In this document: piece by piece, positions 1 to 64,000 of the stretch
Layout: each line of letters opens with the position of its first letter
Position numbering within the stretch: the first letter of the stretch is position 1
From: Candidatus Koribacter versatilis Ellin345
GTDB lineage: Bacteria; Acidobacteriota; Terriglobia; Terriglobales; Acidobacteriaceae
DNA length: 64,000 nt
NCBI RefSeq assembly: GCF_000014005.1
Contig: NC_008009.1
Location: 2,108,001-2,172,000 of the forward strand
Direction: 5' to 3'
Program-made: the position numbers and the translations under genes
The notes under the pieces: model-generated
The model's input: only the letters and a program-made list of their open reading frames with translations
The model's database searches: none
What the model was told of the DNA's origin: nothing

Positions 1-561
1 ATGGGTCTCTCCACCAAAGGACGGATCGAGGAAGCCACTTCAATTCTGCGTGAGGCTGCCGATACGGATCCTCTCATGCTGCCGGTGAACTACGCCTACG
101 GCCTGATGCTCTACTACAGTCATCGTTGGGATGAAGCCGCAGCCCAACTGCGGAGAGCGCTCGAGGTCCTCCCGACGATGCAACTTGCGCAAGGGATGAG
201 AAGCGTCGCGCTGGCGCGAGGCGGCCGCCACGAGGAAGCAAAAGCGCAGTACCAGGAGTTCATCCGCGATCATCCGACTACACCTTGGGGAACGATCGAA
301 GCCTACCTCGCAGCGCTCGCCGGCGAACGAGAGAAAGCCATGCAATTGCTAGCGGTACCCAGAACCCATCCGATTTCCTTGTTCTTTGCTGCCGGCGCGT
401 ACGGCGCACTAGGAGAACTCGACCTCGGATTCATTGAACTGGAGCGCGCCCGTGAGGTGCGTTTTAGCGTGTTGTGCACTGCCCGGGCAAATCCGATCTT
501 CGATCCTTACCGTTCGGATCCTCGGTGGCCCGGGTACCTGGAGTCGCTGCGTCTGAACTAG
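1..561 (+). CDS. TPR-repeat protein, 3' part only
   Basis: The frame is open from the first base of the window, so the ATG at position 1 may be internal and the true start may lie upstream. The 186 visible residues form helix-turn-helix pairs of TPR type (for example around residues 26-60 and 70-100), with Ala/Gly/Tyr at the usual TPR spacings. The C-terminal RSDPRWPGYLESLRL resembles the tail of acidobacterial proteins that join an N-terminal winged helix or Ser/Thr kinase to TPRs. That missing N-terminus would decide the function; here only a protein-protein interaction role can be supported. Confidence 0.75.
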   Translation: MGLSTKGRIEEATSILREAADTDPLMLPVNYAYGLMLYYSHRWDEAAAQLRRALEVLPTMQLAQGMRSVALARGGRHEEAKAQYQEFIRDHPTTPWGTIEAYLAALAGEREKAMQLLAVPRTHPISLFFAAGAYGALGELDLGFIELERAREVRFSVLCTARANPIFDPYRSDPRWPGYLESLRLN

Positions 562-678
562 CCACTGCTCGCGGAGCCGAACGCTGGAACCACAACTATC
601 ACGTCAGTACTTTCGCGCAGCTTATTTCGCGGTGGCGGCTGGAGTTACACTCTTTGCCAAGTTCCTGGAGGGCAGGCC

Positions 679-2127
679 GTGGGTATGAAGTCTCGGGTTT
701 GGGTGATGTTATTGGTTCTCCTGGCTTCGGCTGGCGCATTCGCGACCAAGGGCGATCCGATCAAGGCGCGCCTTGGGCGTTCGTATCGCTTCGAGCGCGG
801 AGGATGGGTCTATGTTCACCTGGAAGGCAAGCCAGCGGACCTTGGGTTCCAGCAGGGCTACCTGCTGTCAGCGGAGATCGAAGACGGTTTCAAAGTCGTG
901 CAACTGAGAGACACCCATGTCAGCAAGCACGACTGGGACTTTTTTCGGAAAGTCGCCCATGACATCTTCTGGCCGAAGATCGATCCCGAGTACCAGGCGG
1001 AGTTGAAGGGCATCCAGGAGGGGCTGGCGGCGAAAGGCTCGGAGCTCACCCTCGACGATGTGGTCGCACTCAATGGCATGGAAGAGATTGCTGATTACTA
1101 CGTTCCGTACCTGAACCGGCTGCAAGGCAAGCTGAATCCCAAGGGCGCGGTGGCGCAAGGGAACTGCAGCGCGTTCGTGGCTACGGGTAGCTATACGGCC
1201 GACGGCAAGATCGTGATCGCGCACAATAACTGGACGTCGTACATCAGCGGCGAGCGCTGGCGGATCATTTACGACGTGGTGCCCGAGCATGGCCTGCATT
1301 TCATCATGGATGGCTATCCGGGGACGATCACCAGTGGCGACGATTTCGGTATGAACTCGGAAGGCCTGGTGGTGACGGAGACGACGATCTCCGGCTTTGC
1401 CGGTTTCGATCCGGCAGGGAAGCCGGAATTTGTGCGTTCGCGCAAGGCGATGCAGTATGCCAAGGACATCGATCAGTGGATCAAAATCATGCAGGAGAGC
1501 AACAACGGCGCATATGCGAATGACTGGCTGCTGGCGGACCGCAAGACCAACGAGATTGCGCGCGTGGAACTGGGTCTGCTGCACTCGGCGGTGGATCGGT
1601 CGACGGACGGCTACTTCGTTGGCTCGAACTTCCCGACTGATGATGCTTTGATTCACGACGAGACGAACTTCGATGTAAAAGATGCCAACAGCTCGCCGAA
1701 TGCGCGGCGCAAGCGTTGGGAACAGGTCATCCAGCAGAACAAGGGCAAGATTGATGCCGACTTGGCGCGCAATTTCATGAGCGACCACTATGACGCCTTC
1801 GACAGCAAGAAAGAGGCGGACCTGCGATCGTTATGTGGGCACGGCGATACCGATCCGCGCGCCGAGAAGGTGTGGGAGCAGGATCCGTTCGAGCCGATGG
1901 GCGCAGTGAATGGCAAGACGGCTGACTTCCAGATGGTGAAGAGGATGAGCTTCTATGCGCGGACGGGGCATCCGTGCGGCGAGAAGTTCAAAGCCGAGCA
2001 ATTCCTGAAAACGCATCCGGAATTCAATTGGCAGGCGCCAGTCCTACACGACATGGTTGCCGGTCCCTGGGTCATCTTTACGGACCACGACTCGGAAGAC
2101 AGTGACGACGCGGACGCCGGGAATTAA
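679..2127 (+). CDS. Secreted C45-type/phospholipase-B-like hydrolase
   Basis: The 482-residue protein has an N-terminal hydrophobic signal segment (about residues 5-22). Its GNCSAF motif places Cys163 as the probable N-terminal nucleophile exposed by self-cleavage, followed by AHNNW (182-185). This is the pattern of Ntn-hydrolases of the peptidase C45/acyl-CoA:6-APA acyltransferase and phospholipase-B-like families, which cleave amide or acyl bonds. The GTG at 679 is preferred because GGAGGG at 667-672 sits six bases upstream; an ATG two codons later is also possible. Substrate cannot be told from sequence. It is probably exported and may be matured by cleavage before Cys163. Confidence 0.7.
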   Translation: MGMKSRVWVMLLVLLASAGAFATKGDPIKARLGRSYRFERGGWVYVHLEGKPADLGFQQGYLLSAEIEDGFKVVQLRDTHVSKHDWDFFRKVAHDIFWPKIDPEYQAELKGIQEGLAAKGSELTLDDVVALNGMEEIADYYVPYLNRLQGKLNPKGAVAQGNCSAFVATGSYTADGKIVIAHNNWTSYISGERWRIIYDVVPEHGLHFIMDGYPGTITSGDDFGMNSEGLVVTETTISGFAGFDPAGKPEFVRSRKAMQYAKDIDQWIKIMQESNNGAYANDWLLADRKTNEIARVELGLLHSAVDRSTDGYFVGSNFPTDDALIHDETNFDVKDANSSPNARRKRWEQVIQQNKGKIDADLARNFMSDHYDAFDSKKEADLRSLCGHGDTDPRAEKVWEQDPFEPMGAVNGKTADFQMVKRMSFYARTGHPCGEKFKAEQFLKTHPEFNWQAPVLHDMVAGPWVIFTDHDSEDSDDADAGN

Positions 2128-2140
2128 TCGGAGACAACCG

Positions 2141-2374
2141 CTAGCTGTCCTTCCGGTAGAGCAAATCGCGGATGGCCTGGCGACGCTCGGCGTCCGCTTC
2201 ATTCTTCGCCCGGCGTTCGACCGCGTCGAGGCGCTCTTTGCCGGACTCGCCAACGTTGTCGGACTCGGTGCAATCAGGGCAGCGGTTGGCGAAGCCTGGC
2301 TTGTCAGGCCTAAGCTCAAATTTTTCACCGCAAACAACGCACTTCTTAATCGGGAAAGCCATGGGACCCACCAT
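2141..2374 (-). CDS. Small zinc-ribbon protein
   Basis: This 77-residue protein starts at the ATG at 2374 (another in-frame ATG is at 2362). It carries CxxC at about residues 12-15 and a second CPDC about 20 residues later, a treble-clef/zinc-ribbon knuckle pair. A highly charged helical tail rich in Arg, Glu and Ala follows. The frame stays open further upstream, but that extension has no recognisable features. It converges with the hydrolase gene, 13 bp apart. Such proteins usually bind zinc and nucleic acid or a protein partner; no specific function can be assigned. Confidence 0.6.
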   Translation of the reverse strand: MVGPMAFPIKKCVVCGEKFELRPDKPGFANRCPDCTESDNVGESGKERLDAVERRAKNEADAERRQAIRDLLYRKDS

Positions 2375-2535
2375 GCGTGAAATCTCAAAAAATTCTAAAT
2401 CTCGAAGCGGCCGCGTCAACAGTCCCGGCAACCCTTCTTTCAAAAGTGTAAACGACCCTGCTGCCAGGCCAAAAGGTGCCGAATCCATTCACCTCTGGAA
2501 AACGTCTAACCAGTGCTAACTCATGGGCGTTCCGT

Positions 2536-2604
2536 GGGTTAGGCTGCCCTGGCAGGGCGAAACCCTTATATTCTGGAGGGTGGGGAAGTCCGGCTGAAAC
2601 CCGG
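2536..2604 (+). promoter_or_regulatory. Structured region and -10-like boxes upstream of ispH
   Basis: Two hairpins can be drawn. The first has an outer stem GGGTT (2536-2540)/AACCC (2561-2565) and an inner stem GCCCT/AGGGC (2546-2558). The second is CCGG/CCGG (2590-2604). TATATT (2567-2572) and TATACT (2614-2619) resemble -10 boxes; use of the second would give an almost leaderless ispH mRNA. No good -35 box is visible, so regulation is speculative. Confidence 0.3.
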
Positions 2605-2628
2605 CAGAGCACGTATACTGGATGGCAG

Positions 2629-3603
2629 ATGAGTTTCGATCAAACTGACAAGACTTTACTGTTGCTGAAGCCACGCGGCTTCTGCGCTGGGGTGGTTCGC
2701 GCCATCGACATCGTTCGCATTGCCCTTGAGGCGTTCGGGGCGCCGATTTATGTGCGCAAAGAGATTGTGCACAACCGCTACGTCGTGGACGACCTCGCCA
2801 GCAAGGGTGCCATTTTCGTCGACGAAATTGACGAAGTTCCCAATGGACAGCGGGTGATTTACTCCGCCCACGGCGTGTCACCGGAAGTCCGCGAGGCAAG
2901 CAAGAAGCGCGGCCTGCGCGTGATCGATGCTACTTGTCCGCTGGTCACCAAGGTCCACGTAGAGGCGATCAAATTTGCTAAGGAAGGGCACTCGCTCGTC
3001 TTGATCGGCCACCACGACCACGATGAGGTCGTCGGTACGCTCGGCGAGGCGCCGGATGTCACGTACGTCATCTCGACGCCGGAAGAGGTCCAGACGCTTG
3101 AGATTCCCGATCCGAATCGCGTGGCCTATCTGACGCAGACCACTTTGAGCCTCGATGAAACCGTGCACGTGATCGCTGCGCTCAAGCAGAAGTTCCCCAA
3201 CATTAAAGGACCGCACGCGCAGGATATCTGCTACGCCACCGAAAATCGCCAGACGGCGGTGAAGGATGTATCCGCTGAATGCGACCTGTTGCTGGTGGTG
3301 GGTTCGGACAACAGCTCGAACTCGAACCGGCTGGTGGAAGTGGCGCGCAATCTTCGAACCAAGTCTCATCTCATCGAGAACTTCAAGGCGATTCAGTCAG
3401 AGTGGCTGGAAGGCGTCCGCACGGTTGGGGTGACCGCGGGTGCGTCGGCACCGGAGATCTTGGTAGAGCAGGTCGTCGAGTTCCTGACCAGTAAGGGCTA
3501 CACGAACCTGAAGGAAGTGGAAGTTATGCCGGAGAATGTGCGCTTCGGACTGCCGCCCGAGATTGTTGCAGCCATTGGGTCGGCCCCGGCAGCGGCACAG
3601 TAA
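2629..3603 (+). CDS. ispH: 4-hydroxy-3-methylbut-2-enyl diphosphate reductase
   Basis: IspH (LytB) is the [4Fe-4S] enzyme of the last step of the methylerythritol phosphate pathway. It reduces HMBPP to isopentenyl and dimethylallyl diphosphate. The 324-residue protein keeps the three cluster cysteines at Cys19 (GFCAG), Cys103 (ATCPLV) and Cys201 (DICYAT). The HxxE loop is also present, with Glu133 matching the proton-transfer glutamate. The ATG at 2629 gives the normal family N-terminus; the frame is open further upstream but that part is not IspH-like. It sits 13 bp before the cyclase gene, so the operon couples C5 precursor supply to hopanoid synthesis. A weak GGATGG is the only ribosome-binding candidate. 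Confidence 0.95.
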   Translation: MSFDQTDKTLLLLKPRGFCAGVVRAIDIVRIALEAFGAPIYVRKEIVHNRYVVDDLASKGAIFVDEIDEVPNGQRVIYSAHGVSPEVREASKKRGLRVIDATCPLVTKVHVEAIKFAKEGHSLVLIGHHDHDEVVGTLGEAPDVTYVISTPEEVQTLEIPDPNRVAYLTQTTLSLDETVHVIAALKQKFPNIKGPHAQDICYATENRQTAVKDVSAECDLLLVVGSDNSSNSNRLVEVARNLRTKSHLIENFKAIQSEWLEGVRTVGVTAGASAPEILVEQVVEFLTSKGYTNLKEVEVMPENVRFGLPPEIVAAIGSAPAAAQ

Positions 3604-3616
3604 CGCCGGAGAACCG

Positions 3617-5590
3617 ATGGACGACAGACATATTCAATCGGAAATAACGTTCGGCAAGATTGACGGCATCCGCGAGCGCATTCAACAGGCGATGGATGCC
3701 GCCAAACGGTATCTCTTCTCGAAGCAGGATCCCGAAGGTTTCTGGTGCGGTGAACTCGAAGCCGACACCACGCTGCAATCCGATTACATCGTGATGCATA
3801 CACTGCTCGGCACCGGCGATCCGGTGAAGATGCAGAAGGCCGGGAAGCAGATCCTGCAGCACCAGAATCCAGACGGCGGGTGGAATATCTACCCCGACGG
3901 CCCTTCGAACATCAGCGCGGCTGTGAAGGCGTATTTCTCGCTCAAGCTGATCGGTCACAAGCCCGATGAGCCGGAGATGACGAAGGCCCGGGAGTGGATC
4001 CTGGCCCATGGCGGCGTGACTGCCTGCAACACATTTTCGAAGATGTATCTCTGCTTTTTCGGCCAGTACGACTACGACACGGTTCCAGCTATCCCGCCGG
4101 AGATCGTGCTCTTTCCGAACTGGTTCTGGTTCAACCTGTACGAGATATCGTCGTGGTCGCGCGGCATTCTTGTCCCGCTCGCAATCTGCTACGCGAAAAA
4201 ACCATTCAAGAAAATTCCCGACGAAGCAAACATCGACGAGCTGTTCGTCGAAGGGCGTCACGCCAATTTGCATTTGACCTGGGACAAGAAGCCTTTTTCG
4301 TGGCGGAACTTCTTCCTCGTGCTTAACAACATGGTGCACTTTTTCGAGCGCGTGCACGTGCGTCCGCTGCGCAAGCTCGCAATGAAGCGGGCAGAGAAAT
4401 GGATGCTCGAGCGCCTCGAGATGAGTGACGGACTCGGTGGGATCTATCCTGCGATTTTGAATTCAATCATTGCGCTGCGCGCACTTGGATATTCCACGGA
4501 CGATCCGCAGGTGATCCGTGCGATGGACGAGTTCGAGAAGCTCGGTATCGAGGAAGACGACACATTCCGCATGCAACCGTGCATGTCACCAGTGTGGGAC
4601 ACGGCATACGCGCTGTATGCGCTTGGCGAAGCCGGCGTGCCGGGCAGCGATCCACGCATGCAAAAGGCCGCTGAGTGGATGCTGAAGAAGCAGGTGACGC
4701 ACAAGGGCGATTGGGCGGTGAAAGTCCGCAACGTGCAGCCGGGTGGCTGGTACTTCGAGTTCAATAACGAGTTCTATCCCGACGTGGACGACACCGCTCA
4801 GGTGATTCTGTCGCTGAACCACGTGCGGACATCCAACGAACGCTACCAGGACGACACCGTCAAGCGCGCTCTCGACTGGCAACTCGCCATGCAGTGCAAG
4901 AACGGCGGCTGGGCCTCGTTTGATAAAGACAACAACAAGATGGTCTTCCAGTACATCCCGTTCGCTGACCACAACGCCATGCTCGATCCGGCGACGGTCG
5001 ACATTACGGGACGCGTCCTGGAAGCCCTCTCGCATCACGGGTACTCGCTGAAGGACAAAGTTGTGCAGCGCGCCGTCAAGTTCATTCAGAGTGAGCAAGA
5101 ACCTGACGGTTCCTGGTTTGGTCGCTGGGGCGTGAACTACATCTACGGCACCATGCTTTGCCTCCGCGGACTCGCGGCGGTCGGCGTGGATCACCACGAA
5201 CCCATGGTGCAACAGGCAGCCGAATGGTTGCGTATGGTGCAGAACCCCGACGGTGGTTGGGGCGAAAGCGTGGGCTCATACGACGATCCGAAATTGCGCG
5301 GGCAGGGACCGAGCACGGCCTCGCAGACAGCATGGGCTGTAATGGGGTTGCTGGCGGCGAATGATCTGCGGAGCGATTCGGTGACGCGCGGTATCGCGTG
5401 GCTGCTTGAGAACCAAAAGCCGAATGGATCTTGGTGGGAAAAGTGGATCACTGGCACCGGTTTCCCGCGCGTGTTCTACCTCAAATACACCATGTACGCC
5501 GAGTATTTCCCGCTCATCGCTTTTGCCGAGTATCTGCGGCGTTTGAATACGCCGCTCGATGAGAAGGTGAAGCTCGGACCACAGGCGTAG
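3617..5590 (+). CDS. shc: Squalene-hopene cyclase
   Basis: This enzyme folds and cyclises squalene to hopene/hopanol at the membrane, the committed step of hopanoid synthesis (hpnF). The 657 residues match family length. The protonating DxDD motif is at 389-392 (PDVDDTAQ). Several QW repeats (Gln...GG/GxW) are visible, for example near 83-89 and in the C-terminal third (NPDGGWGES, KPNGSWW), and they stiffen the double alpha-barrel. The start at 3617 follows CGGAGAACC after the ispH stop. Genes for making squalene (hpnC, hpnD, hpnE) lie at the other end of the same (+) run. Confidence 0.96.
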   Translation: MDDRHIQSEITFGKIDGIRERIQQAMDAAKRYLFSKQDPEGFWCGELEADTTLQSDYIVMHTLLGTGDPVKMQKAGKQILQHQNPDGGWNIYPDGPSNISAAVKAYFSLKLIGHKPDEPEMTKAREWILAHGGVTACNTFSKMYLCFFGQYDYDTVPAIPPEIVLFPNWFWFNLYEISSWSRGILVPLAICYAKKPFKKIPDEANIDELFVEGRHANLHLTWDKKPFSWRNFFLVLNNMVHFFERVHVRPLRKLAMKRAEKWMLERLEMSDGLGGIYPAILNSIIALRALGYSTDDPQVIRAMDEFEKLGIEEDDTFRMQPCMSPVWDTAYALYALGEAGVPGSDPRMQKAAEWMLKKQVTHKGDWAVKVRNVQPGGWYFEFNNEFYPDVDDTAQVILSLNHVRTSNERYQDDTVKRALDWQLAMQCKNGGWASFDKDNNKMVFQYIPFADHNAMLDPATVDITGRVLEALSHHGYSLKDKVVQRAVKFIQSEQEPDGSWFGRWGVNYIYGTMLCLRGLAAVGVDHHEPMVQQAAEWLRMVQNPDGGWGESVGSYDDPKLRGQGPSTASQTAWAVMGLLAANDLRSDSVTRGIAWLLENQKPNGSWWEKWITGTGFPRVFYLKYTMYAEYFPLIAFAEYLRRLNTPLDEKVKLGPQA

Positions 5591-5593
5591 CTC

Positions 5594-6580
5594 TTGAAAG
5601 CTTTCGTTACAGGGGCGACCGGATTCGTAGGCAGTCATGTGGCCGAGCTGTTAGAGGCCATGGGTGCCGAGGTTCGTGTGCTTACGCGCAAGACGAGCCG
5701 TAGCGAGAACCTCGAGATGCTGAAGGCCGAGCGTATCGTCGGCGATCTGCGGGATTTCGACTCGCTGAAGAAAGGCATGGCTGGCTGCGAGGTCGTATTT
5801 CATGTCGCGGCCGATTACCGGCTCTGGACGCGCAATCCGGAAGAGATGTACGCCTCGAACGTTGAGGGGACTCGATCAATCATCCGCGCCGCGCAGGAGA
5901 CCGGAGTTCGGCGAGTGGTCTATACCTCGAGCGTGGCGACCATGGGATTCGGCTACAACGGTTACATCGTCAATGAAGCGACCCCCGTGCATGCTGGAAT
6001 GATGATCGGCCACTACAAGAAGTCGAAGTTCCAGGCCGAGCAGGTGGCGCTGGAAATGGCACAGGCCGGAGCGGATGTGGTGATTGTGAACCCGAGCACG
6101 CCGATCGGAGAGCGCGACATCAAGCCGACACCGACTGGCCAGATCGTTGTGGACTTTTTGAAGAAGAAATTCCCCGCTTACGTGGATACGGGCCTGAATC
6201 TGGTGGATGTCCGCGAGTGCGCGCAGGGTCACATCAACGCGATGGAGCGCGGACGCAGTGGGGAACGATACATTCTCGGGGGCGAGAACCTGACGTTGAA
6301 GCAGATTCTCGACAAGCTTGCTTCGATCTCGGGACTGCCCTCACCGAAGGTAAAGTTACCTTATGCTGTTGCGCTCGCGGCCGGCGCGGTGGATACCGTT
6401 GTTACCGGCTACATCCGCGGGAAAGAGCCGCGAGCGAATCTTGACGCTGTGCGCATGGGCAGGAAGAAAATGTATGTCTCCTCTGCTAAGGCGGAGGCGG
6501 ATCTTGGTTACAAGGCAGGGTCTGCGAACGACGGGCTACGCCGCGCGGCGGAATGGTTTCGCGCCCATGGGTACGCATAA
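5594..6580 (+). CDS. hpnA: Hopanoid-associated sugar epimerase/dehydrogenase HpnA
   Basis: This is an extended short-chain dehydrogenase of 328 residues. The NAD(P)-binding GATGFVGSH is at 7-15, a Ser-rich catalytic strand (YTSSVATMG) at 110-118, and the YxxxK pair is Tyr141/Lys145. HpnA proteins are found beside shc and are thought to act on the sugar part of hopanoid side chains; the exact substrate is not established. Translation starts with TTG at 5594, three bases after the shc stop, and the fit to the family N-terminus (MKAFVTGATGF) is exact. The stop shares one base with the next start (TAATG). Confidence 0.9.
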   Translation: MKAFVTGATGFVGSHVAELLEAMGAEVRVLTRKTSRSENLEMLKAERIVGDLRDFDSLKKGMAGCEVVFHVAADYRLWTRNPEEMYASNVEGTRSIIRAAQETGVRRVVYTSSVATMGFGYNGYIVNEATPVHAGMMIGHYKKSKFQAEQVALEMAQAGADVVIVNPSTPIGERDIKPTPTGQIVVDFLKKKFPAYVDTGLNLVDVRECAQGHINAMERGRSGERYILGGENLTLKQILDKLASISGLPSPKVKLPYAVALAAGAVDTVVTGYIRGKEPRANLDAVRMGRKKMYVSSAKAEADLGYKAGSANDGLRRAAEWFRAHGYA

Positions 6581-7287
6581 TGGCAGGCCGTGTCGCGATT
6601 GTTTGTGCCATGCGGCAGGAAGTCAAGTCGCTGGTACGTGGCTGGCGCAAGGTCCGCGAACGCGGGTTGACGTTCTTTGAAAGTGAACGGGCGGTGGTGG
6701 TCGTGGCTGGCATCGGAACCGCACCCGCGGCGATGGCATCCATGACGTTGGTCGCGCGTGAGCAGCCAAGTTGCCTGGTTTCGGCAGGGTTTGCGGGAGC
6801 GTTGCGGCGCGACCTGAAAATCGGAGATGTGTTGGTCCCTAGCACAATCGTTAATGTTGCGACCGGGAAGCGCTTCACCAGCCAATCGCCGGAATCGGGC
6901 GGAACGATTGTCAGTGGTCGCTCCATCGCCGGCGAAGATCGAAAGCGAGAATTGCGCGAAGAGTTCGTCGCCGACGCTATCGAAATGGAAGCCGCAGGCG
7001 TTGCGAGCATCGCTGATTCCTGCGGACTGCCGTTTTATGCCGTGAAGGCGATTTCGGACGAGGTGGACTTTCCCATGCCGCCGATGAACGAGTTTGTGGA
7101 CACGGGGGGCACGTTCCACGCTGTGAAGTTTGGAGCGAAATTGCTGTTTCGCCCGTCCTGGTGGGGCCCAACTCGGGCCTTAGCACGGAATAGCCATAAG
7201 GCCTCTATGGAGCTTTGTAAAGCGTTGGAGCATCATATTGAGCAGTTCAGCAATCACGAACAGGGAGCATTGAAGCCGCAATCCTAG
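6580..7287 (+). CDS. hpnG: Hopanoid-associated nucleoside phosphorylase HpnG
   Basis: The 235-residue protein belongs to the nucleoside phosphorylase/MTAN superfamily. Visible signatures are VVAGIGTAPA (41-50), the substrate-site AIEMEAAGVA (133-142) and the catalytic AISDEVD with Asp160. HpnG is known to remove adenine from adenosylhopane, giving the ribosyl intermediate of bacteriohopanetetrol side chains. The adenosylhopane itself is made by radical-SAM HpnH, which is not in this window. The start overlaps the hpnA stop by one base. The residues after about 180 (HAVKFGAKLLFRPSWW) suit a membrane-proximal substrate. Confidence 0.88.
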   Translation: MAGRVAIVCAMRQEVKSLVRGWRKVRERGLTFFESERAVVVVAGIGTAPAAMASMTLVAREQPSCLVSAGFAGALRRDLKIGDVLVPSTIVNVATGKRFTSQSPESGGTIVSGRSIAGEDRKRELREEFVADAIEMEAAGVASIADSCGLPFYAVKAISDEVDFPMPPMNEFVDTGGTFHAVKFGAKLLFRPSWWGPTRALARNSHKASMELCKALEHHIEQFSNHEQGALKPQS

Positions 7288-7300
7288 CGGTGCGTACTTT

Positions 7301-8425
7301 ATGTCGACTGCGACACAAATTGGCAATGAGAAGGATGAGGCGATTCCCGCTTCGATGAAAGCTGCGGTGTACCACGGCCTCAATGATGTCCGCCTCGAGA
7401 CTGTACCGGTGCCCGAGATCGGGCGTGGGGAAGTGCTCATCCGGGTTGCGTCTTGCGGTATTTGCGGCACCGACCTAAAGAAGATCTCGACGGGTTCCCA
7501 TTCCGCGCCCCGCATTTTTGGCCACGAGACTGCCGGAGTCATTGCTGCAGCTGGCGACGGCGTGACAAAGTTTCAAGTCGGCGATCGCGTTCTCGCCTTC
7601 CACCACATCCCATGCCAGGAGTGCTACTACTGTCGACACAAAGTGTTTGCGCAGTGTCCGACATACAAAAAGGTCGGGGTCACGGCAGGCTACGAACCAA
7701 GCGGTGGGGGATTCTCCGAGTATGTGCGAGTAATGGACTGGATCGTGGATCGGGGCGGCGTAGTGAAACTCCCTGATCATGTTTCGTATGACCTCGCAAC
7801 CTTCGTGGAGCCGGTGAACACCTGCCAGAAGGCTATTGAAACGATGGCGCTTAAGTCTGGGGAAACGGTGTTGGTGATCGGCCAAGGTGCAATTGGCATG
7901 ATCTTGGCGTTCCTGGCACAAAGGGCCGGAGCAACGGTGATTACCTCCGATTTGTTCCCACAGAGGCTTACAATAGGAGAGTCTCTGGGGCTGAAAAACG
8001 GGATAGATGCCAATCAGACAGACGTTGTGGCCCATATGCGCGACCTTACGGAAGGACGCGGTGCCGATGCGTCGATTTTGGCGGTTCCGGTGAACGGCTT
8101 GATCCGCACGGCTATGGACGCGGTCCGGCCCGGCGGTAGAGTGATGTTATTTGCGCACACTCAGCGCACGGAGGCGAAGTTCGACCCTTCCGCGGTGTGT
8201 ATGGATGAGAAAACGCTGCTGGGTTCGTATAGCGCTTCAGTAGATTTACAGAAAGATTCGGTAGATTTTGTATTCAGCCGCGAGATGGACCTGGAAAAGT
8301 TGATCTCGCATCGCTTCCCGCTGGAGCAGGCGGTGGAAGCTTTGCAGTTGGCGGCGCGCCCGCAACCGGATTCGCTCAAGATCATGATCGAACCTCGTAT
8401 GGCGTGGGAAGGACAGGCGAAGTGA
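7301..8425 (+). CDS. Zinc-dependent medium-chain alcohol dehydrogenase, copy 1
   Basis: This 374-residue protein is of the sorbitol/threonine dehydrogenase type. Catalytic zinc ligands are Cys55 (GICGTD), His75 and Glu76 (GHE) and possibly Glu170. The structural zinc is held by Cys105, Cys108, Cys111 and Cys119. A Rossmann motif, VIGQGAIGM, is at 192-200. It follows hpnG by 13 bp and overlaps the next gene, so it is cotranscribed with the hopanoid genes. Position suggests a redox step on a polyol side chain or its sugar precursor, but the family is broad and the substrate is unknown. Confidence 0.85.
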   Translation: MSTATQIGNEKDEAIPASMKAAVYHGLNDVRLETVPVPEIGRGEVLIRVASCGICGTDLKKISTGSHSAPRIFGHETAGVIAAAGDGVTKFQVGDRVLAFHHIPCQECYYCRHKVFAQCPTYKKVGVTAGYEPSGGGFSEYVRVMDWIVDRGGVVKLPDHVSYDLATFVEPVNTCQKAIETMALKSGETVLVIGQGAIGMILAFLAQRAGATVITSDLFPQRLTIGESLGLKNGIDANQTDVVAHMRDLTEGRGADASILAVPVNGLIRTAMDAVRPGGRVMLFAHTQRTEAKFDPSAVCMDEKTLLGSYSASVDLQKDSVDFVFSREMDLEKLISHRFPLEQAVEALQLAARPQPDSLKIMIEPRMAWEGQAK

Positions 8426-9471
8426 GCAAAACGATGACGGCCGCAGTCCTCTATGGCAAAGAGGATGTTCGCATCGAAAAGGTGCCGGTTCCGAAAGTCG
8501 GTGAAGGGGAAATCCTCGTCAAGGTGCAGGTTGCCCTGACCTGTGGCACCGACGTAAAAGTGTATCGTCGCGGTTACCATGCCCGGATGATCGTGCCCCC
8601 GGCACTGTTCGGCCATGAACTCGCCGGCATTGTGGAAGAGGTTGGGCCCGGAGTAAAGCGCCTGAAAAAAGGAATGCGCGTGGTCGCGCTCAACTCGGCA
8701 CCTTGCGGGGTCTGCTTTTACTGCTCCAAGCACCAGGAAAATCTTTGTGAAGACCTGCTCTTCAATAACGGCGCTTATGCCGAGTACATTCTGATTCCGA
8801 AACGCATCGTCGAGAAGAACCTGCTCGTGATTCCGGATGGCGTTAGCTTCGACGAAGCTGCCGTCATCGAGCCGCTGGCCTGCGTGCTGCGCGGCCTGCA
8901 TGAAACCGGTATGGAAGTCGGCGACACCATTACCGTCATCGGCGCTGGTCCGATCGGCCTGATGTTCGTGAAGGCAGCCTCGATCTCTGGCTGCAAAGTG
9001 ATTTCCGTTGTAAAGCACGACGAGCAAGTGGAAGCCGCCAAGAAAATGGGCGCGCACAAAGTTGTGCAGATCACGAAGGTGGACGATCCAGTGAAGGCGG
9101 TCATCGAGCTGACACCGGAGCATCGTGGCTCCGACATTGTGATTGAAGCGGTTGGGCGACCGGATGCGTGGGAGTGGACGATTGATATGGTTCGCAAGGG
9201 CGGCACCGTGAATTTCTTCGGTGGCTGCGCCAAAGGAACCAAAGTCAACCTGAACACCGAGCGCCTGCACTATTCGGAGATCACGCTGAAGGCCACGTTC
9301 CATCACACCCCGGAAACAGTGCGCAAGGCGTTCGCGTTGATCGCAGAGCGCAAGATCAAAGGCTCCGATTACATTACCGGGGAAGCGCCATTGTCGCGCC
9401 TGACACAGGTGTTCAAGATGATGATTGAGCGCGGCGGCGAGATCAAGACCGCGATCATCCCAGGACACTGA
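8422..9471 (+). CDS. Zinc-dependent medium-chain alcohol dehydrogenase, copy 2
   Basis: This is a second, clearly different MDR dehydrogenase of 349 residues. Catalytic ligands are Cys41 (CGTD), His65 and Glu66, with Glu150. Structural zinc cysteines are Cys95, Cys98, Cys101 and Cys109, and the Rossmann motif VIGAGPIGL is at 172-180. The GTG at 8422 overlaps the preceding TGA (GTGA), with a purine-rich GGGAAGGACAG upstream. An ATG at 8434 is the alternative. The two dehydrogenases differ throughout, so this is an old pair and not a fresh duplication. They may oxidise and reduce successive intermediates, which is inference from adjacency. Confidence 0.85.
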   Translation: MSKTMTAAVLYGKEDVRIEKVPVPKVGEGEILVKVQVALTCGTDVKVYRRGYHARMIVPPALFGHELAGIVEEVGPGVKRLKKGMRVVALNSAPCGVCFYCSKHQENLCEDLLFNNGAYAEYILIPKRIVEKNLLVIPDGVSFDEAAVIEPLACVLRGLHETGMEVGDTITVIGAGPIGLMFVKAASISGCKVISVVKHDEQVEAAKKMGAHKVVQITKVDDPVKAVIELTPEHRGSDIVIEAVGRPDAWEWTIDMVRKGGTVNFFGGCAKGTKVNLNTERLHYSEITLKATFHHTPETVRKAFALIAERKIKGSDYITGEAPLSRLTQVFKMMIERGGEIKTAIIPGH

Positions 9472-9490
9472 TCTTCAATAGTTAAGTCGC

Positions 9491-10444
9491 ATGGCGAGTT
9501 ACATACAGCATCCAAGCGTGCCCGTTGATACCAATCAACACGTGGAAGCCGGGTGGGATCGTTTGCCGCTCGAGTACGCCATTCCGGCGACGGCGCCTTC
9601 GCTCGCCGAAGCGCAGGCCTATTGCAAGCGCCTCGCGACCAGCCACTACGAGAACTTTTCCGTCGTCACCTGGTTCCTGCCCAAACATCTGCATCAGCAG
9701 TTTTTCAACGTCTATGCGTACTGCCGCATCTCCGATGATCTCGGCGATGAGGTCGGCGACACCCAGCTCTCGCTGAAATTGCTCGACGAATGGGAGCACG
9801 AGCTCGATGCCTGCTACGATGGCACCCCGCGGCATCCTGTATTTGTCGCCTTACGCGAGACCGTTCGTGAGTTCGAAATTCCAAAGCATGAATTTTCCGA
9901 CCTGCTGATCGCTTTTCGCCAGGACCAGACCATCACCCGTTTTCCGACCTTCGACGATGTCCTTGCCTACTGCAAGTACTCGGCAAATCCCGTCGGACAT
10001 CTCGTGCTTTACCTCTGTGGCTACAAAGACGCCGAGCGCCAGCAGTTTTCCGACTACACCTGCACCGCGCTGCAACTCGCAAACTTCTGGCAGGATGTCT
10101 CCGTCGACTATGGCAAGGGCCGCATCTATCTTCCGCTCGACAGCATGCAGAAATTTGGCGTCAGTGAAGACGACATCGCAAACCGTCGTTCCACGCCGCA
10201 GTTCCTCGAACTGATGAAGTTTGAAGTCGCCCGTGCGCGCGAGTGGTTCGCCAAAGGCCTGCCGCTGGTGAAGATGGTCAACCGCGAACTGGCTCTCGAT
10301 GTTGAGCTCTTCTCGAATGGCGGCTTGGAAATTCTGAACGCGATCGAGCGGCAAGGTTACGACGTGCTCAAGTCGCGTCCGGTGATCTCGAAGCCAAAGA
10401 AGCTGTGGCTAGTCCTGCGCGCGGCTGCGGGGAAGCTGCTGTGA
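9491..10444 (+). CDS. hpnC: Hydroxysqualene synthase HpnC
   Basis: HpnC is a trans-isoprenyl diphosphate synthase-fold enzyme that converts presqualene diphosphate to hydroxysqualene. The 317-residue protein has the first Mg-binding motif as DDLGD (82-86, in YCRISDDLGDE) and the second in NFWQDVSVD (198-206). It precedes the paralogue hpnD with a 4-nt overlap. HpnC and HpnD look alike; the FWQD second motif and the order C-D-E match known hopanoid clusters. Function is firm at pathway level. Confidence 0.9.
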   Translation: MASYIQHPSVPVDTNQHVEAGWDRLPLEYAIPATAPSLAEAQAYCKRLATSHYENFSVVTWFLPKHLHQQFFNVYAYCRISDDLGDEVGDTQLSLKLLDEWEHELDACYDGTPRHPVFVALRETVREFEIPKHEFSDLLIAFRQDQTITRFPTFDDVLAYCKYSANPVGHLVLYLCGYKDAERQQFSDYTCTALQLANFWQDVSVDYGKGRIYLPLDSMQKFGVSEDDIANRRSTPQFLELMKFEVARAREWFAKGLPLVKMVNRELALDVELFSNGGLEILNAIERQGYDVLKSRPVISKPKKLWLVLRAAAGKLL

Positions 10445-11391
10445 GCGCGGAGAAGAAACAACATCCGCTGCAACTCTCGACGGCCTACGCCGTGTGCCGC
10501 CACATCACGCGCTCGCAGGCCAAAAATTTCTACTACGCATTTCTGGTGCTGCCACGCCGCAAGCGCAACGCGCTCTGCGCTGTGTACGCGTTCATGCGCC
10601 ACGCCGATGACATCTCCGACGACGAAGCCATCCCCGTTCTCGTTCGTCGCGAAAAGCTCTCTACATTGCTCGACAATTTCCATCGCGCAATTGCTGGCGA
10701 ACCCACCGACGACCCCGTCCTGATCGCGTTAGCCCACACGCAGAAGACCTACGAAGTGCCGATGGAGTGGCTCGACAAGCTCGTCTTCGGCACCATGATG
10801 GATCTGCACGACGACACGCCCGCAGTCACAGAATCAGTAGCAGCTGAGGGCGGAAGCACGGCCGTCCTGACCAAACGCATCCTCACCTTCCCGACATTCG
10901 ACGACTTGTATGCCTACTGCTATCACGTGGCTTCCGTCGTCGGACTTGTCTGCATCAAGATCTTCGGTTACCGCGATCCCAAGGCTGAGAAGCTCGCAGA
11001 GCGTACCGGCATCGCGTTTCAGTTGACCAATATCATTCGCGACGTGAAAGAAGACGCCGCAATGAGCCGCGTCTATCTGCCCGAACGTGACCTGCAGACC
11101 TTCGGCATCACTCCCGAAGCCGTTGCTGCTTGGCCGACGTTGGAGCAGTTGCAGCCCGTGCTGCAACTCGAAGGCGAGCGCGCAATGGGCTACTACCAAT
11201 CGGCGCAGGAACTCGTTGGCTTGATTGACGACGACAGCCAACCCGCGCTCTGGGCGCTGGTCGAAATCTATCGCCAACTGATGGAGAAGATCGCCGCGAA
11301 GAAGTACGACGTCTTCACCGACCGCGTGCGCCTCACCACGGGCGAGAAGCTCAAGATCGTCGCAAAGGGGCTCGTGCGTCGCCTGTCATGA
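10441..11391 (+). CDS. hpnD: Presqualene diphosphate synthase HpnD
   Basis: HpnD condenses two farnesyl diphosphates to presqualene diphosphate. The 316-residue protein shows DDISD (56-60) and NIIRDVKED (197-205), the two Asp-rich Mg motifs. GTG at 10441 overlaps the hpnC stop and opens the family N-terminus; earlier in-frame codons lie inside hpnC. Residues about 124-147 (from DDTPAV to LTKRI) look like an insertion between the two halves relative to a typical HpnD, worth checking in a structure model. The stop overlaps the hpnE start (ATGA). Confidence 0.9.
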   Translation: MSAEKKQHPLQLSTAYAVCRHITRSQAKNFYYAFLVLPRRKRNALCAVYAFMRHADDISDDEAIPVLVRREKLSTLLDNFHRAIAGEPTDDPVLIALAHTQKTYEVPMEWLDKLVFGTMMDLHDDTPAVTESVAAEGGSTAVLTKRILTFPTFDDLYAYCYHVASVVGLVCIKIFGYRDPKAEKLAERTGIAFQLTNIIRDVKEDAAMSRVYLPERDLQTFGITPEAVAAWPTLEQLQPVLQLEGERAMGYYQSAQELVGLIDDDSQPALWALVEIYRQLMEKIAAKKYDVFTDRVRLTTGEKLKIVAKGLVRRLS

Positions 11392-12833
11392 GCGCCACTC
11401 TCACCGCAACCCAATTGAAAGCAGAGCAACCGACGGGCAAGAAGGCACGTGTGGCCATTGTCGGCGGCGGTCTCGCCGGCCTCGCAGCCGGATGCGCCCT
11501 CGCGGACGCCGGCTTCTCGGTGAAGCTCTTCGAGCGCAAGCCGTTCCTCGGTGGACGCGCGTCGTCCTATCAGCATCCCGCTACCGGCGAAGTCGTGGAC
11601 AACTGCCAGCACGTGCTGCTCGGCTGCTGCACCAATCTCCTCGACTTTTACAAACGCCTCGGTGTCGAAGACCAGATCCGCTGGTTTGAGCAGTTGACCT
11701 TCATGCTCCCCAACGGCAAAGCTGGAACCATCGAGCCTTCCGGCCTGCCCGCGCCGCTCCACGCCTCGCCGGCGTTTTTGAAGTTCAAAGTGCTCAGTCT
11801 CGGCGATAAGCTTTCTATCGCGCGCGCCATGCTCGCGCTCATGCGCGGACTGCCGAAAGAATCCGGAGACAATTTCCTTTCCTGGCTCAAGCGCCACGGC
11901 CAAACCGAGCACGCCATCAATCGCTTCTGGGCGCCGGTGTTGATTAGCGCGCTCAATGATGATCTCGACCAGGTTTCCGTTCGGTACGCCGCGATGGTTT
12001 TTCGCGAGTCGTTCCTGAAGTCGGCGGAGGCAGGGAAGATGGGCGTTCCTGCGGCGCCACTGAGCGACATCTACGGGCGTGCCGGCGAATACATTGAGAA
12101 GCGTGGTGGCGAAGTCGTGTTGCGAGCCTCGGTAGACCAACTCACTTTGCAGGATTCGCGCGTTCTGTTGCGCGTGAACGGCGAGCAGATCGAAAGCGAT
12201 TATGTCGTTCTCGCAGCGCCCTTTTTCGAATCCGTAAAACTGCTCCCAGAAGCCGACAGTGAGGGGCTCCGCTCACAGATTGGCGAACTCAAGACCGTGC
12301 CGATCACCGGCATTCACTTTTGGTTCGACCGCGAAGTCACGCCGCTGGAGCACGCTGTGCTTCTCGATCGAACCATCCAGTGGATGTTCCAAAAGTCGAA
12401 GCTCCTCCGCGGCCAACGTGACGAAGGCGCGCCTCTCGCTGCCGGTAGCCACATTGAACTCGTAGTGAGCTCTTCCAAATCGCTGCTGACCATGGGCCGG
12501 AATGAGATTCTCGATCTCGCGTTGAAAGAGTTCTACGAGTTCTTTCCGCAGGCTAAAGAAGCGCGCGTCCTGAAGTCGGCTGTGATCAAAGAGGTGCACG
12601 CCACGTTTTCACCCGCGCCGCAGGGAGATCGCTACCGCCCGCTCCCAATCACGCCGTGGCCGCGTATTTTTCTAAGTGGCGATTGGACTGCCACTGGCTG
12701 GCCTGCCACCATGGAAGGTGCAGTGCGCGGCGGATACCTTACGGCAGAAGCGTTGAGTTTCGCCACGGGAAATCAACGCAAGTTCCTGGTGCCTGATCTC
12801 GGCGCCAAGGGCCTTATGAAACTGTTCCCTTAG
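11388..12833 (+). CDS. hpnE: Hydroxysqualene dehydroxylase HpnE
   Basis: HpnE is an FAD-dependent amine-oxidase/phytoene-desaturase-fold enzyme that reductively removes the hydroxyl of hydroxysqualene to give squalene. The 481-residue protein has the dinucleotide motif VAIVGGGLAGLAAG (22-35) ending in the acidic FER (48-50). The C-terminal FAD motif is at IFLSGDWTATGWPATMEGAVRGG. It is the last gene of the translationally coupled hpnC-D-E set and of the whole hopanoid run; 113 bp without a gene follow. Confidence 0.92.
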   Translation: MSATLTATQLKAEQPTGKKARVAIVGGGLAGLAAGCALADAGFSVKLFERKPFLGGRASSYQHPATGEVVDNCQHVLLGCCTNLLDFYKRLGVEDQIRWFEQLTFMLPNGKAGTIEPSGLPAPLHASPAFLKFKVLSLGDKLSIARAMLALMRGLPKESGDNFLSWLKRHGQTEHAINRFWAPVLISALNDDLDQVSVRYAAMVFRESFLKSAEAGKMGVPAAPLSDIYGRAGEYIEKRGGEVVLRASVDQLTLQDSRVLLRVNGEQIESDYVVLAAPFFESVKLLPEADSEGLRSQIGELKTVPITGIHFWFDREVTPLEHAVLLDRTIQWMFQKSKLLRGQRDEGAPLAAGSHIELVVSSSKSLLTMGRNEILDLALKEFYEFFPQAKEARVLKSAVIKEVHATFSPAPQGDRYRPLPITPWPRIFLSGDWTATGWPATMEGAVRGGYLTAEALSFATGNQRKFLVPDLGAKGLMKLFP

Positions 12834-12946
12834 AGACTTTGGTCTCGGTTGCCTGCACATTTGAATCCTTAGCGCACGTTTGTGCGTCTTACACCCGATA
12901 ACGTGTCGGTGTGGTCCGACGCTAAACTGTTACGCCGGAGCGAACC

Positions 12947-14626
12947 ATGTCCACTTGGCCGATACCCAGTAATCCCGACGCAACCACCGACATCTTTCCA
13001 ACCCTCGCCGAGAGTGAGATTGACCGCCTGCGCGCATTCGGCAAGATCCGCCAGGGCCGATCCGGCGATATTCTTTTCGAACCCAATACCCCGAACATAC
13101 CGTTCTTTGTTGTGCTTTCCGGCGAAATGGAAATCGTTCAGCCAACGAGCGAGGGCGAGCGTTCGATCGTCGTGCACACTCCCGGACACTTCACCGGCGA
13201 ACTCAACATGATCTCCGGTCAGCGCAGCCTCGTGCGCGCTCGAATCTCCAAACCGGGCGAAATCCTTGAGATCACGCCCGACGCCCTCCGCTCCATCATC
13301 AACAGTGACGCCAAGTTGAGCGAAGTGTTCATGCGCGCCTTCATTCTGCGGCGTGTTGCGCTTGTGCGTGCGGGTTACGGAAACGTCGTCGTGCTCGGCT
13401 CGCGCTACTCGGCAACCACGCTCCATATCCGTGAATTTCTCGGGCGCAACGGTTATCCCTATACGTACATGGACCTCGATACCGACAAAGGCGCGCAGGA
13501 GATGCTCGATGCCTTCAAGGTGACGACCAAGTGCATTCCGGTCGTGATCTGCAACGGGCGCACGGTCATGCGCAATCCATCCACAACTGCGTTGGCGAAT
13601 TGCCTCGGCTTCAACTCCAGCGTTGACACAAAGCAGTTGCGTGATGTGGTCGTTATCGGTGGAGGCCCGTCGGGATTAGCCGCCGCGGTGTACGGCGCAT
13701 CCGAAGGGCTGGATACATTAGTCATTGAATCGGAAGCTCCCGGTGGTCAGGCGGGTTCAAGCTCGAAGATCGAGAATTATCTCGGATTTCCAACCGGAGT
13801 CTCCGGGCAGGAGCTTGCCTCACGCGCGCTCACCCAGGCGCAAAAATTCGGCGCCAAGATGCTCATCGCCAACCAGGTCGTCGGCGTCCGTTGCGATGAG
13901 CGTCCTTACGAAGTGCTCCTTGAAGACGGCAGCCGCATCGCCACCCGAGCAATTGTGATCGCCAGCGGTGCGCACTACAACAAGCCCAACATTCCCAACC
14001 TGAAGCAGTTCGAGGGCAACGGCGTTTACTACGGCGCAACATTTCTCGAGTCCCAGCTCTGTGGCGAAGAAGAAGTCATTGTCGTCGGGGGAGGGAACTC
14101 GGCAGGACAAGCAGCCGTGTACCTGTCGCAGACCGCGCGCAAAGTCCACATGCTGGTGAGATCTGGAAATCTTTCGGACACGATGTCGCGCTACTTGATC
14201 CAGCGCATTGAGGAGAACCCGCGCATCGATCTGCGGATTCGCACCGAGATCGCCGCGATGCACGGCGAGAATCACCTGGAAAGCGTGGAGTGGATCAACC
14301 GCGAGAGCAACACGGTCGAGAGCCACGACATTCGGCATGTGTTCATCATGGCTGGCGCATCGCCGCGCACCGAATGGTTGCAGGGTTGTCTTGAGATGGA
14401 CGACAAAGGGTTCATCCTCACTGGCCGCGACCTCGATCCTGTCAACGGGAACGGGCACCTTTCAAAGTGGCCCCTCCGCCGCGAGCCTTACATGCTTGAG
14501 ACCAGCCTGCCGGGCGTGTTCGCCGTGGGCGATGTCCGCGCAAACAACGTGAAGCGGGTGGCGTCGGCGGTGGGCGAAGGTTCCATCGCAATTTCGCTCG
14601 TCCATCGCGTGTTGCCGGAATTGTAA
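12947..14626 (+). CDS. cNMP-binding/glutaredoxin-like/thioredoxin-reductase-like fusion
   Basis: Three domains are joined in 559 residues. Residues about 17-135 form a cyclic-nucleotide-binding beta-roll. About 146-222 is a thioredoxin/glutaredoxin-like fold with a cis-Pro-like KCIPVV. About 233-559 is a thioredoxin-reductase-like flavoprotein with VVVIGGGPSGLAAA (234-247), EAPGGQAG (263-270) and a second Rossmann motif, VIVVGGGNSAG (377-387). The redox CxxC of true reductases is absent: the equivalent site reads GATF (363-366). The glutaredoxin-like domain has SRYS (152-155) where CxxC would be. It is therefore unlikely to be an ordinary thioredoxin reductase; a ligand-regulated flavin oxidoreductase is more likely. 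No cofactor or partner is encoded alongside. Confidence 0.85.
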   Translation: MSTWPIPSNPDATTDIFPTLAESEIDRLRAFGKIRQGRSGDILFEPNTPNIPFFVVLSGEMEIVQPTSEGERSIVVHTPGHFTGELNMISGQRSLVRARISKPGEILEITPDALRSIINSDAKLSEVFMRAFILRRVALVRAGYGNVVVLGSRYSATTLHIREFLGRNGYPYTYMDLDTDKGAQEMLDAFKVTTKCIPVVICNGRTVMRNPSTTALANCLGFNSSVDTKQLRDVVVIGGGPSGLAAAVYGASEGLDTLVIESEAPGGQAGSSSKIENYLGFPTGVSGQELASRALTQAQKFGAKMLIANQVVGVRCDERPYEVLLEDGSRIATRAIVIASGAHYNKPNIPNLKQFEGNGVYYGATFLESQLCGEEEVIVVGGGNSAGQAAVYLSQTARKVHMLVRSGNLSDTMSRYLIQRIEENPRIDLRIRTEIAAMHGENHLESVEWINRESNTVESHDIRHVFIMAGASPRTEWLQGCLEMDDKGFILTGRDLDPVNGNGHLSKWPLRREPYMLETSLPGVFAVGDVRANNVKRVASAVGEGSIAISLVHRVLPEL

Positions 14627-14641
14627 GCTGCAGGAAATTGC

Positions 14642-14657
14642 ATCGACAATTGTCGAT
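14642..14657. repeat. 16-bp perfect palindrome
   Basis: ATCGACAATTGTCGAT is fully self-complementary. It lies 16 bp after the flavoprotein stop and 28 bp before the methyltransferase start. With no spacer it would make a poor hairpin but a good site for a dimeric repressor. No T-run follows, so it is not a terminator. Confidence 0.5.
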
Positions 14658-14685
14658 ATCGTGCGACGAGTATTAATCTATTTGC

Positions 14686-15480
14686 ATGGCTTCGCACCCC
14701 CGCGAATGGAATTCCACGCAATATCACCAGCTCTCGGACCCGCAGTTTCAATGGGGATTGAAGGTCCTCGACCGCGTTATGTTGCGCGGCGACGAAACCG
14801 TGCTCGACGCCGGATGCGGCACCGGGCGCGTGACGGCAGAACTGACGCGAAGGTTGCCGAAAGGGCGCGTCATCGCCTCCGATGTTTCGGAAAACATGCT
14901 TGCCGGTGCGCGGGAGCATCTTCACTCCCAGTTCAACGGACGCGTGAGCTACGTTCGGGCAGACATGGCGGATTTACCGCTGGAGAACGAAGTGGACATC
15001 GTCTTCAGTACCGCGGCCTTTCATTGGGTGAAGGACCACGACGCTCTTTTCCGTAGCCTGTTTCGCGCTCTTAAGCCCGGCGGCCATGTGGTTGCGCAGT
15101 GCGGTGGCGGCCCGAACCTGGAGATCATTCGGGGACGCGCCGACCGCCTGATTTCCGAAGACCGCGTTTTGCGCAGCGCGATGGTGGCATTCGAAAATCC
15201 TTGGGTCTACGCGTTACCGGAACAAACTACAGGACGCCTGCGCCGTGCCGGCTTCGCGGATGCCGAAGCCTGGCTGCAATCGACGCCTACCACCATTGAC
15301 GACCCCGATCGGTACCACGAGTTTCTGCGCACCGTAATCCTGCGGGCGCACATCTCGCACATGCCCTCCGACGCTGCAGAACATTTGCTTGAACGGATGA
15401 CCGAGCTCGGCGCGAAGGATAAACCGGCTTTCACGCTCGACTATTGGCGACTCAATATCGACGCCAGAAAAGCTAGCTGA
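14686..15480 (+). CDS. Class I SAM-dependent methyltransferase
   Basis: The 264-residue protein has motif I VLDAGCGTGRVTAEL (39-53) for S-adenosylmethionine binding. An acidic loop follows, then DIVFSTAAFHWV, which resembles the trans-aconitate 2-methyltransferase (Tam)-like group. The C-terminal helices supply a substrate lid. The substrate could be a small carboxylic acid or another metabolite. Its 3' end overlaps convergent cutA by 8 bp. The palindrome just upstream may control it. Confidence 0.8.
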   Translation: MASHPREWNSTQYHQLSDPQFQWGLKVLDRVMLRGDETVLDAGCGTGRVTAELTRRLPKGRVIASDVSENMLAGAREHLHSQFNGRVSYVRADMADLPLENEVDIVFSTAAFHWVKDHDALFRSLFRALKPGGHVVAQCGGGPNLEIIRGRADRLISEDRVLRSAMVAFENPWVYALPEQTTGRLRRAGFADAEAWLQSTPTTIDDPDRYHEFLRTVILRAHISHMPSDAAEHLLERMTELGAKDKPAFTLDYWRLNIDARKAS

Positions 15481-15790
15481 CGCTCTCCCGAATCCACCCG
15501 AGATAAGCCTCGCTGCCACTTTCGACGGCAAGTACTACGAATTCGGGCACCTCGTAAGGATGGAGTTTCAACAGGCGCTCACGCAGTGCGTCTACCTTGC
15601 CGGCTGCGGTTTTGATCGTCAGTACATATTCGAGTGAGTGGTCCATCTTGCCCTGCCACCAATAGATCGACTCGACTGCCGGTGCGACGTTCACGCAGGC
15701 CGCGAGCTTCTCCTGCACGAGCGTTTGGGCGATCGACATCGCGGTCTCGTGCACTGCGACGGTGGTCAAAATGATTCTCGCATCGGTCAT
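15473..15790 (-). CDS. cutA: CutA-like divalent-cation tolerance protein
   Basis: The 105-residue protein has the CutA1 signatures LAACVN (29-34), YWWQGK (43-48) and HPYEVPE (77-83) of a small trimeric ferredoxin-like fold related to PII. CutA was first linked to copper tolerance; its molecular role is unsettled. The start at 15790 (MTDARIILTTV) fits the family; in-frame codons further upstream give no conserved sequence. It is divergent from the phosphohexomutase gene. Confidence 0.9.
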   Translation of the reverse strand: MTDARIILTTVAVHETAMSIAQTLVQEKLAACVNVAPAVESIYWWQGKMDHSLEYVLTIKTAAGKVDALRERLLKLHPYEVPEFVVLAVESGSEAYLGWIRESVS

Positions 15791-15904
15791 GGCCACTGAT
15801 TCTGCGGCTTCCACAGCTCTCAACGCAAGCCGACGGGCTACAATGTTTTTTCGGTCAAGCGGTCGAATCCAACCCGCCTGTGTTTTCGGCATCGAAGGCT
15901 AGCA

Positions 15905-17308
15905 ATGGCAACGCAGATTAAGTTTGGGACCTCGGGATGGCGTGCCATCGTGGCCGAGGATTTTACCTTTGCAAACGTCCGCCGCGCCGTTACCGGCATC
16001 GCCAAGTTCGTCGCCAGGCGCGACCAGCACCCGTCGCTTATCGTCGGGCGTGACCCGCGCTTTCTCGGCGAAGCGTTCGTCGCCGAAGCGGCGGCAATCC
16101 TTGCCAGCCACGGTGTGAAACCGTTCGTGATCAACGACGCTGCGCCCACGCCCGGCATCGCGTGGGAAATCATGACCCGCAAGACTGGTGGCGCTATCAA
16201 CTTCACCGCTTCGCATAATCCGCCGGAATACAACGGCATCAAGTACTCCACCCCCGACGGCGCTCCCGCCTTGCCTGAAACGACACAGGGGATCGAGGCC
16301 GAAATCGCCAAGCTCGACGCCGTGGATCCCGTGAAGCCGAACTCTTCCGACCCTGAAGCTGAGACCATCGACATCAAAGCGAATTACCTGTCGCGTTTGA
16401 AGGAGGTCGTTGACCTCGCCGCCATTAAGAAGTCCGGCCTGAAAGTCGTCTACGACCCCCTATGGGGCGCAGCCCGCGGCTATCCCGACAGCCTGCTTCG
16501 CGATGCCGGAGTCTCCACCGCGACTGTCCACGATGTTCGCGACGTTCTGTTCGGAGGACACGCTCCGGAGCCTGATGATCATTTGCTCAACGACCTCCGC
16601 GCCAAGATGAAGGAAACTGGCGCTGGCATCGGCATTGCCACCGATGGCGACGCCGACCGCTTTGGCATTGTTGACGCCGACGGGACCTTCATCCAGCCCA
16701 ACTACATCATCGCCCTGCTATTCGACTATCTCGTCGAAACCCGCGGCTGGAAGAACGGTGTCGCAAAATCTGTCGCGACCACGAACCTCGTAAACGCCCT
16801 TGCCGAGCATCATAAGGTGGAGCTGCACGAAACGCCGGTCGGCTTCAAATACATCGGCGAACTGATCAAGCAGGACAAGATCGCCATCGGCGGGGAAGAG
16901 AGCGCAGGATTGTCGATCCGTCATCACGTTCCCGAGAAGGACGGCGTGCTTGCCTGCCTTCTCTGCTGCGAGATGGTTGCGAAACGCGGCAAGCCGATGG
17001 GCGCACAATTACACGAACTATTTGGCAAGGTTGGTTCCTTCTACCCCGAAAGACAGAACTTCCACTTGACGCCGGAGCAGAAAGAGACGTTCACTAAAAA
17101 ACTGAAGTCCGAGCCGAAGGATTTCCACGGCAAGCGTGTCGTTGAAATCAATCGCAAGGACGGACTGAAGCTGGTTCTCGACGACGGCTCCTGGGTTTGC
17201 TACCGCGTGAGCGGTACCGAACCGGTGGTCAGGGCATACACCGAGGCGCGCAGCGAGCAGGGTCTGAAGGATCTGAGCGCCGCCGCCAAGCAGTTCGTAT
17301 TTGGATAG
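15905..17308 (+). CDS. Phosphoglucomutase/phosphomannomutase
   Basis: This alpha-D-phosphohexomutase of 467 residues interconverts hexose 1- and 6-phosphates. The phosphoserine motif is TASHNP with Ser103, the metal loop is DGDADR (247-252), the sugar loop is GGEESAG, and the phosphate-binding loop is RVSGTEP near the C-terminus. All four active-site loops are intact. The start FGTSGWRA is typical of bacterial PGM. Sugar specificity (glucose, mannose or both) is not decidable. A small divisome-like gene follows three bases later. Confidence 0.92.
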   Translation: MATQIKFGTSGWRAIVAEDFTFANVRRAVTGIAKFVARRDQHPSLIVGRDPRFLGEAFVAEAAAILASHGVKPFVINDAAPTPGIAWEIMTRKTGGAINFTASHNPPEYNGIKYSTPDGAPALPETTQGIEAEIAKLDAVDPVKPNSSDPEAETIDIKANYLSRLKEVVDLAAIKKSGLKVVYDPLWGAARGYPDSLLRDAGVSTATVHDVRDVLFGGHAPEPDDHLLNDLRAKMKETGAGIGIATDGDADRFGIVDADGTFIQPNYIIALLFDYLVETRGWKNGVAKSVATTNLVNALAEHHKVELHETPVGFKYIGELIKQDKIAIGGEESAGLSIRHHVPEKDGVLACLLCCEMVAKRGKPMGAQLHELFGKVGSFYPERQNFHLTPEQKETFTKKLKSEPKDFHGKRVVEINRKDGLKLVLDDGSWVCYRVSGTEPVVRAYTEARSEQGLKDLSAAAKQFVFG

Positions 17309-17311
17309 AAG

Positions 17312-17677
17312 ATGACATTTGTAGAACAGTGGCAGGAAGTTTGGGAGCAGTGGAAGCGCAAGGCAGCCATCGTCGCCACGGCGCTGCTGACCTGCGCCGT
17401 CTTCTATCACGTCGTCTTCGGCGCCAACGGCTGGATGGTGTACCAGAAAAAGAAAGCCGAGTATCAGCGGCTGCAAGGCGAGTTCCAGAAGCTCAATACC
17501 GAAAACGCCGCGCTCCAGAAGGACGTGAAATCGCTCAAGTCGGACAAGTCTGCCATCGAGCGCGAGGCTCGCGAACAGTTGCACTATACCCGCCCGGGTG
17601 AGGTGGTATACGTCATGCCTCAAGCCAAGGCTGGGGGCGGCAATCCTCCTGCCGTTAACACCGCGGAAAAGCACTGA
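17312..17677 (+). CDS. FtsB/DivIC-like septum formation initiator
   Basis: This 121-residue single-pass membrane protein has a cytoplasmic N-terminus, a membrane segment at about 18-37 and a heptad-rich coiled coil at about 44-85. A short periplasmic tail follows with the REQLHYTRPGEVVYV signature of the FtsB/DivIC family. These proteins bridge FtsL and FtsQ in the divisome. It starts three bases after the mutase stop, so the two are probably cotranscribed. The name of the exact orthologue is not certain. Confidence 0.82.
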   Translation: MTFVEQWQEVWEQWKRKAAIVATALLTCAVFYHVVFGANGWMVYQKKKAEYQRLQGEFQKLNTENAALQKDVKSLKSDKSAIEREAREQLHYTRPGEVVYVMPQAKAGGGNPPAVNTAEKH

Positions 17678-17807
17678 CACCACAGAGTAACCGCTTACTT
17701 CACAAGCAAAACTTTGGCAATTTGTTGACCGTCCTCGCTCGCGTTACCAGACGCTTTTGTGATATCACACTTCCGTGGCGGGATTCTCTCCCTGGAGACC
17801 AACAACA

Positions 17808-18128
17808 ATGAAGAAGGTCGGTTTCGCTCTATGTCTCTGTTCGCTCATGGCTGTATCCGCGTTCGCGAAAGACACCACCTACGCCGGTTGGATCAGCGAT
17901 GCGAAGTGCGCTGCAAAAGGCGCCAATGCAGCCCATGAAGCCTGCGCGAAGAAGTGTGCAGAGGCTGGCGAGAAGCCTGTGCTCGTCACCGACGCCGATG
18001 GCAAGGTCGTACCCATCGACAACCCCGATGCCGTGAAAGACGTCCTCGGCAAGCATGTGGAAGTGAAGGGTTCGATGAAGGGCGGCACCGTCCATGTCGC
18101 TTCGGTCACGCCCGTGGCCGGGAAGTAA
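17808..18128 (+). CDS. Small secreted protein with three cysteines
   Basis: The 106-residue protein starts at ATG 17808 and has a signal peptide (about 1-20, ending SAFA). A short domain follows with Cys34, Cys46 and Cys50 and a GWISDAKC opening. This pattern recurs in small exported proteins of Acidobacteriota, of unknown function. The rest is a beta-rich module (VLVTDADGKVVPIDN, HVEVKGSMKGGTVHVASV) resembling an OB-like barrel. It might bind a metal or small ligand in the periplasm. The LysE-type gene follows after nine bases. Confidence 0.65.
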   Translation: MKKVGFALCLCSLMAVSAFAKDTTYAGWISDAKCAAKGANAAHEACAKKCAEAGEKPVLVTDADGKVVPIDNPDAVKDVLGKHVEVKGSMKGGTVHVASVTPVAGK

Positions 18129-18137
18129 AATTGCCGA

Positions 18138-18773
18138 ATGGATTTTCATCTGTACATGGCGTTCGTATTCACGAGCGCCATTGTTATTTGCACGCCCGGT
18201 CCCACCGTCCTATTGGTGATCGCCGACGCTCTCGCGCATCATAAGCGCCATGCCTGGAGCACCGTCCTCGGTGTGGGCTCGGGCGACCTGGTAGGAATGT
18301 CGGCGTCGCTCGCCGGTGCGGGCGCTCTCCTGCGTGCCTCGGCAACGGCATTCGATGTCCTCAAGATCATCGGCGGCGCCTACCTGTTGTACTTGGGATT
18401 ACGATCGATTCTCTCGGCGCGCACCCAGTCCACCATGGCCCACGAAGAAGCCGCAATTGCCCAGGTCCAATCGAGCAAATCGCGCTTCGTCACCGCCTTC
18501 ACTGTTACGGTTACGAATCCCAAGCTCATCCTGTTCTTCGTTGCCTTCGTACCGCAATTCATCGCGACGACGCACTCCTTCGTTCAGCAATCCGCGATCT
18601 ACATCGCTACCTTCGACATCATGGCGATGATCAATGCGACGCTTTACGCGTTCGCTGCGCGCTCTGTCGGCGCCAAGTTGGAAAGTCGGGAGAACCGGGT
18701 CAGGGTGAGTTATGCCAGCGGCGGCATTTTGATCGCCGCCGGCATCGTTGTGCTTGCGTTGCGTTATCGCTAG
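18138..18773 (+). CDS. LysE/RhtB-family exporter
   Basis: The 211-residue inner-membrane protein has about six hydrophobic segments. The family signature [14 protein letters not shown] is near residues 15-30 and [18 protein letters not shown] follows in the middle. LysE/RhtB proteins export amino acids such as lysine, threonine or homoserine. The substrate here is unknown. The stop overlaps the convergent thiG stop by four bases. Confidence 0.87.
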
Positions 18774-19540
18774 CGCGAAACGCCTTCCAGCGGAGAACTC
18801 GCCGTCGCGTAGAGTTTCTTCTGCATCCGGCCTGCGAGATAAGCCTGCCGTCCTGCGATGACCGCGTTCTTCATCGCTTCCGCCATTAGCACCGGGTCAT
18901 CCGCCCCGGCGATACCGGTATTCATCAGTACCGCATCCGCACCAAGTTCCAGCGCGATGGTCGCATCACTGGCGGTACCGACGCCCGCATCCACGATCAG
19001 CGGAACGGTCGTGATCATTTCGCGAAGGATCGCCATGCTCGCTTTGTTTTGGATCCCCAGCCCGCTGCCAATCGGCGCGCCCAAGGGCATAATCGCCGAC
19101 GCTCCAGCGTCGAGCAGCCGCAGCGCAACCACCGGATCATCCGAGGTGTAAGGCAGGACGGTAAAGCCTTCCTTCACCAGCACACGCGTCGCTTCGATGG
19201 TCGCCTGCACGTCGGGGAAGAGCGTCTTCTGGTCGCCGATGACTTCGATCTTCACCCAATCGCTAAGCCCCACTTCGCGTCCGAGCCGTGCGGCACGAAT
19301 GGCCTCATCAGCGGTGTAGCAGCCCGCAGTGTTCGGCAGCAGGAAGTACTTCTTCGGGTCAATAAAGTCGAGCAGCGACTCTTTGCTGCGATCGAGGTTC
19401 ACACGACGCACCGCGACGGTAACCATCTCGGCGCCGCTGGCCGCAATGGCGCGAGCCGTTTCCTGACCGCTCTTGTATTTGCCTGTGCCAACGATCAATC
19501 GGGAAGAGAACGCTTTGCCTGCAATGACGAAGGAATCCAT
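18770..19540 (-). CDS. thiG: Thiazole synthase
   Basis: ThiG makes the thiazole phosphate of thiamine from 1-deoxyxylulose 5-phosphate, dehydroglycine and ThiS-thiocarboxylate. The 256-residue TIM barrel has the Schiff-base lysine Lys97 in [11 protein letters not shown]. Phosphate-binding loops [14 protein letters not shown] and [11 protein letters not shown] and the [13 protein letters not shown] strand are also present. ThiS, ThiF and ThiH/ThiO are not encoded nearby, so this gene depends on loci elsewhere. It lies 78 bp downstream of the arylsulfotransferase-like gene on the same strand. Confidence 0.93.
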
Positions 19541-19618
19541 GCAGACATTGTAAATTCGCCGACGTCGCTACGCATCGTCAAGCGTCACAAATCGCGACGA
19601 TTCCAGCGTTTTCCGTGG

Positions 19619-21463
19619 CTACCACTGCACCCCCGGATACAAGCTCGGCATCCGGTTCGCCCGGTAGAGATTCTGTCCGGTGACTTTCAATGTCCACACC
19701 GTCTGTGGCGTACCGGTCACGGTGACCTCGTCTACCTCGGAGTCGTTGCCCAACGCGCAGAGATCGAACTCAAGATTTCCATTATCGAGTACGGTTGTTC
19801 CGCCGCCCCACACAGAGAACTTCGATGGATCGATCGCGTCGCGCCACAAGATCGTCGCCGTCTTAGCAGCTTCGTCCACGTGATAGATCGGGATTGCCGT
19901 GTAGCAGCCTGTACCAGTGCATGCGGCCCCCGGCGTGAGCTGCCGATTGTAGCCGTTGTCCATCAAGGTGAGGTCGAACATGGCCGCCGTGGACGAACTC
20001 ACAAACTGCGGCTGGTGCGACCCGAAAAACCAATCCTGCGGCTCGGTCCCATTAACCAGCTTGAAGTCGCCCTGATATCCAAGCCGCCACAGAATTTTTC
20101 CCGTGCCCGCACCGTTCCGATAATCCACCTTCACAACCCAATTCTGGTGGCGAATCGACACCAGAAGATTGCCGTCATCCGGCTCATAAACAATTGCGTT
20201 GCTGTGCGTCCAATCCGGATAACCATCGGGCGCGCGTTTCACGTCGAGCGTATCGAACTCGCTCCACGTCCACACGACCTTGCCGCTCGGGTCCACGTCC
20301 ACAATCACGTCGCCGAGAACCTTCGTTCCATCGCCCTGCCCGGGCAAGCCGTCGAAGCTTTTGTAGGCATTGGCGAGCGCCAGCCAGTGTCCGTTTGGTA
20401 GCACGGTCACCGCGTGATGCAAATCCACCAGGCTGATTCCCGACAGCTGCGCGTTGATTTGATCCAGCGTCACATCGCGTACCGGCACGCCGCCAAGATT
20501 GAATTCGCGGAGCAGGATGGGATCACCCGATTTTGGTGCCACAGCCGAACTCGTCCCAATCAGCGCGAGAATGTTGCCGTCCGGCAACACGTGGAAGGAT
20601 TGCAGCAGTGCATTGGTCGTACGTTCGGGATAGTCATACGCCCAAACGACGTTGCCCTCCAGATCAACCGCGTACGCCTCGATAAAGTTAGTGCTCGCCG
20701 TGCTGAATCCCGGATTCAGGAACTCGATCCCTGACTGCGGTGTTCCACTGCTCGTTGCGGTGATCGGCGGCAGCGTACCGCTGGTGATCTTCGTGGTCGT
20801 GAATGTCTGGTCCATCGCCGTTTCGCCGCCGCTCGTCCGAGCGCGCATGTGATACGTCGAGTTCGCACGCATCCCGGCGACATAGATCGTCACGGGAGAG
20901 CCTGCGCTGGGCGTCACCGCCGAAGTCTCCAGCCCGTAATTGGTGTCCGGACCGAACTCGATGTGCACGTCACCCGAACCCTGCGGCGCATACGTATAGA
21001 GCGCTACCAGAGGACTGTCGGTCGCAGTGACCAGGCTCTGTCCCGGTGTGAGTTGTACGCCGCTGCCGGTGAGCGATATCTGTTGGTCATTCACCGACAA
21101 CCCCAAATCCAGGGTCGCCGTCGCGCTGTCGGTACTCGTTGGTGTGAATACCACGACCACCGAGCACGTTCCATGGGAAGCCAGCTTTGTCCCGCATCCC
21201 ACGTCCGGAGCGATGGAGAAATCTCCCGACCCGCTGAGTTTCGGCGCAACCGTAACGTCGTTGTCGCCGGATGCGGTCACATTCACCGCGATCCTTCGCA
21301 CTTGCGTTCCCATCGCCACCTGGCCGAAGTCCACCGATGAATCGCTCACGCGAGCTGAAGTGCTGCCGCACCCGGCAAGCCCAATCAAAAGTGCTGACGC
21401 GGAAACCGAAACAAAAATGCGATGGAAGTGCGAGCGGCTTCGAGCGGGAACAGTGGCTTTCAT
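19619..21463 (-). CDS. Arylsulfotransferase-family lipoprotein with Ig-like N-domain
   Basis: The 614-residue protein starts at ATG 21463, giving a signal peptide with lipobox LAGC (Cys32). Residues about 38-135 form a beta-sandwich of ASPM-SPD-2-Hydin type (VDFGQVAMGT...CGTKLASHGTC). A second fibronectin-like stretch follows, and from about 230 a six-bladed arylsulfate sulfotransferase-like propeller. His349/His350 (LHHAV) and His420 (DWTHSN) match conserved histidines of that family, which transfers sulfate between phenols. Surface anchoring and the added domains suggest a carbohydrate- or phenol-facing role; activity is unproven. Confidence 0.8.
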   Translation of the reverse strand: MKATVPARSRSHFHRIFVSVSASALLIGLAGCGSTSARVSDSSVDFGQVAMGTQVRRIAVNVTASGDNDVTVAPKLSGSGDFSIAPDVGCGTKLASHGTCSVVVVFTPTSTDSATATLDLGLSVNDQQISLTGSGVQLTPGQSLVTATDSPLVALYTYAPQGSGDVHIEFGPDTNYGLETSAVTPSAGSPVTIYVAGMRANSTYHMRARTSGGETAMDQTFTTTKITSGTLPPITATSSGTPQSGIEFLNPGFSTASTNFIEAYAVDLEGNVVWAYDYPERTTNALLQSFHVLPDGNILALIGTSSAVAPKSGDPILLREFNLGGVPVRDVTLDQINAQLSGISLVDLHHAVTVLPNGHWLALANAYKSFDGLPGQGDGTKVLGDVIVDVDPSGKVVWTWSEFDTLDVKRAPDGYPDWTHSNAIVYEPDDGNLLVSIRHQNWVVKVDYRNGAGTGKILWRLGYQGDFKLVNGTEPQDWFFGSHQPQFVSSSTAAMFDLTLMDNGYNRQLTPGAACTGTGCYTAIPIYHVDEAAKTATILWRDAIDPSKFSVWGGGTTVLDNGNLEFDLCALGNDSEVDEVTVTGTPQTVWTLKVTGQNLYRANRMPSLYPGVQW

Positions 21464-21769
21464 GGTCACGCGGCGCCTCGAGTTTTGGTGGGATGAAATT
21501 GGGGGAATAGCCATTCCGTGGACACTGTAGCGCTTAGATGCCACCTGAATTGCCGGTGTTTCGTCGCAAAATGGTCAAGATTTGTCGCCGGAAGGATCTT
21601 CGCGAGTCCTGTCTTTTCCACTGTCAAATATCTTGCTAGGCACTTGTATCTTCAGGCAGTTCTGGGATAATCAGAATCGCTCTGGTGTAACTTCGGGTGT
21701 TCCCGAAAGACGATCTCTCTCGCTTTGCCCAACCGTGGGGCGGGAGTCTCCCTGCGACTGTCTGACGGA
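21464..21769. other. Divergent intergenic region upstream of ftsK
   Basis: These 306 bp separate the arylsulfotransferase-like gene from ftsK. The only signal I can support is a promoter-like pair for ftsK, TTGTAT at 21644-21649 and GATAAT at 21666-21671, 16 bp apart. It would give a leader of roughly 90 nt. I see no gene, repeat or terminator. Confidence 0.4.
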
Positions 21770-24265
21770 ATGCCGAAAACGAAGATGACCCTTCTTGCCC
21801 GAGCGACTACCCCTACTTCCAATAAGCGGCTGAACGAGCTCGTTGGGCTGCTGATTTTTCTTTCCTCCATTTTGCTGGCACTGTCGCTGGTGTCCTATCA
21901 TCCGGGCGATCCATCGCTGAACACCTCGTCCTCCGCCCAGGGCGGCCGCGAAGTCGCCAACTGGATCGGCATGGCCGGCGCGTTCGTCGCCGACCTCGCA
22001 CTGCAAACGATCGGCATCGCGGTGTTCCTCGTGCCGGTGTTTATGGTGATGTTTGCCGTGCGCTGGTTCCGTTCGCGGACAATCGCCTCGCCCGTCAGCA
22101 AGCTTTCCGGCGTGCTGTCGATGGTCGTATTCTCGAGCGCGTTTCTCGGACTGCTGCCGTGGCACTGGCACTGGGCGCGCGGCGCGGGCATTGAAGGCCT
22201 CATGGGCCGCATCGTCGCCGACGCGATGATTCATTACCTCAATCTGGTTGGCGCATACATCGTTTGCATCGCCGCGATTGTCACCGCGACGTATCTTTCT
22301 ACAGCGTTCTCCGTCGCCGAACTCCACATCTGGTCGCAGACGCGCTTCGCGTTCGCCTATGCGTGGTGGGACCGCTTCCAGGATTGGAAGAAAGAGCGCG
22401 AGAATAAGAAGGCCGCAGACGCGCTGGCAAAGAAGCGTGAACAGAAACCCGTTGTTACAGCTCAGCTCGTTCCAGCAAAGGGCCGCCTCGACGAGATGCC
22501 GCAACCCGTGGCGCGCGTAGCTCCGCCGCAGGCAGCAGTAATGGCGCGACCTGCTGTACCGGTCGCAGCTGGCGGATCGAAGCCGAAGTCTGGCATTGAA
22601 AAAATGCTCGAAGAGGATGGAGTCGTAGAAGAACCGAAGTCCGCGAAGAAGCCGATTGCCGCTTCAGTCACCCCGGCAATTCCCGCCGAGGATATGGACG
22701 ACGACGATGCCGAAACCATTGCTGTTGGTCCCCGCGCTGATGCGCTGCAGAAGCCCAAGACCACGATGCCGAAGATTGCCGGTACCTTCAAGCTGCCGTC
22801 GTCCGCGTTGTTGCGCCGCCCCGACGAGCAGCAGCAGATTGACGAAGAAGAACTGAAGGAGCTCGCGCAAGTGCTGGTCGAGAAGTGCGCCGAATTCGGC
22901 GTCCACGGCCAGATTACGCAGATTAACCCCGGCCCGGTTGTCACGACGTTCGAGTTCAAGCCGGAAGCAGGAATCAAATACAGCCGCATCACCGGCCTCG
23001 CCGAAGACCTTTGCCTCGCGATGAAGGCCGAGAGCATCCTCATCGAGCGCATGGCGGGCAAGAGCACGGTCGGTATCCAGGTGCCGAACCATCAGCGCGA
23101 GACCATCTTCCTTCGCGAAGTCGTCGAGTCCAACGAGTTCATCGGCGGCAAGAGCAAGACCACGCTGGCGCTCGGCAAAGATATCAACGGCCGGATTGTT
23201 TGTGCGGAGCTCAACGGAATGCCGCACCTGCTAATTGCCGGTTCCACCGGCTCGGGCAAGTCGGTGGCGATCAACGCCTTCATCATGTCGGTGCTCTACA
23301 AGTCCACGCCCGAACAGGTCCGCCTGATCCTCGTGGATCCGAAACGACTGGAACTCGGCAACTATGAAGGCGTGCCGCACCTCTACACACCGATCATTAC
23401 CGAACCCAAGTTGGCTTCGAACGCGCTGAAGAACGCAGTACGCGAGATGGAGCGCCGTCTGAAGGTGCTTGCAGAAAAAGGCGTGCGCAATATCGATCAG
23501 TACAACAAGCTCTTCGAAGGCAACGCAACGCCGAGTCTCTTTGAAGACGGCGAGACCGAACACAAGCCGCTGCCGTACATTGTCATCATCATCGACGAGT
23601 TGGCCGACCTCATGATGCTCGACGGAGCCAACGTCGAAGAGTCCATCACGCGACTCGCACAGATGGCCCGCGCCGTCGGCATTCACCTCGTGCTCGCCAC
23701 GCAGCGCCCGTCGGTGGATGTCATCACCGGCTTGATCAAGGCGAACTTCCCGTCGCGTATGAGCTTCCGCGTGGCCACCAAGATCGATTCGCGCACCATT
23801 CTTGACGGCAACGGCGCCGAACAACTTCTCGGCCGCGGGGACATGCTTTACCTGCCCTCGGGTTCGGCCCGCGTACAGCGCGTGCACGCGCCGTTCGTCA
23901 CCGAGAAGGAAATCGAAGCCGTAGTGGAGTTCTGGAAGGCGCAGGGTACCGCGCAGTATGAACAGAAGTTCCTCCAGGCCCCGAAGGAAGAAGGGAACAG
24001 CGTGATGGGCGAAGGCGGTGCCGGTGGTGATGGCGAACTCGAGGGCGATCCGATGTACCAGGACGCCGTCAAACTCGTCCTTGAATTCGGCAAGGCCTCC
24101 ACATCACTCTTGCAGCGTCGTCTCCGTGTCGGCTATGGCCGCGCCGCGCACCTCATCGACCTCATGGAACAGGATGGCATCGTCGGCGCAGCGGATGGCC
24201 CGAAGCCACGCGAGGTCCTGAAACGTCCAGATTGGCTCAACGAAGTTGAAGAGAGTTTGCGGTAA
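21770..24265 (+). CDS. ftsK: DNA translocase FtsK/SpoIIIE
   Basis: This hexameric DNA pump clears chromosome termini from the division septum and activates XerCD at dif. The 831 residues comprise four membrane segments (about 24-46, 70-98, 112-130, 155-180), a short Pro/Ala/Lys linker (about 205-355), and the alpha and beta motor domains. Walker A GSTGSGKS is at about 491-498, and IVIIIDELADLMM carries Walker B. A C-terminal gamma winged helix (LLQRRLRVGYGRAAHLIDLMEQDGIVG) reads KOPS. The start is taken at ATG 21770; 21785 and an upstream TTG are alternatives. A strong terminator follows. Confidence 0.95.
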   Translation: MPKTKMTLLARATTPTSNKRLNELVGLLIFLSSILLALSLVSYHPGDPSLNTSSSAQGGREVANWIGMAGAFVADLALQTIGIAVFLVPVFMVMFAVRWFRSRTIASPVSKLSGVLSMVVFSSAFLGLLPWHWHWARGAGIEGLMGRIVADAMIHYLNLVGAYIVCIAAIVTATYLSTAFSVAELHIWSQTRFAFAYAWWDRFQDWKKERENKKAADALAKKREQKPVVTAQLVPAKGRLDEMPQPVARVAPPQAAVMARPAVPVAAGGSKPKSGIEKMLEEDGVVEEPKSAKKPIAASVTPAIPAEDMDDDDAETIAVGPRADALQKPKTTMPKIAGTFKLPSSALLRRPDEQQQIDEEELKELAQVLVEKCAEFGVHGQITQINPGPVVTTFEFKPEAGIKYSRITGLAEDLCLAMKAESILIERMAGKSTVGIQVPNHQRETIFLREVVESNEFIGGKSKTTLALGKDINGRIVCAELNGMPHLLIAGSTGSGKSVAINAFIMSVLYKSTPEQVRLILVDPKRLELGNYEGVPHLYTPIITEPKLASNALKNAVREMERRLKVLAEKGVRNIDQYNKLFEGNATPSLFEDGETEHKPLPYIVIIIDELADLMMLDGANVEESITRLAQMARAVGIHLVLATQRPSVDVITGLIKANFPSRMSFRVATKIDSRTILDGNGAEQLLGRGDMLYLPSGSARVQRVHAPFVTEKEIEAVVEFWKAQGTAQYEQKFLQAPKEEGNSVMGEGGAGGDGELEGDPMYQDAVKLVLEFGKASTSLLQRRLRVGYGRAAHLIDLMEQDGIVGAADGPKPREVLKRPDWLNEVEESLR

Positions 24266-24291
24266 CGAAAGCAGGTGTAGTAAGTCAGCTT

Positions 24292-24322
24292 GGCGCGACC
24301 AAATGGTCGCGCCGTTTTTATT
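24292..24322 (+). terminator. Rho-independent terminator of ftsK
   Basis: GGCGCGACC (24292-24300) pairs perfectly with GGTCGCGCC (24305-24313) around an AAAT loop, and is followed by GTTTTTATT. It lies 27 bp after the ftsK stop. Confidence 0.85.
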
Positions 24323-24396
24323 GCGGCCAACGTCCCGACAGGGTATGCCATCCAACCGCGCGTGAAGTTCACTTCTGCAGCATGGAGAGGTGTCGC

Positions 24397-24729
24397 GTGA
24401 AAAAAAACCTTGTTCGGATTTTTGCGCTCGCAGTCGTCGCGCTCGTCGCTTCGCTCGGATTTGCGCAAAGCGGCGGGAATCCGACTACCGCCAAATCTCA
24501 AGCCAGTTCAGCTCCTGACAAGAGCACTGCAAAAATTGATATCAACTCCGCAACCGGCGATGAGTTAGCTACTCTGCCCGGTATCGGTCCGGCCACCGCT
24601 CAGAAGATCATTGCTGGTCGTCCGTACCATACCAAGACTGATCTGAAGAACCAGAAGATTGTGAACGGTCCCACCTACGACAAGATCAAGGATCAGATCA
24701 TCGCGAAGCAGGGCGATAAGACGAAATAA
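24397..24729 (+). CDS. Secreted ComEA-like helix-hairpin-helix protein
   Basis: The 110-residue protein starts at GTG 24397, six bases after GGAGAGG. It has a signal peptide (to about residue 24, FAQ), a Ser/Thr/Ala/Lys linker and one double HhH domain: IDINSATGDELATLPGIGP, then AQKIIAGRPYHTKTDL. This is the ComEA DNA-binding module, which in competent bacteria holds incoming DNA in the periplasm. No ComEC or pilus gene is nearby, so a role in DNA uptake is possible but not shown. Confidence 0.82.
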   Translation: MKKNLVRIFALAVVALVASLGFAQSGGNPTTAKSQASSAPDKSTAKIDINSATGDELATLPGIGPATAQKIIAGRPYHTKTDLKNQKIVNGPTYDKIKDQIIAKQGDKTK

Positions 24730-24756
24730 GAGGCAAGGGCATGGCTCTACTTGGCG

Positions 24757-26019
24757 CTATGCCCGCTTCAACCCTCTGAGCGCAACAATCCCAATCCCCA
24801 GCACCGCCGCCACCATCGCCGTCCACAGCACCCAGCCATTCCGCTCCGTCCACGCACGCTCATCCGGCCGGCTTGCAAATTCCGGATTGTCCATCGCCGG
24901 CCCAAGCTTCGCTTCCGTGGCCTTCTTTGCATCAGCGTCGCGAAAGAACTTCGCATAGTCATACACCGGCGCGGGGACCTGCTCATCCCCGTAATACACC
25001 CGCACAATGCTCGTGCCCTGCGGATCGAAGTAAATCCGACGCTCCACCGTTTGCGCCGTCACTTGCACCGGAAGCGGCGGATCGTCGCCATTCTGCACTG
25101 TCACTCTCCAGTGCATCGCGCGGGTGTCATGCGTCGCAATCTCAAGTTCCTCGTGAATATTCCCACCTACCCATCGAACGCGAGAAATCTCGCCACCGGC
25201 CACGGCTTCCCATCCTTCGTCCGGCTTCAATCTCTTGTCGTCCCTGCGCGCCTCCACCGTCACGTTGCGCCGGAAGTTCACCCGCTCACCCGGCATCGCG
25301 AACTGAAGCCGGTCGAGCGGCACGCCCTTCGGTACCTCGATTTCAAACACACTCTCATGCGGATTCTGCCCACGTAAGATGCTCACTCCCACGGCGTCCC
25401 AGATCGCCGTTGTGCGATTCGTGTTGCTGGCCGTCGCGCCAGTTATATGTTCTGGCATGATTGTGTGCCCGCTGTTGGCGAGCAAACCTGGAATCGTGAG
25501 ATGAAGGTATCGGAAGGTGGAAGGGGGTAATTGGATCGTCAAATTCGATCCAAGCTTCTGTTTTGAGAAATCGAAGATCGGTGCGACTGCGAGTTTGATC
25601 GCATTCTTGCCTTCGATATCGTTACTTCCGAAGACGCGAACTTCGGTGTTGAAATCCTTCTGATTCACCTGCAGCGTGACTTGGTCGTACTGGTCAACGC
25701 CCTGCATGTCCAAATCAAACACCGTTGCATCCGGCACCACGCCCTTATTCAGCACCCTCACCGCATGCTGCTCGCTGTACTCCGCGCTCCCCTGCTCGCG
25801 CAACGCATACGGCACCTCCTTGGTGCCGTTGTAGAGTCGGATATCCCCAAGGTCGACGCGGGTATGCGCCCACATATCGGCGTCCATTGCGACGTAATTC
25901 GTGCCAGGGGCTGCATGGGCGTCGCGCACATTGGTGAAGTACTGCGGCTTGGCATCTGCCGCAAACGCCGCACCTGCAAAGAAAAGAAGTGCAACTCCAC
26001 AGATTCGTCGGATAATCAT
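24757..26019 (-). CDS. DUF3999-type exported membrane-anchored protein
   Basis: The 420-residue protein starts at ATG 26019. It has a signal peptide (about 1-21, ending AAFAAD), a large beta-rich extracytoplasmic region with repeated sandwich-like strands, and a C-terminal membrane helix (VLWTAMVAAVLGIGIVALRG) ending in a basic tail. The architecture and conserved strands match the DUF3999 family. In other bacteria DUF3999 genes are often next to DUF2339 membrane proteins; here that partner is 4 kb away (30110-31915) on the same strand. Function unknown; a cell-envelope role is likely. Confidence 0.72.
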   Translation of the reverse strand: MIIRRICGVALLFFAGAAFAADAKPQYFTNVRDAHAAPGTNYVAMDADMWAHTRVDLGDIRLYNGTKEVPYALREQGSAEYSEQHAVRVLNKGVVPDATVFDLDMQGVDQYDQVTLQVNQKDFNTEVRVFGSNDIEGKNAIKLAVAPIFDFSKQKLGSNLTIQLPPSTFRYLHLTIPGLLANSGHTIMPEHITGATASNTNRTTAIWDAVGVSILRGQNPHESVFEIEVPKGVPLDRLQFAMPGERVNFRRNVTVEARRDDKRLKPDEGWEAVAGGEISRVRWVGGNIHEELEIATHDTRAMHWRVTVQNGDDPPLPVQVTAQTVERRIYFDPQGTSIVRVYYGDEQVPAPVYDYAKFFRDADAKKATEAKLGPAMDNPEFASRPDERAWTERNGWVLWTAMVAAVLGIGIVALRGLKRA

Positions 26020-26216
26020 TGCCGTTTCGTCGTCAGAATACGCGCTTTTGCGCAGCGAAGCACGACCGGAGTACGGAGGTAACTTGCTGCCTCGCAACCA
26101 CTCACGTAATTTTTATCTGTCCCGTAACGCCGCCGTTCATCGGCCATAGCTCGCTCGAGGATGCCGGACGACACGACCATCCGCATCCCGCACGCAATTC
26201 GAACTGAGGCACGAAG

Positions 26217-27434
26217 TTGACGACATCTACAGAAATGATAGGCCGCTACGAGATCCTCGCGGAAATTGGCCGCGGCGAACTCGGTGCGGTTTACCAGGGA
26301 CACGACTCCGAGAACGATCGCGTCGTCGCTATCAAAGCGATCCCAATCGCCGAATTTCCGGAATCCAATCCGCTTCAGTTCTTCCTCGACGCACGCGCCG
26401 TCAAACGCCTCACGCATCCCGGAATCGTCGAGCTTTACGACGTTGGCATTTCCAACGAGAAGCAGATGCTCTATCTCGTCCGGGAATATGTCGCCGGCGT
26501 CACCCTCGAGACCATCCTGCAGAGTGGAAGCCTCAGCCCCGAGACAGCTCTGCAAACTGCCAAAGAACTTGCTGAAGCGTTAGACCACGCGCATCGCCAG
26601 GGATTCATTCACGGCAACGTTCAGCCCTACAACATTCTCATCACCGAAGAAGGTCACGCAAAACTGGCGGAATTCAGCGGCTCGAGACTCTCCCGCTCAT
26701 TCCATGGCGACAATGCTTTCTTCGCCCCGGAACAACTGAACGGCGGCGTGGCTGACGCTCAGACCGACCTTTTCTCTCTGGGCGCGTTGCTCTACACCAT
26801 GCTGACCGGCCATGTTCCATTTCACGGCCGCGGCGCGAGTCCCGTAGACTGGAGTGCACATCGTCGCGCACTCTCCATCGCGAACAACGGCCCGCTACAC
26901 ATTTCGCCCGAGGTGGATCAACTTCTGGCGAAGGCGCTCGCAAAAAATCCTGCGGACCGCTTCCAGGTCGCGCGTCAGATGGCCTACGCCATTCAGAAAG
27001 TCTTAGAGCCCGCAGTTCCGGAACCGGTTCTAGAAGACATCGCTCCCGAATCCCTGGTGGCGATTCCCGAACAGCGTCCAACACCGGAAGTTCCCGCAGT
27101 CGGTGCCCCGGCGTCTCAGGACATCGAAATCGTCATCTCGGCGGAATCCGTTCTAGCTTTCATGCGCGTGCATCGGCTCTGGCTCTATCCATCCGCCGCG
27201 GTGCTCGTGCTGATTCTTCTGTTCTTTGCGTTGACGTCCAGACGAACTCCCGCTGGTTCCGCAACCAAGTCCGCGACGCCGCAAGCCGCTCGCCACACCG
27301 CCGGCGGATCCAAGCCCGGCGCCGGACTCTCTCGTGCCAGCCGCGCCCACACCAGTCCCTCGAACAAACACGCCAACGACGGAACGAGCAGCGATCAGCC
27401 TGAGAGCGCCAGCGCAACGCAGCCTCAGCCATAA
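26217..27434 (+). CDS. Membrane-anchored Ser/Thr kinase-like protein, probable pseudokinase
   Basis: Residues 10-265 have the bacterial Hanks-type kinase fold. The Gly loop GRGELGAVY (18-26), the ATP lysine Lys40 (VAIK) and APE (170-172) are retained. Catalytic parts are lost: HRDxKPxN reads HGNVQPYN (132-139), and DFG reads EFS (152-154). The alpha-C Glu appears to be Asp58. A Pro/Glu-rich linker, a membrane helix (about 321-341) and an exported Ser/Thr-rich tail follow. It probably binds a nucleotide or partner without phosphotransfer. A TTG start at 26217 is chosen because GAGG lies seven bases upstream; ATG 26235 is the alternative. It abuts the convergent gene with no gap. Confidence 0.82.
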   Translation: MTTSTEMIGRYEILAEIGRGELGAVYQGHDSENDRVVAIKAIPIAEFPESNPLQFFLDARAVKRLTHPGIVELYDVGISNEKQMLYLVREYVAGVTLETILQSGSLSPETALQTAKELAEALDHAHRQGFIHGNVQPYNILITEEGHAKLAEFSGSRLSRSFHGDNAFFAPEQLNGGVADAQTDLFSLGALLYTMLTGHVPFHGRGASPVDWSAHRRALSIANNGPLHISPEVDQLLAKALAKNPADRFQVARQMAYAIQKVLEPAVPEPVLEDIAPESLVAIPEQRPTPEVPAVGAPASQDIEIVISAESVLAFMRVHRLWLYPSAAVLVLILLFFALTSRRTPAGSATKSATPQAARHTAGGSKPGAGLSRASRAHTSPSNKHANDGTSSDQPESASATQPQP

Positions 27435-28304
27435 CTACTGTTCCGGAGTTTCTCCCGTCACAATCCGAGATTTCGCGCCGAACTTCTGCCAGTGTTGGAA
27501 GGTCGTCTGGTTGATCTCGCATTTCTTCCGTTTATCGTCGTGGCAGAACGTCACCGTCGCCTCCACCGGCAGCACAAACGACGTCCCATCCCCCAGCGGT
27601 TCCCGCCGATAATTCACCTGGTTGCTGCCAAAGCGCAGCGGAAAGCTCTTTTCGATATCGCGGGTCGCGCGCTCGAAGCGCACCAGGTCGAAGCTCTTAC
27701 TGGCCAGCAAAATCCGTCCGCGATACCCGGGGAAGTCGCTGACAATTTCTTTGCGCTTGTCGTTCGTCTTCAGCGCCCAGCGCAGGTTGTCGTCGCGCAT
27801 TACCTCGTAGTTGAAAACGAGCACCGGCATGCCTTCCCACGACGATTCACCGTCGAACATAAAGTGTGTCTTCGTGTGGCTGCCAAACAACAACCGCAGC
27901 GCGCCTCCAAAGTCGTCGTACGACCACGCGCCGTAGAGCTTCATCATGCTCGTCGCGTCAGACTGCTCCGCCAGCTTCACATGATTAATCGCAATCTCGC
28001 TAAAGTGCGGCTGATCGTCAATGTAGGCGATGCGCGCGCTGGTCGTATCAATCAGCTTGCGTTCTTTCCCGTTGTCGGTATGGTAGCGGCGCGTGTCCTG
28101 GTCGCCGATAATGTTCGGCAGCTTCGCATCGAATGACACTACCCATTCGCAAAAGTGCCGGAATGCCTCTTCGTGACCGAGGCCATCGGAAATCCCCGCA
28201 CAATATTTTTGGTTGGTGACGTCAGTCGCACTCTGCGGTTCCTGCGCGATCCCAAGGCTCGCACAGCACAAGAATATTGCCAGTGTACGGATCAACAAAT
28301 TCAA
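27435..28304 (-). CDS. Secreted protein of a tandem family, copy 3
   Basis: This 289-residue protein is probably started by TTG at 28304, with GGAG seven bases upstream. It has a signal peptide (LNLLIRTLAIFLCCASLGIAQ). A globular part follows with an early Cys-containing helix pair (YCAGISDGLGHEEAFRHFCEWV), GYRGRI in the middle, and the ending FQHWQKFGAKSRI. The same landmarks occur in the two upstream genes, so these are tandem paralogues. The family was not recognised as having a known activity. The beta-strand-rich middle suggests an outer-membrane-lipid-binding or LolA-like fold, which is only a guess. Confidence 0.68.
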   Translation of the reverse strand: MNLLIRTLAIFLCCASLGIAQEPQSATDVTNQKYCAGISDGLGHEEAFRHFCEWVVSFDAKLPNIIGDQDTRRYHTDNGKERKLIDTTSARIAYIDDQPHFSEIAINHVKLAEQSDATSMMKLYGAWSYDDFGGALRLLFGSHTKTHFMFDGESSWEGMPVLVFNYEVMRDDNLRWALKTNDKRKEIVSDFPGYRGRILLASKSFDLVRFERATRDIEKSFPLRFGSNQVNYRREPLGDGTSFVLPVEATVTFCHDDKRKKCEINQTTFQHWQKFGAKSRIVTGETPEQ

Positions 28305-28332
28305 ACCAATACTCCGATTCCTCCGCCCGTAA

Positions 28333-29223
28333 TCAGTTCGGCGGAAGTGTATTTCCTTCTGGCAATATTCGATGCTCCGCGCCGAACTTGCGCCAGTGTT
28401 GAAAAATGACTTCAACCTTCGCGCAGTTCTTATACATTTCACCCATAACCTTGCCCATGCAACTGAACGATTCGGCAGATACCGGCAGCGCAAAGTTGGT
28501 ATTGTCCGCCAACCGCACGTCATCGTACCGCACTTTCATCTTCACCATTTTCACCGGGAATTTCGGATCGACATCCGTCGTCATTCGCTCGAACTCCACG
28601 CAGTGTCCCGTCGCCTCATCGATCACAATTTTTCCCTCGTAGCCAGGAATGAATCTGCGGTTCCCGGCTGCCCCAAGCGCCCAACTCCCGTTCTCGGCCC
28701 GCCGAACTTTGAACTCGTAAGAGAGCAGCTTCTCGCCGTGCTCCCCCACTATTTCTTTGTCGAACTTAAACCGGCTTGCACGGACATCCGCCACCAGGCC
28801 TTCGAGCGATGCGCCCAGCTCCCCCGTGGACCAAGCACCATTTAACTGGAAGATTGTTTTTGTCGTAGGAATTCCGTTGACCGCCAGGCCCGCGTATTCC
28901 ACGCGGCCGCCATCGTAATGCGCTGTCATCGTGATCGTGTCGCTCGGATTCCACCCCACTGGCCGAAAAAACTGGCGGTCCATCTTCTCATCCGCCAGGA
29001 TGTTCGGCAGTCGTTCGCGAAACGTCAGCACCCAGTCGCAAAACGAGAGCAGGGAATCGGAATGCTGCATACCCTGCGCTAGTTTCACGCAGTCGGACTC
29101 GGGCATAAGCCGCTCGACAACTGGCGGCGCGGGCACTTCTGGCGCAGGTACTGGCGATCCGCTTTGCTGGGCAGCCGCGCAGACCGTCAACGTCGAAATC
29201 GCGAGCATAACCACCAGGCGCAC
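28333..29223 (-). CDS. Secreted protein of a tandem family, copy 2
   Basis: The 296-residue protein has a signal peptide (residues 1-18, AAAQ), a Pro-rich spacer, and then the family pattern: LAQGMQHSDSLLSFCDWVLTFRERLPNI, GYEGKIVIDEATG, and a C-terminal CxxxxxxxxxxC region with FQHWRKFGAEHRI. It lies ten bases after copy 1 and 28 bases before copy 3. It is the clearest intermediate between its two neighbours. Function unknown. Confidence 0.72.
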   Translation of the reverse strand: MRLVVMLAISTLTVCAAAQQSGSPVPAPEVPAPPVVERLMPESDCVKLAQGMQHSDSLLSFCDWVLTFRERLPNILADEKMDRQFFRPVGWNPSDTITMTAHYDGGRVEYAGLAVNGIPTTKTIFQLNGAWSTGELGASLEGLVADVRASRFKFDKEIVGEHGEKLLSYEFKVRRAENGSWALGAAGNRRFIPGYEGKIVIDEATGHCVEFERMTTDVDPKFPVKMVKMKVRYDDVRLADNTNFALPVSAESFSCMGKVMGEMYKNCAKVEVIFQHWRKFGAEHRILPEGNTLPPN

Positions 29224-29233
29224 TTCAGCCTCA

Positions 29234-30109
29234 CTATTTTGGCTCTACCCGCCAGTTCCGAAACGTTATCTCGTTAGTCAAGGAATTTGTAACTTCGTCG
29301 TCGTTGGTAACGGAACTCCTCGTCTCCGCACGGACGGGCAAAACCAATTCGTTGTTCTCAGACACGTGGATGTTCTCGTAATCAATCTCCTCTGAGAAAT
29401 CCATTCTCGGAGAGGTAGGAACCAACTCCGTCGTCTCCCATTCCAGCCGCGTCGGCTGTCCTGTATCGCCGTCGAGAGAGATCTTGCCTTTATACCCCGG
29501 CACCGCTCTTGCCGCTCCCATCAGCACCCAACTCGTGTTGTCTCCGGGTGAGATCTTGAAATCGTAGACGAGCACGCGCTTCCCCTGGCCCCGCTTTTGA
29601 TCCTTCGCGAACTTGAAGCTCGTGTTTCTCCCATCCATGAGCACCGCTTCCAGAGCGCCGCGAAGTTCCCCCGTGGAAAGAAAACCGTTATTGAGCTCGT
29701 ACTCTAAAATCGGCGTCTTCGTCGTCTTACCGCTCATTTTCAAGTTCGAGTACCGCACCATTTCGTCACCATAGTGCGCGAGCATGCTGATCGTTTCAAC
29801 GGGTTGGGATCCGTACTGCCCGGGGGCTGATCGTTTGATCTTTTCATCCACCTGGAGCTTTGGCAGACGCTCCCGGGACGTCAGGGCCCATTTGCAGAAA
29901 GAGACGAGGACGTCGCCGTGCTCAACGCCCTCTGCGAGCTTCTCGCAATCGGAGACCGGCATCATTTCCTCCGGCGCGCGATGCTTGTACCGCGTCCCCG
30001 GCGGTTTATCCAGAAATGGAGCGCTCCGCAATTGACTATTGCGGTCCGCCTGCGCCCACCCAAGCGCCGTGCATAGCAGTACGCCGAATGCCACGTAACC
30101 CTGTCGCAT
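29234..30109 (-). CDS. Secreted protein of a tandem family, copy 1
   Basis: The 291-residue protein has a signal peptide (1-19, GWAQ) and LAEGVEHGDVLVSFCKWALTSRERLPKL, GYKGKISLDGDTG and FRNWRVEPK at the places equivalent to copies 2 and 3. The central TLEYELNN/LSTGELRGAL segment is shared with copy 2 (NGAWSTGELGASL). Its ATG follows the DUF2339 stop with no gap (TAGATG), so it is translationally linked to that gene. The ribosome-binding GGAGAG is inside the DUF2339 3' end. Function unknown. Confidence 0.72.
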   Translation of the reverse strand: MRQGYVAFGVLLCTALGWAQADRNSQLRSAPFLDKPPGTRYKHRAPEEMMPVSDCEKLAEGVEHGDVLVSFCKWALTSRERLPKLQVDEKIKRSAPGQYGSQPVETISMLAHYGDEMVRYSNLKMSGKTTKTPILEYELNNGFLSTGELRGALEAVLMDGRNTSFKFAKDQKRGQGKRVLVYDFKISPGDNTSWVLMGAARAVPGYKGKISLDGDTGQPTRLEWETTELVPTSPRMDFSEEIDYENIHVSENNELVLPVRAETRSSVTNDDEVTNSLTNEITFRNWRVEPK

Positions 30110-31915
30110 CTACTCTCCTCGCCCCGGCAACGAAATATGTCCCTTCTGATACAAGAACGAAACTCCCAGCAGCACCACGCCCAGTCCGATGAAACTCAAT
30201 ATCCGGAAACCAAGGTCCAGCATCGACGTGTCGAACAAGAACACTTTGATAATCGTAATTCCCAGCAACACGATCGCCTGCCAACGTAAGAACGCGGATC
30301 CGCGACGGAACCCTATGAACATCAGTGTTGCACCGTACAACATCCACACCGCGGAATGCGAGAAGCTGCGAATCGTCTCTACGCTACGGGCTGCTGCGTA
30401 AGAGTGCTCCGTCCATTTCTCGTTGATTTCCGGCTGGAAGAAGTCCTGAACTTCGTGGAACAGCGCGATCAGCGCGAACCCGTTCAGCATCACGCCAGCT
30501 GCGAGTCCACCGGAGCGCTCATCAGAACGTTCCGATTTTTGCGCTCCGTATGCCACCGCGCCGAGCACCGCAATCGCCACCAGGAACGTCGCAAATCGCC
30601 AATTCAAGAAGAGGAATGGCTGCCTCTGCCAGCCTTCAACCAGCAGCCTGAACAATCCAAACAGAAGCGCCACAATGCCAAAGATCTTCAGGAACTCATG
30701 GCGCAGCCGTTGCGCCACGTATAACAGCGCCGCCGATTCCACCAGCCAGCCCATCGTGATCCAATGCCCATTTAGCTTCAACGGAATCGCAGTTGTCACG
30801 AAGCCAATCGCCAGCGCCAGGTGCACGAGATTCAGAAGGCGACGGTTTTCCGCGCCGGCAGCCTGCTTGGCCACCTGTTGTGCCAGGAGCACGTAAAACG
30901 CCGCCAATCCAATTGCCAGCCATGCCGAAGCGTTGTCTCGAAACGTGTTCGGGTGGGCGTTGCCGAACAAGTCGTACATCTCGAGGAAATATGCGGATGC
31001 GTTTGCCAGCGCCAGCATCGCGGCCAGAAAAGTCGCGTCTACCGGTTCCTTCACGCGCGGAACCAGCGCCCCCGCCGCAAAGATCAAAAAGAACAGCGTC
31101 GCAAAGAACGAGGTGACACCGAATTCGTTGATGTTGTAATAAGTGGCGCTCCAGGCGATGTACATGAACAACGTTCCGAAGAACGCGCCCACCGCCAACC
31201 GCCGCCACCCGCGCAAGGCCGTAAGCGTCACCGCGCCGGCCGCGAGAAGCGTCGTGTAGGAGAACAGAAATATTTCGTGGTTCTGCCCGGTCGAGCAAAG
31301 TGCCGGTGTCGAGAATCCTCCGGCAAGGGCGTACGCCGCGAGCAGTTGTGCATTCTGCGTCAGCGCCATCACCACCGTCGAGGCCGTCACGATCGCCATC
31401 GCCACAAAGCCAACGCCCGGCGAAATCAGGTGATACACCTGCACCGCAGCCCACAATGACAGATACAGCGTTCCAATTCCGATCGCCTTCAGGCCATACG
31501 AGAACAGGGCATAGCCCTTGCGCCGGAAGGTCTCGCTCCATACCGTAACCGCGATGCCTGCGAGCAATCCAATTGCAATTCGTCCGCTCGGCCCGATCCA
31601 GCCGTTATCGAATGCGTACTTCAGGAAATAGGAAACGCCTACCAACACCGCAATGATTCCCACGCGATTAAGCCAGTGGGTCCCGATGCGTGCTTCAAGC
31701 TCTTCCGCGCTCGCTGGCGACCTCCTCGCCTTCCGAGGAATTGGCAGTGCAGTCGGTGGCTGAGGCCTTGGCTGAACCGGGACTGGTTGCGGCGGAGCAA
31801 CCGGAGCCGGTTTCGCTGTCGCTGTCGGACGTGCGTCCTCCAGGCGCTCAACGCGGTGGCGGAGCTCTTCCACCTCGCGGCGCAGCTCCGAAAGCTCCTG
31901 CTCTCGCGGATCCAT
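30110..31915 (-). CDS. DUF2339 polytopic membrane protein
   Basis: The 601-residue protein begins with a coiled coil (about 3-32), then a Pro-rich linker (about 36-65) and a SAEELEARIGTHWLNRVGIIAVLVGV motif opening a membrane domain. That domain has roughly 18 hydrophobic segments to the C-terminus. This is the DUF2339 layout; the role of the family is unknown, though some members affect the cell envelope. ATG 31915 is the natural start. It heads a (-) operon with three secreted paralogues. Confidence 0.85.
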   Translation of the reverse strand: MDPREQELSELRREVEELRHRVERLEDARPTATAKPAPVAPPQPVPVQPRPQPPTALPIPRKARRSPASAEELEARIGTHWLNRVGIIAVLVGVSYFLKYAFDNGWIGPSGRIAIGLLAGIAVTVWSETFRRKGYALFSYGLKAIGIGTLYLSLWAAVQVYHLISPGVGFVAMAIVTASTVVMALTQNAQLLAAYALAGGFSTPALCSTGQNHEIFLFSYTTLLAAGAVTLTALRGWRRLAVGAFFGTLFMYIAWSATYYNINEFGVTSFFATLFFLIFAAGALVPRVKEPVDATFLAAMLALANASAYFLEMYDLFGNAHPNTFRDNASAWLAIGLAAFYVLLAQQVAKQAAGAENRRLLNLVHLALAIGFVTTAIPLKLNGHWITMGWLVESAALLYVAQRLRHEFLKIFGIVALLFGLFRLLVEGWQRQPFLFLNWRFATFLVAIAVLGAVAYGAQKSERSDERSGGLAAGVMLNGFALIALFHEVQDFFQPEINEKWTEHSYAAARSVETIRSFSHSAVWMLYGATLMFIGFRRGSAFLRWQAIVLLGITIIKVFLFDTSMLDLGFRILSFIGLGVVLLGVSFLYQKGHISLPGRGE

Positions 31916-32087
31916 CGGCACAAAGGTAGATGCGCGCAGCCCGCGACGCAAGTCATTCCACGTAAACCGCGCTGCTAGGCACCACCACGGACTTCTATGC
32001 CGCCGATTTCCTGCCTCACCCCGAGGTCCGTCTCGCTTCGGAGAGGTCGCTAGAAGAAAATTGTAATTATCAGCGCCAATTTACGGC

Positions 32088-32109
32088 CTTGGGCAGTAAA
32101 CTGCCCAAG
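32088..32109. repeat. Perfect 10-bp inverted repeat upstream of the STAS gene
   Basis: CTTGGGCAGT and its exact complement ACTGCCCAAG are separated by AA. No T-run follows on either strand, so it is not a typical terminator. It sits 55 bp before the TTG of the STAS gene and could be an operator or a leader hairpin. Confidence 0.55.
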
Positions 32110-32164
32110 TGTTCCCGCGCTTCTAAGAACAGTCGTAAGCCGCATATCGTAAGGAGGCTTTCCC

Positions 32165-32506
32165 TTGGCTTTAACCTCGAGCACCCGTGAGAAAAACGGA
32201 GTTTTCATTGTGGACCTTAACGGCCGCATCGCCCTGGGCGACGGCAGCGCCGAACTCCGCGACGCCATCAAGAACGCAGTCGCCGCCGGACACCAGAAGG
32301 TCCTGCTCAACCTCGCTGGCGTCAGCTACATCGATAGCTCCGGCATCGGTGAACTGGTCAGCGGTTTCACCTCCGCCCGCACCCGTGGCGCTGACGTGAA
32401 GCTTTGCAATGTCACCAACCGCGTCAACGACCTTCTGCTCGTCACCAAGCTCTATACCGTCTTCGACATCAAAGACACCGAAGACGCCGGCGTCGGCGCG
32501 TTCTAG
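32165..32506 (+). CDS. STAS-domain anti-sigma-factor antagonist
   Basis: The 113-residue protein is a single SpoIIAA-like STAS domain. The phosphorylatable serine is in YIDSSGIGEL: Ser58 or Ser59 follows Asp57. Members bind a switch kinase (anti-sigma) and release a sigma factor when dephosphorylated. TTG at 32165 is seven bases from AAGGAGG (32151-32157), a strong ribosome-binding site. No RsbW-like kinase or PP2C phosphatase is next to it, so partners are elsewhere. Confidence 0.88.
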   Translation: MALTSSTREKNGVFIVDLNGRIALGDGSAELRDAIKNAVAAGHQKVLLNLAGVSYIDSSGIGELVSGFTSARTRGADVKLCNVTNRVNDLLLVTKLYTVFDIKDTEDAGVGAF

Positions 32507-32747
32507 GATTCAAGTGTGCCTCATCGTCCCGCCCCCCGGGCTGTGAGGCACACGCTCCAAACTCCTCCTACGTCACAACCCACTCGTGATCCGTCGCACA
32601 GCGATACGTGCGTCCAGTCACATCTTTTTTCCCCAAGTCCGACCTATCGTGCAAATCGGGAAATTCCCAGAAATCCAAAGCTCTTTGAAAACCTGCCGTC
32701 TGCCATGCGGGAGCCGCGCTACTGCCGTCACTTCCCATGCCCTCTCT

Positions 32748-32792
32748 TGTCATTCAGAGGAGGGCGAGAGGCCGACGAAGAATCTGCTGTTC
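32748..32792 (+). repeat. Dispersed-type repeat, TGTCATTC...GAATCTGCT
   Basis: It begins TGTCATTCAGAGG, continues with a purine-rich GGGCGAGAGGCCGACGAAG and ends AATCTGCTGTTC. This matches, with variation, the GTCATTC(C/T)GAG...GAATCTGCT type of short intergenic repeat recalled from acidobacterial and other genomes. Only one copy is in this window. Confidence 0.45.
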
Positions 32793-32900
32793 CGCCGGCA
32801 GCGAAAATTACTCCCGAAATTACGCAAAAAAGCACCAGCCCGTGAAGAAAATCGCTCCACCGAGCACGTTTTCGCAGCGATTTCGCCCCCTTTTTCCCAA

Positions 32901-32950
32901 CTTTCTTGGTGCACCCTTCGTGCCCTTCGCGGTTGAAGATTTTCGCTTTT
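32901..32950 (+). repeat. Dispersed-type repeat, CTTCGTGCCCTTCGCGG
   Basis: The core CACCCTTCGTGCCCTTCGC followed by GGTTGAAGATTTTCGC is a tandem of CCTTCGYG-like units. It resembles a non-coding repeat recalled from many environmental genomes. Assignment is from memory of the pattern, not from a second copy here. Confidence 0.4.
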
Positions 32951-33066
32951 CCCCTCCTAACTCCCACGCCGAGAGGAATTTACCTCTAAGTATCTTTAGA
33001 AAGAGGAATTTGCGAACATTACATAGCCTAAGCTGTTGAAAACACAAGAGAGAGGGAGGGGGGTAC

Positions 33067-33543
33067 CTACTGCTTTTCGTGCGCAATCGCTGCCACGGTC
33101 GCATTCACGGCACGGATATAATCCGCCGGTGCGATCAGGATCTGTGTCCCGCGCACCCCGGCCGACAGCGAGATCACATCGAAGATCTCCGCGAGTTCGT
33201 CCACCACCACGGGGTAGTCTTTCTTCGCGCCCAACGCCGTCACTCCACCGCGAATATATCCGGTGAGTGGCTGGACCTCTTTCAACGGCACCAGCGCGAT
33301 CTTGCGATCGCCAGTCGCCTGGGCGAGCGCCTTGAGGTCGAGTTCGTAGTTGCCGGGGACGACCGCGAAGCAAACGCCGTTGCGATCACCGCGTGCGACC
33401 AGCGTTTTGAATACCTGTTCCGGTGGGAACCCGATTTTCTCGGCAACGCTCTCTGCGGCGAGGTCGTCTGGATCCACCTCATACTCACGCAGCTCGTATT
33501 GGATCTTCAGGCCGTCGAGGATGCGCCCTGCATTGGTCTTCAT
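33067..33543 (-). CDS. ybaK: YbaK/EbsC-type aminoacyl-tRNA deacylase
   Basis: The 158-residue protein has the YbaK/ProX editing fold: VFKTLVARGD (44-53), AVVPGNYELDLKALAQ (60-75) and a GGVTALGAKKDYPVVVDE stretch (98-115). Enzymes of this group hydrolyse Cys-tRNA(Pro) made in error by prolyl-tRNA synthetase. The length equals that of YbaK. It is divergent from the beta-propeller gene. Exact tRNA specificity (YbaK, ProX or related) is not certain. Confidence 0.88.
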   Translation of the reverse strand: MKTNAGRILDGLKIQYELREYEVDPDDLAAESVAEKIGFPPEQVFKTLVARGDRNGVCFAVVPGNYELDLKALAQATGDRKIALVPLKEVQPLTGYIRGGVTALGAKKDYPVVVDELAEIFDVISLSAGVRGTQILIAPADYIRAVNATVAAIAHEKQ

Positions 33544-33641
33544 CCGGCTATCTTCCGCACGCCTTTCCCGTCTGAGACATAGAAGTCATCGTATCGCGGG
33601 ACGAATGCAATCACTATCAACAGCTTAGCCACCTTACGGGG

Positions 33642-33670
33642 TTGGCCGGGTGCTCCCGCCCAAGTACAAT
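33642..33670 (+). promoter_or_regulatory. Sigma-70-type promoter of the propeller lipoprotein
   Basis: TTGGCC (33642-33647) and TACAAT (33665-33670) are 17 bp apart, with the start codon 27 bp downstream of the -10. The -10 is good, the -35 moderate. Confidence 0.45.
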
Positions 33671-33696
33671 AGACCTTTATCCCACGAAGTCACGGA

Positions 33697-35040
33697 ATGC
33701 GAATGTTCTCTTGGAAAAAGGCCGGCGCTGGAGCCGGTGTGCTGTGCGCACTACTGATCGGGGTTGGTTGCAGCGACACCTATCGTCCCATCGCAACCGC
33801 GATTGTGAAGCCCGGCGGCGATCCTCAGCCCGCCAAGTGGGTCTATGCCGTCTATACCAATCCGACTGGCACCACTGGAACTCCAGGGCCCGGCACCCTT
33901 CAGCAAATTGACGTGTCTGGCGACAGCGTGGCAGTGAACATCAACGTGGGCACGAATCCGATCAATGCCAGCTTCCTGGGTACGCTCTCCTCGGTCATCA
34001 TGACCGTGAACCAGGGTGCCGTACCGGATTCTTCCGAAGCCAGCATCACCGCGCAGCCGGTTTGCAACCCGCAATTCACCACTTGCAACCCGCAGCCCGC
34101 GAGTTCAGTTACTCTGCCGACAGGTTCGATTCCAACCAACGTCGGCTCGCGACAGGCTTCGCTGGTTTACATCCTGGCCTCGGTAGCGCCGGGGTGCCCG
34201 GAGGGCGCGGTCTACGCCGTGAACACTTCGTACGTGGTCGCGAACACTACGTGCGTCGGTAACAATCCTTCGGCGCTTACGCAAGTGCCCAACGCCGGCA
34301 GGCTGTACGTCATCAACCAGGGTGACAACACCGTGAGTGTGCTCGATCCCGTCAGTCAGGCAGTCATCACAACCATCCCGGTTGGAACTAATCCAGTGAT
34401 GGCGGCGACTGACCTAAGTGGAAAATACGTTTTCGTTGCGAACAAGGGCTCGAATAATCTCACGGTGATCACTACGTCGGACAATTCGACTTCCACGATC
34501 AACGTCGGGAACGCGCCGAATTACATCATCTACAGCGTGCGTCGCAATCGTTTGTTTGTCACCAATGGTGGCAGCAACGACGTGACCGTGCTCGACCTCT
34601 CCGGCTCCACGCCCTCCGTGCTGAAGCTGTCGGTACCGGTAGGACACAATCCCACCGGCGTGGTGCCGCTCATTGATGGCAGCCGCTACTATGTCGCGAA
34701 CACTAACGACAACACGGTCAGCGTTCTCGACGCGAACAGCAACGTCGTGGTGAAAACGGTTTCCCTTGGGCCGGCCGCTGCGATTACGCAGCCGCTCTAC
34801 ATCGAGACCGAGCCGACAAGCACCAAAATTTATGTGACTACGCCCGCGCCTCCCGCCGGCACAGCCGCAGCCAATAATCCCAACGACGCCCCGGGTATCA
34901 CGGTGATCCGCACCGACACGAATGGAATTTCAAATTTCATTCAAGCGCCACAGGCGGACCCGAAATGCCAGGTGAACCCCACGGCGGGGCTGACCTGTGC
35001 GTATCAAGTCCCGAAAGAAGTGCTGGCGTTCCCGCGCTAA
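33697..35040 (+). CDS. YncE-like beta-propeller lipoprotein
   Basis: The 447-residue protein has a lipobox, LIGVGC (Cys25). A seven-bladed-type propeller follows, built of repeats such as GRLYVINQGDNTVSVLDPVSQAVITTIPVGTNP and YYVANTNDNTVSVLD, typical of YncE/SMP-30-like surface proteins. An insert with CNPQFTTCNPQ (about 127-137) may form disulfides. Such proteins often act as scaffolds or bind DNA or ligands at the cell surface; the activity here is unknown. A promoter and a strong terminator frame it as a monocistronic unit. Confidence 0.8.
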   Translation: MRMFSWKKAGAGAGVLCALLIGVGCSDTYRPIATAIVKPGGDPQPAKWVYAVYTNPTGTTGTPGPGTLQQIDVSGDSVAVNINVGTNPINASFLGTLSSVIMTVNQGAVPDSSEASITAQPVCNPQFTTCNPQPASSVTLPTGSIPTNVGSRQASLVYILASVAPGCPEGAVYAVNTSYVVANTTCVGNNPSALTQVPNAGRLYVINQGDNTVSVLDPVSQAVITTIPVGTNPVMAATDLSGKYVFVANKGSNNLTVITTSDNSTSTINVGNAPNYIIYSVRRNRLFVTNGGSNDVTVLDLSGSTPSVLKLSVPVGHNPTGVVPLIDGSRYYVANTNDNTVSVLDANSNVVVKTVSLGPAAAITQPLYIETEPTSTKIYVTTPAPPAGTAAANNPNDAPGITVIRTDTNGISNFIQAPQADPKCQVNPTAGLTCAYQVPKEVLAFPR

Positions 35041-35061
35041 ACGACGTCTCAAGCAAACGAG

Positions 35062-35095
35062 AAGGGTGGGCAAAAAGCCCACCCTTTATTCTTTT
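35062..35095 (+). terminator. Rho-independent terminator
   Basis: AAGGGTGGGC (35062-35071) pairs with GCCCACCCTT (35077-35086) around five A, and is followed by TATTCTTTT. It ends the propeller gene and lies 13 bp from the convergent cheX stop. Confidence 0.85.
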
Positions 35096-35107
35096 CACTC
35101 GATGAAA

Positions 35108-35605
35108 TTATGCGGAGGCGACGAGCTCTTCGCCGCGACGACGCCGGTTGTAGCGCATCGCGATATTCATGAACACATTTCCTGCTGGCGTCTCGACGAA
35201 CATCACCAGCGCTTCTGTGTCTTCGCTGCCTGGTAGTCCAACGTCATCCTTATGCACTTGCGGCGGATGGATCTTGAAGCGGAAGCCCTGGTCGTTGAGT
35301 GCGGTGACAGCATTGCCGATGACCAGGTTAGCGAGCTCGCAGATCGTCTCGGCGATGATCTCATCAGATTGCGCGACTTCCTGGCCCGCGAGGGTTGAGG
35401 CAATTCGTGTGGCGGTTTCGGCGTCGATGTCGAAGATGATGCGGCCTTCGATGTCGCCGGTGACGTTGACCACCGCGGCGACGCCCTTGCGGCGGTAGAT
35501 CTCTTCCTCCATGGTCATATCGCCGATGCGCGTGTTGCATTGCAGCGTCTCGGCAAGCACCGCGTCGGCGGCGTTGATGAAGGGCTGGATGAGGTCCATC
35601 TTCAT
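35108..35605 (-). CDS. cheX: CheX-like CheY-P phosphatase
   Basis: The 165-residue protein is a CheC/CheX/FliY-family phosphatase that speeds loss of phosphate from CheY. The key ExxN pair is Glu90 and Asn93 in ICELANLVIGNA; a single such motif is the CheX pattern, whereas CheC usually has two. It is the last gene of the chemotaxis operon, and its start overlaps the cheY stop (ATGA), so response regulator and phosphatase are made together. No CheZ is encoded. Confidence 0.82.
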   Translation of the reverse strand: MKMDLIQPFINAADAVLAETLQCNTRIGDMTMEEEIYRRKGVAAVVNVTGDIEGRIIFDIDAETATRIASTLAGQEVAQSDEIIAETICELANLVIGNAVTALNDQGFRFKIHPPQVHKDDVGLPGSEDTEALVMFVETPAGNVFMNIAMRYNRRRRGEELVASA

Positions 35606-36057
35606 TGGCCGGAATCTCCCGCAACGGCAGAAGCCGACGCCATCGCCAAACCCTCGTCGCCAAGGACGTACTTGATCACCTCGTAGAGGACCTCGGGCTT
35701 CACCGGCTTCTGGACAAAGTGCCGCGCGCCCTTCTGGAGCGCCGCCACGATGTTCTCCTGATAGCCGACCGACGACACCATAACGATGCGGGCGTCGGGG
35801 TGCTGGCGCACGATGCGCTCGGCAGCTTCGATGCCCTCCATCTGCGGCATGGTGATGTCCATGAGCACGATGTCGGGGTGGGTGCGGTCGTACTCCGTGA
35901 TTGCCGTGCAGCCGTCTCCGGCCTCGCCCGCCACCTGGCCACCAAAGGTATCAATCATCTTGGCCAGGTTCTTGCGGGCAAACACGGAGTCGTCTACCAC
36001 GAGGTAGCGTACCGGTTGCCGGTCCTTGCTGCGGAGTAGAGCAGCGAATTGCTCCAT
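35602..36057 (-). CDS. cheY: CheY-like response regulator
   Basis: This is a single receiver domain of 151 residues with a 15-residue N-terminal and a 30-residue C-terminal extension. The acid pocket is Asp22/Asp23, the phosphoacceptor is Asp67 (LMDITMP), the switch Ser is in VSSV (94-97) and Lys117 is in QKPVK. It would be phosphorylated by CheA and dephosphorylated by CheX. Its output in a non-flagellar context is unknown. Confidence 0.9.
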   Translation of the reverse strand: MEQFAALLRSKDRQPVRYLVVDDSVFARKNLAKMIDTFGGQVAGEAGDGCTAITEYDRTHPDIVLMDITMPQMEGIEAAERIVRQHPDARIVMVSSVGYQENIVAALQKGARHFVQKPVKPEVLYEVIKYVLGDEGLAMASASAVAGDSGQ

Positions 36058-36119
36058 ACATTCCTCTCAGGGTCTGCCGGTATATTGTCGCCCAATCCGG
36101 CAAAACCGCGAAGTACTAA

Positions 36120-37211
36120 TCAATCGAACGAACTGACCCGTTGCGCCGCGCTTTGTACCATGAGCAAATTCGGCAATGCATCCAGCGCAACCACTCGATT
36201 CACGTTGCCGCGTTCTATGGCAACCTTAGGCATCCCAAATACCACGCTGGAGCCCTCGTCCTGTGCAACTGCCAGGCCGCCAGCGGCTTTCACCGCGCCT
36301 ATCGCATCGGCGCCATCTTCACCCATCCCCGTCATGATCAGGGCGACGACTTTTGGGCCAAACTCCTGGGCCACGGACCGGAAAAGCACGTCTGCCGAAG
36401 GCCTATGCCCGTTAACCGGGGGCTCATCGGACAAAACGACAACATCACCCATCGGCATACGGCGTACACGCATATGACGATTCCCCGGGCAGATCAAAGC
36501 ACGCCCTGCCAGCAGCAAATCCCCGGAAGCGGCTTCCTTCACTTCGATGGCGCAGGACTCAGCGAGCCGGTTCGAGAACATCTGGGTAAAGCCTTCGGGC
36601 ATGTGTTGCACGATCAAGATCGTACCGGCAAAATCGGCGGGAAGCTGTGACAGCATGAAGAGCAGGGCATTGGGACCGCCGGTTGATATGCCAATGGCGA
36701 TGATCTTCGACGGCGTCGTCCGCGAGGCGACGGGTGGTCGCGCCGGCTTACGCGCCGAACGCAATAGCGCTTCATCAACTGTAGCGATTTGCGGCCTCGG
36801 CTTGCGCGCGGCGCCGGCAACCTTGATCTTCGCAATGATCTCATCTGCCACATTCTCAAGGGTGAGGGAAGAGCCCTCCTGCGGCTTGGCGACGAAGTCA
36901 AACGCGCCGAGTTGCAGCGCCTTGAACGTCTCTCGCGCGCCCTGGGTGGTGTGAGCACTCACGACGATCACCGGAGTTTGTCCGCGCTTGGTTATGTGGC
37001 GCAGCATTTCCATACCATCCATGTTGGGCATCTCGAGATCGAGTGTGACCACATCCGGCCGAAGTTCCTCGATCTTCTTGAGTCCAAAGGCCCCGTCCAT
37101 AGCGGTGCCTATGACCTCGATCGCCGGGTCCTTCTGGAGCATCTGTGTGATCATCTTCCTCATCAGCGCAGAGTCATCCACCACTAACACGCGGATCGGC
37201 GTAGTCCTCAA
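36120..37211 (-). CDS. cheB: Chemotaxis protein-glutamate methylesterase
   Basis: CheB removes methyl groups from chemoreceptors when phosphorylated. The 363 residues form a receiver with phosphoacceptor Asp58, a linker (about 125-165) and the methylesterase domain. The catalytic triad is Ser174 (GISTGGP), His201 (VQHMPEGF) and Asp297 (GMGEDGA). TTG at 37211 overlaps the cheA stop (TTGA). With cheR it gives receptor adaptation. Confidence 0.95.
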   Translation of the reverse strand: MRTTPIRVLVVDDSALMRKMITQMLQKDPAIEVIGTAMDGAFGLKKIEELRPDVVTLDLEMPNMDGMEMLRHITKRGQTPVIVVSAHTTQGARETFKALQLGAFDFVAKPQEGSSLTLENVADEIIAKIKVAGAARKPRPQIATVDEALLRSARKPARPPVASRTTPSKIIAIGISTGGPNALLFMLSQLPADFAGTILIVQHMPEGFTQMFSNRLAESCAIEVKEAASGDLLLAGRALICPGNRHMRVRRMPMGDVVVLSDEPPVNGHRPSADVLFRSVAQEFGPKVVALIMTGMGEDGADAIGAVKAAGGLAVAQDEGSSVVFGMPKVAIERGNVNRVVALDALPNLLMVQSAAQRVSSFD

Positions 37212-39391
37212 GCCGAGGCTCCCAATTTTCTTGACCCGTTGCCGCTCGGCGCGCGCCCAAGGCGCTCGACCACAGAAGCAACGTTTAGGATCAAAACGAC
37301 CTTACCGTCACCAAGGATGGAAGCGCCGCTAACCAAATCGGTTGCGACGAGATTGTCGTCCAGGGCCTTGATGACCAGTTCTTCTTCCCCAACCAGTTTG
37401 TCTACGACCATCCCAAAGCGGCGGTCGCCCAGTTGTACTACGACTACGAAAACCTTGTGCTTCTCCGACTGCGGCTGGCGCTTGCGGCCCTCCAGCTTGT
37501 CCAGACGAACCAGAGTGACGATCTGTTCGCGAAGCTGCAACACCTCGTGGTGGTCCACGACGTGGATATGCTGCGAGGTGGCGCGAGCTATCTCGACCAC
37601 CGAGCCGAGGGGCACCGCATACAGCCGGTTGGCTGCGCGGAAGAGCAGTGCCTGCATGATCGCCAGAGTCAGCGGAACGCGCAACTGGAAAGTCGTTCCG
37701 CGCCCTTTTTCAGTCTGGATCCCGATGGAGCCCTTCAGGCGACGCAGCACGCTCTCTACGATGTCCATGCCCATACCGCGGCCGGAGATCTCAGTGACTT
37801 GGGTCGCGGTGCTCAGGCCGGGTCGGAAGATCAGGTTCAGCGCGTCCTGATCGGTCAGCTTTTCGGCTTCTTTCTCCGAGACGATGTTGTTCTCGATTGC
37901 TTTTTCAACCACGCGATCGCGGTCAATGCCGGCACCGTCGTCGGTGAGTTCGATGACGACCTGGTTGCCCTGGTAGAACGCATTGAGTTTCAGTGTTCCT
38001 TTGACCGACTTGCCGGCGGCGATACGCGCGGCTGGAAGCTCGATGCCGTGGTCCACGGCGTTGCGAATTAGATGCATCATCGGCTCAGAGAGCGCGTCGA
38101 GAATGCTCTTATCGAGATCGGTGTTCTGGCCGCTGATGATCAGATCGCATTCCTTGCCACTGGAGCGAGCGACATCGCGAACAATGCGAGGAAAGCGCCG
38201 GAAGAGTTGCTCCACCGGCACCATGCGGATCTTCATCACCGCGCGCTGGAGCTCATTCAGGATCTGCGCCTGGAACGCCATCGCGTCGGCAAAGCGGGCC
38301 TTCAACGGATCTTTCGCGTGCTGCTTGCCGAAATCGGAGAGCGTCTGGTTGAGCATCGACTTGTTGATGATCAACTCACCGACGAGATTGAGTACGGTAT
38401 CAATGCGATCGGCATCCACGCGCAGCAGGTTCTCAGGCGTGATCGCAAAGGGATTAGGCGACGGCGCATCGGCGTGCGCATCGCCGTCGTGCTCTTCGAC
38501 GGTGAGCAGAGCGGGTACGGTTTTGAGATCGGGCTTGGGCGGCTCGACTTTCTTCGGCTCAGGCGCCGGCGGCGCGGGCTTGGGCGGCGGAGCGACGGCC
38601 TTAGGAGTTTCTTTCGGTGCTTCGGTCGCGCGCGAGAGAATGCCTTCGCGCGGTTGTCCGGGGCGCAGATAGTCTTCGAGCAAAGTGCGGCGCGTAATCG
38701 CCGGAATCTGGATCTTCTTCTCGATGTTCTCGGGCGCCTGGAAGGTCGCAAGGATGGCCCGAATCGTCGAGATGTTTTCCGGCAGCATGTCGCCTTCCGG
38801 CTGAATCGTGATGGTGACGCCGAGCCCCTGCAGCACGTTCTTAACGAGTTGCAGAGCGGCCATGCGCATGGGGCACTGCGGGTCCACTTCAATCGCGATG
38901 TTAAACAGACGTGCGCCAGACGATGCGCCCTTCTCAGCGAGTAATTGTTCGTACTCGCTCCACATGAACTCAAGCTTTAGCGCGCCGCCGTCGAGTGCTT
39001 GCGGCTTCTCGGTCAACCGCTTAATCAGGTTGCGGACGTGATCGGTGGCCGGGAGCGCTGAATTGCGCTGATATGCGGTGAGCAGGGAATCGAAGGTGTC
39101 GGCAGCGTTCAGCACGAGTTCGACGAGGTTGCCGCTCGCCGCGTGCGTGATTTCGGGAGTAAGAGCGTTTTCGAGTTCGTGTGCCAGTTCGCTGAGTTCT
39201 TTAAAGCCGCAGGCCGCCGAGTCGCCCTTGAGCGTGTGCACGGTGCGACGGATGTCGCGCACGATCTCCGCGTCGTTGGGGTGGCGCTCCAACTCAAGAC
39301 CTTCGTCGTTGAGCGCTTGCAGAAGTTCTTGCGCGCTCTCGAAGAACAAGTCCCGGAGTTCGGCTGCCCGCTCGTCGGAGAAGAAGGACAC
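37208..39391 (-). CDS. cheA: Chemotaxis histidine kinase CheA
   Basis: The 727-residue kinase has an N-terminal Hpt domain with His52 (VHTLKGDSAA) and a P2-like region (about 150-235). A Pro/Ala/Glu-rich linker (about 245-300), the P3 dimerisation helices, an HATPase domain (HLIRNAVDHGIE, GDDGAGID, SGRGMGMD) and a CheW-like P5 follow. A GTG start at 39391 lies just after the cheR stop, with GAGG upstream. It receives signals through CheW and MCP and phosphorylates CheY and CheB. Confidence 0.95.
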   Translation of the reverse strand: MSFFSDERAAELRDLFFESAQELLQALNDEGLELERHPNDAEIVRDIRRTVHTLKGDSAACGFKELSELAHELENALTPEITHAASGNLVELVLNAADTFDSLLTAYQRNSALPATDHVRNLIKRLTEKPQALDGGALKLEFMWSEYEQLLAEKGASSGARLFNIAIEVDPQCPMRMAALQLVKNVLQGLGVTITIQPEGDMLPENISTIRAILATFQAPENIEKKIQIPAITRRTLLEDYLRPGQPREGILSRATEAPKETPKAVAPPPKPAPPAPEPKKVEPPKPDLKTVPALLTVEEHDGDAHADAPSPNPFAITPENLLRVDADRIDTVLNLVGELIINKSMLNQTLSDFGKQHAKDPLKARFADAMAFQAQILNELQRAVMKIRMVPVEQLFRRFPRIVRDVARSSGKECDLIISGQNTDLDKSILDALSEPMMHLIRNAVDHGIELPAARIAAGKSVKGTLKLNAFYQGNQVVIELTDDGAGIDRDRVVEKAIENNIVSEKEAEKLTDQDALNLIFRPGLSTATQVTEISGRGMGMDIVESVLRRLKGSIGIQTEKGRGTTFQLRVPLTLAIMQALLFRAANRLYAVPLGSVVEIARATSQHIHVVDHHEVLQLREQIVTLVRLDKLEGRKRQPQSEKHKVFVVVVQLGDRRFGMVVDKLVGEEELVIKALDDNLVATDLVSGASILGDGKVVLILNVASVVERLGRAPSGNGSRKLGASA

Positions 39392-39392
39392 G

Positions 39393-40292
39393 CTAGACCT
39401 CGATCCTTTGGTACGCCGTGCCGTTATTCACGTGCACCATGCGGAATTTGTCGCTCAGGCCGAAAAGACTCTCTGCATGGCCGACAAACAAATATCCGTC
39501 GGGCTTCAGGCAGCGATGGAATTTGTTGATCAAGCGCTTCTGCTCGGCTTCGTCGAAATAGATCATCACGTTGCGACAGAAGATGACGTCGTTGTGCTGC
39601 GGCAAGAACTCGGTCTTCAGGTTATGGAAGTCGAAGTGGATGAACTCTTTCAGCGCCTTCTTGATCATGTAGCGATCGTTGACCTTGTCGAAGTAACGAA
39701 GGCGGTAGGAGTAATCCACCGGTTCCATCTGGGTTTCGGAGTAGCTGCCTTCCTGCGCGGTGCGCAGAACGCGATAACTAATGTCGGAGGCGAGGACCTC
39801 AACCTTCCACGGTGGCGGAACCAGCGGCTTCGGGGTGGGCGTCTCGATCGGCAGGGGATTGCGCAGGTTGTAAAACGCAAGCGCATCACACATCAACATC
39901 GCGAGGGTGTACGGCTCCTGACCGGTAGAGCAGCCAGCGCTCCAGATCTTCAGCGACCAATCGCGCCGCTGGTGCTTGCGATGCAGGATTTCTTCCATCG
40001 TGATCTTGTGGAAGAGATCGAGCTGCGGCTTGTTGCGGAAGAAGCTGGTCTCGTTGATGGTGAGATTGTCCACAAGGGCAGCAATCTCTGTGCGCCCCTG
40101 CGAGCCGGTGAGCAGCTTGTAATAGTGGTAGAAATTGTCGAAGCCGTTTTCTTTGATGCGACGGCGAACACGGTCTTCGAGGAAATGCGCGCGGCGTTCG
40201 TCGAAGAACATGCCGCACTCCTGGTAGACGAGCGTCTGGAGGAGTTTGATCTCCGCCTCAGTAAGCGTGACTTGGATAGAGGGTGTCGCCAT
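39393..40292 (-). CDS. cheR: Chemoreceptor glutamate methyltransferase
   Basis: CheR methylates receptor glutamates using SAM. The 299-residue protein has the helical N-domain (about 10-85, GRTEIAALVDNLTINETSFFRN) and a SAM-binding C-domain with IWSAGCSTGQEPYTLAML. The FCRNVMIYFD and CLKPDGYLFVGHAES motifs follow. The only receptor in this operon has no C-terminal pentapeptide for CheR docking, so methylation would not use that tether. Gene order cheR-cheA-cheB is typical. Confidence 0.95.
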   Translation of the reverse strand: MATPSIQVTLTEAEIKLLQTLVYQECGMFFDERRAHFLEDRVRRRIKENGFDNFYHYYKLLTGSQGRTEIAALVDNLTINETSFFRNKPQLDLFHKITMEEILHRKHQRRDWSLKIWSAGCSTGQEPYTLAMLMCDALAFYNLRNPLPIETPTPKPLVPPPWKVEVLASDISYRVLRTAQEGSYSETQMEPVDYSYRLRYFDKVNDRYMIKKALKEFIHFDFHNLKTEFLPQHNDVIFCRNVMIYFDEAEQKRLINKFHRCLKPDGYLFVGHAESLFGLSDKFRMVHVNNGTAYQRIEV

Positions 40293-40309
40293 GTCCTCTC
40301 AGGTCTTCC

Positions 40310-40372
40310 AGGAGCTAAAGCCCCAGTTCATGAGTGCGTAAACGGCATAGCTAAAGCCATGCCCTGATACCA
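40310..40372. repeat. Hairpin repeat with two GCTAAAGCC motifs
   Basis: GCTAAAGCC occurs at 40314-40322 and 40350-40358. The second copy is enclosed by GGCAT (40344-40348) and ATGCC (40359-40363), so a hairpin forms; CTGATAC follows. This resembles short dispersed REP-like repeats recalled from acidobacterial genomes. It splits cheW from cheR in an otherwise compact operon. Confidence 0.5.
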
Positions 40373-40465
40373 GCAATTCAAATTTGCAACCGTATCTTCG
40401 AGCCCCGAACCCCTTGCTGCAAAATTACTGTCGTACCTTGCGCGACCACCGGCGTGCTGTTACCG

Positions 40466-40951
40466 CTAGGCGACACCGGCAGCATCGGCGGCTTCCTCTG
40501 CGAGGTCGCCAATGCGCTTTAATTCGCCACGCTGCAAAATCTTGGTCAGATCGATCAGAATAATGAGACGGCCCTTGAGCTTGCCGACGCCCGTTACATA
40601 ATTCAGATCGCCTGCTTCGAAGACATTCGGCGGGTTCTCCACCTGGTCTTCCGGTAGTTTGAGAACTTCGGAGGCCGAGTCCACGATCAAGCCGACTAAC
40701 TTCTTGTCGAGTTCCACGACCATTACGCGGTTCTTGCGATCGCTGGCGACCTGCTTCTCTCCAAAGCGCTTGCGCAGGTCAATCACCGAGACGATTTTGC
40801 CGCGCAGGTTAATGACGCCCTCGATGTAGTCGGGCGCTTCCGGAACCGCAGTAATGTCGGGGACGCGGACGATCTCGTGCACGAAATTGATCGGCACGCC
40901 GAAGGTCTCACGACCGACGCGGAACCCGACGAGATGTAAATCCTTCGGCAT
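40466..40951 (-). CDS. cheW: Chemotaxis coupling protein CheW
   Basis: The 161-residue two-lobed beta-barrel links receptors to CheA. Visible family strands are VGFRVGRETFGVPINFVHEIVR (8-29), YIEGVINLRGKIVSVIDLRKRF (42-63) and LVGLIVDSASEVLKLPEDQVE. It lies 11 bp after the receptor gene on the (-) strand. Confidence 0.95.
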   Translation of the reverse strand: MPKDLHLVGFRVGRETFGVPINFVHEIVRVPDITAVPEAPDYIEGVINLRGKIVSVIDLRKRFGEKQVASDRKNRVMVVELDKKLVGLIVDSASEVLKLPEDQVENPPNVFEAGDLNYVTGVGKLKGRLIILIDLTKILQRGELKRIGDLAEEAADAAGVA

Positions 40952-40962
40952 CGTCCTTCAAC

Positions 40963-42978
40963 CTAAGAGCGCGCTGTCGCGGCGTAGCGTGTGGCCGAGA
41001 TCCGGTCCGCATTACTTTCCTGGCCGCGATTGCCATTGCGGCCTACGCCGCTGATGGTGTCAATGATGAAGCGATCCATAGCATCGAGCAGTTGGCGCGA
41101 CATCTTCGACATCTGCTCTGCCGATGCTGCCAACTCCGTTGAACCCGACGTGCTCTGCTGGATCAACTCGCGCATGCGCTCCATGGCGCGAACGACCTGC
41201 TGTGCACCGCCCGCCTGTTCTTCGACGGCGGAATTGATCTCGTGCGTAATTTCGTTGAGCCGCGTAGTGGCGCGCGCGATTTGCGACGAACCGTGCGACT
41301 GCTCGTTGGTGGCAGCGCCGATCTCCTGCGCGAACTTGTAAACCTCGGTCACGACCGTGCTGATCTTCTTCAGCGCGACGCTGAGTTCGTTGCCGAGCAT
41401 CAGGCCTTCGTTCACGATGGTGGTGCTCTTCTCCATGTTTTCGACGGCCTTGCGCGCTTCCTTCTGAATGCTCTGGATAAGGTCGGAAATTTCCTTCGTG
41501 CTCTGCGCTGATTTTTCAGCGAGCTTGCGAACTTCATCGGCAACGACCGCGAATCCGAGGCCGTGTTCGCCGGCGCGCGCCGCTTCGATCGCAGCGTTCA
41601 ACGCGAGCAGGTTGGTTTGCTCCGCGAGATCGTCAATGACCTCGATGATCTTGCCAATGTCATCAGCGCGCTGGCCGAGGGCGTCAATGATATCGGACGA
41701 CGACTGGATCGCCGTGTTGATACGGCCGAGACCGTCGGTCGCCTTGGTCATCGTGGTGATGCCGCTATGCACTTCCTCGCGTGACTTGTTGGAAATGTCG
41801 AGGAGAACCTTGGCGGTGTCGGCCACGCGCTGAATGCTGGCGACCATCTGGTCGATGGACGCCGAGGTCTCGCTGACATTCGAGGCCTGCATCTGCGTGT
41901 TCTTCACCATGTTCTGCACGTTGACACTCATCTCGTGCATGGTGCTGGTGACTTCGTCGATCGCCGACGACGCTTGCACGCTGATCTTTGCGGATTCGTC
42001 GGAGGCATCGGCGACCTGGTTGGAACCGGCAGCGACTTGCGCAGCGCTGTCGCGTACGCGGCCCACGAGCATGCGGAGTCCTTCGGTCATACCGAGGAAT
42101 GCATTGCCCAGGGTGTCACGGGAAGAACGCGGGCGCACATCCACGGTGAGATCACCACCGGCGATGGCTTCGGAGGTCGAGGCCATCTCGGTGAGGTAAG
42201 TGACCATGGAGTTGAACGTCTTGGCGAGATCACCGACCTCGTCATCGCGTTCGATTTCAACGGTGTGTTCAAGGTCGCCCGATTCGCCAATTTCGCCTGC
42301 CATCTTGTTGAGGGCGTCGATTGGATCCACAATGCTTTTGGCGGTACGGCGGGCGATGAACAACCCAGCGAGGACCGCAATCAAAGCTACGAAGGCTGAG
42401 GCGACCAGTGTGACGAGGGAAGAGGTACTGTCCCGTTCGCGACGCTGCGTCAGTTCCTGCGCGTTGTCACGTTCAGCGTTATCAAGGGCTTCATCCGGCT
42501 GCGGTTGGCCCGCCCACTCATTGCTGACGGTGATGTACTTCAACTGAACATCGGTGGCCGTGGCATTGCCCATCTCTACCGACTTGCCGACTTGAATCAG
42601 CGGCAGCGCGAACTTTTCTTTCCAGTTGCGATTACGGTCTTCGAGCTCTTTGAGCGCAGTACGCTGGCCTTCGGAATAAGCTTTGGAACGAGCGTCGGAA
42701 AGGAGATGATCGAACTCCTCCACCCCGGAATTGAACTTGGCAAGGGGAGCCGGTCCGCCGGTCAGCACATAGCCGGCGAGGGCGACGCGGTTCTCCATCA
42801 TCTGCATGCGGAGCTTCTCGATTGCGCTCTGCATGTCGATCGCAGTCTGGGCGGCGGCCTTGGCGCTACGTTCGCGCATCACCGAGAGGAAACTCGCGAT
42901 AAACAGCACCACCACCAACGCGATGATCGCGCCGAACGAAATCATCAGGCGTTTTCGAATTGTGTTACGTCCGGTCAT
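40963..42978 (-). CDS. Methyl-accepting chemotaxis protein
   Basis: The 671-residue receptor starts at ATG 42978, with GGAGG upstream. TM1 is at about 11-33, and the extracytoplasmic part is a four-helix-bundle-like region (about 35-190). TM2 is at about 192-213 and HAMP follows to about 270. The long signalling domain includes the hairpin tip [28 protein letters not shown], which binds CheW/CheA. There is no NWETF-like C-terminal pentapeptide. It heads the che operon; the ligand cannot be read from the helical sensor. Confidence 0.93.
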
Positions 42979-43032
42979 GGAATCCTGTTGCCTCCCCGTG
43001 CTGCCTAACACCGGTCTCCGCTAAGAAAACGG

Positions 43033-43401
43033 TCAATTTGCACCGGGTCCGAAATGAAACTCAATAATCGTGGTGGTCGACTCACCAGCCGGTTCGTACC
43101 GCCATTGCTTCGCTGCATCGATTGAAGGACCGATAAGCAGCGGATGGCCGCCAACCGCCTTTGCTTCCGTCACATTGCCGTTAGGGCCAATTACGATTTG
43201 CACCTTTACGGTTGCGACGAGATTGATTTTGCGGGCGAGTTCGGGATACGTCGGGACGACCTTGTTCCTGACCTTGCGCGACGTGGCAGACGCTTGCGCT
43301 GCGGCCAAAGCCGCGAAGAGCGTCACCACGACGAGCAGGATTCCCAGCGCGCGAGCGAACGTCGCACGGCGGGGAATCTTATGATTGCGTTCAAAACCCA
43401 T
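43033..43401 (-). CDS. Small exported protein with TonB C-terminal-like domain
   Basis: The 122-residue protein starts at ATG 43401, because AAGGAAAGG lies just upstream; ATG 43416 lacks such a site. One membrane or signal segment (about 15-36) precedes a TonB C-terminal-like fold: VVPTYPELARKINLVATVKVQIVIGPNGNV...AKQWRYEPA, with YP near the start. Such single domains may pair with TonB-dependent systems or act as periplasmic adaptors. A near-consensus sigma-54 promoter (43461-43446) lies upstream. Confidence 0.72.
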   Translation of the reverse strand: MGFERNHKIPRRATFARALGILLVVVTLFAALAAAQASATSRKVRNKVVPTYPELARKINLVATVKVQIVIGPNGNVTEAKAVGGHPLLIGPSIDAAKQWRYEPAGESTTTIIEFHFGPGAN

Positions 43402-43445
43402 GGCCCTTTCCTTCATCGAGGCACACCGCTGCCTCCTATGGTCTT

Positions 43446-43461
43446 TGCAACACAAGTGCCA
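43446..43461 (-). promoter_or_regulatory. Sigma-54 (-24/-12) promoter of the TonB-C gene
   Basis: Read on the (-) strand the sequence is TGGCACTTGTGTTGCA: the -24 GG and -12 GC are ten bases apart, as required. It matches TGGYRYRNNNNTTGCW at all but one position. The predicted start near 43435 gives a leader of about 35 nt before ATG 43401. Activator-type palindromes lie about 120-220 bp upstream. Confidence 0.75.
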
Positions 43462-43581
43462 GCTTTGACGTCAGCAGTACTGTATTCCCAGCTTCGCAAT
43501 AAATCTATGAAGTGGAACCACTTACGTCACTAGATATGCAAACACCAAGGTAATCGGCAAATCCCGTTTGCAAGTTTATGA

Positions 43582-43626
43582 GTCTCACCGGGTTATGAGA
43601 GTAAGGAGTTTGTCTCAGGGTGAGAC
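43582..43626. promoter_or_regulatory. Putative NtrC-type activator sites, upstream cluster
   Basis: A perfect palindrome, GTCTCA-GGG-TGAGAC, is at 43612-43626. A half-site GTCTCA at 43582-43587 is followed by a weaker TGAGAG at 43596-43601. They lie 121-165 bp upstream of the (-) sigma-54 promoter, a normal enhancer distance, and the same dyad recurs at 43668 and 49312. Confidence 0.6.
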
Positions 43627-43667
43627 ATAAAGCGTCTTAGTGCCTCGGGTCTGGTGCTATTTGCCTT

Positions 43668-43682
43668 GACTCAAAATGAGAC
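43668..43682. promoter_or_regulatory. Putative activator/autoregulatory site before the kinase operon
   Basis: GACTCA-AAA-TGAGAC is the same dyad with one mismatch. It overlaps a possible sigma-70 promoter for the kinase operon (TTGACT 43667-43672, TATCGT 43691-43696 with an 18-bp spacer). A further TGAGAC half-site is at 43731-43736. Binding here could repress or tune the operon. Confidence 0.45.
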
Positions 43683-43747
43683 GGCAGCCTATCGTGCAGT
43701 GACGTAAGCATCTACTCTCCTCCCCCTGTTTGAGACGGGACGACCCT

Positions 43748-46700
43748 ATGGCGGCTGGTACCAAGACCAGCGAGATATCCGGCACCTTTCGAGGCGCTCA
43801 AGAAGCCCTGCATGAACTTCTGCTGCAATTTCCTGCGACGGTAGATCCCGCAGAAGACCTGGTCGCACTGGTCACGCGGTTTTGCCGTGCGGTGCGGCAG
43901 ATGTTCGCCGCCTCTGGCGCTTATTGCTGGCTGCTGGCCGAAGGGCGGGAACTGACCGGCTTCGCGGCGGATGGGCTCCAGTCGGCGACTTTTCCGGGAA
44001 TGAAGCTCTCGCTGGACCAGCCTTCTTTGGCGCGACAGGCGCTGGAGACGGGAAGGGCAGCCTTTGTAAATCAAGTGGAACGCGACCCGGCGTCGCCAGG
44101 AGCAATCCTGGCGGTGCCGCTGATGGCAATGTCGCGTGCCACGGGCGTTCTCATCCTGACCCAGCACGACCGGGATCGGGAATTTGAGCACGATACGGCT
44201 TCTGCGGTTCTGGTGCTCGGTGCGCATTTAGGGGCGGTGATTTCGAACGCGCGGCTAGCGCTGGCATTGGTGGACGAGCGGCGTCGTAACGAGACTCTGA
44301 TCGAAGCAGCTGAGAGTTTCAATGTCCGGCTGGGCACGACCGCAGTGAAGCAGTCCATCGCCGATCGCACCCGGCGACTGTTGCAGGCCGAGACAGCTTT
44401 AGTCCTGTGGTCGCATCTTGAAGGTTTTTCGCTCGATTCCATCAGTTCGGGCTTGATCGTTCCGGAGCCGGTGCACGTCAGCGGATTTCTCTCGGAACTC
44501 GCTTCCCGCGCGGTTGTGGCTCTCGATCCGCTTTTCGGAAAAGCGCCGGACAACGAACCTTTATTACGCGGACAGATCATGGCTGCGCCGCTCCGAACGC
44601 ACGGCGGGCGAGGCGTGATGATCGTTTCCGGTGGATCCAAAACGTTCTCGGCGCAGGACGAGGTATTGCTGGCGGGATTGGCGACCTTCGGTTCCACCGC
44701 CCTGAGCAATGCTGAGCTTCAGGAGACCGCCGAGGTCCACTCTCAAGACCTTCAGCGGCTGCTGGACATTTCCTCCAGCCTGGCGCGCGGAGCGACGGTT
44801 GATCGCTTCCTCGATCAATTCGTTTTGCGAACTGCGGAGTTTCTCGAATACGAGCGGGCATGGGTCATCCTCCTCGATGGCGGACAGCCATATTTGCGGT
44901 GGACTGCCGACAGTGGAAGTTCACAATCTGAGAACCATCCTCTGACCTCTCCGCTCATACACCAGATCCTACAAAAGGACGAAGCGTTCGCCAGCAATGA
45001 TGTTTCTGCCGATCCACTTGCAGACCGCGGTTGGGTTCAGCGTCACCAGCTTCGCCAAATCCTGACTGCGCCGTTGCGCACCGCCGGAGGACGAGCGCTG
45101 GGGGTGCTGGCGGTCCTCGATCGTAAAGACGGGCGGCCGATCAGCGACTCTGACGGAGGCCGTTTGAAAGCGTTGGCAGCTGAGGCTTCGGTCGTGATCG
45201 AGGCTTCCGAGAACTTTGAGCGGCTCGAACAACATCGCCGCCGCGCGGAAGATCTTGTCGGGCTTGCGCTCGCGCTGAATTCCACGTTGGAAGTTGGTGA
45301 GCTCGCGCGAGCATTCACGCTCAAGGCGTCCCAGATGCTTGGCGCACCGGCAGCGGCGGCAGTCATCGTTTCGCCCAATGGCTTCGACGCCATCGTACTG
45401 CATCCGGAACGTCAAGGCGAAGACCATGTGCTCGCCCATCGCTTGGCCCACGGTTTGGCTGACGTCGTGAGCGCGCATGGTCGCGTCGCCATTCACGGCA
45501 GCGCCGCGGAGCTGCTTGGTGACAACCTCGGCAATGCACTGGGTTGGACAGACGTTGCGATTGCGCCTTTGGCGTCGGGTACAGGCGATCTAATCGGCAT
45601 GTTGTGTCTCGCGAACCGCGGACGCGGGCTCGATGATGTCGAAGCGCACCTTCTGCATGCGGTGGTCGCGCATGCTTCCGTAGCGTTCCAAAACTCAAGG
45701 CTATTTGGTCAGATTGCCAACTCCAGCAAGAGCTGGAGCCAGATCTTCGATGCCATTGGCGACCTCATGATCGTTCACGACGATCACAACCGCATCGTGC
45801 GGATGAACCGCGCCGTGTCGGAACTCGTTGGGGTCCAAGCGTCGCAACTCACTGGCATGGATGTTCGCGCTCTCGTACCTCTCTGTAGTACCGACGATTC
45901 GCCCTGTCCGTTCTGTGCCCTCGAAAGGGAAGGGCTCAGTGAGTACGAGAACCAGGCGCTGCAGCGCTCATATCTGGTCTCCACTTCAATGATCTCTGGC
46001 AGCACCGAGGGCCAAGTCGTTCACATCCTGAAAGACATTAGCGATCGTCAGGAAGCCGAGCGTCGCTATCGCGAACTCTTCGACAACATTCACGAAGGGC
46101 TCTTCTTCTCCACTCCAGAAGGCCGTTTCGTTGAAGTCAACGATGCATTGGTCAAGATGCTTGGCTATGACAGTCGTGAGGATTTGTTGCAGGTGGACAT
46201 TACCCACCAACTGCACATCACGCCGGCACATCGGGAGCGGTTCAGCACTTTGCTGGAAGAGCACGGCGCGATGAAAAGCTTCGAGTCCCCTCTGGTGCGC
46301 AAAGACGGCAAGATCATCCATACGCTGCAGAATTGTTATGCCGTGCGGGACGCCAGCGGGCGAGTCTTCCAATATCGAGGCCTGATCCTCGACATCACGG
46401 AATTGAAATCAGTGCAGACCGACGCTCAGCGCCAGCGCGATTTCAACCTCAAAATCCTCAACAACACGCAGAGCGTAATTATCGTTGCCGACACCGCCGG
46501 GCTGATTACCTACGCCAACGATCGCAGCTCCGACGCCTGCGGATATGATCCGGAAGGCCTGGTCGGAAAGCCGCTGTCGTTGCTGGTCTCCGCTGAAAGC
46601 CAGGAATTGTTTGCCCGCGCGATTGAAGCGACCAGCAACGGCGAGCAAGTCGAAAGCCTCGATCTTCCCCTGCAATGTGCGGACGATCGCGTGGTGCGCT

Positions 46701-47515
46701 ACAACGTGACTCTCAGCCCGATGCGCGATGAAAGTGGCAACGTCACCAGCATCATCGCCCTCATGACCGACATCACCGACGCTTCAATGCTGCAGGCCAA
46801 GCTGATCCACTCCGAAAAAATGGCCGCCGTTGGCCAGCTTGTTTCTGGCGTAGCTCATGAGGTCAACAATCCGCTTACTGCGATCATGGGCTATGCGGAC
46901 TTGCTGACATCCTCACCGGATATCCCGCCAGATGCACGTCGCGATCTCGGAATTATTCTTCAAGAAGCGCAGCGTACGAAGCAGATCGTTCAAAACCTGC
47001 TGAGCTTTGCACGGCAGTCAGTGCCGCATCGAGAACCGGTAGATCTCAATGCCGTCCTCGCGCGCACGTTGCAACTGCGCCAATACGACTTTGTAAACCA
47101 CGGCGTACGCGTAGAAGAAGATCTCGATCCCAATTTGCCGCCAGTCCTGGGCGATCCCCAGCAATTGCAGCAGGTGTTTCTCAACGTAGTGAACAACGCG
47201 TACGATGCGGTTCGCGAGGTCGCACGTCCGCCCGCAGTGCGAATTTCCACGGGAGCGGTGAACGGCGTTGTCGAAGTGCAGATCAGCGATAACGGCCCAG
47301 GAATCAGCATGCCCGACCGCATCTTCGACCCATTCTTTACGACCAAGGGTGTAGGCAAGGGGACCGGCCTGGGGCTCAGTATCTGCTACGGCATCGTTCG
47401 CGAACATGGCGGCGAGATCACTTGCGTGAATCATCCGGAGGGTCAGGGCGCGACCTTCTTCATACGCCTGCCAATCTATTTGCTGACGCCCGAGAAGGAT
47501 GAGGTGCGCGCATGA
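43748..47515 (+). CDS. Large soluble GAF/PAS sensor histidine kinase
   Basis: The 1255-residue protein has no membrane segment, so it senses cytoplasmic signals. About four GAF-like units span roughly 20-650, and three PAS units span roughly 655-1020. A HisKA domain has phosphoacceptor His1037 in VSGVAHEVNNPL, and an HATPase domain (NVVNNAYDA, SDNGPGI, GTGLGLSI) ends it. The first PAS contains C713-x6-C720-x2-C723, a possible redox or metal site. ATG 43748 is preferred over TTG 43730, which lacks a ribosome-binding site. It overlaps the receiver gene by four bases and is NtrB-like in its kinase core. Confidence 0.9.
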   Translation: MAAGTKTSEISGTFRGAQEALHELLLQFPATVDPAEDLVALVTRFCRAVRQMFAASGAYCWLLAEGRELTGFAADGLQSATFPGMKLSLDQPSLARQALETGRAAFVNQVERDPASPGAILAVPLMAMSRATGVLILTQHDRDREFEHDTASAVLVLGAHLGAVISNARLALALVDERRRNETLIEAAESFNVRLGTTAVKQSIADRTRRLLQAETALVLWSHLEGFSLDSISSGLIVPEPVHVSGFLSELASRAVVALDPLFGKAPDNEPLLRGQIMAAPLRTHGGRGVMIVSGGSKTFSAQDEVLLAGLATFGSTALSNAELQETAEVHSQDLQRLLDISSSLARGATVDRFLDQFVLRTAEFLEYERAWVILLDGGQPYLRWTADSGSSQSENHPLTSPLIHQILQKDEAFASNDVSADPLADRGWVQRHQLRQILTAPLRTAGGRALGVLAVLDRKDGRPISDSDGGRLKALAAEASVVIEASENFERLEQHRRRAEDLVGLALALNSTLEVGELARAFTLKASQMLGAPAAAAVIVSPNGFDAIVLHPERQGEDHVLAHRLAHGLADVVSAHGRVAIHGSAAELLGDNLGNALGWTDVAIAPLASGTGDLIGMLCLANRGRGLDDVEAHLLHAVVAHASVAFQNSRLFGQIANSSKSWSQIFDAIGDLMIVHDDHNRIVRMNRAVSELVGVQASQLTGMDVRALVPLCSTDDSPCPFCALEREGLSEYENQALQRSYLVSTSMISGSTEGQVVHILKDISDRQEAERRYRELFDNIHEGLFFSTPEGRFVEVNDALVKMLGYDSREDLLQVDITHQLHITPAHRERFSTLLEEHGAMKSFESPLVRKDGKIIHTLQNCYAVRDASGRVFQYRGLILDITELKSVQTDAQRQRDFNLKILNNTQSVIIVADTAGLITYANDRSSDACGYDPEGLVGKPLSLLVSAESQELFARAIEATSNGEQVESLDLPLQCADDRVVRYNVTLSPMRDESGNVTSIIALMTDITDASMLQAKLIHSEKMAAVGQLVSGVAHEVNNPLTAIMGYADLLTSSPDIPPDARRDLGIILQEAQRTKQIVQNLLSFARQSVPHREPVDLNAVLARTLQLRQYDFVNHGVRVEEDLDPNLPPVLGDPQQLQQVFLNVVNNAYDAVREVARPPAVRISTGAVNGVVEVQISDNGPGISMPDRIFDPFFTTKGVGKGTGLGLSICYGIVREHGGEITCVNHPEGQGATFFIRLPIYLLTPEKDEVRA

Positions 47516-47901
47516 TTGCTCCATTGCTCGTGATTGAAGACGAACCTGCGGTGATGTCGTTCGTGCGGCGCGCTCTGGAACGCGGTGGCTACACCGTCGT
47601 CGGCGCGAACTCCGGCATGCAGGCGCTCGAGTTGCTGAAGGGGCAGCAGTTCCAGGGGATCATTTCCGACATGCGCACGCCGGGCAATGTGGATGGTGGC
47701 GGCGTCTATCACTGGATCCGCGAGCACCGTCCGGAACTTGCCAATCGCATCGTTTTCATCACCGGCGACATCGTGAATGAAGAGACGGTCGCGGTGTTGA
47801 AAGAAACCGGCGCTCCTTGTGTAGAGAAGCCGTTCCGCGTGCAGGACCTCATTGCCACAGTCGAGAACACTATCGGCAAACCGCAACAGGAGACGTTATG
47901 A
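47512..47901 (+). CDS. Single-domain receiver (CheY-like)
   Basis: The 129-residue receiver has acid-pocket Glu/Asp at 9-11, phosphoacceptor Asp53 (IISDMRTPG), a Thr in FITGD and the conserved Lys in CVEKPF. It has no output domain. It sits between a kinase and an NtrC-type regulator with ATGA overlaps on both sides. It may be a phosphate sink or a relay step towards the DHp-like protein at 51383. No direct evidence decides this. Confidence 0.9.
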   Translation: MIAPLLVIEDEPAVMSFVRRALERGGYTVVGANSGMQALELLKGQQFQGIISDMRTPGNVDGGGVYHWIREHRPELANRIVFITGDIVNEETVAVLKETGAPCVEKPFRVQDLIATVENTIGKPQQETL

Positions 47902-49298
47902 CGGATGACTATCGCATACGTTTTCTGATCGTGGATGACCAGCAGAGCATTCGCAAGCTTTGCATCGCCATCGGCAACACCCTCGGCTTTATCTGCAGCG
48001 AAGCCGAGAGCGCCGAAGCCGCACTGGCGGCGCTCGAAACGCAATCGCCCGACATCATTCTTGCCGACTTACGCATGGGTGAGTTGAGTGGCATCGATTT
48101 CCTCGCCAGTGTGAAGAAGCTTCTGCCGCGCACCGAAGTCGCCATCATGACCGGCTATGGCTCGATCGAAACCGCAGTGCAATCGATGAAACTCGGCGCT
48201 TACGACTACATCACCAAGCCGTTCCGCGTGGAAGAACTCAAGATCATTCTGCAGAGAATGGCGGAGAAAGTCCGTCTCGTGGCCGAAAACCACTTCCTGC
48301 GCGAACGTGTGAACACCGAGATGGAATTGCACGGCATCGTGGGATCTTCAGCAAAGATCCAGGATGTGCTGCGCATGGTCGGTCGCTTGAAAGACACGCG
48401 GACCCCGGTGTTGATCTGCGGCGAGAGCGGTACAGGAAAAGAACTCGTCGCCCGCGCCATGCACTTCCGCGGCGGCTTTGCGAAGCGTCCGTTCGTCGCG
48501 GTGGATTGCGGGTCGCTGGTTCCCACCCTGATTGAGAGCGAACTCTTCGGCCACGAGAAAGGCGCGTTCACCGGCGCGATCAAGCCGAAAGAAGGTCTGT
48601 TCCAGGCAGCGAACGGCGGCACCATCTTCCTCGACGAAATCGGTGAACTTCCGCTGGACTTGCAGGCCAAGTTGCTCCGCGTCCTTCAGGACAAGCAGGT
48701 CCGACCGGTGGGCAGCAATCAATCCGTTAAGGTAGATGTACGCGTGATTGCCGCGACCAACCGTGATCTTGAGGCCGGCTACAAGACCGGGACGTTCCGC
48801 AAGGACCTTTACTTCCGCCTGAACGTAGTCACGGTTTATCTACCGTCATTGCGTGAGCGGAAATCCGATATTCCTTCGCTCATCCAGCATTTCATCGATC
48901 GCCCCTCTGCTGGCCGCGAGGGTGTCGAAGTGACCTCTCAGGCGATGAAGAGCCTGATGCAATACGACTGGCCGGGCAACGTCCGCGAGCTGGAGAACTG
49001 TATCGAACGCGCCGTCGCGCTCGGCAATGGGGAAGTGATCGATGTTGACGATCTCCCGCCCTCATTGCAGGCCATGGCGCCGAAGAAAAATGCGCCAGCC
49101 GTCTCCGAAGGCTACGACTCCACCGATCTCGAGGACATAGAACGCACAACAATCCAGCGGGTCTTCGATCAAGTGGGCGGAGACAAGGGGCTCGCTCTCA
49201 AAATGCTCGGGATTAGTCGTGCGACGCTGTACCGCAAAATCAAGCGCTACAACATCGATATCTCACGCACGGCGAGGGCAGCTGCTTCCGGCGAATAA
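47898..49298 (+). CDS. NtrC-family sigma-54-dependent response regulator
   Basis: The 466-residue activator has a receiver (Asp57, Lys107), an AAA+ domain and a Fis-type HTH. The AAA+ domain carries Walker A GESGTGKE (175-182), the sigma-54-contacting loop GAFTGA (222-227) and Walker B TIFLDEIGE (242-250). The HTH ends the protein (MLGISRATLYRKIKRY). The intact GAFTGA makes it a true sigma-54 activator. It is coupled to the kinase and receiver, and palindromes flank the operon beside two sigma-54 promoters, so those are its likely targets. Confidence 0.95.
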   Translation: MTDDYRIRFLIVDDQQSIRKLCIAIGNTLGFICSEAESAEAALAALETQSPDIILADLRMGELSGIDFLASVKKLLPRTEVAIMTGYGSIETAVQSMKLGAYDYITKPFRVEELKIILQRMAEKVRLVAENHFLRERVNTEMELHGIVGSSAKIQDVLRMVGRLKDTRTPVLICGESGTGKELVARAMHFRGGFAKRPFVAVDCGSLVPTLIESELFGHEKGAFTGAIKPKEGLFQAANGGTIFLDEIGELPLDLQAKLLRVLQDKQVRPVGSNQSVKVDVRVIAATNRDLEAGYKTGTFRKDLYFRLNVVTVYLPSLRERKSDIPSLIQHFIDRPSAGREGVEVTSQAMKSLMQYDWPGNVRELENCIERAVALGNGEVIDVDDLPPSLQAMAPKKNAPAVSEGYDSTDLEDIERTTIQRVFDQVGGDKGLALKMLGISRATLYRKIKRYNIDISRTARAAASGE

Positions 49299-49300
49299 CG

Positions 49301-49326
49301 TGAGACACTTCGTCTCAGCTTGAGAC
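49301..49326. promoter_or_regulatory. Putative NtrC-type activator sites, downstream cluster
   Basis: TGAGAC (49301-49306) is followed by a perfect GTCTCA-GCT-TGAGAC (49312-49326), the same dyad and 3-nt spacer as at 43612. It lies 94-119 bp upstream of the (+) sigma-54 promoter at 49420. Confidence 0.62.
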
Positions 49327-49419
49327 AACTGCACCAATTCCGGGGCGTCTGACCGTGCAGAGAGCTTAGCGCCTCCATAATTTTCAGTGGTTTACAGCGG
49401 CCATGTCTGCCAGTTGGTT

Positions 49420-49435
49420 TGGTGCGGTGCTTGCA
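49420..49435 (+). promoter_or_regulatory. Sigma-54 (-24/-12) promoter of the PilZ-like operon
   Basis: TGGTGCGGTGCTTGCA fits TGGYRYRNNNNTTGCW at every position, with GG and GC ten bases apart. The predicted start near 49446 leaves about 50 nt before GTG 49498. Confidence 0.78.
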
Positions 49436-49497
49436 TAGTAAGAGCCTCGCAGCGCTACGCACGGACGTTTCCACCGTGCCGTAGCCAGGAGGTATAC

Positions 49498-49845
49498 GTG
49501 GCAACCGGACCTGGACCCGCAACAGAAGCAAATTCTTTCGTGCAACGACTGTCCCAATTCTTTCCCGACGCGACCCCCGTTCGCATTCCCGTTCGCCTCA
49601 CTGGTAAGACAATTTCGGGTAAGCCCTTCTCTGAACGCACTACCATCGAGTTTGGTACTGCGCGCGAAGTGATCTTCGCATCGCACCTGCCGCTGGAGTT
49701 TGCCGACACGCTTCGCCTTGAGAATGCCGACGGAAGTCTCAGCGAAGACGTCAGTGTAGTGGCAATTCATTACTTCGATGGCAATACAACCGCCGTCGCC
49801 GCGCGGTTTAAAGGCGAAGTCGCGAACTGGATCGTGAAGGGATGA
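49498..49845 (+). CDS. PilZ-like small protein
   Basis: The 115-residue protein starts with GTG 49498, five bases after AGGAGG (49487-49492). RIPVR (RxxxR) precedes beta-strands as in PilZ domains, which bind cyclic di-GMP. The second PilZ motif, (D/N)xSxxG, is not present: the equivalent strand reads TIEFGTAREVIF. c-di-GMP binding is therefore doubtful, and a PilZ-like beta-barrel of other function is possible. It is the first gene of the sigma-54 operon and overlaps the next gene (ATGA). Confidence 0.6.
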   Translation: MATGPGPATEANSFVQRLSQFFPDATPVRIPVRLTGKTISGKPFSERTTIEFGTAREVIFASHLPLEFADTLRLENADGSLSEDVSVVAIHYFDGNTTAVAARFKGEVANWIVKG

Positions 49846-51386
49846 CCTCAGCAAGCCCACAGTCCGAACCACGGACTGCGACGTCGGAGTGGCGCACAGC
49901 CCGACGGCTGTATGCGATCTACTCCAACGTGATTGCGCATTTCGATGTCGGCGTGCCACCGTGCCCCGACCTCGAGTGTCCGATCGATCGCCCAGACTTT
50001 GGGTCTCGCGGACGCATACGCAATTGGCTGAACCTGATGGACAACCACTGCCCCGTCACTTTCCTGCGGCAGGTGTTGCAACGCGATCCCATCGGTACGG
50101 AAGCAAACATGCGGGCACTCATTCTGCGCCACCTCGACCGTCCGCACAAAACCGAATTCGATCGCGATAAGCTCGACTTCCTGCTGGTGCAATATTTTGC
50201 TCACTGCGTTCCGGACGACCTGAGCCCCGGCGAGTTAACGATCGCCGAGGTTGGCCGCGTGCTTGAACCCGTGCTCGGACACTGGAGTCCGGTGACACCG
50301 TATTGGTTAAAGCCGCTCGAGGACCTCGCCGAAGATGTCGCCAAGTGCCATTGCATGGCCGATCTCGACGAGTTCAAGATCCTCGAGCGTGGCCGCGACG
50401 TTAAGACCGTCGTTGGGAACAGATTCTTTGAACCGCCTGCTCTGATCGCGTTTACCCGTTACAACATCATCCTGCGGCGCGCGTTCTTCTACACCATGCG
50501 CGCCGACTTGGAGATGATTCGCGTCAACCTGGTGCGCCTCCAGAAGCATGGTGTGAAATCCATTGATGGAACGCGTGCTGGGCTCTCCGAACGTGAGGCG
50601 CTGAGCAGCGTGCAACGAATCTGTCAGGAGTGGCGCAGCATTTTTCGCACCGACTACTCCGCCGGGCACGTCTTCCGTTCCATCAAAGAATTGCGCGCGT
50701 GCACCGATGGAGCCCTCGCCGAGATCAAGCGCAAGCACGAAGAGGAACAAGCGAAGGAAGGGCGCCGCAAAGCCAAAGAATCTGCGGAGCAGGACAGCGA
50801 AGCGGTATCGCTCGGGATCCAGTTGGAAGTGGACCTCTCCGACAACGTGACCGACGAAGAACTCAACCGGGCACTCTCGGTGTTCGAGCACGAAGCCGAT
50901 CCCGAAAATACGGTAGAGCGCGCGTACCCCGAACTTACGGTGGATGCCGACCCGATCGCCGGCACGCCGGCGCGTTACAAGATTCCCGACGTTATCGGCA
51001 GAATTCATGCGCAGATTGTGAAAGCGCAGGAGGGGGCGGCTAAGCCTCTTTCGGTGCGGCTCGACAACTCTGCAATTCGTCTCGCTTCCTGGGAAGTGAA
51101 GGCGTTTTCGGTCGAAGAAGACGATCCCGTCACCGCGATCCGGCGCTCCGTGGCCGCGCGATTGATTCTGCAAGAAGCGTTTGACGACTTTCAGGACGGT
51201 TTCACTGCCGACCTCCGGGTCGCGCTGACCATCGCGCACGCCGAAGCCGGTCGAATGCAGGAGCGCATTGCCGAGGCCCGCGACGCGCGCGATCTGGACC
51301 TCATCGTTTTTCTGGCCGCCACTGGTCAGCGGATGCTGGAGTTGATGCACGAAGCGCAATTCGCCTGGAATGAGGAAATGCGATGA
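49842..51386 (+). CDS. Unrecognised 514-residue protein of the sigma-54 operon
   Basis: I do not recognise this family. The protein is soluble and mostly helical, with no signal peptide or membrane helix. An N-terminal part (about 20-130) has Cys-containing PPCPDLECPIDRPDF. A middle region (about 190-290) is rich in Arg and aromatic residues. A charged low-complexity stretch (about 290-320, Lys/Glu/Arg) separates it from the C-terminal part (380-514), which ends in long helices. It overlaps both neighbours by four bases, so the three proteins are made together and probably interact. Confidence 0.72.
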   Translation: MTSASPQSEPRTATSEWRTARRLYAIYSNVIAHFDVGVPPCPDLECPIDRPDFGSRGRIRNWLNLMDNHCPVTFLRQVLQRDPIGTEANMRALILRHLDRPHKTEFDRDKLDFLLVQYFAHCVPDDLSPGELTIAEVGRVLEPVLGHWSPVTPYWLKPLEDLAEDVAKCHCMADLDEFKILERGRDVKTVVGNRFFEPPALIAFTRYNIILRRAFFYTMRADLEMIRVNLVRLQKHGVKSIDGTRAGLSEREALSSVQRICQEWRSIFRTDYSAGHVFRSIKELRACTDGALAEIKRKHEEEQAKEGRRKAKESAEQDSEAVSLGIQLEVDLSDNVTDEELNRALSVFEHEADPENTVERAYPELTVDADPIAGTPARYKIPDVIGRIHAQIVKAQEGAAKPLSVRLDNSAIRLASWEVKAFSVEEDDPVTAIRRSVAARLILQEAFDDFQDGFTADLRVALTIAHAEAGRMQERIAEARDARDLDLIVFLAATGQRMLELMHEAQFAWNEEMR

Positions 51387-52075
51387 AACAGCCGACCGTC
51401 CTGGTGGTCTCCGACCAGGGGGAGTTCGCGCAGACGCTGATGAGTCGCTGGCACTCCGAGCGCACCGTCCCGGCGTTTACGGTGATGAACAGCGAGGTGT
51501 TCCACGCCAACGCGGGACAATCGTGCGACCTCATCATCGTGGGGCCAGTCGCGCGACAACGGTTTTCGGCACTCATGACCTTACTGGCCACACTCACACA
51601 GCCCGTCATCGTAGTCGCCGGCGACGCTGTTGATGCGATGAGCGCGAATAGTAAGAGCGCTCGCATCATGGTGCTTCGCCAGCATGAAGGCTGGGTGGAC
51701 TTGCTGATCCTGCTAAGTTCCGAATGTTTGCGTCGCCTCGAAGCCACGGAGCGCGCCGAGAAAGCTGAGCAGTCATCTGCCGAACTCGCCGGACAAGCCA
51801 TGCTGGGCCGCTACATGCTCGATATGCGCCACAGCCTGAACAATGCGCTCACTTCGGTATTGGGCAATGCGGAGCTGCTGCTGCTGGAACCGGGAAATTT
51901 CTCGGAAGAAGTCCGCGACCAGCTTGCGACGATCCGGACCATGTCGCTGCGTATGAACGAAATTCTTGCGCGCTTCTCGTCCCTCGAAACCGAACTTACC
52001 TTCGCAAAACGCGACTCGCAGCGCGAACCGCTCGCGTATGTTCGCTCCAATGCTGCTGGCTGGAGCACCTTCTAG
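51383..52075 (+). CDS. Receiver-like/DHp protein without ATPase domain
   Basis: Of 230 residues, about 5-112 resemble a degenerate receiver; the phosphoacceptor Asp position is Gly54 (LIIVGPVARQ). A helix (115-140) leads to a histidine-kinase dimerisation segment, MRHSLNNALTSVLGNAELLL (148-167), with His150 in the H-box. A second helix (176-205) completes a DHp hairpin. No N, G1 or G2 ATP-binding boxes exist. It could be a phosphotransferase that accepts phosphate from the receiver, or a decoy. Cotranslated with the unknown protein. Confidence 0.68.
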   Translation: MKQPTVLVVSDQGEFAQTLMSRWHSERTVPAFTVMNSEVFHANAGQSCDLIIVGPVARQRFSALMTLLATLTQPVIVVAGDAVDAMSANSKSARIMVLRQHEGWVDLLILLSSECLRRLEATERAEKAEQSSAELAGQAMLGRYMLDMRHSLNNALTSVLGNAELLLLEPGNFSEEVRDQLATIRTMSLRMNEILARFSSLETELTFAKRDSQREPLAYVRSNAAGWSTF

Positions 52076-52080
52076 CGCTC

Positions 52081-52218
52081 ATGCTGAAGAGAGAAGTTCT
52101 GCGCGATATCGCAAGGAAGAAGAAAGAACTGAGCGAACTTCTCGAAAAGCATCGTCGTTTGGAAAAAGAGATTGCAGAGGAGCGGAAGAAATCTCCGCCC
52201 CGGAGCAAGCGATCCTAA
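52081..52218 (+). CDS. Possible 45-residue charged coiled-coil protein
   Basis: An ATG frame of 45 codons opens six bases after the DHp-like gene. The product is nearly all helix-forming Lys, Arg, Glu and Leu, with heptad spacing ([16 protein letters not shown]), and ends in a Pro/Arg/Ser tail. No good ribosome-binding site is visible, though coupling to the upstream stop is possible. It overlaps the uvrB stop by four bases. Confidence 0.4.
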
Positions 52219-54203
52219 GTGAACATGAACTCTTTGGTCCGTAGTTCCTTGATCTGATCGCGCAGCTTCGCCGCCTTCTCGAACTCAAATCGCTTGGCCG
52301 CTTCGCGCATCTCGCCCTCGAGTTTCTCCACGAACTTATCCAACTGCTCCTGCGATTTGAACTCCGGTATCTCATCCGGCTGCGCGGTGAGATCCACGTA
52401 GTCCGCGCCCACGATCGCAGCCAGGGCCATATCTACTGGGCGAACGATCGACTCCGGCGTGATGCCGTGCTCCACGTTGTAAGCCTCCTGAATCGCGCGG
52501 CGACGATAGGTCTCGTCCATCGCCTTCTTCATCGAGTCAGTCATGCGGTCCGCATAAAGGATCGCGCGCCCTTCGAGATTACGGGCGCAACGGCCCATGG
52601 TCTGGATGAGCGAGCCCTGCGAGCGCAGGAAGCCTTCTTTGTCGGCGTCCAGAATCGCCACCAGCGAAACCTCAGGTAAGTCGAGCCCTTCGCGCAACAG
52701 ATTGATGCCGATCAATACATCGAACTCACCCTTGCGAAGATCACGCAGGATCTTGATGCGCTCCAGCGTTTCAATCTCGGAGTGCATGTAGCGGCAGCGC
52801 ACGCCGACCTCGGTGTAGTACTCGCTGAGGTCCTCGGCCATGCGCTTGGTCAGAGTCGTCACCAGCACGCGTTCTCTCTTTTCCGCGCGCTTCCGGATCT
52901 CGTGCAGCAGGTCGTCAATCTGTCCTTTTACCGGACGGACTTCGACTTCCGGGTCGATCAATCCCGTCGGGCGAATAATCTGCTCCACGACCACGCCTGC
53001 GGCTTTCGTCAGCTCATACGGTCCCGGCGTCGCCGAAACGTACACCGCCTGGTTCACGCGGTTCTCAAACTCTTCAAACGTCAGCGGACGATTGTCCAAC
53101 GCGCTCGGCAGCCGGAAGCCGTACTCGATCAGGTTCTCTTTGCGTGAACGGTCGCCGTGCCACATGCCATGTAGCTGCGGGACGGTCTGGTGTGACTCGT
53201 CAATGAAGAGCAAGAACTCCCGCGGCATGTAGTCGAGCAACGTCGGCGGCGGCTCGCCTGGTAGTCGGCCGGTAAAGTGCCGCGAGTAGTTCTCGATGCC
53301 GTGGCAGTAGCCCATCTCCTTGATCATTTCGAGATCGAAGCGCGTGCGCTGGTGAATGCGTTGCGATTCCACCAGGCGTCCCTGCTTCTGCAGTTCGTTC
53401 TCCCACCAGCCGAGTTCTTCAAGAATCGTGGTAACCGCCGAATTCTTGCGCTCCGGCTTCATCACGTAGTGCGTTTTCGGATAAATCGGCAGCCGCTGGT
53501 ACTTCTGTTTTACCGTGCCGAACAGCGGATCAATCTGCGAGAGCGACTCGACTTCGTCCCCGAACATCTCAATGCGATAGGCGGTGTCTTCGTAAGTCGG
53601 AAAGATCTCGATTACGTCGCCGCGCACTCGAAAGGTTCCGCGCCGGAAATCTTCGTTGGTGCGCTCATAAAGGATCTCGACCAGCTTCTTCAGGATGTCG
53701 TCGCGCTTGATGCGCTGGCCCTTCTCGAGGAAGAGCAACATGCCGTAGTACGCTTCCGGCGAACCAAGGCCGTAGATGCAGCTCACGCTCGCCACGATGA
53801 TCACGTCGCGCCGCTCGAACAAGGACCGGGTCGCTGCGAGCCGTAGCTTGTCTAGCTCGTCGTTAACCGTCGCTTCTTTCTCGATATAAACGTCGCCAGC
53901 AGGGATGTAGGCCTCCGGCTGGTAGTAGTCGTAATACGAGACGAAGTACTCGACAGCATTGTTCGGGAAGAAGTTCTTGAACTCGTGATAAAGCTGCGCC
54001 GCCAGCGTCTTGTTGTGCGCCAGGATGAGCGCCGGGCGGTTCAGCTGCTCGATGATCTTCGCCATCGTGAAGGTCTTACCGGAGCCGGTTACGCCGAGCA
54101 GCACCTGGTGCTTTTCGCCGTCGCGAATCCCGCCGGTCAGTTGTTCAATCGCACGGGCTTGGTCGCCCTGAGGTTTATACGGGGAGCTTACCTTGAGATC
54201 CAT
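52215..54203 (-). CDS. uvrB: UvrABC excision nuclease subunit B
   Basis: UvrB verifies DNA damage and recruits UvrC in nucleotide excision repair. The 662-residue protein has Walker A GVTGSGKT (37-44), the beta-hairpin [12 protein letters not shown], helicase motifs DESHQT and [10 protein letters not shown], the QTMGRCARN motif and a C-terminal UvrB/UvrC helix pair ([29 protein letters not shown]). ATG 54203 is chosen; a GTG 45 bp upstream would add an atypical tail. Confidence 0.97.
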
Positions 54204-54280
54204 GATTCCGTCGCCCAGACGGTGAGCAAAATGATCCGGAACCCGCACAGATACGAATTTCGGCGTCTGGGTATCTCTTT

Positions 54281-54286
54281 ATTATA
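54281..54286 (-). promoter_or_regulatory. -10 box upstream of uvrB
   Basis: TATAAT reads on the (-) strand at 54286-54281, about 80 bp before the uvrB start. No convincing -35 is present, and no LexA-type site was recognised. Confidence 0.35.
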
Positions 54287-54459
54287 GCGGGAACTTCGGA
54301 GAGGATTCGCGCGGCAGCCGGCCCTCAGCGAAAGCACTGATTGCGCAGATTAGCAGTTCCGTTTACTTTATATGTATTAGAAGGATCTGGCGAAACGTCA
54401 GATTACGCCGAGCATTCTCGCCCACTTAATGACGGCGTGTCCTGCTCCTAACACACAGA

Positions 54460-55500
54460 ATGAACAACAGAATTACTCAATTAGACGGGCTGCGGGCATT
54501 CGCTTTTCTCGCCGTATTTGTCCATCACGCATTCAAGGCGCCATTGCTGTGGATGGGGGTCGACCTCTTCTTCGTGATGAGCGGTTTCCTCATCACGCGT
54601 ATTCTCCTAGGTTTGAAGGAGAAGGGAAAAGGCTTCTTCGGCCCGTTTTACGCTCGTCGCGCCCGACGAATTTTGCCCCCCTACCTCTTGTTTATCGTGT
54701 TCAGCACCATCGTCATTCCAGTTGCATGGAAGCACATCTGGTTCTACTACGCTTTCTTCGCGGCAAACGTGGCCGAAATGCTTGGTGTTGGTGGTGGCCG
54801 CGCCCTCGCTCCTCTGTGGTCCCTTGCAGTCGAAGAGCAGTTCTACTTGGTGTGGCCGTTCGTTGTGCTCCTAACTTCCCGCAAGAACCTGAAGCGGATC
54901 TGCCTTGTCGGCGTCTTCGCGTTGCCGATCATTCGCGCCTTGGCCACTCCTTACGTTTCGTTTTCTGTCATCTACCACATGACGTTTTTCCGAATGGACC
55001 TTTTGATGGCAGGAAGTTTCGTCGGAATGGTGTGGGATGAGGACAGGAGCAAAGTAATGTCCTATCAACGGATGGCGGGAGTTATGACCCTCATCGTCCC
55101 CCTCGCAATTCTCGCGTTGGCCAGGATCCCAAGTTTTCGCACCGGCGCCAACTCGGTTCTCTTTAACGGAGTCGGCTACAGTCTCGCGTTAGTCATGTTC
55201 ACGTCCGTCCTGGTGTATTCGTTGAGCATTCGCGAAGGCATGGTTTTTCGGCTGCTCACATCGGGCCTCCTTACCTATCTGGGGAGAATCAGCTACATGA
55301 TGTATCTCGTTCATGCCACGATGATCGTGCTCGTGGAAAAGCTGGCTCTTCACGGTCACAAAGGACTGGTCGTCGAGAGCGCGATCGCCCTCGCGGCAAC
55401 CGTTGCGTTCGCGTCACTCTCTTGGAAGTTTGTCGAAGGACCGATTCTCAACGCCGGCCACGTCCCGCCCAAACTTACAAATGTCGCGGCGGCCAGCTAG
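54460..55500 (+). CDS. Acyltransferase-3 family membrane protein
   Basis: The 346-residue protein has about ten membrane segments and the OafA/NodX-type start ITQLDGLRAFAFLAVFVHHAF, with the conserved His at 22/23. A GVDLFFVMSGFLITRILL motif follows. Members transfer acetyl or other acyl groups to cell-surface sugars such as O-antigen or peptidoglycan. The acceptor is unknown. Its stop overlaps convergent gph by four bases. Confidence 0.9.
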   Translation: MNNRITQLDGLRAFAFLAVFVHHAFKAPLLWMGVDLFFVMSGFLITRILLGLKEKGKGFFGPFYARRARRILPPYLLFIVFSTIVIPVAWKHIWFYYAFFAANVAEMLGVGGGRALAPLWSLAVEEQFYLVWPFVVLLTSRKNLKRICLVGVFALPIIRALATPYVSFSVIYHMTFFRMDLLMAGSFVGMVWDEDRSKVMSYQRMAGVMTLIVPLAILALARIPSFRTGANSVLFNGVGYSLALVMFTSVLVYSLSIREGMVFRLLTSGLLTYLGRISYMMYLVHATMIVLVEKLALHGHKGLVVESAIALAATVAFASLSWKFVEGPILNAGHVPPKLTNVAAAS

Positions 55501-56177
55501 CCCCCCAGCACCTGCGCCAACTCCGCGGGCGTATCCACAAGAACATCCGGCGGGGCATGCTTAAAGCCTTCCGGTGCGAATCCGTAGGTGACGCCGACGC
55601 TCCACATCCCCGCGTTGTGCGCGGTCAGGCTATCAATCTGCGAATCTCCGACCATCACCGTCTCTTCTGGCGTACAGCCAAATTCGTGCATCAGTGCCTT
55701 GGCACCGAGTGGATCGGGCTTCTTGGTATCGAAGCTGTTGCCGCCATACACCTGTGCAAAGAATTCGCTCAGTCCAAGGCCGGCGACAATGTCGCGTGAT
55801 GGCCGCACCGGTTTATTCGTTAACACCGCCTGCTTGCGTCCGTTGATCCCGATCGCGTGCAGCGCAGGAATGATTCCGTCGTACACATAGGTGTTGTCCA
55901 GCTTGTGTTCGCGGTAATAAAGCAGGAAATATTCGAGCGCCTCTTTTACGAAGCCCTCGTCGTTGGGATCGCCAAGCGCCCGACGCACCAGCATCGGCGC
56001 ACCATCGCCGATATAGGTCCCGATGGTCTCCACCGGCAGCTCCTGCCGATGAAACTGCCGCAGCATGGCGTTAATGGCATGTGCAAGGTCGAGTTCAGAA
56101 TTTACCAACGTGCCGTCAAGGTCCCAGAGCACAAGCTTGATCTGGGCAACAGGAATAGAGCGGTTCGTATGAATCAT
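55497..56177 (-). CDS. gph: HAD phosphatase, phosphoglycolate phosphatase-like
   Basis: The 226-residue HAD hydrolase has motif I DLDGT (Asp19 nucleophile, Asp21), motif III Lys in LTNKPVRPSR, and motif IV VMVGDSQIDSL. The cap is helical (subclass IA), as in Gph and PpaX. It probably hydrolyses phosphoglycolate or a related phosphomonoester. ATG 56177 has AAAGAGA upstream; a longer frame runs through the hairpin repeat at 56209 and is unlikely. Confidence 0.85.
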   Translation of the reverse strand: MIHTNRSIPVAQIKLVLWDLDGTLVNSELDLAHAINAMLRQFHRQELPVETIGTYIGDGAPMLVRRALGDPNDEGFVKEALEYFLLYYREHKLDNTYVYDGIIPALHAIGINGRKQAVLTNKPVRPSRDIVAGLGLSEFFAQVYGGNSFDTKKPDPLGAKALMHEFGCTPEETVMVGDSQIDSLTAHNAGMWSVGVTYGFAPEGFKHAPPDVLVDTPAELAQVLGG

Positions 56178-56208
56178 TCTCTTTAAGTATAAAACCGTCG
56201 ATGATGTG

Positions 56209-56238
56209 GGTGCCCAGCCCTTCTCGAAGGGAGAGTGG
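56209..56238. repeat. Hairpin repeat element, copy A
   Basis: GGTGCCCAGCCCTTCTCGAAG runs into GGAG; CCCTT (56218-56222) pairs with AAGGG (56227-56231). A related element is at 63575-63608. Both are between divergent genes. Confidence 0.55.
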
Positions 56239-56290
56239 TTGCGATACCGCCCGCGCTCCATCGATACTGTCCTGTCACGAAAGGGAACTC

Positions 56291-57301
56291 ATGCGCGTCC
56301 TCATCATCGGCGGCACTCGCAACCTCGGGCCCTCCATCATCTCTGCCCTCGTCACCGCGGGCCACCAGGTCACCATCTTCCATCGCGGCCGAACTCTTTA
56401 CGACCTCCCTCGCGAAGTCGAAGTCCTGAACGGCGACCGCGCCCAGCGGGCCGATTGCGAGCGCAGTTTCGGAGGCCGCGACTTCGACGCCGTCATCGAC
56501 ACCACGCTTTACAACGGCCGCGACGCCGCGATCGCCACTGAAATCTTCGAAGGCCACGTCTGCCAATACATTTTCATATCAACAGGACAGGTCTATCTCG
56601 TCCGCACCGGCCCGCAGCGTCCATTCCGCGAAACCGACTACGACGGCCCGCTCATGCCGGAGCCGCCGAAAGACCATCATCAAGATCACGACAACTGGGT
56701 CTACGGCATCGAGAAGCGAGAGGCCGAAGACATCCTCGCCGAGGTCCACGCGAAGCACGCTTTCCCATATGTCTCGCTCCGCCTGCCGATGGTCAACAGC
56801 GAGCGCGACCACTACCATCGCCTGCAGAACTACCTCCTTCGCATGTGGGATGGCAGCCCGCTGCTCATTCCCGACGAGCCCGGCCTTCCGGTTCGACACG
56901 TTTACGGCCAGGACGTTGTTCGCGCCATCGAACTCTGTTTGGCGAATCGCGAAACCATCGGTCGCGCCTACAACATCGGCCAGGACGAAACGCTTTCCCT
57001 CCGCGAGTTCCTCGATCTCACAGCCGAGATCGCACATTCCAAGCCCCAGATCGCCGCCTTCCCGCGCCCGTTGCTCGATTCCGCGCGCCTGCTGCCGGCA
57101 TGTTCGCCCTTCAGCGGTCCTTGGATGTCGAGTCTCGACAACGCGCACAGCAAGCAGGAACTCGGGATGACGTACACCCCGCTTCGTGCCTATCTCGCCA
57201 AGCTGGTCGAGTATTTCCGCGAGCACCGCGAGCCGGCGCCGCCTGGCTTCGAAGAGCATCGCAACCGGGAACTTGCTTTTGCACAGCATCATGGAGCCTA
57301 G
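56291..57301 (+). CDS. NAD(P)-dependent epimerase/dehydratase (extended SDR)
   Basis: The 336-residue protein has the Rossmann motif LIIGGTRNLGPSI (4-16). A catalytic-type Ser/Tyr region follows, with ISTGQVYL and WVYGIEKREAE where Y-x-x-x-K is Tyr-Gly-Ile-Glu-Lys. Substrate-domain strands RHVYGQDVVRAI and YNIGQDETLSLREF are typical of nucleotide-sugar epimerases and related enzymes. AAGGGA precedes ATG 56291. A TTGCGA/GATACT pair (56239-56268) could be its promoter. Substrate unknown. Confidence 0.85.
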   Translation: MRVLIIGGTRNLGPSIISALVTAGHQVTIFHRGRTLYDLPREVEVLNGDRAQRADCERSFGGRDFDAVIDTTLYNGRDAAIATEIFEGHVCQYIFISTGQVYLVRTGPQRPFRETDYDGPLMPEPPKDHHQDHDNWVYGIEKREAEDILAEVHAKHAFPYVSLRLPMVNSERDHYHRLQNYLLRMWDGSPLLIPDEPGLPVRHVYGQDVVRAIELCLANRETIGRAYNIGQDETLSLREFLDLTAEIAHSKPQIAAFPRPLLDSARLLPACSPFSGPWMSSLDNAHSKQELGMTYTPLRAYLAKLVEYFREHREPAPPGFEEHRNRELAFAQHHGA

Positions 57302-57432
57302 GAAAACATCTAATCGGAGTGGCATTTCTGTACGCTAAAATAGGGAGAACACCTGTGGGGTTAACAGCAGCAGGACCGAATGGCTTGCATGCTCAGGTCG
57401 CCCCTGTTCGATCGCTCTTACCGAGGAATTGA

Positions 57433-59643
57433 ATGGCAACGACGAAGGCTGAGCCGAAGCCGGCGACTGCGAGCACGAAAGCCGTGAACAAGACTTACGA
57501 AGGGCTGACCCGCGAGGACCTGCTTCGCGCCTATCGGCTCATGTACCTCTCGCGCCGCATTGACGACCGCGAGATCCTGCTCAAGCGCCAGCAGCGGGTG
57601 TTCTTCCAGATCTCCGGCGCCGGCCACGAGGCGATGCTTGTCGCCGCGGGCCTCCTTCTCAAACCGGGCTATGACTGGTTCTTCCCCTACTACCGCGATC
57701 GCGCGCTCTGCCTCGCGCTCGGTATGACTGCCGAAGAGATGTTGCTCGGCGCCGTCGGCGCAGCTGCCGATCCCAACTCCGGCGGACGCCAGATGCCTTC
57801 GCACTGGGGACACAAAGGCCTGAACATCGTCACTGGATCTTCGCCGACCGGATCGCAAATTCTGCATGCGGTCGGCTGCGCTGAAGCCGGGCGATTGTTC
57901 AATGCGCACCCGGATTCCGCTGCGAAGGCCGAAGGCGATTACCGCGAATTCAAAGACGTCGTCTTCCATGGCGACGAAGTCAGCTACGTCTCCTGTGGCG
58001 ATGGAACCACCAGCCAGGGCGAGTTCTGGGAAGCCCTGAGTTCGGCCTCGAACAACAAGCTGCCGGTGCTCTTCGTCGTAGAAGACAACGGCTACGCCAT
58101 CTCAACGCCCGTCGAAGTGAATACTCCGGGCGGCAACATCAGCAAGGTCGTCTCCGGCTTCCCGAACTTCCACTTTGAAGAATGCGACGGCACCGAGGTT
58201 CTCGAGAGTTATCGGGCGTTCAAGCGTGCTATCGACTACATCCGCGCCGGCAAAGGCCCCGCGTTCGTTCACGGCCACGTAATTCGTCCGTACTCGCACT
58301 CTCTGTCAGACGACGAAAAACTCTATCGCCCGGAAGCCGAGCGCAAAGACGAAGCCAATCGCGACCCGATCACCAAGTTCTACAAGTGGCTCGTCGCCGA
58401 AAGCCTGGCGACCGACAAGGAATTAAAAGACCTGCAGACGGACGTCGACACCGAGGTCCAGGACTCATCCGATCGCGCCGTCGAAGCGCCCATTCCCGCA
58501 CTCGACAGCTACTCTCAGCATCTGTACTCGTCCACGCTCGACCCGGCATCGGCGGCGTTTGAAACGCGCCCTCAGTTCCCGGTCCACGTCGAGGGCGAAA
58601 CTGCGGTCGCGCCCGCCAAGACCATGGCCGACCTCATCAATGCCTGCCTGAAGGACGAGATGAAGCGCGACCCGCGCATCGTGATCTTCGGCGAAGACGT
58701 TGCCGATTGCAGTCGCGAAGAATATTTGAAGCAGAAGCAGGTGAAAGGGAAGGGCGGCGTCTTCAAGCTAACTTCCGGCTTGCAGATGGAGTATGGCGCC
58801 GACCGCGTCTTCAATTCACCGCTTGCGGAAGCCAACATCGTTGGCCGCGCGACAGGCATGGCCGTTCGCGGATTGAAGCCTGTGGTCGAGATCCAGTTCT
58901 TCGATTACATCTGGCCCGCAATGCACCAGCTTCGCAACGAGCTCCCGGTTGTCCGCTGGCGCTCGAATGGCGCGTTCTCATCGCCGGCTGTAATACGTGT
59001 GGCCATCGGCGGTTATCTCACCGGAGGCGCGATCTATCACTCGCAGTGCGGCGAGAGCATCTTCACGCACACGCCAGGCATGCGCGTGATCTTCCCATCC
59101 AACGCGCTTGACGCCAACGGCCTGCTGCGCACTGCCATTCGTTGCGATGATCCTGTGCTCTTCCTCGAGCACAAGCGGCTCTATCGCGAAACGTTTGGCC
59201 GCTCGCCTTATCCGGGACCGGATTACATGGTCCCGTTCGGCAAGGCGAAGATCGTCAAAGCCGGACACGACATCACCGTCGTGACCTATGGTGCGGTCGT
59301 TCCGCGCGCGTTGCAGGCGGCGCAGAAGATCGAGCGCGAAAACGGTGTCAGTGTGGAACTCATCGATCTGCGAACGCTCAATCCGTACGACTTCGAAGCG
59401 ATCGCGGAATCAATCCACAAGACAAACCGCGTGATCGTTGCGCACGAAGATACGCTGAGCTGGGGCTACGGCGCGGAGATCGCGGCCCGCATCGCCGACG
59501 AACTCTTCGACGAACTCGACGCGCCCGTCAAGCGTGTCGCCGCAAAAGATACGTTCGTTGCCTATCAGCCTGCATTGGAAGACGTCATCCTTCCGCAGTC
59601 AGATGACCTCTTCGCAGCGATGCTGGAGATGAGCAAGTACTAG
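57433..59643 (+). CDS. 2-oxoacid dehydrogenase E1, fused alpha and beta
   Basis: The 736-residue protein joins an E1-alpha half (about 20-365) to an E1-beta half (about 395-736). The alpha half has [12 protein letters not shown] and the thiamine diphosphate motif [10 protein letters not shown]...EDNGYA (189-222). The beta half has [24 protein letters not shown], and the C-terminal [17 protein letters not shown]. This suits the branched-chain (2-oxoisovalerate) or pyruvate-type E1, which decarboxylates the oxoacid and acylates the lipoyl domain of E2. No E2 or E3 is beside it. The exact oxoacid is uncertain. Confidence 0.88.
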
Positions 59644-59660
59644 CTCTTCGTTCGAGCGTG

Positions 59661-59695
59661 AAAATGGCGCGGCCTCTGAGGTCGCGCCATCTCTT
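59661..59695. terminator. Rho-independent terminator, possibly bidirectional
   Basis: ATGGCGCGGCCT (59664-59675) pairs with AGGTCGCGCCAT (59679-59690), one G-U pair, loop CTG. On the (-) strand it is followed by TTTTC, and on (+) by CTCTTT, so it can stop both the E1 gene and the sigma-factor gene. Confidence 0.75.
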
Positions 59696-59717
59696 TGCCT
59701 TCAAGAGTGCGAAGTGC

Positions 59718-60389
59718 TCACTCAGCGATGCGTCGCAGAACGTTGGCGACGACCCGGTCGCAGCGCGGGGCCTGGATCTGGAATGCTGATGTGCTCGTGG
59801 CTCCAACCAGTGCGAAGAGTTTTCTGCGGACCAGCGCGCGAGCGCGATGCAGCCGGACGCGCACCGTCGCTTCGGTAAGTTCGAGCATGGCGGCGGTATC
59901 GGCGGTCGTCATGTCTTCCACATCGTGCATCATGAGCACGCTGCGATAGCGCAGCGGCAGCGTCATAATGGCGCGCTCGAGCAGGCGCTGAGTTTCGCCA
60001 GAAGCGCTCTGTGCTTCGGGAGTCGGAGCCACGTCGGCGATGTCAGGGGTAGCCGCGGGATCGTTGAGGTCCTTGTATTCCAAGCGGCTGGCTTTGGAGA
60101 GGCGCGCCAAGGCTTCATTCACGGCGATGTGTCCGATCCAGGTGGAAAACGTGCTTCGACCTTCGTACTGACTCAGATTGCGAAAGGCCCTGAGGTATGC
60201 CTCCTGCATTACGTCTTCCGCCTCGGCGTCGTCGCGGAGCACTGAGCGGATCAGCCGGTATAGTCGCTGATTGTAGCGACGCATCAGCAGTTCATAGGCC
60301 GGGGAATCGCCGGCCAGAACCCGCTCAATGATCTCCTGGTCGGACCATTCCGACAGCCGAGTTTTGTCCAATACTTGGGAAGCAGTCAT
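59718..60389 (-). CDS. ECF-family RNA polymerase sigma factor
   Basis: The 223-residue sigma factor has region 2 (about 20-90; DAEDVMQEAYLRAFRNLSQYEGRSTFSTWI). A linker follows, then region 4 (about 135-190; TLPLRYRSVLMMHDVEDMTTADTAAMLELTEATVRVRLHRARALVRRKL). A 28-residue tail with one Cys follows. No anti-sigma gene is next to it; the neighbouring cupredoxin gene is a possible target. Its regulation cannot be read here. Confidence 0.9.
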   Translation of the reverse strand: MTASQVLDKTRLSEWSDQEIIERVLAGDSPAYELLMRRYNQRLYRLIRSVLRDDAEAEDVMQEAYLRAFRNLSQYEGRSTFSTWIGHIAVNEALARLSKASRLEYKDLNDPAATPDIADVAPTPEAQSASGETQRLLERAIMTLPLRYRSVLMMHDVEDMTTADTAAMLELTEATVRVRLHRARALVRRKLFALVGATSTSAFQIQAPRCDRVVANVLRRIAE

Positions 60390-60452
60390 CTCGATCTCCC
60401 TATGACTGATTGAGCGACGGGCCCAAACGTTACAGTTTTCTGCATTGGATGA

Positions 60453-61247
60453 TCATTTTCCGAAAAGCATCCTGCCGCCAAGAGATCCCTGGTACACCAA
60501 GGCAAGTACCAGTACAAAAGCGCACGTGAGATAGGCCGTGCTCGGGGGGTCTCCGAGTTTCTGAGCCCGCCATCGCCATGCTGCCAAACCGATGAACGCG
60601 AACGCGGCGAACGAACCGAGCCAGGCATGAACCATGACCAGGTGCGGTGGAAGATCCGCTCCGGCACTGCGCTTCCACCACCATCCTGCGAGTGCGGTGA
60701 GTGGCGTAATTACGGCGGCGTAGAGCGTCATCCACCAGCCTGCTTGATGCAAAGTTGGGCGGCGAAACATGCGTCCCAACAGATCGCTGAGGAATGCGAG
60801 CGGCAGCAACGCTGCGGTAAAATTCACCAGGATCGGATGGAACTGTTGCGGCGCCGTCGGCGGCGCCCATTTCAGAGATGCGCTTGTTTGATCCTGCGCG
60901 GCAGCGATCGAAACGAGCACCGTTGCCGCCATATTGGGATGTGGACGACAGTGATACCCAACCGACCCTGCATTGGCGAACGAATGCTGCCAAGTGGAGC
61001 CGGGTGCGATCAATCCTGAATCGAAGCTGCCATCATCGGCGGTCACGGTGTGGGAAAAAATGTCTTCGTTCATCCACGTAACCGTTTCGCCGGTGTTGAT
61101 CTCGAGTTTCGCCGGGGAAAATCGCATCTCCCGCATGGTCACGGTGGTCTGTGCCGGGATTTCTCCAAACAGCGGCAGGGTCGCCGCAATCAAGACGAAG
61201 AGAAACAAGAGCGGCGACCCAATCCGCCAAGTGCGTCGGGCGAACAT
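60453..61247 (-). CDS. Cupredoxin fused to a membrane domain
   Basis: Of 264 residues, 1-29 are a signal/anchor. About 34-115 form a plastocyanin-like cupredoxin with type-1 copper ligands His66 (FSHTV), Cys100, His103 and Met106 (YHCRPHPNM). About 130-264 have four hydrophobic helices resembling DUF2231. It may pass electrons to or from a membrane complex, with the copper domain in the periplasm. Its ATG follows the DUF4142 stop directly (TAAATG). Confidence 0.85.
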   Translation of the reverse strand: MFARRTWRIGSPLLFLFVLIAATLPLFGEIPAQTTVTMREMRFSPAKLEINTGETVTWMNEDIFSHTVTADDGSFDSGLIAPGSTWQHSFANAGSVGYHCRPHPNMAATVLVSIAAAQDQTSASLKWAPPTAPQQFHPILVNFTAALLPLAFLSDLLGRMFRRPTLHQAGWWMTLYAAVITPLTALAGWWWKRSAGADLPPHLVMVHAWLGSFAAFAFIGLAAWRWRAQKLGDPPSTAYLTCAFVLVLALVYQGSLGGRMLFGK

Positions 61248-61784
61248 TTACTGTGCGCCCTGCAACGATTGCTGTAGGTGCTGGGCGTGCTCGAGATGTC
61301 CCTGCAAAAGCGGTGCGGCGCCTTGCAGAGCAGATTTCAGCTCCGCATTCTGCGCATTCGGGATCAGCGTTTTCGTCGCCGCATCGATGACCGCCTGATG
61401 GTAGGCAACTTCGTGCGAAACATATTCCTGATCGAAAGCTTTTCCGCTAAGCGACTTGAGTTTCTTCGCCTCGTCGGCCGCGCCTTGCTTCAACTGCTTC
61501 GAGATGTCGCTGTCCTGCGGTGTGACATTCAATTTCTTGGCGAGATCGGCAACCGACTTTTCGAGACTGGTATGGTCGGCGATCATCTGGTTGGCGAACT
61601 CTTTCACTTGCGCGTCCTTCGACTTCTGCAGCGCAATATGCGCCGTGTCGATGTCGATCTTGTTCGCGGTCTGCACCACGCCTGCGATCTGTGGGTCTGA
61701 CGGGGCCTGTGCGTGCAGCCCGCGAGGTGCAAGGGTGAGCACGGTGGCAACGGCTAGTGCTGAGACAAACAGGGAACTCCTCAT
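61248..61784 (-). CDS. DUF4142 secreted protein
   Basis: The 178-residue protein has a signal peptide (to about residue 26, LHAQ) and a ferritin-like four-helix domain (30-175). It has the DUF4142 pattern: Ala-rich helices, KEFANQMIADHTSLEKSVADLAKKL, YVSHEVAYHQAVIDA. Function unknown; some members are linked to stress survival. It is the first gene of a two-gene unit with the cupredoxin. Confidence 0.85.
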   Translation of the reverse strand: MRSSLFVSALAVATVLTLAPRGLHAQAPSDPQIAGVVQTANKIDIDTAHIALQKSKDAQVKEFANQMIADHTSLEKSVADLAKKLNVTPQDSDISKQLKQGAADEAKKLKSLSGKAFDQEYVSHEVAYHQAVIDAATKTLIPNAQNAELKSALQGAAPLLQGHLEHAQHLQQSLQGAQ

Positions 61785-61884
61785 TCGTGTAATCCTCCTC
61801 GGCTATGCTGATGATGCTTGCGCTGCGGGCTTTTACCATCCCGCATATACGTACAGAGCTGCGAGGCGGCAGATTCATTACACA

Positions 61885-61912
61885 AATTAAAAGGCGCACT
61901 CGAAGGTGCGCC
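61885..61912 (-). terminator. Rho-independent terminator of the DoxX gene
   Basis: On the (-) strand GGCGCAC pairs with GTGCGCC around CTTCGA, followed by TTTTAATTT. It lies 20 bp after the DoxX stop. Confidence 0.75.
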
Positions 61913-61932
61913 CTTGTTGGAAGAACGCGAAT

Positions 61933-62337
61933 TTACTTACCGCGGTTGCCCATTAGCCAATCCACTGAAATCGCACCCGCGCCCGTGAGGATCAGGCAGA
62001 ACGCCATCGCGGCAAACGCGAGCACATTTTGGTATCCGCCCTGGCCAGCCAAGCCGTTGTGGATATGCACTTTGACCATCGCCACCAGCATGTCCACCAT
62101 CACGAGCAGCGCGGCGATCCGCGTGCCAAAGCCCACGATCAGCAGGATGCCGCCGAGGAATTCAGCCGCTATCGAGAGATACGCCAGCCATCCCGGCATT
62201 CCGAGATGAGCCACCATCTCGACGTGGTGACTCATGCCTCCATGGATCTTTTGCCAGCCGTGCACCGCCATGATCAGGCCGAGCACAACTCGCAGCGCGA
62301 GCAATCCCAACGGTTGTAATCGATTTAGGAATCCCAC
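61933..62337 (-). CDS. DoxX-family membrane protein
   Basis: The 134-residue protein has four membrane segments and the DoxX start RVVLGLIMAVHGWQKI, then a GWLAYLSIAAEFLGGILLIVGF helix pair. Members take part in quinone or sulfur redox chemistry, but most are uncharacterised. A GTG at 62337 opens the frame, three bases after the saccharopine-dehydrogenase-like stop, so both are cotranscribed. Confidence 0.85.
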   Translation of the reverse strand: MGFLNRLQPLGLLALRVVLGLIMAVHGWQKIHGGMSHHVEMVAHLGMPGWLAYLSIAAEFLGGILLIVGFGTRIAALLVMVDMLVAMVKVHIHNGLAGQGGYQNVLAFAAMAFCLILTGAGAISVDWLMGNRGK

Positions 62338-62340
62338 TGC

Positions 62341-63519
62341 TTACGCTCCGACCTCGCATTCCTCAGGTTGTGCGACTGCCACTTCGTACGCGATCGGCAG
62401 GCCGCGCTGCGCCATCTCGTCGAGGAACTTTTCGGCGGGAACATCGCGTTCCTGCAGGACGTCGCCACGCTTAGTGATCTCGCCGCTTGCCATCATCTGC
62501 AGAACGATCGAAGCGGGCCACGCGGTGGTGCGCATCATCGAGGTCAGTTTCGTCTCGGGATCGGTCTTGTCAATTAAGGTGAACGAAGCGACCTCACCGT
62601 TTTGATGCGCCTCGACGCGCAGGATCGTGGCCTCCGACGCATCGTCCACGAACTTCTCCAGGAAGAGGCTCGTAGTCATTTGGCGCGGAGTGATTTCGTG
62701 CTGCCCGATCTTGCGCTTTTCGCTGGAGAAGAACCCGAAGTCATAAAGGCTGCGAATCATTGCGCAGTGGCCCTTGTAGCGGATCGTCTTTTCGAAGCAT
62801 TCGCCCACGTTCTTGCCGAAGGTCTCCGGCATGGTGGAGGTGCCGCCCGAGGTGTGAAACGCTTCCAGCGCCGGCCATCCCTCGATATTGAACTCTTCGA
62901 TTTCGCTCAGCGGATCGATCATGGTGAGCTCACCGTCGCGCAGGATTCGCGCCGGTTCGCAGTATTCGTTAATCAGGCCTTCCACGGAAAACACGAGCTG
63001 ATAGTTAAACGGGGCCTTCGGATTCTGCGGCAATCCGCCGACGTAAACCTTCAACGAATCGGCCCTGCCACCAACGCGACGCAGCAATTCGCCACCCAGG
63101 ATGGAAGCCATGCCGGGCGAGAGCCCGCAATCCGGCGCAAGGCCAACGCCGTTCTTCTTCGCTTCCTGTGCCAGCTCAAGCGTCTGGCGAACCACAACGT
63201 TGTTTCCACCAAGATCGGCAAAATGACACTTGCTCTCGATCGCCGTCTTAGCCAGCCCGAGATTGAAGAAGTAGGGAACCGCCGACAAAACGCCGTCATG
63301 GCCCTTCATCAGTTGCGCGACCTTCTCCAGGTCGGCAGCATCAACAGAAGCGCCCTCCACCTTCTTGTTATCCGTAAGGTTGTTGATGCGCTCTACCGCC
63401 TCTGCGACGCGCCTGGCATCGGAATCGGCCAGCGTCACCTCGGATACCTGCGGCTGTCGCGCCATGTCGTACGCAGCAGCCGAGCCCATCATTCCAGCCC
63501 CAATTACCAGTAACTTCAT
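62341..63519 (-). CDS. Saccharopine dehydrogenase-like oxidoreductase
   Basis: The 392-residue protein has the Rossmann motif VIGAGMMGSAAAYDMA (5-20), an acidic DSDARR, and a C-terminal catalytic/dimer domain (YNQLVFSVEGLINEY, TSGGTSTMPE). The family oxidises saccharopine or related amino-acid adducts, or L-lysine derivatives; the exact substrate is unclear. It precedes doxX in the transcript. A palindrome CTAATTAG (63546-63553) lies 26 bp upstream of its start. Confidence 0.82.
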   Translation of the reverse strand: MKLLVIGAGMMGSAAAYDMARQPQVSEVTLADSDARRVAEAVERINNLTDNKKVEGASVDAADLEKVAQLMKGHDGVLSAVPYFFNLGLAKTAIESKCHFADLGGNNVVVRQTLELAQEAKKNGVGLAPDCGLSPGMASILGGELLRRVGGRADSLKVYVGGLPQNPKAPFNYQLVFSVEGLINEYCEPARILRDGELTMIDPLSEIEEFNIEGWPALEAFHTSGGTSTMPETFGKNVGECFEKTIRYKGHCAMIRSLYDFGFFSSEKRKIGQHEITPRQMTTSLFLEKFVDDASEATILRVEAHQNGEVASFTLIDKTDPETKLTSMMRTTAWPASIVLQMMASGEITKRGDVLQERDVPAEKFLDEMAQRGLPIAYEVAVAQPEECEVGA

Positions 63520-63574
63520 ATAAGGCCCTCAGTTTTAAATGACAACTAATTAGCTTAAATCATCGCACCACAAT

Positions 63575-63608
63575 GTTGGTACCCCAGCCTTCCCGAAGGG
63601 AGGCTGGG
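63575..63608. repeat. Hairpin repeat element, copy B
   Basis: CCCAGCCT (63583-63590) pairs with AGGCTGGG (63601-63608) and an inner CCC/GGG extends the stem around GAA. With GGTACCCCAGCC at its left end it matches copy A at 56209 over the CCCAGCC-TTC-CGAAGGGAG core. No T-run follows, so it is not a terminator. Confidence 0.62.
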
Positions 63609-63640
63609 TGAACACAAACTCCTCTAGTATCCTGTCTCCA

Positions 63641-64000
63641 ATGCCTCGCCCATCCGCTTTCGGCCGTGGATTTCGCACGCTGCGTCGCGAGCCCGCGGTG
63701 CTTGCCGCGGAGATCGGATGGCGCTGGCTCTTTGGCGGCATCGCAACCGCACTGCTGCTTTGGGCGACGCTTTCGTTCCTTCACGCGGTTGACGTTTCGC
63801 GCTCCAACCAATTCCTGCTGGGCACGCTCAATCCCGAACTGATGAGCTACGCCCTGCGCGACATGTTCCACGGCAAATGGTGGATGTTCGCACGCCTCAC
63901 TGCCATCGTAAGCATCTCGCTGTCGTTACTGTGGATTATCACCGCGACCATCGCCCGCTCGGTAACCACGCGCGTGCTGGTTGAGCGCGCAGCGGAAGAT
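63641..64000 (+). CDS. Polytopic membrane protein, 5' part only
   Basis: The frame is open from ATG 63641 to the window edge (120 codons, no stop). The product starts with a short basic tail (MPRPSAFGRGFRTLRREP), then WRWLFGGIATALLLWATLSFLH, and a second membrane helix, FARLTAIVSISLSLLWIITATIARS. Its family is not recognised from this fragment. The hairpin repeat lies just upstream. Confidence 0.65.
   Translation, partial: MPRPSAFGRGFRTLRREPAVLAAEIGWRWLFGGIATALLLWATLSFLHAVDVSRSNQFLLGTLNPELMSYALRDMFHGKWWMFARLTAIVSISLSLLWIITATIARSVTTRVLVERAAED

Follow-up and report, generated by a model that had tools for sequence, protein, structure and literature searches.

The gene module and its chemosensory neighbourhood

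The window (the whole stretch of DNA analysed, 64,000 nucleotides from Candidatus Koribacter versatilis Ellin345) holds a module of six genes, running from 43730 to 52075, that ends in the gene of a 230-aa protein combining a receiver fold with a HisKA hairpin. A full che operon (MCP, CheW, CheR, CheA, CheB, CheY and CheX; 35108-43011) lies divergently and directly upstream of the module. The genes, and the parts of the 230-aa protein discussed below, are as follows.

35108-35605, minus strand: CheX phosphatase
35602-36057, minus strand: CheY-like receiver
36120-37211, minus strand: CheB
37208-39391, minus strand: CheA
39393-40292, minus strand: CheR
40466-40951, minus strand: CheW
40963-43011, minus strand: methyl-accepting chemotaxis protein (MCP)
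43730-47515, plus strand: GAF/PAS histidine kinase, 1261 aa, with HisKA and HATPase_c (His1043)
47512-47901, plus strand: single-domain response regulator, 129 aa, with Asp53, an acidic pair and Lys106
47898-49298, plus strand: NtrC-type sigma-54 response regulator with a canonical receiver (listed ORF from 47817; likely start ATG 47898)
49387-49845, plus strand: small conserved protein, start uncertain, its gene overlapping the 514-aa gene by 4 bases
49842-51386, plus strand: 514-aa helical protein of no named family, its gene overlapping the 230-aa gene by a 4-base ATGA
51383-52075, plus strand: pseudo-receiver and HisKA hairpin protein, 230 aa (from ORF, Pfam, AlphaFold and structural matches)
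51389-51691, plus strand: its receiver-fold domain, residues 3-103, with Gly54 (51542-51544) at the phospho-Asp position
51692-52021, plus strand: its DHp hairpin, residues 104-213, a continuous helix and a return helix
51830-51832, plus strand: His150, phospho-acceptor position, His in 121/147 members
51842-51844, plus strand: Asn154 (His+4), the phosphatase position of HisKA proteins, Asn in 143/147
51851-51853, plus strand: Thr157 (His+7), 147/147

By their coordinates, the genes of the kinase and the 129-aa regulator overlap by four bases. The ATGA overlap of the 514-aa and 230-aa genes is consistent with their cotranscription, as had been proposed in a first, sequence-only reading of this DNA. 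A 45-aa ORF, very charged and coiled-coil-like, lies at 52081-52218 between the stop of the 230-aa gene and the end of uvrB.

We followed the module through related loci. Where 9 kb of upstream sequence was available (68 distinct loci), the kinase, single-domain regulator and NtrC-type regulator genes were found in 60 and all five partner genes, on the same strand, in 51; a gene counted as present if it exceeded an identity threshold anywhere on the same strand of the locus, without having to be directly adjacent, and many of these loci had been found with a peptide pattern containing NNALT. Across 200 genomes, 86 shared both the 230-aa protein and the kinase, 4 had the protein alone and 10 the kinase alone, and the kinase was missing in 100 of the 110 genomes without the 230-aa protein. 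For the 230-aa protein and the 514-aa family, 81 genomes shared both, while 9 and 4 had one alone.

The 129-aa regulator is a phosphorylatable receiver encoded near the 230-aa gene, with its Asp, acidic pair and Lys retained in 72/72 rows. In two genomes that encode the 230-aa protein, G046 and G102, the kinase was not found at E ≤ 1e-120, and the best NtrC matches had 43% and 51% identity, respectively, compared with 70-85% in three other genomes. The 230-aa gene of G102 lies directly behind that genome's only match to the 129-aa regulator; in G046 a 64-aa ORF stands between the only such match and the 230-aa gene, and the regulator retains its receiver residues in both genomes. This arrangement without the kinase points to the 129-aa single-domain regulator as the best single candidate for the partner of the 230-aa protein. 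The 64-aa ORF that separates regulator and hairpin gene at locus L069 (8962-9156) is similar to just one part of the NtrC regulator, its Fis-type DNA-binding end.

Chemosensory genes recur on both sides of the module. An opposite-strand MCP similar to that of the window was found upstream in 49/68 loci. Behind the 230-aa gene, a second CheW-MCP pair was found on the same strand in 31 of the 91 distinct loci with 2.5 kb of downstream sequence, and an MCP alone in 3 more of the 91. Two loci (L150, L124) have CheR-, CheA- and CheB-like genes after the 230-aa gene, as recognized by eye from the sequence.

The confident model of the 514-aa protein had a pLDDT of 87.7 and a pTM of 0.82, and a Pfam family was not found; because the best Foldseek match had an E of 0.54 and a second structural look gave mostly short helical matches at the C-terminal part, we assigned it no function. 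Charged residues are nevertheless invariant among 59 rows (D67, R76, R108, K110, D112, R185, K188, R206, R212 and D242), and the protein may represent a new fold, enzymatic or ligand-binding, within signalling clusters. In a same-genus relative (L038, 8949-10132) the 514-aa gene is missing from its place after the small gene and before the 230-aa orthologue, and the 514-aa family went unmatched in that genome at E ≤ 1e-15. The small protein (49387-49845) carries near-invariant E-x-G-T and PLEF-x-D motifs; it appears PilZ-like by eye only, and the Pfam lists of 50 members contained no PilZ match.

Architecture and range of the 230-aa family

The 230-aa ORF is complete, from ATG 51383 to a stop at 52073-52075, and its His150 codon (51830-51832) lies within MRHSLNNALTSVLGNAELL. 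This histidine had been placed in a HisKA H-box, and Pfam bore this out: HisKA (PF00512) matched residues 145-200 with an E of 9.4e-8 and a score of 32.4 bits (cut-off 26.9), and no other Pfam family was listed for the protein up to E 10. In individual scans of 61 aligned members, 56 also matched HisKA at E ≤ 0.01, and an ATPase family (HATPase_c/CA) was found neither in the Pfam list of the 230-aa protein, taken to E 10, nor in those of the 61 members. An AlphaFold monomer built with 61 sequences (mean pLDDT 89.5, pTM 0.70) has a receiver-like fold with strands at residues 5-9, 31-35, 50-53, 75-79 and 95-99, then two helices, one long and continuous (104-168) and one returning (175-213), mostly at pLDDT >85, and a low-confidence tail (214-230). 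The two-helix hairpin is of the DHp type that had been expected, and since only the 17-residue tail comes after it, the protein cannot accommodate an ATPase domain, whose absence had been noted at the outset.

The N-terminal part had been described as receiver-like but lacking its Asp, and both observations held. The model aligned to the CpxR receiver with a VIA-align Z of 13.9 and an rmsd of 2.3 over 124 residues, Gly54 occupies the phospho-Asp position and the Lys at the end of strand 5 is missing. Among the 143 rows with a residue at the phospho-Asp position, 124 have Gly, 8 Asp and 11 another residue. Members of genus g29 without His150 (L056, L064, L065 and L068) have Asp at this receiver phospho-acceptor position, as do two g29 relatives with His (L059 and L070).

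The best Foldseek match, LvrB of Leptospira (8vc9; E 4.3e-6, TM 0.48, rmsd 8.8), covered both receiver and hairpin. LvrB (Rec-DHp-CA) has the same domain order and the same helix running from receiver to hairpin; it differs in having a phosphorylatable Asp56, His161 and a CA domain in the description given in PMC13269768, whereas the 230-aa protein has neither the Asp nor the CA domain. Structural searches were more informative than a PDB sequence profile search, which returned a designed protein matching the receiver part only (E 8e-5) and, among the best 60 of 182 matches, otherwise weak hits such as lysozymes. A plasmid search with the protein sequence gave no match. We conclude that the 230-aa protein combines a receiver-fold domain that has no phospho-Asp with a HisKA hairpin that no ATPase domain follows.

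In the taxonomic family of the window, 101 of 200 genomes had a match at E ≤ 1e-3 and 90 were counted as having true members, a count that takes in two weak or cut matches (G005 and G046); the remaining matches were weaker and mostly in long, kinase-sized frames. A class-wide search found 81/399 genomes at E ≤ 1e-20 and added a second family of Terriglobia. A phylum-wide profile search found 72/396 genomes at E ≤ 1e-9. Because its matches outside the window's family lay mostly in long open frames like those of ordinary kinases, the range of the family was taken from the own-family and class-wide searches; two short frames among these outside matches encode 135 and 243 aa (G380 and G445).

For residue counts, 167 loci found by similarity search were reduced to 148 distinct rows including the window, and then to 147 since L275 ends before the hairpin; second pieces in G660 and G810 were left out. 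The window's family contributes 89 rows, with 84 His and, by subtraction, 5 other residues at position 150, and the second family 58 rows, with 37 His, 20 Pro and 1 Asn. A separate set of loci, found partly by the peptide pattern containing NNALT, was kept out of the Asn and Thr counts.

Hairpin residues and changes at His150

Position 150 is occupied in the 147 members by 121 His, 20 Pro, 3 Thr, 1 Ser, 1 Ile and 1 Asn, and position 154 by 143 Asn and 4 Asp, while Thr157, Gly161 and Leu165 are each present in 147/147. Residue 151 (His+1), acidic in kinases, is Ser in the 230-aa protein and acidic in 3/147 members; residue 155 (His+5), Pro in NtrB-type kinases, is Ala in the 230-aa protein and Pro in 0/147. 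The same positions of the adjacent 1261-aa kinase are His, Glu+1, Asn+4 and Pro+5, each in 73/73 rows (70 distinct C-terminal ends). The receiver-facing stretch of the hairpin, with the motif NNALTxxLGNAEL, is highly conserved while the remainder of the 230-aa protein varies, and residues 138-199 are 28% identical (E 0.06) to the kinase's own DHp. What kinase activity requires has thus been lost in the family, whereas the residue required of a phosphatase has been retained; the pattern suggests a protein that switches regulators off rather than one that passes phosphate on. In 20 rows (L193-L200, L202 and others) Pro150 puts a proline in the helix, and family-wide no Pro stands five residues later.

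Non-conservation of His150 in orthologues had been named as what would refute the first reading, and the members bear this out in part. His150 is kept in most of them, but supported branches require three or more changes, which may include regains, to explain its absence from 26/147, and there are six changes on the best quick tree (142 rows, without L275 and the five long-branch rows L053, L055, L057, L066 and L069). An earlier tree of another set of 119 rows gave four changes, three of them forced. Asn154 changed to Asp three times on the tree, accounting for the 4/147 rows.

The loci without His150 have kept their surroundings: of 14 with at least 9 kb of upstream sequence, 13 had all five partner genes (kinase, single-domain regulator, NtrC-type, small, 514-aa) in the same orientation. 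A complete second copy was not found in the Pro150 genomes at E ≤ 1e-20; each has one match, except G660, with two contig-end pieces, and G810, with one further partial match (residues 2-100). The median pairwise dN/dS of the hairpin was 0.12 in the Pro150 clade (20 rows, 138 pairs) and 0.06 in the His rows of the same second family (36 rows, 512 pairs). As dN/dS of the pseudo-receiver doubles about equally (0.28 compared with 0.15), the Pro150 hairpin is not specially relaxed, and the His-less members do not appear to be decaying genes. Repeated change of the histidine, no complete second copy and a dN/dS of 0.12 in the Pro150 clade together argue for a selected function that is independent of phospho-His.

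Phosphatase, brake or relay

The function is most likely that of a kinase-less HisKA phosphatase or of a receiver-binding brake, and we place the phosphatase ahead of the brake. Specifically, we propose that the 230-aa protein acts as a stand-alone HisKA phosphatase linked to a pseudo-receiver, within an HK-RR-NtrC module next to a chemosensory operon, with a probability for this putative activity of roughly 0.48. A kinase-less phosphatase had no place in the sequence-only reading, which also drew no link to the neighbouring chemosensory operon. It is the reading that the residue pattern seems to fit best, with Asn+4 and Thr+7 kept, acidic +1 and Pro+5 almost or wholly absent and His variable. 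Loss of His150 in genomes without a complete second copy, the linkage of the module and the position of the gene behind the 129-aa regulator in G046 and G102 also argue for it.

The closest parallel is CrdS of Myxococcus xanthus, in which kinase and phosphatase functions have been separated by laboratory mutation: kinase activity alone depends on the +1 Glu, and phosphatase activity alone on the +4 Asn (PMC3510030). The half-life of CrdA~P was 53.5 min alone, 2.6 min with CrdS H371A and 0.7 min with wild-type CrdS (PMC3510030), so that a protein without the histidine still dephosphorylates CrdA; by analogy, the His-less members could do likewise. The module itself resembles CrdS-CrdA-Che3, which also combines an NtrB-class HisKA H-box, an NtrC-type regulator and chemosensory genes and has a second phosphatase input to the NtrC arm, CrdS and Che3 both keeping CrdA unphosphorylated in unstimulated Myxococcus (PMC3510030). 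CrdS differs in being a sensor kinase with a CA domain, whereas here a separate pseudo-receiver and hairpin protein lacks an ATPase domain. Isolated DHp hairpins of EnvZ and NtrB can also be phosphatases (PMC3510030); these are laboratory fragments weaker than the full proteins, in contrast to the 230-aa gene, which is natural and found in two bacterial families.

The mechanism that we propose builds on what is directly supported, namely the family, predicted fold, residue pattern, linkage and co-occurrence; from these we infer the dimerisation, substrate, regulation and activity of the 230-aa protein. A former receiver-histidine-kinase would have shed its ATPase domain and kinase-specific residues and would act only on the response-regulator side. 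The protein would dimerise through its helical hairpin, a phosphorylated receiver would dock on the conserved NNALTxxLGNAEL face, and Asn154 would speed dephosphorylation of that receiver, as in HisKA kinases in phosphatase mode. It would likely act on the 129-aa regulator (47512), on the NtrC-type regulator (47898) or on both. These would receive their phosphoryl groups from the adjacent 1261-aa kinase, with CheA from the neighbouring operon perhaps contributing. The pseudo-receiver, without the usual phospho-acceptor, may set the state of the hairpin via the shared helix, its input perhaps being the binding of the 514-aa or the small partner. CheX, CheC and CheZ are dedicated to receiver dephosphorylation and have folds unrelated to the HisKA hairpin; the CheX phosphatase of the window is encoded separately (35108-35605).

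Several observations weigh against a phosphatase. Pro+5 is absent family-wide; it is important in CrdS, where P376A and P379A lost much phosphatase activity and left >50% of CrdA~P after 5 min, though P376, which corresponds to Ala155, is not described as essential (PMC3510030). Asp154 stands in 4/147 rows, and CrdS N375D had no significant phosphatase activity (PMC3510030). The histidine aids activity in CrdS, and a PleC His mutant, as quoted in PMC3510030, lost phosphatase activity. The histidine is, moreover, retained in 121/147 members. The dN/dS of the Pro150 clade is about twice that of the same-family His rows, and the 230-aa protein is missing in 10 of 96 genomes with the kinase. A second phosphatase would also need a reason, because the adjacent full kinase already carries the phosphatase Asn.

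Thr157, Gly161 and Leu165 are at least as conserved as Asn154, and the conserved face could therefore bind without catalysis. RetS- or DivL-kind pseudokinases lower the autokinase activity of partner kinases by DHp pairing. The hairpin could similarly be a non-catalytic brake, the second option of the sequence-only reading, that sequesters regulators, or that pairs with the DHp of the 1261-aa kinase and lowers its autokinase activity. Such a role would account for near invariance of the whole receiver-facing stretch beyond Asn154, for the dispensability of the histidine and the kinase residues and for the persistence of Asp154 rows, and it agrees with the co-occurrence of protein and kinase. 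It leaves aside that the phosphatase Asn was kept in 143/147 members despite loss of Glu+1 and Pro+5; moreover, the protein persists in G046 and G102, where the kinase was not found, which argues against heterodimerisation as its only role, and identity to the kinase's DHp over residues 138-199 is low. We regard a brake as a serious but rather unlikely alternative to the phosphatase.

The sequence-only reading had named Spo0B-like phosphotransfer first. In such a relay His150 would take a phosphoryl group from the 47512 regulator and, in the manner of Spo0B or ChpT, hand it to NtrC. The architecture on which this was based stood, including the missing Asp and the HisKA hairpin without an ATPase domain; a single-domain and an NtrC-type regulator in one cluster would make a plausible relay, and most members keep His150, but the histidine is not invariant. 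A phosphorelay cannot pass through a proline. Replacement by Pro, Thr, Ser, Ile or Asn at least three times, retention of the five partner genes at 13 of the 14 His-less loci and the want of a complete second copy in Pro150 genomes at E ≤ 1e-20 all argue against a relay, and the adjacent full-length kinase could act on NtrC directly. The function of Spo0B and ChpT depends on phospho-His, and each carries a degenerate ATPase-like domain. Both resemble the 230-aa protein in using a HisKA-like hairpin without kinase activity (PMC3433190), whereas the latter has no ATPase-like domain, nor residues left for one, and a histidine that was dispensable in evolution. Neither Spo0B nor ChpT appeared in the Pfam lists of the 61 members at E ≤ 0.01, in a library whose Spo0B and ChpT models are unconfirmed. 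Phosphorylation of His150 from the 47512 receiver is possible, in His-keeping members only; a relay as the common function of the family is unlikely, and we give it little credence. A role as scaffold or localiser, linking the two-component module with the chemosensory array and using the hairpin for dimerisation only, would suit the complete divergent che operon and the 31/91 loci with a CheW-MCP pair behind the gene, but it is highly improbable, as the other 60/91 loci lack such a pair and conservation of the receiver-facing stretch against a variable remainder would be left unexplained.

Returning to the phosphatase, we suggest tentatively, at a little less than even odds, that Terriglobia have a natural class of stand-alone HisKA phosphatases, derived from N-terminal Rec-histidine kinases minus the ATPase domain, the kinase acid and, repeatedly, the phospho-histidine, and serving as a dedicated off-switch between an NtrC-type two-component module and a chemosensory array. 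Among the titles and abstract openings listed by searches of open-licence papers, none described a natural HisKA phosphatase family without a CA domain or the six-gene module in Acidobacteria.

For annotation, the family cautions against naming HisKA proteins without an ATPase domain as phosphotransferases on the strength of an H-box only. HisKA kinases unite two enzymes in a single protein, and evolution seems to have repeated the laboratory split of CrdS, with the kinase residue lost, the phosphatase residue kept and the histidine repeatedly changed. If the activity is confirmed, the family would offer a natural test of the histidine's part in dephosphorylation, and NtrC-type regulators in an understudied phylum would prove to be under one more layer of control, a separate brake encoded next to a chemosensory operon.
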